Of a stretch of 15,924 nucleotides of DNA, positions 1 to 15,924 are shown one piece after another. The notes beneath the pieces were generated by a model that searched no databases, had not been told where the DNA came from, and saw only the letters and a list, made by a program, of their open reading frames with translations. The translations under genes were made by a program, and so were the position numbers. Numbering within the stretch: the first letter of the stretch is position 1; every line of letters begins with the position of its first letter. The DNA is from Candidatus Poribacteria bacterium (GTDB taxonomy: Bacteria > Poribacteria > DTPJ01 > WJIO01). The DNA lies in assembly GCA_014730235.1 (NCBI GenBank), contig WJIO01000243.1, forward strand, positions 1 to 15,924. Reading direction: 5' to 3'.

Positions 1-1022
1 ACATCCTTTATAGAATCCAGAAAAATCTTGAAACGGTCTTCACTTTCTCTTAATGATGTTTCAGCCTGTTTGCGTTCTGTAATATCCCGACAATTAGTAA
101 TAATTTGTATCTGACCCTTATTAAAAACACTTTTACCTATTCCTTCAAGAATTCGCCAGTTTCCATTTTTATGGAGAAAACGGAAAGTTAAAGTTTTATT
201 ATCACCTTTTTCCTCCATGGCCTTCATAAGATTTTCTGCAATAATACCAGCATCATCAGGATGAATGAAATCAATGGAGTTTTTTCCCACCAATTCATCT
301 GGACGATAACCAAGAATTTTCTCAACAGAAGGGCTTTCATAGGTAATAGTTCCATCAGGATTCATTATGGTAATTATATCGGAGGAATTTTCAATAAGCA
401 TACGGAAATGGGCTCCACTTTCCATTATATTCTGTGTCATTTTGGATTTTATAATAAGAAGACCTACCTGAGCAGCGATAGCTTCCAGGGCAGCTTTTGA
501 AGAATCTGTAAATTCTTCCAGAGTATGGGAGGCAATATTAAGGCAGGCGATAACTTTACCTTCGTATTTAATAGGTATAACCGCAATAGCTTTGATTTTT
601 TCCTTTAATTCCGGTCTTTCCAGTTCTTTCCTCAATTCCTTATGTAGTGTATATAAAGGTTCTCCTTGCTTTATTAACTTTGCATTAGGAGAATCTGCGT
701 CGAAATGAGAATTTTTTTCTATAAAATCCGGATTCAGGCCTTTATGATAGGCCAGGTCCAGGTCTCCCGTTTTTTCATCTATAATATATAATCCCCCGCA
801 ATCCATACCCGAAGCCTCAAGAGCTGCTTCAAAGCATAATTCCAGGATCTCGTCAAAATCCAGATCAGAATACAAACTTTGACCAAGTTCATACTGGATC
901 TTTAAAAGTTTATGAGCTCTTTTGCGGTCTGATGCCAGTTTTTCAAGCTCATCAATGCGGTCTTTTAAGACGATTTTTTCCTTAACCTGATTTTCTTTTC
1001 TTGCTATATCATCCCTATCCAT
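1..1022 (-). CDS. GAF-PAS sensor protein (N-terminal part; runs off the left edge)
   Basis: The frame is open for 340 codons from an ATG at 1022-1020 to the window edge, and GGAGG lies 9 nt upstream of the ATG. The first 40 residues or so are charged and likely form a coiled coil. A GAF domain follows at about residues 46-185 (SDLDFDEILELC, GMDCGGLYIID, then the VIPIKYEGKVIACLNIAS core). A PAS domain spans about 205-310 (FRMLIENSSDIITIMNPDG, GYRPDELVGK, FIHPDD) and ends in a PAC motif, TNCRDITERKQAE. A second PAS domain appears to begin at the edge (SEDRFKIFLDSIKD). No membrane segment is visible, so it is probably cytoplasmic. The output domain (histidine kinase, GGDEF or other) lies outside the window, and so the signal and target cannot be named. 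A dispersed palindromic repeat sits about 43 bp upstream of the start. Confidence 0.9.
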   Translation of the reverse strand, partial: MDRDDIARKENQVKEKIVLKDRIDELEKLASDRKRAHKLLKIQYELGQSLYSDLDFDEILELCFEAALEASGMDCGGLYIIDEKTGDLDLAYHKGLNPDFIEKNSHFDADSPNAKLIKQGEPLYTLHKELRKELERPELKEKIKAIAVIPIKYEGKVIACLNIASHTLEEFTDSSKAALEAIAAQVGLLIIKSKMTQNIMESGAHFRMLIENSSDIITIMNPDGTITYESPSVEKILGYRPDELVGKNSIDFIHPDDAGIIAENLMKAMEEKGDNKTLTFRFLHKNGNWRILEGIGKSVFNKGQIQIITNCRDITERKQAETSLRESEDRFKIFLDSIKD

Positions 1023-1064
1023 TTCAGATTCCCTCCGACACTCCCGGAAAAACTTATCAAAATT

Positions 1065-1158
1065 GGCTCTTCCGGATTTAGCGTGGTAAAGATGAGAAAC
1101 TTCTTTATGCTGTCATTCCTGCTTCAAGCTTTTCAAAAAGCTTGAAGCAGGAATGACA
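1065..1158 (+). repeat. Dispersed palindromic repeat, family A, copy 1
   Basis: The element begins GGCTCTTCCGGATTTAG and ends in a perfect palindrome at 1111-1158. The palindrome has two 23-bp arms (1111-1133 and 1136-1158) starting TGTCATTCCTGC, separated by CA. Bases 1081-1158 match copy 2 (1608-1685, opposite strand) without a mismatch. As RNA or single-stranded DNA the palindrome would form a very stable hairpin. No open reading frame belongs to it, so if mobile it would be non-autonomous. Confidence 0.85.
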
Positions 1159-1311
1159 ACTAAATTATATCCATTTTTTAACGATTACTTAAAAGAAATT
1201 TCTTGAACTTGCTTATTTTATATTGTCATATCGGCATAAAATACAAATAAGTTAAACATAATATAATAATTGAATTTGCTAGTAATCCTGTTTAAAGAGT
1301 TTAACGTCTAA

Positions 1312-1446
1312 GAAATTGAAAACACAACGGAAGTTTCTAAGGCAATTTACAGCACAGAAATAAGCCCTGAAAAATATAAATTCTGTGCTGATTTAAATAA
1401 AGAGGGACAATTTGAGTATGATATAAAATATTCAGGAAAAACCTGA
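1312..1446 (+). pseudogene. Possible gene remnant (44 codons, no start)
   Basis: This plus-strand frame reads EIENTTEVSKAIYSTEISPE and continues to a TGA at 1444-1446. It is bounded upstream by a TAA and has no start codon or ribosome binding site. The composition (many E, K, Y and D) looks like real protein rather than chance translation, and it is followed 56 bp later by a plus-strand intrinsic terminator, as the tail of a gene would be. The family is not recognised. The same bases also form stems, so an RNA explanation is possible. Confidence 0.35.
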
Positions 1447-1490
1447 AAAAGTTAAGTGTCCCTCACCCTGTGTGTTAGCACAGGTTTCAT
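1350..1490 (+). ncRNA. Candidate structured RNA segment
   Basis: Several nested or consecutive perfect stems occur in a short stretch. CAGCACAGAA (1350-1359) pairs with TTCTGTGCTG (1381-1390). GAGGGACA (about 1402-1409) pairs with TGTCCCTC (about 1457-1464) and encloses TTCAGG/CCTGAA. CCTGTG then pairs with CACAGG (about 1468-1485). A pyrimidine-rich CTCCTCCTCC that could pair with Shine-Dalgarno sequences follows, and then a terminator. I recognise no known RNA family or riboswitch. The stems could equally be ends of a degraded mobile element, and no strong promoter was identified upstream. Confidence 0.3.
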
Positions 1491-1502
1491 AGCTCCTCCT
1501 CC

Positions 1503-1530
1503 AAGGCGAGGTTTTTACCTCGCCTTTCTT
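1503..1530 (+). terminator. Intrinsic terminator-like hairpin
   Basis: AAGGCGAGGT (1503-1512) and ACCTCGCCTT (1517-1526) form a perfect 10-bp GC-rich stem with a TTTT loop. It is followed on the plus strand by TCTTATTTTCC. No intact plus-strand gene precedes it, so it belongs either to the gene remnant or to the candidate RNA upstream. Confidence 0.6.
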
Positions 1531-1607
1531 ATTTTCCCACAATTATTTTTGTCCATATATTGGTCGTTCCAACTGGAAAAACAGAACAAACAAAAATTCT
1601 CTCAGCT

Positions 1608-1701
1608 TGTCATTCCTGCTTCAAGCTTTTTGAAAAGCTTGAAGCAGGAATGACAGCATAAAGAAGTTTCTCATCTTTACCACGCTGAACCTGGAAGAAC
1701 C
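1608..1701 (-). repeat. Dispersed palindromic repeat, family A, copy 2
   Basis: This is the same element as at 1065-1158 in the opposite orientation. Its palindrome lies at 1608-1655 (23-bp arms, 2-nt loop). The far end reads GGTTCTTCCAGGTTCAG on the minus strand. The inner 78 bp (1608-1685) are identical to copy 1, while the outer 16 bp differ at four positions. Together the two copies form a long inverted repeat around 1159-1607. Confidence 0.85.
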
Positions 1702-1732
1702 AGATTTTTTAGAATTCTCAGTAAGTATATTT

Positions 1733-1828
1733 ATGATCACAGCAAAAAAGAGGGATTCTATAGATTACAAAGATGGCAGGATCGATCTGAAGGAATTTGA
1801 AAGCCGCACAAAGATTATTCAGTATTGA
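1733..1828 (+). pseudogene. Short ORF, possible C-terminal gene remnant
   Basis: ATG at 1733 opens a 31-residue frame reading MITAKKRDSIDYKDGRIDLK onward to a TGA at 1826-1828. There is no ribosome binding site. The frame stays open upstream into the flank of the adjacent repeat, so the ATG is probably internal to a truncated gene. The residue mix looks protein-like, but the family is not recognised. It may belong to the same broken locus as the remnant at 1312-1446. Confidence 0.25.
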
Positions 1829-1844
1829 TTCTGATTTTATAATT

Positions 1845-1883
1845 GAGTAGTTTGGGGTTGAGTCTGCGAAACCCAACCCACTC
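1845..1883 (-). terminator. Imperfect hairpin downstream of the B12-uptake unit
   Basis: On the minus strand a 15-base arm (1883-1869) pairs with 1859-1845 with two mismatches and a 9-nt loop. It begins 24 bp after the lipoprotein stop codon, where a terminator is expected. It is not followed by a clear U-tract (AATTATAAAATC), so it may only protect the 3' end or act together with Rho. Confidence 0.4.
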
Positions 1884-1906
1884 TTGATCAAAAGATTAAA
1901 TCTTAA

Positions 1907-2941
1907 TTATTCCCTTATATCAACATACCCCGCACCTCCACCGGGTGCATAAGTTCCAGCCAGATTACCCGAAGCATCCATAATAAGCAGTTGATCATTA
2001 CCTGATCCCATCCAGTCAGGAACACATATATACCCGTTACCATCGTCGTCAAAAGCCAGACCTGATCCACCCTCAAAATCAGCCATAGGCGCGCCGATTG
2101 ATCCGGAAAGCAGATCAACCTCAATAAGCCCCTCAAAGGCTGTAACATAGGCATTGCCATCAGGCGATATGGCCAAGCCATAAGGCGTGGTATTCAGATC
2201 GATAGTATGGGTTACAGAATCCGAAGTTGAATCAATCACGTAAATCTGTCCGAGTATATCGGCATAATTGCCGGTACATTGCACAACTACAACACTACCG
2301 GATACCACTATTTCCGTGGCATTTATGCCAACGGGAATATCTTTTACAACAGAATCAGAGGATGTATCAATCACGGTTACACTGCCGTCACCGTAGGACA
2401 TGGCACTGGTATCCAGATCAAAAACAGCGTTGCTGTTGCAGACATAAACCTTATCCCCTGCCGCTGCAACCCCCCAGGGTGTAACCCCCACATCAATTGT
2501 TTTTGTTACCTGATATGATGACAGGTTGGCAGCTACTGTAGTATTATTGGTGTTGCAGGATATATAAGCTTTATTTCCTGCAAACGCTATCTTCTCAGGA
2601 CTGCTGAATTCCCCTGTGTCAATAATGCCAACCTGGGTAAGGCCGTCCAGTTCAAAAACCTGGACGTTATTATCACCAGTATTGACCACATAGGCTTTAT
2701 TTTCTTTAATCTTAATATCATTGGGCCATTTACCCACAGTAACCACGTCGTTTTGCATTTCATTGGTCTCAATGTCAAACACCGACATGGTTTCTGCCAG
2801 ACCGTTTATAATATATGCCGCCTTTGATACTTCCGGTATTATTTCCTCGTCTTCCTCATCATCTTCGCCACAGCCTAACAGCATTACTGACAACATCAAA
2901 CTCAATAATATGGCAAGAAGCTTATTACTTACTCTTTGCAT
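1907..2941 (-). CDS. Seven-bladed YVTN-type beta-propeller lipoprotein, probable BtuG-like B12-binding partner of the receptor
   Basis: The 344-residue product has a lipoprotein signal ending in LLGC, with the modified cysteine at residue 24. An acidic linker (GEDDEEDEE) follows. The rest divides into seven repeats of about 40 residues with the YV-N / VIDT-SVV-I-VG / P-G-A pattern (for example KAYVVNTGDNNVQVFEL, GSVTVIDTSSDSVV, GQIYVIDSTSDSVT), which fits a seven-bladed propeller. The ATG at 2941 has GAAGGAGA just upstream, inside the end of the receptor gene. The gap to the receptor stop is 1 nt, so the two are co-transcribed from the cobalamin riboswitch. In Bacteroides, BtuG is a surface propeller lipoprotein that captures B12 for BtuB. 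The same role here is inferred from fold and context. Surface or periplasmic location cannot be decided from the sequence. Confidence 0.85.
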   Translation of the reverse strand: MQRVSNKLLAILLSLMLSVMLLGCGEDDEEDEEIIPEVSKAAYIINGLAETMSVFDIETNEMQNDVVTVGKWPNDIKIKENKAYVVNTGDNNVQVFELDGLTQVGIIDTGEFSSPEKIAFAGNKAYISCNTNNTTVAANLSSYQVTKTIDVGVTPWGVAAAGDKVYVCNSNAVFDLDTSAMSYGDGSVTVIDTSSDSVVKDIPVGINATEIVVSGSVVVVQCTGNYADILGQIYVIDSTSDSVTHTIDLNTTPYGLAISPDGNAYVTAFEGLIEVDLLSGSIGAPMADFEGGSGLAFDDDGNGYICVPDWMGSGNDQLLIMDASGNLAGTYAPGGGAGYVDIRE

Positions 2942-2942
2942 T

Positions 2943-4886
2943 TCAATCTCCTTCTAAACCAAATGATGTTTTAACCCTCCACTCCCTTCCGGGAAGGGGA
3001 TAGTCGGCCACCATCTGATATTCTGTATCAAATAAATTTTTAATCTCAAAAACAAAGCCTGCTTTTAAATTTTTCCACACTCTCCTTTCCAGGCCTATCT
3101 GCATATCGTGTTTAATATATGGCTCAAGCCATTTGGTATTCTGAAGGGTGGTATAGCGGCGGCTTTGATAAGATCCGCCGACTTGCCACCATATATCTCT
3201 ATTCTGTATTCGCAATCTGTACCCAAGGGAATTGGTAGGACGATATATTAACTGCCTGTCCAGCATATCCTTTGCGAATAATAAATTATGGTTTAAGCCA
3301 AGAAAGATAAAATCCGGAATCTGCTTGAACGGTATTTCAATTTGTAGTTCACTTTCCAAACCCGTTGATGTGGCCTCTGATAAATTCTGAGGAGACCATT
3401 TACCATCAGGGCCGGGAGTCCATTGAATTCTATCTTTAAATTCGTTTCTAAATAATGTAGACCCAAGCCGAAAATCCGATATGTAAGATAAAAAAGACTG
3501 CTGCGAAACATTTATATAAAATCCCGCATCGGCATTTAACGATGTCTCAGGATTCAAATCTGGATTTCCCACAGCAAAAGCATCTGAGGGCCAGTATAGA
3601 TCGTTCATGTTGGGCGCTCTGTAAGAAATTCCAATGTTACCTCTAAAAGCCAGAGAATTTTCATCCCCAAAGCTTGTCAAAAAACCAATTTTCGGGCTTA
3701 GACCTGCATTGAAATCTGAATAATGATCCCATCTGATGGCTGGAAATATGGATATCCCTTTTAATCTGAACGGATTTTGACCAAATTCCCTTTTTATTTC
3801 CTGTTGGGCATAAAAGCTGTATGTTTCCCGCTTTTTAATTCCCAGGGCAGTGCTGTCCATGACTTCATCCCGAAGATATACGCCAGCAATTATTGGTATC
3901 TTTGTTTCAGGCAGAAATCGGAACTGGAATTCTGAATCCATTACCCTGTTCTTGTGGGTATCGTCAGTGGGATATGGCATCTTTGGATTTATATACCTGA
4001 GACTGGTCTTACGCCCCTGTATATTTACATTAAAATGGAAAAATGATAAAGGTTGGTAGTTAAAATGGGTTTTAATTTCATTTACTTTATCTTTTTTGGA
4101 GGCATCCGGAGTATAAAGCCCTACAGGACCCGGATCACCCTTGACTGAGTATGAATGACCGCCTGAGGCCCTGAGGTCAGCCTTTGATGATATATTCCAG
4201 TTTATCTTACCAAAAATATTCCTAATTTTGGATTGGGCGTTTTCCCGTATCATTTCCCTGTCAAATTTATCCCTGAAGGGAAAATCCGCTTCCGCTTTGG
4301 ATTGAGAGAGGGTTACAAGGCCGGAAACATTATCACTGGTTCTGGATGTCTCTATACCCCAATTATATGCGCTGTAAGAACCCATTGACGACCAGGCTTT
4401 TACCTTCGATGATACAGGATTTTTGGTAATAATATTAATAACTCCACCCACAGCATCGGCTCCATACATGGCTGAATTTCCACCTTTGACTATTTCTATC
4501 CGGCTTATACTGTTCAGGGGAATATTGTTGAGATCCACAACTCCGCTGCGAGAGTCATTTATCCGCTGCCCGTCCAAAAGCACAAGTACCTGTTCAGATG
4601 AGCTTCCCCGTATTGATGCCATTGCAAATCCCCCCGGCCCATAATCGGATATGTTTAGGATATTACTTGTTTCCAGTATTTGCCCTAGATTAGTGGATGC
4701 CGAAGATTGTATCTGGACAGGCGAGATTATATGTGATGAAGAGGATATGTTTTCAAGACTTGCTGGATTCCTGGTGGCACTGATGATTATATCATCAAGC
4801 TCAATTATCTCTATTTCATTTTCCTGGGCGTGTATACTAAAGCTGTAAAAACAAACGAAAAGTATTATGAATAATCTTTTAAACAA
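2943..4886 (-). CDS. btuB: TonB-dependent outer-membrane receptor, probable cobalamin transporter BtuB
   Basis: The 647-residue product would carry corrinoids across the outer membrane using TonB energy. A signal peptide ends near SIHAQ (residues 18-21), and a TonB-box-like DDIIISATRN follows. The plug domain (roughly 35-160) contains ILETSNILNISDYGPGG, SIRGSSSEQVLVLLDGQRIN and IEIVKGGNSAMYGADAVGGV, all typical of the BtuB/siderophore receptor family. The remainder forms the beta-barrel. The C-terminus ends SFGLEGD rather than in the usual aromatic residue. The start is TTG at 4886, with GAGG 8 nt upstream; no better start is nearby. The upstream cobalamin riboswitch supports B12 as substrate. 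A cobinamide or other corrinoid preference remains possible. Confidence 0.88.
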   Translation of the reverse strand: MFKRLFIILFVCFYSFSIHAQENEIEIIELDDIIISATRNPASLENISSSSHIISPVQIQSSASTNLGQILETSNILNISDYGPGGFAMASIRGSSSEQVLVLLDGQRINDSRSGVVDLNNIPLNSISRIEIVKGGNSAMYGADAVGGVINIITKNPVSSKVKAWSSMGSYSAYNWGIETSRTSDNVSGLVTLSQSKAEADFPFRDKFDREMIRENAQSKIRNIFGKINWNISSKADLRASGGHSYSVKGDPGPVGLYTPDASKKDKVNEIKTHFNYQPLSFFHFNVNIQGRKTSLRYINPKMPYPTDDTHKNRVMDSEFQFRFLPETKIPIIAGVYLRDEVMDSTALGIKKRETYSFYAQQEIKREFGQNPFRLKGISIFPAIRWDHYSDFNAGLSPKIGFLTSFGDENSLAFRGNIGISYRAPNMNDLYWPSDAFAVGNPDLNPETSLNADAGFYINVSQQSFLSYISDFRLGSTLFRNEFKDRIQWTPGPDGKWSPQNLSEATSTGLESELQIEIPFKQIPDFIFLGLNHNLLFAKDMLDRQLIYRPTNSLGYRLRIQNRDIWWQVGGSYQSRRYTTLQNTKWLEPYIKHDMQIGLERRVWKNLKAGFVFEIKNLFDTEYQMVADYPLPGREWRVKTSFGLEGD

Positions 4887-4910
4887 GAAAATACCTCGAA
4901 ATAATAAACC

Positions 4911-4941
4911 AAAAAAAAACCCAACCTCTCAGGAAGTCGGG
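4911..4941 (-). terminator. Riboswitch-controlled intrinsic terminator
   Basis: On the minus strand a 9-bp stem (4941-4933 with 4928-4920, including two wobble pairs) with a CTGA loop is followed by nine T residues (4919-4911). It lies between the cobalamin aptamer and the receptor start, the standard place for an expression platform. Its ascending arm contains GACTTCC, which can instead pair with GGAAGTC in the B12-box region (5036-5030). This gives a plausible antiterminator when B12 is absent. Confidence 0.8.
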
Positions 4942-5011
4942 GATTCAAAATTATATAAAAATAGATAATATATCTCACCGTCAACCTTCCCGCGAAGGCA
5001 TCAAGTAAAAA

Positions 5012-5158
5012 CTAACAGGCAGGTCTCCTGACTTCCGGATCATCCTACTTCCCAACCTTCCCAGACATTTACATGCTGGTGGCATATTTGGATTTCGTTC
5101 CCGGTCACAGTGGCGGGGCCGTGACAGATTTACACTGTCTTCCCTAACACCTGAATAG
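5012..5158 (-). promoter_or_regulatory. Cobalamin (adenosylcobalamin-type) riboswitch aptamer
   Basis: Read on the minus strand the element runs from GGTGTTAGGGAAGACAGTG through GCCCCGCCACTGTGACCGGG and GCCACCAGCATG. It ends in the diagnostic B12 box GTCAGGAGACCTGCC. These match the conserved core of cobalamin riboswitches. It precedes the BtuB-like receptor, and with the following terminator it should switch off transcription of the receptor and lipoprotein when cobalamin is plentiful. Confidence 0.95.
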
Positions 5159-5163
5159 TTTTG

Positions 5164-5185
5164 TATTCAATTTTCAATTTGAATA
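5164..5185. repeat. Inverted repeat overlapping the transcription start region
   Basis: TATTCAA (5164-5170) and TTGAATA (5179-5185) are 7-bp inverted arms with an 8-nt spacer. They lie immediately downstream of the -10 element and before the aptamer. This could be an operator or a weak 5' hairpin of the riboswitch transcript. There is no further evidence for either. Confidence 0.3.
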
Positions 5186-5213
5186 GTATACAATATTTAT
5201 ATTACCAAGGCAA
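5185..5213 (-). promoter_or_regulatory. Sigma70-type promoter of the B12-uptake unit
   Basis: On the minus strand a -35 box TTGCCT (5213-5208) and a -10 box TATACT (5190-5185) are separated by exactly 17 bp of AT-rich sequence. The start of transcription would fall near 5178, about 20 nt before the aptamer. Position and spacing make this the likely promoter for the riboswitch, receptor and lipoprotein unit. Confidence 0.7.
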
Positions 5214-5308
5214 GAACTTTTTTGTAATTAAGTCTATTCTAAATCATTCGGTTCATGATAAATGCCATTCGACTACTGTATTTGTCACCCTGAGTTATTT
5301 CTTTTTTT

Positions 5309-5383
5309 GGGTTCTTCCGAGTTTAGTGTGGTAATAATTTGTAAATTCTCTCAACCTGTCATTCCTGCGAAAGCAGGAATCCA
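5309..5383 (+). repeat. Dispersed palindromic repeat, family A, copy 3
   Basis: The element starts GGGTTCTTCCGAGTTTAGTG, continues GTGGTAATAATTTG and ends with ATTCCTGC (5361-5368), a GAAA loop and GCAGGAAT (5373-5380). Compared with copies 1, 2 and 4, the palindrome is the short form lacking the TTCAAGCTTTT extension, and it finishes with CCAG rather than GACA. Confidence 0.75.
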
Positions 5384-5405
5384 GTAGATAAGACTGTCAG
5401 GGGTA

Positions 5406-5490
5406 GGTTTTTTACTACATAATGCTGTAAAAGATCGTTATAAGAGGTTCTACAAGTTCCCCTTTCCAAAAGGGGAATTTAGGGGGGATT
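5406..5490 (+). repeat. Dispersed repeat, family B, copy 1
   Basis: This runs from GGTTTTTTACTACATAA through GGTTCTACAAGTTCCCC to AAAGGGGAATTTAGGGGGG. A CCCCTTT/AAAGGGG inverted pair lies near its end. It aligns along its length with 9182-9271. It has no coding capacity, and its function is unknown. Confidence 0.65.
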
Positions 5491-5548
5491 CCTGGCTGGA
5501 TGAAAAAAATATATTCTTAATAACTAACTTGCTAAAGATTCTTTATAA

Positions 5549-6043
5549 CTAACCTCTCGCTATCTCCACAGCGTGAGGTAACGCCGGCAAAATAACCGGA
5601 AGCGTCTCCTTAACGGCTTTGGGACTGCCGGGAAGGTTAACAATGATGGTTTCATTACAAAGACCGGAGACGGCTCTGGAGAGCATACCATGCGGCGTCT
5701 TTTTTATACTTTCGGCCCGCATAGCCTCTTCAAATCCGGGTATGCGCTTATCAATAACGCTGAGGGTGGCTTCTGGTGTAACATCTCTGGAACTTAGGCC
5801 GGTTCCACCTGTAGTTACAACCAGGTCAAGGTTCATGACATGGGCAAATTCTTTCAGGTTTCTTGCTATCTCATCTTTTTCATCAGGCACGATTTTGTAT
5901 TCTACAATCTCAGCGCCTATAGATTTCAGTATTTCCTCGATAACAGGCCCACTTTTATCTTGTCTTTCACCTCTGGAAGATCGATCGCTTACGGTCAGTA
6001 TAGCGGCTTTAATCTCTATATTACTGGGCCTTCCATGTTCCAC
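5549..6043 (-). CDS. mogA: MogA/MoaB-family molybdopterin adenylyltransferase
   Basis: The 164-residue cytoplasmic enzyme would adenylylate molybdopterin before molybdenum insertion. It has the family's core motifs: [17 protein letters not shown] (17-32), TTGGTG (77-82) followed by RDVTPEA, and NLPGSP (136-141). Its length is normal for single-domain MogA/MoaB proteins. The start is GTG at 6043 with a GAGGGGG ribosome site about 5 nt upstream. The nearby ATG at 6036 is out of frame. The gene overlaps the end of moaC by 23 nt, a sign of translational coupling, and is the last gene of the operon. MogA and MoaB cannot be separated firmly by sequence reading alone. Confidence 0.9.
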
Positions 6044-6506
6044 TTTTACCCCCTCTTTTTTCCAGAAGCCTTATTTCGGAAATAGTCATACCTCTGTCAA
6101 TTGCTTTACACATATCATAAATAGTTAAAGCCGCAACGCTTACGGCTGTAAGGGCTTCCATTTCCACTCCTGTTTTTCCTGTGGATGTAACCTTTGCGGT
6201 GATGATAATCCCTGCTCTATCGTTTTCCATAAAATCTGAAAAATCCACTTCTACACCGGTTATAAGGATAATATGACATAGTGGTATAAGTTCTGATGTC
6301 TTTTTGGCTCCATTGATACCGGCGATCCGGGCGGTTGCCAGAACATCACCTTTGGCTATCTCCGAAGCCCGGATTTTCTCCAGTGTCTCCCTGCGCATAT
6401 AGATTTTACCCTGGGTGATGGCTGTGCGTCGGGTATCGTTTTTATCCGAAACATCAACCATCCGGGCTCTGCCGGATTTATCTATATGAGTTAGGTTTTT
6501 ACTCAT
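6021..6506 (-). CDS. moaC: Cyclic pyranopterin monophosphate synthase MoaC
   Basis: MoaC works with MoaA to convert GTP to cyclic pyranopterin monophosphate, the first step of molybdenum cofactor synthesis. The 161-residue product has the full family signature: ARMVDVSDK, a lysine at 52 (AKGDV), SELIPLCH (71-78), GVEMEAL with Glu115 and Glu117, and YDMCKAID with Asp131 and Lys134, which correspond to known active-site positions. The ATG at 6506 has an AGGTGGA ribosome site. It follows moaA by 6 nt and overlaps the mogA-like gene, so the three are one unit. Confidence 0.97.
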
Positions 6507-6512
6507 TTTTTA

Positions 6513-7490
6513 TTATCCACCTACTTTTGACATGTTTCTGTTTGTTATTTTTAGTCCATTTTCGCAAAGTCTGTGACCCTGTGGTTTTGCCAGCATGGCT
6601 TTGTGAAGAACAGCTTTAATCTCATCATCTGTACCTCCGGAACGCAAAGGAGTTTTTATATCAATTTCCCCATCCGAATGAAGACAGGGCAAAAGCCTGC
6701 CATCGGCTGTAAGTCTAAGGCGATTACATTGATCACAGAATTTGTGGGAAAGGGATGCTATAAAACCGATCTTGCCTTTATGTCCATCAACTGAGTAATC
6801 ATAAGAAGGTGAACCGGAATATGAACGCTTGATTTCTATCAGCTTATATTGATTCTCGATTATTGCCCTGATTTCATCAGCCGATACAAATCGTTTTTCG
6901 CTCCAATTATTGCGGCTGAATGGCATAAGTTCAATAAATCTTACCCAAAGTTTTTTCTCTCTTGTCAACTCCACAAAATCGAGAATTTCGTCGTCATTTA
7001 TTCCCTTAACCACCACAACGTTTATCTTTATGGGATCAAAAGCAACTTCCAGAGCCAGATTTATTCCTTCTATAACCTGTTGGAAAAGGTCAAATCTTGT
7101 GATCTGCTGGAATTTTTCCCTGTCAAGGGTATCCAGGCTTATATTTAAACGCTTCAAGCCTGCATCTTTTAGCTCATGGACATATTTTGTTAAAAGCGTT
7201 CCGTTAGTGGTTAGGGCCAGGTCAATATCATTACCCAGGCATGATATAGATTTTATAAGCTCTGTAAGTCCTTTACGGGCCAGCGGTTCACCGCCGGTAA
7301 TCCTGAATTTTCTGAAACCCAACTCATAAGCAAGACTGCTTATCTTTATTATCTCCTCATACCTGAGAATATTCTTATGATTCATAAGGGAAATACCTTC
7401 TTCAGGCATGCAGTAAACACATCTGAGATTGCATCTGTCAGTGACAGAGATTCTCAGGTAATCTATTTTTCGTCCATATTTATCATTCAT
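6513..7490 (-). CDS. moaA: GTP 3',8-cyclase MoaA (radical SAM)
   Basis: The 325-residue product is a complete MoaA. The radical-SAM cluster motif is C20-N-L-R-C24-V-Y-C27. The SAM-binding ITGGEPL motif is at 64-70. The C-terminal second [4Fe-4S] cluster is ligated by C252, C255 and C269 (FCDQCNRLRL, LLPCL). The protein ends in the conserved double glycine (SKVGG) that is needed for GTP cyclisation in the family. It rearranges GTP for MoaC. It starts 3 nt after the stop codon of the DUF523 gene, so it is translated from the same transcript. Confidence 0.97.
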   Translation of the reverse strand: MNDKYGRKIDYLRISVTDRCNLRCVYCMPEEGISLMNHKNILRYEEIIKISSLAYELGFRKFRITGGEPLARKGLTELIKSISCLGNDIDLALTTNGTLLTKYVHELKDAGLKRLNISLDTLDREKFQQITRFDLFQQVIEGINLALEVAFDPIKINVVVVKGINDDEILDFVELTREKKLWVRFIELMPFSRNNWSEKRFVSADEIRAIIENQYKLIEIKRSYSGSPSYDYSVDGHKGKIGFIASLSHKFCDQCNRLRLTADGRLLPCLHSDGEIDIKTPLRSGGTDDEIKAVLHKAMLAKPQGHRLCENGLKITNRNMSKVGG

Positions 7491-7493
7491 TAA

Positions 7494-8462
7494 TTATAAA
7501 TTTCTACCTTTACCCGAATCGCTTATCTCCACCAATTCCTCCGGATATGGGTCAAAGAATGTCTGCTGTTTCAGATAACTCTCTTCAAATCTGATTATAA
7601 ATGATCTGAGAATATTTAAAGGTACACTGAGAGGAATACGGTCTTCCCTGTATCTCTCAAGGGTATCCAGGAAGAATTGTTTTTCTTCTGAATTCAGTTT
7701 ATCCGAAAAATATCCCAGCCCGTGCATCAATACATTAATATTTGCGGTGGGTTTGGAGAAGCTGTATAACGATTCATGGAGACGGTTTTCGTATTTTTCA
7801 ATAACTTCCGAAATATCCTTTTTGCTGGCATCAGCCACAATCCTGCCCATCTCTCGCATTTTCTCTTGATTATATGCCAATAATAGATGTTTGTTTTCTG
7901 AATGAAACCTGACTAACTCAGCTACAGTTCCGGAATCTTTAACTTTTCGAAAGTCTGATAACGTAAAAAGCTTGGTCAAAAAGTGTTCCCTGATCTGGAA
8001 GTTCTTTAGCCTTCCCTCGTTCTCTACCGAAAGGTTGGGATATTTTTTCAAAACCGCCATCCCGAAAAATCCAGCACTCCGGGTAGCTGGCATAGACTTT
8101 TCTATATCTGGATACACCTTGACATCCTTGGACCCACATGAAGGAGACCGGGATTTCAATATAAAACCGTCTGCATACCCCACAGAATCCAGAAAAGAAG
8201 ATGCAAAATCCTCCATTTTCCGGGTAATGTCAAGACCTGTGGCTGGCTGCATAAGCTTTAATTCTTCCCCTGATTGAACCATGCGTATAGGCTCTCTGGG
8301 AACACCAAGACCAACCTCCATCTCCGGGCATACAGGTATGAAATCAACATAATCCCTTAGCTTTGTTACGAGATCGTCATTTATAATAGCACCGTTATAT
8401 CTACAATTGGCAAAACCAAGACACTTGCTAACCACTACCACAGGCTTGACAAACTGTCTCAT
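7494..8462 (-). CDS. DUF523-DUF1722 (YbbK-YbgA) fusion protein
   Basis: With the preferred ATG at 8462 (GGAGAGAG just upstream) the product has 322 residues. An in-frame TTG at 8498 would add 12 residues but has a poorer context. The N-terminal half is DUF523: KCLGFANCRYNG (C14, C20), VCPEMEVGLGVPREPIRM (C45) and SRSPSCGS (C109). The four cysteines are suited to an iron-sulfur cluster, as in the thiouracil desulfurase TudS of this family. The C-terminal half (about 185-305) is DUF1722, marked by FHSENKHLLLAYNQEKMREMG. It is the first gene of the transcript that continues into moaA, moaC and the mogA-like gene. A sulfur- or cofactor-related role is plausible from this context but is not shown. 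Confidence 0.88.
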   Translation of the reverse strand: MRQFVKPVVVVSKCLGFANCRYNGAIINDDLVTKLRDYVDFIPVCPEMEVGLGVPREPIRMVQSGEELKLMQPATGLDITRKMEDFASSFLDSVGYADGFILKSRSPSCGSKDVKVYPDIEKSMPATRSAGFFGMAVLKKYPNLSVENEGRLKNFQIREHFLTKLFTLSDFRKVKDSGTVAELVRFHSENKHLLLAYNQEKMREMGRIVADASKKDISEVIEKYENRLHESLYSFSKPTANINVLMHGLGYFSDKLNSEEKQFFLDTLERYREDRIPLSVPLNILRSFIIRFEESYLKQQTFFDPYPEELVEISDSGKGRNL

Positions 8463-8525
8463 TTTTCTCTCTCCACAATAATTAATCACCAACCCCAAGC
8501 ATAAAATTTATGTCCGTGAAAACTT

Positions 8526-8620
8526 TGGCTCTTCTGGTTTGAGTATGGTAATAATTTGAAAATTTTCTCAGCTTGTCATTCCTGCTTCAAGCTTTTTCAA
8601 AAAGCTTGAAGCAGGAATGA
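8526..8620 (+). repeat. Dispersed palindromic repeat, family A, copy 4
   Basis: The element starts TGGCTCTTCTGGTTTGAG, continues TATGGTAATAATTTGAAAA and ends in a perfect palindrome at 8576-8620. That palindrome has 22-bp arms (8576-8597 and 8599-8620) around a single C. The long TTCAAGCTTTTT form is shared with copies 1 and 2. Confidence 0.8.
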
Positions 8621-8740
8621 AAAATGGAGGATATTTTTTTCTTAATTGGACAATGTTTTTTACACTTCCACATTCAAACTGGATAAGCCAAAACTTCTGA
8701 TACAGACTAAAAACTTTATTTGTTACTCCGTTCTTCGCAA

Positions 8741-8766
8741 TAACACAGGGATGTAACACAGGGATG
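8741..8766 (+). repeat. Tandem duplication of 13 bp
   Basis: TAACACAGGGATG occurs twice in immediate succession (8741-8753 and 8754-8766), just past the stop codon of the FMN-binding protein gene. It is probably a replication-slippage product. Confidence 0.8.
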
Positions 8767-8772
8767 TAAAAT

Positions 8773-9141
8773 TTATGCTTTGTCACCAACCAAAGGTCTT
8801 ATATTATCAACATGGAAATACACCAGAAACTTTGATATGGATTTATATCTTTTATCATCCAGATATTTATCTATTATCTCCGGATCCGTTTCCTCTTTGG
8901 TCATTTTCAGATAGAGCCTTTTACCCTTATATCCCGACGTATCCTCTATAAACATGTATGAGGTATAGGGATTAACCTTGACATTGCTGTGAGTCAAATT
9001 ATCAGCCATAATAAAGGCGATAGTATCATTATCCATAACTATAGGTTTGGAATATACCGCCGTATCAACCTTACCTTCAGCATCCGCACTCGCTATTATA
9101 CCAAGACCTTGTGTGTTTTCAAAATATTCTTTTAAATTCAT
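8773..9141 (-). CDS. Small FMN-binding split-barrel protein (pyridoxamine 5'-phosphate oxidase-like)
   Basis: The 122-residue product looks like a single split-barrel flavin-binding domain. It has GLGIIASADAEGKVDTAVYS at 12-31, an IAFIMADNLTHSNVKVNPY segment and the YMFIEDTSGYKGKRLYLK strand pair, as in the broad pyridoxamine-phosphate-oxidase-like superfamily. The ATG at 9141 has GAGG 8 nt upstream. The substrate is not predictable. It stands alone between repeat-bearing gaps, so the neighbours give no hint. It is unlikely to be true PdxH, which is much longer. Confidence 0.75.
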   Translation of the reverse strand: MNLKEYFENTQGLGIIASADAEGKVDTAVYSKPIVMDNDTIAFIMADNLTHSNVKVNPYTSYMFIEDTSGYKGKRLYLKMTKEETDPEIIDKYLDDKRYKSISKFLVYFHVDNIRPLVGDKA

Positions 9142-9181
9142 ATAATACCTCTTTATCTCATTTCCACACTATAAAGTTTGT

Positions 9182-9271
9182 GGTTTTTTACTGCATAAAC
9201 TTGTAAAATATTGCTATAACAAGTGGTTCTACAAGTCCCTCCCATTTTACAAAGGGGAATTCAGGGGGATT
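9182..9271 (+). repeat. Dispersed repeat, family B, copy 2
   Basis: This begins GGTTTTTTACTGCATAAAC, passes through GGTTCTACAAGTCCC and ends AAAGGGGAATTCAGGGGG, parallel to 5406-5490. It lies between crtI and the FMN-binding protein gene. A weaker relative of its CCCCTTTTTCAGAGGGG part occurs at 15139-15155. Confidence 0.65.
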
Positions 9272-9319
9272 AGAATTATTATTGTATATCACCTAAAATT
9301 AACAGTCATAAGGGGTGTT

Positions 9320-10798
9320 CTATTCCATATCCTCCCCAATAAGCTCAGCCGCCATCTTCCCGGATAGAAGCACCAGGGGAATGCCCCCGCCTGGATGCAC
9401 GCTGCCCCCTGCAAAGTAAAGCCCCTTTATTTGACGACTCCGGTTGGCATGGCGTTTAAATGCCATCATCCTGCTGTTAGAAGATATTCCATATATGCTT
9501 CCCTTGTTGCTGTTATAAAGATTCAGGAAATCCAGCGGTGTATATACTTTCTCAAATTCTATATTATTTGATATATCAATACCTGTTTTAGTTAATTTTG
9601 TCAATACTTTTTTCCGCATCCTGTCTATTTCCAGCGACCAGTCCTGATCATCTGTGATATAAGGCATATTCAACAATACAAACCAGTTTTCTCCACCAGA
9701 AGATGCGTGTTCCGGGTCTGCCTTGCTGGTTATGGATACATAAATCGTAGGATCATCCGGTGTTTCGCATTTATCGAATATCTGTCTGAATTCCTCTTGA
9801 TAGTCCTTTGAAAAGATAATATTATGGTGCTTAAGCTCAGGATTTTGTTTGTTTATACCCCAAAGAAAGACTATCCCTGACAGAGACGGCTCAAGGCTAT
9901 TCATTTTATCTTTCAAAACAGGATAACCCTTAATCAAAGTATTATAAGTAACAACTGCATCCGCACCACATAATACATAATCCACATCAAATCTCTCACC
10001 ATCAGCAAAAACACCGGAGACAAAATCATTTTCCACAATAATTTCATCTACCTTTGTGGATGTATATATCTCCACTCCCAGTTCTTCCGCCATATTAATA
10101 AGGGCTTCCACAAGCCGATATATCCCCCCCTTTACATAATATCCCCCCAAACCATATTCTACATAGCATATAATATTCAGGGTAGCCGGGGCCTTGAAAG
10201 GATCAGAACCGCTGTAAGTCGCATAACGGTCAAATAACTGGATAAGTCGTGGATCGGAAAAATATCTTGATACCCCTTGATGTACAGAACGAAAGGGATC
10301 CATTTTATATAACTTAAATAGCGTTGACAAATTCCCTTTTTTTAATACTTTATCCATTTCATGTATAGGCGTATAAAGAAAGACATCGGCGGTCAAATCA
10401 TATATATCTTTACAGTAAGAGATAAATTCATCATAAGAATCCGCGTCTTCAGGGGATAATTTGCTGATTTCGTCTATCATTTTTTCCCTGTCTGCGCTGG
10501 CATCCATAATGGAACCATCGGGAAAGAAATATCGGCAAATAGGATCAACAGGGACAAATTCCAGCATTTCAGACCGTTTAAATCCGGCAAAATCAAACAA
10601 TTCATCAATAACAAAATCCATTGTCAGCAAAGACGGGCCTGTGTCAAAACGATATGATCCTGATACCACCTCGTTTGTCTTTCCACCCAGCTTCTCGTTT
10701 TTCTCAAACAACTGGACATCAAAACCCATACAAGCCAGCCGGATAGCACCACCCAGCGCGCCTAAACCACCGCCTATTACCGCAACCTTTTTACTCAT
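9320..10798 (-). CDS. crtI: CrtI-type carotenoid (phytoene) desaturase
   Basis: The 492-residue flavoprotein matches the CrtI family. It has an N-terminal FAD-binding fold VAVIGGGLGALGGA (5-18) with Glu32 ending the second strand, a KLGGKTNEV segment, RFDTGPSLLTM, and a C-terminal GLYFAGGSVHPGGGIPLVL motif close to the canonical FAD-closing signature. Such enzymes desaturate phytoene stepwise to neurosporene or lycopene at the membrane. Related enzymes (CrtN, CrtD) act on other substrates and cannot be excluded. The gene begins 6 nt after the outer-membrane protein gene and ends the cluster. CrtB upstream supports phytoene as substrate. Confidence 0.9.
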   Translation of the reverse strand: MSKKVAVIGGGLGALGGAIRLACMGFDVQLFEKNEKLGGKTNEVVSGSYRFDTGPSLLTMDFVIDELFDFAGFKRSEMLEFVPVDPICRYFFPDGSIMDASADREKMIDEISKLSPEDADSYDEFISYCKDIYDLTADVFLYTPIHEMDKVLKKGNLSTLFKLYKMDPFRSVHQGVSRYFSDPRLIQLFDRYATYSGSDPFKAPATLNIICYVEYGLGGYYVKGGIYRLVEALINMAEELGVEIYTSTKVDEIIVENDFVSGVFADGERFDVDYVLCGADAVVTYNTLIKGYPVLKDKMNSLEPSLSGIVFLWGINKQNPELKHHNIIFSKDYQEEFRQIFDKCETPDDPTIYVSITSKADPEHASSGGENWFVLLNMPYITDDQDWSLEIDRMRKKVLTKLTKTGIDISNNIEFEKVYTPLDFLNLYNSNKGSIYGISSNSRMMAFKRHANRSRQIKGLYFAGGSVHPGGGIPLVLLSGKMAAELIGEDME

Positions 10799-10804
10799 AG
10801 TTTC

Positions 10805-11653
10805 TTACCTGACATAAAACCCCAATGAAATCGAACTTGTATGAAGCCAGTTATCAGTAAAACCATCCCCGGGTCCTTTGTCGTCTTCATCTGTGCCTTT
10901 TGCGCCGCCGCCCACATAACGTATATTCAGATATGCGTCTATATGATCCGTCAATTCAAAACCAACACGACCAGAGGCATCCAGGATAGCTCCCTCAAAG
11001 TCGTTTTCGCTTCCTGTTATATATTTTCCTGAAGCGTAAAAACCGTCTATTTCCGTACCGATCCACATACCGTTTCCAAAGGGATACTTACTCCGCAGCT
11101 TAAAAATAGGAACCGGGCCCACATCTTCATTAATCCTGAATAACTCACCATCAGCCGAAGCAAAGCTAATGGTTGCATTGCGTATCTGGAAGGACAATCC
11201 CAGAGCCAGCTCCCGGTCCTCCGCAGACCACAGATCATATAGATAGCTAAGGCGATAAAAGCTGAATCCGTAACGAAGCTTCATCTGTGTTCCTTCAGGA
11301 AACGTCAGATCATCAATTACCACATCCCTGCCCAGCAGGACTTCTGTCCTTATATCCAGGGGTTGGATAAGAAATATAACGGTATGACGCTTTCCCAGTT
11401 TAATATCAGCCGTAAGCCGATAGAAGGGAAAAAGAACACCCTGACCGCCTTCATCTACATAATTGAACTTTGTGCCGTTTTCACCAAATTGTATATTATG
11501 TTTCAATACATCCAGAAAACCTACTTCCAGATTTGTCTGTAATTTATACCAGTTGCTTTCCCTGTTGAGAAATGAAGCTTCTTCTGAATATACGTTAAAT
11601 GATGTCAAAAATATCATAGCAAACGTTATTGTAAGAATCAATTTCAGTCGCAT
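10805..11653 (-). CDS. Predicted outer-membrane beta-barrel protein of the carotenoid cluster
   Basis: No family is recognised. The 282-residue product has a signal peptide ending near VYSEE (residues 22-26). It then shows a succession of alternating amphipathic strands (for example YRLTADIKLGKRHTVIFLIQ, LALGLSFQIRNATISFA, MWIGTEIDGFYASG, IDAYLNIRYVGGG) and ends SSISLGFYVR with an aromatic near the terminus, all typical of outer-membrane barrels. A GGQG and acidic-loop pattern (KGTDEDDKGPGDG) looks like an exposed loop. A GGGAGAAG ribosome site precedes the ATG. It is tightly packed between the LolA-like gene (11 nt) and crtI (6 nt), so it probably serves the pigment pathway, for example in pigment placement in the outer membrane. 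Confidence 0.65.
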   Translation of the reverse strand: MRLKLILTITFAMIFLTSFNVYSEEASFLNRESNWYKLQTNLEVGFLDVLKHNIQFGENGTKFNYVDEGGQGVLFPFYRLTADIKLGKRHTVIFLIQPLDIRTEVLLGRDVVIDDLTFPEGTQMKLRYGFSFYRLSYLYDLWSAEDRELALGLSFQIRNATISFASADGELFRINEDVGPVPIFKLRSKYPFGNGMWIGTEIDGFYASGKYITGSENDFEGAILDASGRVGFELTDHIDAYLNIRYVGGGAKGTDEDDKGPGDGFTDNWLHTSSISLGFYVR

Positions 11654-11664
11654 ATCTTCTCCCT

Positions 11665-12417
11665 TTATTCTTCTTGATCCTTGAAAACAGAGTCAACTAT
11701 TCCCGTATTAAATTTATAATTAGAATATTCATCTTCTATTTTTATATTCAAATAGAATATAAAGCTTATTTTTATAGTCAAATCCATCTTAAATTTAGCA
11801 GGCATCCAATAACCCTGGGTATGTTTATAATCCATTGAAAGGTCAATATTTTTAACAACCCGGGATTTCTTGGATGGCTCAAATTCTGCCTTTATTATAT
11901 CATAAGTGTCTTTGGAAATATATCCTTTACCGTTTATATAATCCTCCTTTTTTTCCTTCGATTTAAATTCCACCACCCATACAGGTATATCTTTTACAAC
12001 TTCACTTCCCAACAGAGAAAACTCATAAGCTCCTTCACCCTCTGGTGAAAGAGGCATTATAATATCGTCTGAGCGAGAGTTATCTTTCCATTCCTCTACT
12101 TCCGCGTCAAACTCCTCGCCTGTTAATTCTTTCCCATTAACTATAAGACGTAGGTATTCTTCAAACTGCCTGCCATCCTGCTTTTTATAAATATGCCTGT
12201 ATCCTATTACATCTTTTTTTATTTCATCCTTTTTCCCGAATTCCTTATAGACAAATTTTGCGTCAAACACCGCATCTTTTATTTCCTGATTTATCTTTCT
12301 CTGCTGTTCTTTAGCCTTTTTGACAATTTCCTTAAGTTCTACTTCCTGACATATCAAAGGGATTTCAATTAAAATAAAAACAAAAAATACTACAATACAA
12401 GCAACAAACCTTTTCAT
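11665..12417 (-). CDS. Secreted LolA-like protein (outer-membrane lipoprotein-sorting type fold)
   Basis: The 250-residue product has an N-terminal hydrophobic export signal (residues 4-22, ending PLICQ, not a good lipobox). The rest resembles the LolA/LolB-type half-barrel: repeated beta-strands such as VVEFKSKEKKEDYINGKGYI, TYDIIKAEFEPSKKSRVV and LSMDYKHTQGYWMPAKFKMD. LolA itself carries lipoproteins through the periplasm, and LolA-like proteins also occur in aryl polyene pigment clusters. Here it lies between the glycosyltransferase (25 nt) and the barrel gene (11 nt), which suggests transport of a lipidic pigment. The fold assignment is by pattern only. An AGGAG lies 10 nt before the ATG. 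Confidence 0.6.
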   Translation of the reverse strand: MKRFVACIVVFFVFILIEIPLICQEVELKEIVKKAKEQQRKINQEIKDAVFDAKFVYKEFGKKDEIKKDVIGYRHIYKKQDGRQFEEYLRLIVNGKELTGEEFDAEVEEWKDNSRSDDIIMPLSPEGEGAYEFSLLGSEVVKDIPVWVVEFKSKEKKEDYINGKGYISKDTYDIIKAEFEPSKKSRVVKNIDLSMDYKHTQGYWMPAKFKMDLTIKISFIFYLNIKIEDEYSNYKFNTGIVDSVFKDQEE

Positions 12418-12442
12418 ATACTCTATACTCCTGAAGGGTAAT

Positions 12443-13603
12443 TTACCACCATTTTATTTCATGTCGGGCAAAAGTTCTGCCTTTCCAGTTGGCCTGACCC
12501 GTTAAAGCAAAAGTTAATGAACCAAAAGCAATACTGAGGATAAGAACCATGTTTACAGGATAAAGAAGGGCCAGATACAATGGAAAGCGAAAACACCAGT
12601 TAGAAGCTAACCATATCATAAAAGCCAGAAAAACGGCAACACCTGCCAGATCCATTGTATACATGGGAAAATCTATGCCCAACAGTTTCAATATTATCAA
12701 AATAAGCGGCTGCAAAAACATAAATCCAATCCACAACCACACAAATATAAATTTAATTATTTTATATCCAAAACCGGCAAACAGGTTTTTGGTAAATCCG
12801 TTATAGGCCTCCTGGAAACTGTGATACATCCTGCACCCGATTCTATCTTTACCATTTACCATTCGCCATCGCAGTCCAGCCTCTTTTATGTTCCTGGCCA
12901 ACTGCACATCATCCACAACGTTATTTTTCAAAGCTTTATGACCTTCTATACGCTCATAGGCTTTCCTTTTAAACATCATAAACTGACCAATAGCAGCAGA
13001 TAAGGTTGGTGAATTGGTTTTATAAGCTATTACTAGAGGAAGAAATCCAATAATAAACCAGGGAAAGAGTGGAACCATAAGCCTTTCCCCCCACGTTACC
13101 ACTTTTTCACAGGGGAAAGCCGTTAATAAATCAGCGTTTTTTGCACGCATAGCAGCCACACCATCCCGTATTAAATCTGGATGATGTTGTGTATCCGCGT
13201 CGGTAAATAAAAATATATCCCCATCAGCTTTCTGTGAAAGCTGATGACAGGCCCAATTCTTCCCAAGCCAGCCAGCCGGTAGTGGTTCTCCCTTAAATAT
13301 TTTTAACTTATCATTCTCTTCTGCCAGTTCTGACAGAATTTTCCAGGTTCTATCCGTTGAATTATCATCCAGCACAATCACCTGAAAATCCGGGTAATAT
13401 TGAGCCAATAATGATTCCACACAGCTTCTGATATTATCTTCTTCATTCCTGGCCGGAACCATCACAGAAACTCGTGGAAACCTTGACGGCATAGGGTAAC
13501 GACCCAGATTGCCAAGTATTTTTATATTGGTCAGGGTAATTATCAGTATGACAAAAAGAAATATTATTATACCTACCTGATGAGCCGACCAGATGATATT
13601 CAA
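12443..13603 (-). CDS. Membrane-bound family 2 glycosyltransferase, probable carotenoid glycosyltransferase (CruG/CrtQ type)
   Basis: The 386-residue product has an N-terminal membrane segment (about 10-28). A GT-A catalytic domain follows: PRVSVMVPARNEEDNIRSC (43-61), LDDNSTDRT with D79/D80, the metal-binding TDAD (134-137), and VVDDVQLARNIKEAG (229-243) carrying the likely catalytic acidic residues. Three further membrane segments lie at about 283-307, 319-335 and 341-364. The WKGRTF near the C-terminus is shared with CruG- and CrtQ-like carotenoid glycosyltransferases. It would attach a sugar to a carotenoid hydroxyl or carboxyl at the inner membrane. The start is TTG at 13603, because an in-frame stop lies just upstream and GAGG/AGG precede it. 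Confidence 0.82.
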   Translation of the reverse strand: MNIIWSAHQVGIIIFLFVILIITLTNIKILGNLGRYPMPSRFPRVSVMVPARNEEDNIRSCVESLLAQYYPDFQVIVLDDNSTDRTWKILSELAEENDKLKIFKGEPLPAGWLGKNWACHQLSQKADGDIFLFTDADTQHHPDLIRDGVAAMRAKNADLLTAFPCEKVVTWGERLMVPLFPWFIIGFLPLVIAYKTNSPTLSAAIGQFMMFKRKAYERIEGHKALKNNVVDDVQLARNIKEAGLRWRMVNGKDRIGCRMYHSFQEAYNGFTKNLFAGFGYKIIKFIFVWLWIGFMFLQPLILIILKLLGIDFPMYTMDLAGVAVFLAFMIWLASNWCFRFPLYLALLYPVNMVLILSIAFGSLTFALTGQANWKGRTFARHEIKWW

Positions 13604-13646
13604 TGATACCTAACCTCGATTCCTAAACTTGTCATTATTTTATGAT

Positions 13647-13669
13647 GGGCAATGCCCTTTCATGAGGGC
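13647..13669 (-). other. Intercistronic hairpin between plsY and the glycosyltransferase
   Basis: GGGC/GCCC (13647-13650 and 13654-13657) and GCCCT/AGGGC (13654-13658 and 13665-13669) share one arm, so two mutually exclusive stems are possible. They lie in the 95-nt gap that interrupts an otherwise tight operon. This may be a processing or attenuation site or a small dispersed repeat. Confidence 0.35.
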
Positions 13670-13698
13670 GAAACTCCTGCTAAGCTTTTTCTTCTTTG

Positions 13699-14277
13699 TT
13701 AAAATCGCTTAAGCTGAATCTTTTGGTTTAAATCATATCTATGTTTCCACACCAGAATAAAGGTATTAAAAACCCATACCAGAAGTATAAATACACCAAC
13801 TTTTCTGATCAATATATAAATAAGAAGTCCAGACATGGAAAACATCACAGCCCAGCCATCTACAGAAATTATTGAATTGAATACCCCGAGACCGATGCCC
13901 AGCACAATCGGGCCTTCCCCTACCAGCAGACCAGTCCAGATACCAAGAGTAGCGGCTACAGCTTTCCCACCCCGAAATTTAAGAAAAGGTGAAAAAGCAT
14001 GACCCAATACAGGCGATATGGCAATTATTACCAGCCACCAACCGGTGATTTTATTTCCATAATTTGCTAGTGCAACAGGCCCAGCAGCTTTTGCATAATC
14101 CAGCACCATCGCCGGAATTCCAAGTTTGTAACCCCCGGCCCGAAAAGCATTGGTTGCACCCGGATTTCCGTCTCCGTAATTCCTGACATCTTCACAGATA
14201 AATAATTTCCCCAACAATACCGAAAAAGGTATTGAACCGCAGATAAAGCCTATTAATGTCAAAACTGCCGGATTCAT
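13699..14277 (-). CDS. plsY: Glycerol-3-phosphate acyltransferase PlsY
   Basis: The 192-residue integral membrane protein would transfer an acyl group from acyl-phosphate to glycerol-3-phosphate, the first step of phospholipid synthesis. All three family motifs are present: GSIPFSVLLGK (from 14), YGDGNPGATNAFRAGG (about 34-49) and GHAFSPFLKFRGGKAVA (about 92-108). The hydrophobic pattern fits the usual multi-span topology. It starts 14 nt after the cruF-like gene with only a weak ribosome site, so it is probably coupled to it. Its place inside a carotenoid cluster is unusual. It may be the cell's ordinary PlsY or a copy used for pigment acylation. Confidence 0.92.
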   Translation of the reverse strand: MNPAVLTLIGFICGSIPFSVLLGKLFICEDVRNYGDGNPGATNAFRAGGYKLGIPAMVLDYAKAAGPVALANYGNKITGWWLVIIAISPVLGHAFSPFLKFRGGKAVAATLGIWTGLLVGEGPIVLGIGLGVFNSIISVDGWAVMFSMSGLLIYILIRKVGVFILLVWVFNTFILVWKHRYDLNQKIQLKRF

Positions 14278-14291
14278 ATTCTTATCATCTG

Positions 14292-15047
14292 TTAAACTTG
14301 TTTAAAACGCTCCTGATTTCTAAAATAAATAAAATAAGACAGAGCTACAAAAAATCCCATACCCAAAAATCCAAAAAGAGCCGCCCCTTCAAGATCCCAA
14401 AAAATTATAAGACCAGCCGTTTCCATTATCCAGGTTAAAATATAGACTAAAAACAGCAGATTCACCGGAATTTCCTTTGGCCGTATCATCAATGTAACAA
14501 TAAAAGCAGTCAAAAACCATCCAGCAAAGTTAATCCAGGGAATTCCAAAATATCCGCCATTTTCATGCCAGGTCCACAACCCCCAGTGGACCATCTGAGG
14601 ATCAAGAAAAAGATCCCATGCGGTAATCGCTAGACCGCTGATCAAAGCAAAGAAAAAAAACGAGGATGATCCGGCTATCCGTCTCGCCACAGCCCACGAA
14701 GGAGGAAGCATCATAAGCCATGCCAGGGGAATTAATAATGGCACTCCCAATAATTGTGGTTGTAATTTATCAGTATATGTGTAATCTCCAAAAGGAAAAC
14801 CTGTAGAGGCCCCAATAGCCTCAATAAACCATGTAAAAGATATTATAACACCTGCAATAAAAAGCGAACTTTTTAGTCCGGTATTTAAGATCAGGGAAAC
14901 AAAAACAACAGTAGCTTGAGCCAAAACACTTATACTTATGAATATAGTAAAAATATCCCCACCCCACCATTTTTCAACAAAAGGCATAAAAAGCATTATT
15001 ATAAGCCAGACGGGGATTAATAAGAACGGTATTTTCCTTAAATTCAT
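14292..15047 (-). CDS. cruF: Carotenoid biosynthesis membrane protein, CruF/DUF422 family (carotenoid 1',2'-hydratase-like)
   Basis: The 251-residue protein has about seven hydrophobic segments. It carries the DUF422 pattern: FIEAIGASTGFPFGDYTYTD (74-93), LLGVPLLIPLAW (99-110), TAWDLFLDPQM (142-152) and GIPWINFAGW (168-177). Characterised members (CruF in cyanobacteria and Deinococcus) add water to the psi end of acyclic carotenoids, making a tertiary hydroxyl that a CruG-type enzyme may glycosylate. The glycosyltransferase two genes downstream fits this. The ATG at 15047 has AGG directly before it, too close for a good ribosome site, and an in-frame TGA just upstream rules out an earlier start. 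Confidence 0.85.
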   Translation of the reverse strand: MNLRKIPFLLIPVWLIIMLFMPFVEKWWGGDIFTIFISISVLAQATVVFVSLILNTGLKSSLFIAGVIISFTWFIEAIGASTGFPFGDYTYTDKLQPQLLGVPLLIPLAWLMMLPPSWAVARRIAGSSSFFFFALISGLAITAWDLFLDPQMVHWGLWTWHENGGYFGIPWINFAGWFLTAFIVTLMIRPKEIPVNLLFLVYILTWIMETAGLIIFWDLEGAALFGFLGMGFFVALSYFIYFRNQERFKQV

Positions 15048-15345
15048 CCTGCTGAAATCACTTATACTTTTATATTGTAATTATTAAAAAATGAATATTA
15101 CTTAATTGTTATTCTGAGCAGAGCGAAGAATCTCATCTCCCCTTTTTCAGAGGGGTATTAAGGGCAATGGCACTTACTTGGTATTCACTGTTTTTCCCAG
15201 GATTGCAACCGTTAGCCATTTAATTCTATGCTTCATTATAGAATTCATCATTCCTACCTTCGCAGGAATGACAGTATATAGAGTTTCTCATTATCACTAC
15301 ATTTAATCTTGAAGAGCCAGATAATTTTAAGAAAAGGTATATTGA
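15048..15345. other. 298-bp gap between crtB and cruF with repeats
   Basis: No gene is seen. It contains a TTCTGAGCAGAGCGAAGAATCT-like dispersed motif (about 15110-15134), a CCCCTTTTTCAGAGGGG hairpin (15139-15155) and family A copy 5 (15248-15319). The gap makes it likely that cruF and the genes after it have their own promoter, but none could be assigned with confidence. Confidence 0.55.
15248..15319 (-). repeat. Dispersed palindromic repeat, family A, copy 5
   Basis: Read on the minus strand it begins GGCTCTTCAAGATTAAATG, continues GTAGTGATAATGAGAAACTC and ends in TCATTCCTGCGAAGGTAGGAATGA-type palindromic sequence (arms 15248-15255 and 15264-15271). It is the most diverged of the five copies and has the short palindrome. 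Confidence 0.65.
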
Positions 15346-15924
15346 TCAAAATTCCATAACAGCATCATATCTTTTTGATCGCCACCATATCCCCGGAAGA
15401 CGTCGAATTTTACCCCAGTTACTCACATAGGCCCGGCGATTAAAGACATCGTAATCATTGGCTTCAATGTCTTCCAAAATCCCTCGATATAACTCAGCCG
15501 CCGCAGAGATTGAAAACCTACCATCAGCATCAAGCATCCCGATTCCCGGTATCGCTTCATCATATAACTGACGGTTTCGATTTATCTGAAATTTCATAAA
15601 CTCACGCCATCGTTGATCAACTTTTCCAGCGGCAATATCATTCTCAGTCAAACCAAAATCACTCAATTCATCCTGAGGTAAATACAAACGTCCATTTTGC
15701 CAGTCTTCACCCACATCCCGAAGTATGTTGTTGATTTGAAGAGCCACACCAAGCTTTATGGCGTAAGGTATGGCTTCCGATCCGGTAAATCCAATTATAT
15801 ACATAACCATCAGACCCACTGTAGAAGCGACACCATAACAATATTCAGTCAGTTCTTCAAAGTTAGAATATCGCGTTAACACCAGATCCCTGGCCACACC
15901 ATCAATAAGCTGTTGTGCATAGCC
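15346..15924 (-). CDS. crtB: Phytoene synthase CrtB (C-terminal part; runs off the right edge)
   Basis: The frame is open to the window edge, giving 192 residues and a stop. The first residues seen are [14 protein letters not shown], part of the conserved middle of squalene/phytoene synthases, followed by [12 protein letters not shown]. The second aspartate-rich motif is [19 protein letters not shown], with D70 and D74 counted from the edge, and binds the diphosphate-magnesium complex. CrtB joins two geranylgeranyl diphosphates to phytoene. The GTG at 15897 is internal and not a start. The carotenoid genes downstream favour phytoene synthase over squalene or hopanoid relatives. Confidence 0.88.

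Follow-up and report, generated by a model that had tools for sequence, protein, structure and literature searches.

Does a TonB-dependent receptor gene that lies behind a cobalamin riboswitch, and is followed at once by a gene for a seven-bladed β-propeller lipoprotein, encode in a member of the Poribacteria a vitamin B12 capture pair of the BtuB-BtuG type, and does the likeness reflect descent or convergence? The locus lies in a stretch of 15,924 nucleotides (the window; contig WJIO01000243.1 of the Candidatus Poribacteria assembly GCA_014730235.1), where a sequence-only reading had described a BtuBG-like pair that might be convergent or distantly related. The analysis makes it highly likely that the pair is a B12-salvage operon, comprising (i) a cobalamin riboswitch, (ii) a BtuB-like receptor, and (iii) a BtuG-type lipoprotein that would capture corrinoids.

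Architecture of the operon and B12 economy of the host

The cobalamin riboswitch predicted ahead of the receptor was recovered by cmscan (Table 1), with the aptamer covering the RF00174 model over its full length (1-189) against a gathering score of 31.5. The riboswitch itself thus stands, whereas the position 5213, earlier taken as the feature boundary, coincides with the border of a weak promoter-like match, the aptamer ending at 5169. A pattern scan of the leader discloses an intrinsic-terminator-like hairpin, with the aptamer on its 5' side and the receptor on its 3' side; 0.3 such hairpins per region are expected from shuffled sequences, and the minimum-energy structure of the leader, the overall z-score of which is only -1.7, contains the hairpin as well. 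Given the location of this hairpin 3' of the aptamer, the riboswitch would permit expression at low intracellular cobalamin, and the receptor and the lipoprotein would then be made together.

Table 1. Coordinates of the features discussed (positions of the window, except in the last row)
Feature	Position	Strand	Details
Cobalamin riboswitch aptamer (RF00174)	5169-5001	minus	cmscan 104.2 bits, E 1.3e-25
Intrinsic-terminator-like hairpin, candidate expression platform	4941-4920	minus	9 pairs and T9 tail
BtuB-like TonB-dependent receptor	4886-2943	minus	647 aa, TTG start, signal peptide
Seven-bladed β-propeller lipoprotein, BtuG-like	2941-1907	minus	344 aa
Membrane lipoprotein locus of genome G004	contig C33, riboswitch 63025-63223, gene match from 63395		separate contig

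The receptor displays a TonB-box-like motif (DDIIISATR) close to the mature N-terminus and matches the Pfam models Plug (82 bits) and TonB_dep_Rec (102 bits) far above their cut-offs. Its top NCBIfam model is TonB-B12 (TIGR01779), at 153.8 bits and short of the equivalog cut-off of 599.7, and its phmmer matches in the PDB include BtuB from E. coli, BtuB1 from B. theta, and the colicin I receptor, the latter scoring slightly higher than BtuB. Since the TonB-B12 cut-off is missed and BtuB and the colicin I receptor are matched about equally, the protein is named BtuB-like rather than BtuB; the riboswitch and the partner suggest that it transports cobalamin. The lipoprotein gene starts 1 nt past the receptor stop codon, and the encoded protein carries the lipobox LLGC at residues 21-24, both as first read from the sequence, followed after the Cys by the acidic stretch GEDDEEDEE (assigned by pattern only). 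The calculated pI of the mature lipoprotein is about 4.05.

The genome to which the window belongs (5.5 Mb, 451 contigs) comprises three cobalamin riboswitches, the second preceding a BtuF-like/FecCD operon and the third an apparently broken receptor reading frame. This organization resembles the E. coli BtuB-BtuFCD system in combining a BtuB-like receptor with a riboswitch-controlled BtuF-like/FecCD operon elsewhere in the genome, but E. coli lacks a propeller partner. The cbiC gene was not found in this genome and, across the 84 poribacterial genomes searched, was detected only in G016, G074, and G079; B12-binding domains occur in 96 of the 97 genomes searched. The host hence very probably salvages B12. 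B12 import in Poribacteria has been hypothesized to be TonB-driven, with no receptor gene named (PMC5087111).

Fold, homology to BtuG, and the putative corrinoid pocket

The lipoprotein matches NHL and YVTN repeat models, and its AlphaFold2 model, built from 31 aligned sequences, displays a complete propeller (pLDDT 93.3, pTM 0.87). The prediction agrees with the seven blades first counted from the repeats, and places the protein closest to BtuG and to a generic YVTN propeller of S-layer type. VIA-align superposes the model on BtuG structures with Z scores of 32-36 over 290-304 residues (about 298) and 20-24% identity in the structural alignment; the top match is the archaeal surface-layer YVTN propeller 1l0q, with seven YVTN-type blades and a Z score of 37.7, and other seven-bladed propellers begin near Z 33. 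Because 1l0q scores as high as BtuG, the fold alone gives no function. Neither a location as a lipoprotein beside a TonB receptor nor riboswitch control is known for 1l0q.

Profile comparison points in the direction of BtuG. A mixed profile, with Bacteroidota rows among its members, matches BtuG1 (8blw_B) with an E value of 1.4e-69 and BtuG2 with 2e-53, both collinearly. A Poribacteria-only profile matches BtuG1 (8blw_B) with an E value of 1.9e-21, a score exceeded by that of 1l0q, and nearly all of its strong matches are BtuGs or 1l0q. The alignment of profile and BtuG is collinear across most of its length. In the corrinoid pocket, BtuG2 Tyr335, a residue that touches the adenosyl group of the ligand (PMC10404256), aligns with Trp310, invariant in the Poribacteria set, and the pocket residues Trp194 and Trp272 of BtuG2 show no conservation in the alignment, Trp194 apparently being unconserved in BtuG1 as well.

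Compared to BtuB-BtuG from B. thetaiotaomicron (PMC6143338, PMC10404256), the window pair shares the riboswitch, a TonB receptor adjoining a seven-bladed lipoprotein, the lipobox with acidic residues after it, and the acidic character of the propeller, but differs in the phylum, in the sequence identity, and in the two pocket tryptophans. By analogy with BtuG, the lipoprotein would reside on the outer membrane, bind corrinoids through its acidic face, and deliver them to the receptor, through which TonB would drive import, with the riboswitch-controlled BtuF-like/FecCD system probably accomplishing the crossing of the inner membrane. B12 binding, surface localization, and receptor contact of the lipoprotein are thus predicted from the characterized relatives.

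Relatives with and without a receptor

A lipoprotein homologue is present in 84 of the 97 genomes searched, the present genome counted. A cobalamin riboswitch lies upstream on the same strand in 79 of the 83 best matches outside this genome, and in 74 of these 79 it is the sole one detected in the genome. The distance between riboswitch and propeller leaves room for other genes in 11 of the 79 loci, among which receptor-propeller pairs are present (i) within the phylum, in G001, G057, G079, G040, and G078, and (ii) outside it, in G084, G086, and G092. Riboswitch, receptor, and propeller occur together again in Bacteroidota, Ignavibacteriota, and Calditrichota and in further Poribacteria; the G079 operon also contains BtuR/CobO, and in G057 CobT follows the propeller. 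Phyla both related and unrelated show this order after a cobalamin riboswitch, so that the arrangement is not a product of chance.

In the remaining 68 of the 79 homologues, here called sponge-type, the riboswitch lies directly upstream, 187-602 nt before the propeller match, with no receptor between. The notion that the propeller is tied to a receptor only is therefore rejected. These propellers comprise a signal peptide without lipobox, often with a dockerin tail, so that they differ from B. thetaiotaomicron BtuB-BtuG in lacking both receptor partner and lipobox. A GVSC motif that an automatic pattern marked as a lipobox in 13 of them was discarded: it precedes the probable start codon, and the signal peptides terminate in Cys-free sites of AQ-, SQ-, or GQ-type. 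In most of the 68 loci, a lipoprotein of 600-700 residues, here called the membrane lipoprotein, comes after the propeller, and a WD40/PQQ-type propeller of about 560 residues comes third. The membrane lipoprotein is previously undescribed and has no Pfam assignment.

An alignment-based search of the genome contigs, where a search with a single protein returned no relative, discloses 30 loci that carry the membrane lipoprotein but lack an adjacent receptor, and 16 loci with an adjacent receptor and without the membrane lipoprotein. The latter protein occurs in 69 of the 97 genomes, all from four poribacterial families, and in G004 the propeller and the membrane lipoprotein each stand behind a riboswitch of their own. 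In a tree of 37 propellers, rooted at the midpoint, the sponge-type group (100/100) falls within a mostly receptor-linked poribacterial set (99/99), which makes linkage to a receptor the most parsimonious ancestral state. The sponge-type genomes have TonB receptors of other kinds. We infer a swap of partners, from an outer-membrane receptor to an inner-membrane transporter, in which the riboswitch-controlled propeller would have lost its lipid anchor and receptor and become coupled to the conserved membrane lipoprotein.

The model of the membrane lipoprotein comprises an Ig-like β region (38-449) and a helical C-terminus (453-662). Pfam ABC_cobalt weakly matches 2 of 15 C-termini (best E 0.0021); its name notwithstanding, this is the YkoE family of thiamine-related ECF S-components. 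Aligned by hhalign with four YkoE-type proteins, the C-terminus reaches 77% (P 2e-5), the controls, a reversed-sequence set and seven other membrane-protein sets, reaching at most 0.7%. A fold search with the whole protein, dominated by the Ig-like part, returned Ig-like, pilin, and integrin matches and no ECF S-component, and sequence searches of the PDB, solved S-components included, gave no match. The membrane lipoprotein thus resembles YkoE-type S-components in its helical C-terminal domain, in weak profile similarity, and in the presence of EcfT in the genome, but differs in its N-terminal lipobox and large Ig-like region.

The genomic context bears on the same point. Pfam ECF_trnsprt is nearly absent across the phylum, and most sponge-type genomes contain exactly one EcfT/CbiQ gene, in G035 with a double ABC ATPase directly 5' of it. 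Many sponge-type genomes lack BtuC, and FecCD is missing in five of the six single-contig genomes with the membrane lipoprotein (G019, G035, G037, G045, and G047) and present in G010. BtuM and CbrT are B12 transporters with an S-component-like fold (PMC6072759). An ECF-type B12 importer would fit the pattern of membrane lipoprotein and EcfT, without the pattern showing it. We tentatively suggest, at somewhat less than even probability, that in sponge-associated Poribacteria an anchorless BtuG-type propeller, often with dockerin, feeds the Ig-like, ECF S-like membrane lipoprotein, with B12 entering via the single EcfT module and no longer via a TonB receptor; the propeller would then be a periplasmic or secreted B12-binding protein serving an ECF-like inner-membrane transporter.

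Alternative readings and meaning for B12 salvage

Two alternatives assign the window lipoprotein another role. The receptor might import B12 alone, as in E. coli, with the propeller having a structural or adhesive role at the cell surface and nothing but the operon in common with it; the match of the generic S-layer propeller 1l0q, as good as that of BtuG, and the lack of conservation of the two BtuG2 pocket tryptophans would fit. Nevertheless, the pairing of receptor and propeller recurs in several phyla, and the 68 relatives in which the propeller comes first after the riboswitch, without a following receptor, tie the propeller to cobalamin regulation itself, and we regard this reading as quite unlikely. 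Another ligand linked to B12 status could also be captured, for example cobalt or some other metal complex. Cobalamin riboswitches also regulate cobalt transporters, and the weak ABC_cobalt matches of the sponge-type membrane partner point the same way, but that family is thiamine-related, and cobalt would not readily be turned into B12 in these genomes, most of them having no detectable cbiC. BtuG relatives, moreover, bind complete corrinoids and cobinamide (PMC10404256), leaving capture of cobalt or a metal complex very improbable.

A further alternative concerns origin and not function: a B12 receptor might have acquired a propeller of S-layer type in an event separate from the origin of BtuG. 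The low identity to BtuG and the fit of generic YVTN propellers to the Poribacteria-only profile, as good as that of BtuG, are compatible with such convergence, whereas the alignment of profile and BtuG is collinear over most of its length and intermediates with the same gene order occur in Ignavibacteriota, Calditrichota, and Bacteroidota; we consider independent recruitment unlikely. The recurrence of the pair as an unbroken series through these phyla and other Poribacteria, together with the collinear BtuG profiles, favors descent, and the window pair is probably a distant relative of BtuBG. Of the two origins first proposed, distant relationship is hence retained and convergence judged the less likely.

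The BtuBG-like reading of the window pair, upheld by the seven-bladed model, the BtuG profile matches, and the pairs kept behind riboswitches elsewhere, extends beyond this locus. The open-access literature covered yielded no report of the pair or of the sponge-type operon. A 2018 paper reported BtuG from Bacteroidetes alone across 313 gut genomes (PMC6143338); BtuG-type propellers behind cobalamin riboswitches are present across Poribacteria and also in Ignavibacteriota and Calditrichota, so that B12 capture with the help of a lipoprotein appears to be more ancient and more widespread than had been assumed. In sponge Poribacteria, the single riboswitch points to the three-gene operon as a candidate for B12 import, and a riboswitch-bound propeller that would have changed its partners may prove the more interesting wider context than the pair itself.

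Gene clusters and repeats around the window's B12 operon

The B12 operon is adjoined by molybdenum cofactor genes, comprising a MoCF_biosynth domain gene, MoaC and a MoaA-like gene, followed by a 2-thiouracil-desulfurase/DUF1722 gene. An apparent carotenoid gene cluster, read by eye from the sequence, comprises phytoene-desaturase-like, CruF-like and glycosyltransferase genes and, where the window ends, a fragment resembling phytoene synthase. Several intergenic sites in this genome hold a short repeat around TGTCATTCCTGC...GCAGGAATGACA that resembles a REP or MITE element.

Coordinates of features in the window and in other loci
Feature	Location	Coordinates	Strand
Molybdenum cofactor and 2-thiouracil-desulfurase/DUF1722 genes	Window	5549-8498	minus
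Apparent carotenoid cluster	Window	9320-15897	
Short repeat	Window	1611-1655	
Short repeat	Window	5357-5385	
Short repeat	L074	about 4920-5000	
Riboswitch and TonB-plug frame	C383 (L074)	5431-6373	
Riboswitch and HEARO RNA	G080 C394 (L154)	1263-1845	
IscB-like ORF	G080 C394 (L154)	1867-3159	
NrdD-propeller operon	G016 L038	210-5675	
Dockerin-ended propeller and cohesin gene	G004 L043	5835-8964	

Other cobalamin riboswitch sites

On another contig of the window's genome (C383), a cobalamin riboswitch precedes an apparently interrupted reading frame for a TonB plug; further downstream come genes for a NikR-like regulator and for a TonB receptor that is intact. In G080, a cobalamin riboswitch has downstream of it, within 150 nt, a HEARO RNA and the gene for an IscB-like RRXRR/HNH nuclease; the arrangement looks like the insertion of an IscB element into a riboswitch leader.

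Operon contexts of the propeller in relatives

Sponge-type Poribacteria conserve the order riboswitch, propeller, Ig/helical membrane lipoprotein and WD40/PQQ-type propeller (loci L050, L051, L083-L091 and L095-L125); no assigned B12 function was found for either of the last two proteins. In G016, a single operon comprises a cobalamin riboswitch, the intein-containing anaerobic ribonucleotide reductase NrdD, a radical-SAM-like protein and the propeller lipoprotein. In G004, dockerin and sorting-tail-like domains form the end of the propeller protein, and the gene that follows encodes a cohesin domain, which suggests a cohesin-dockerin tether.
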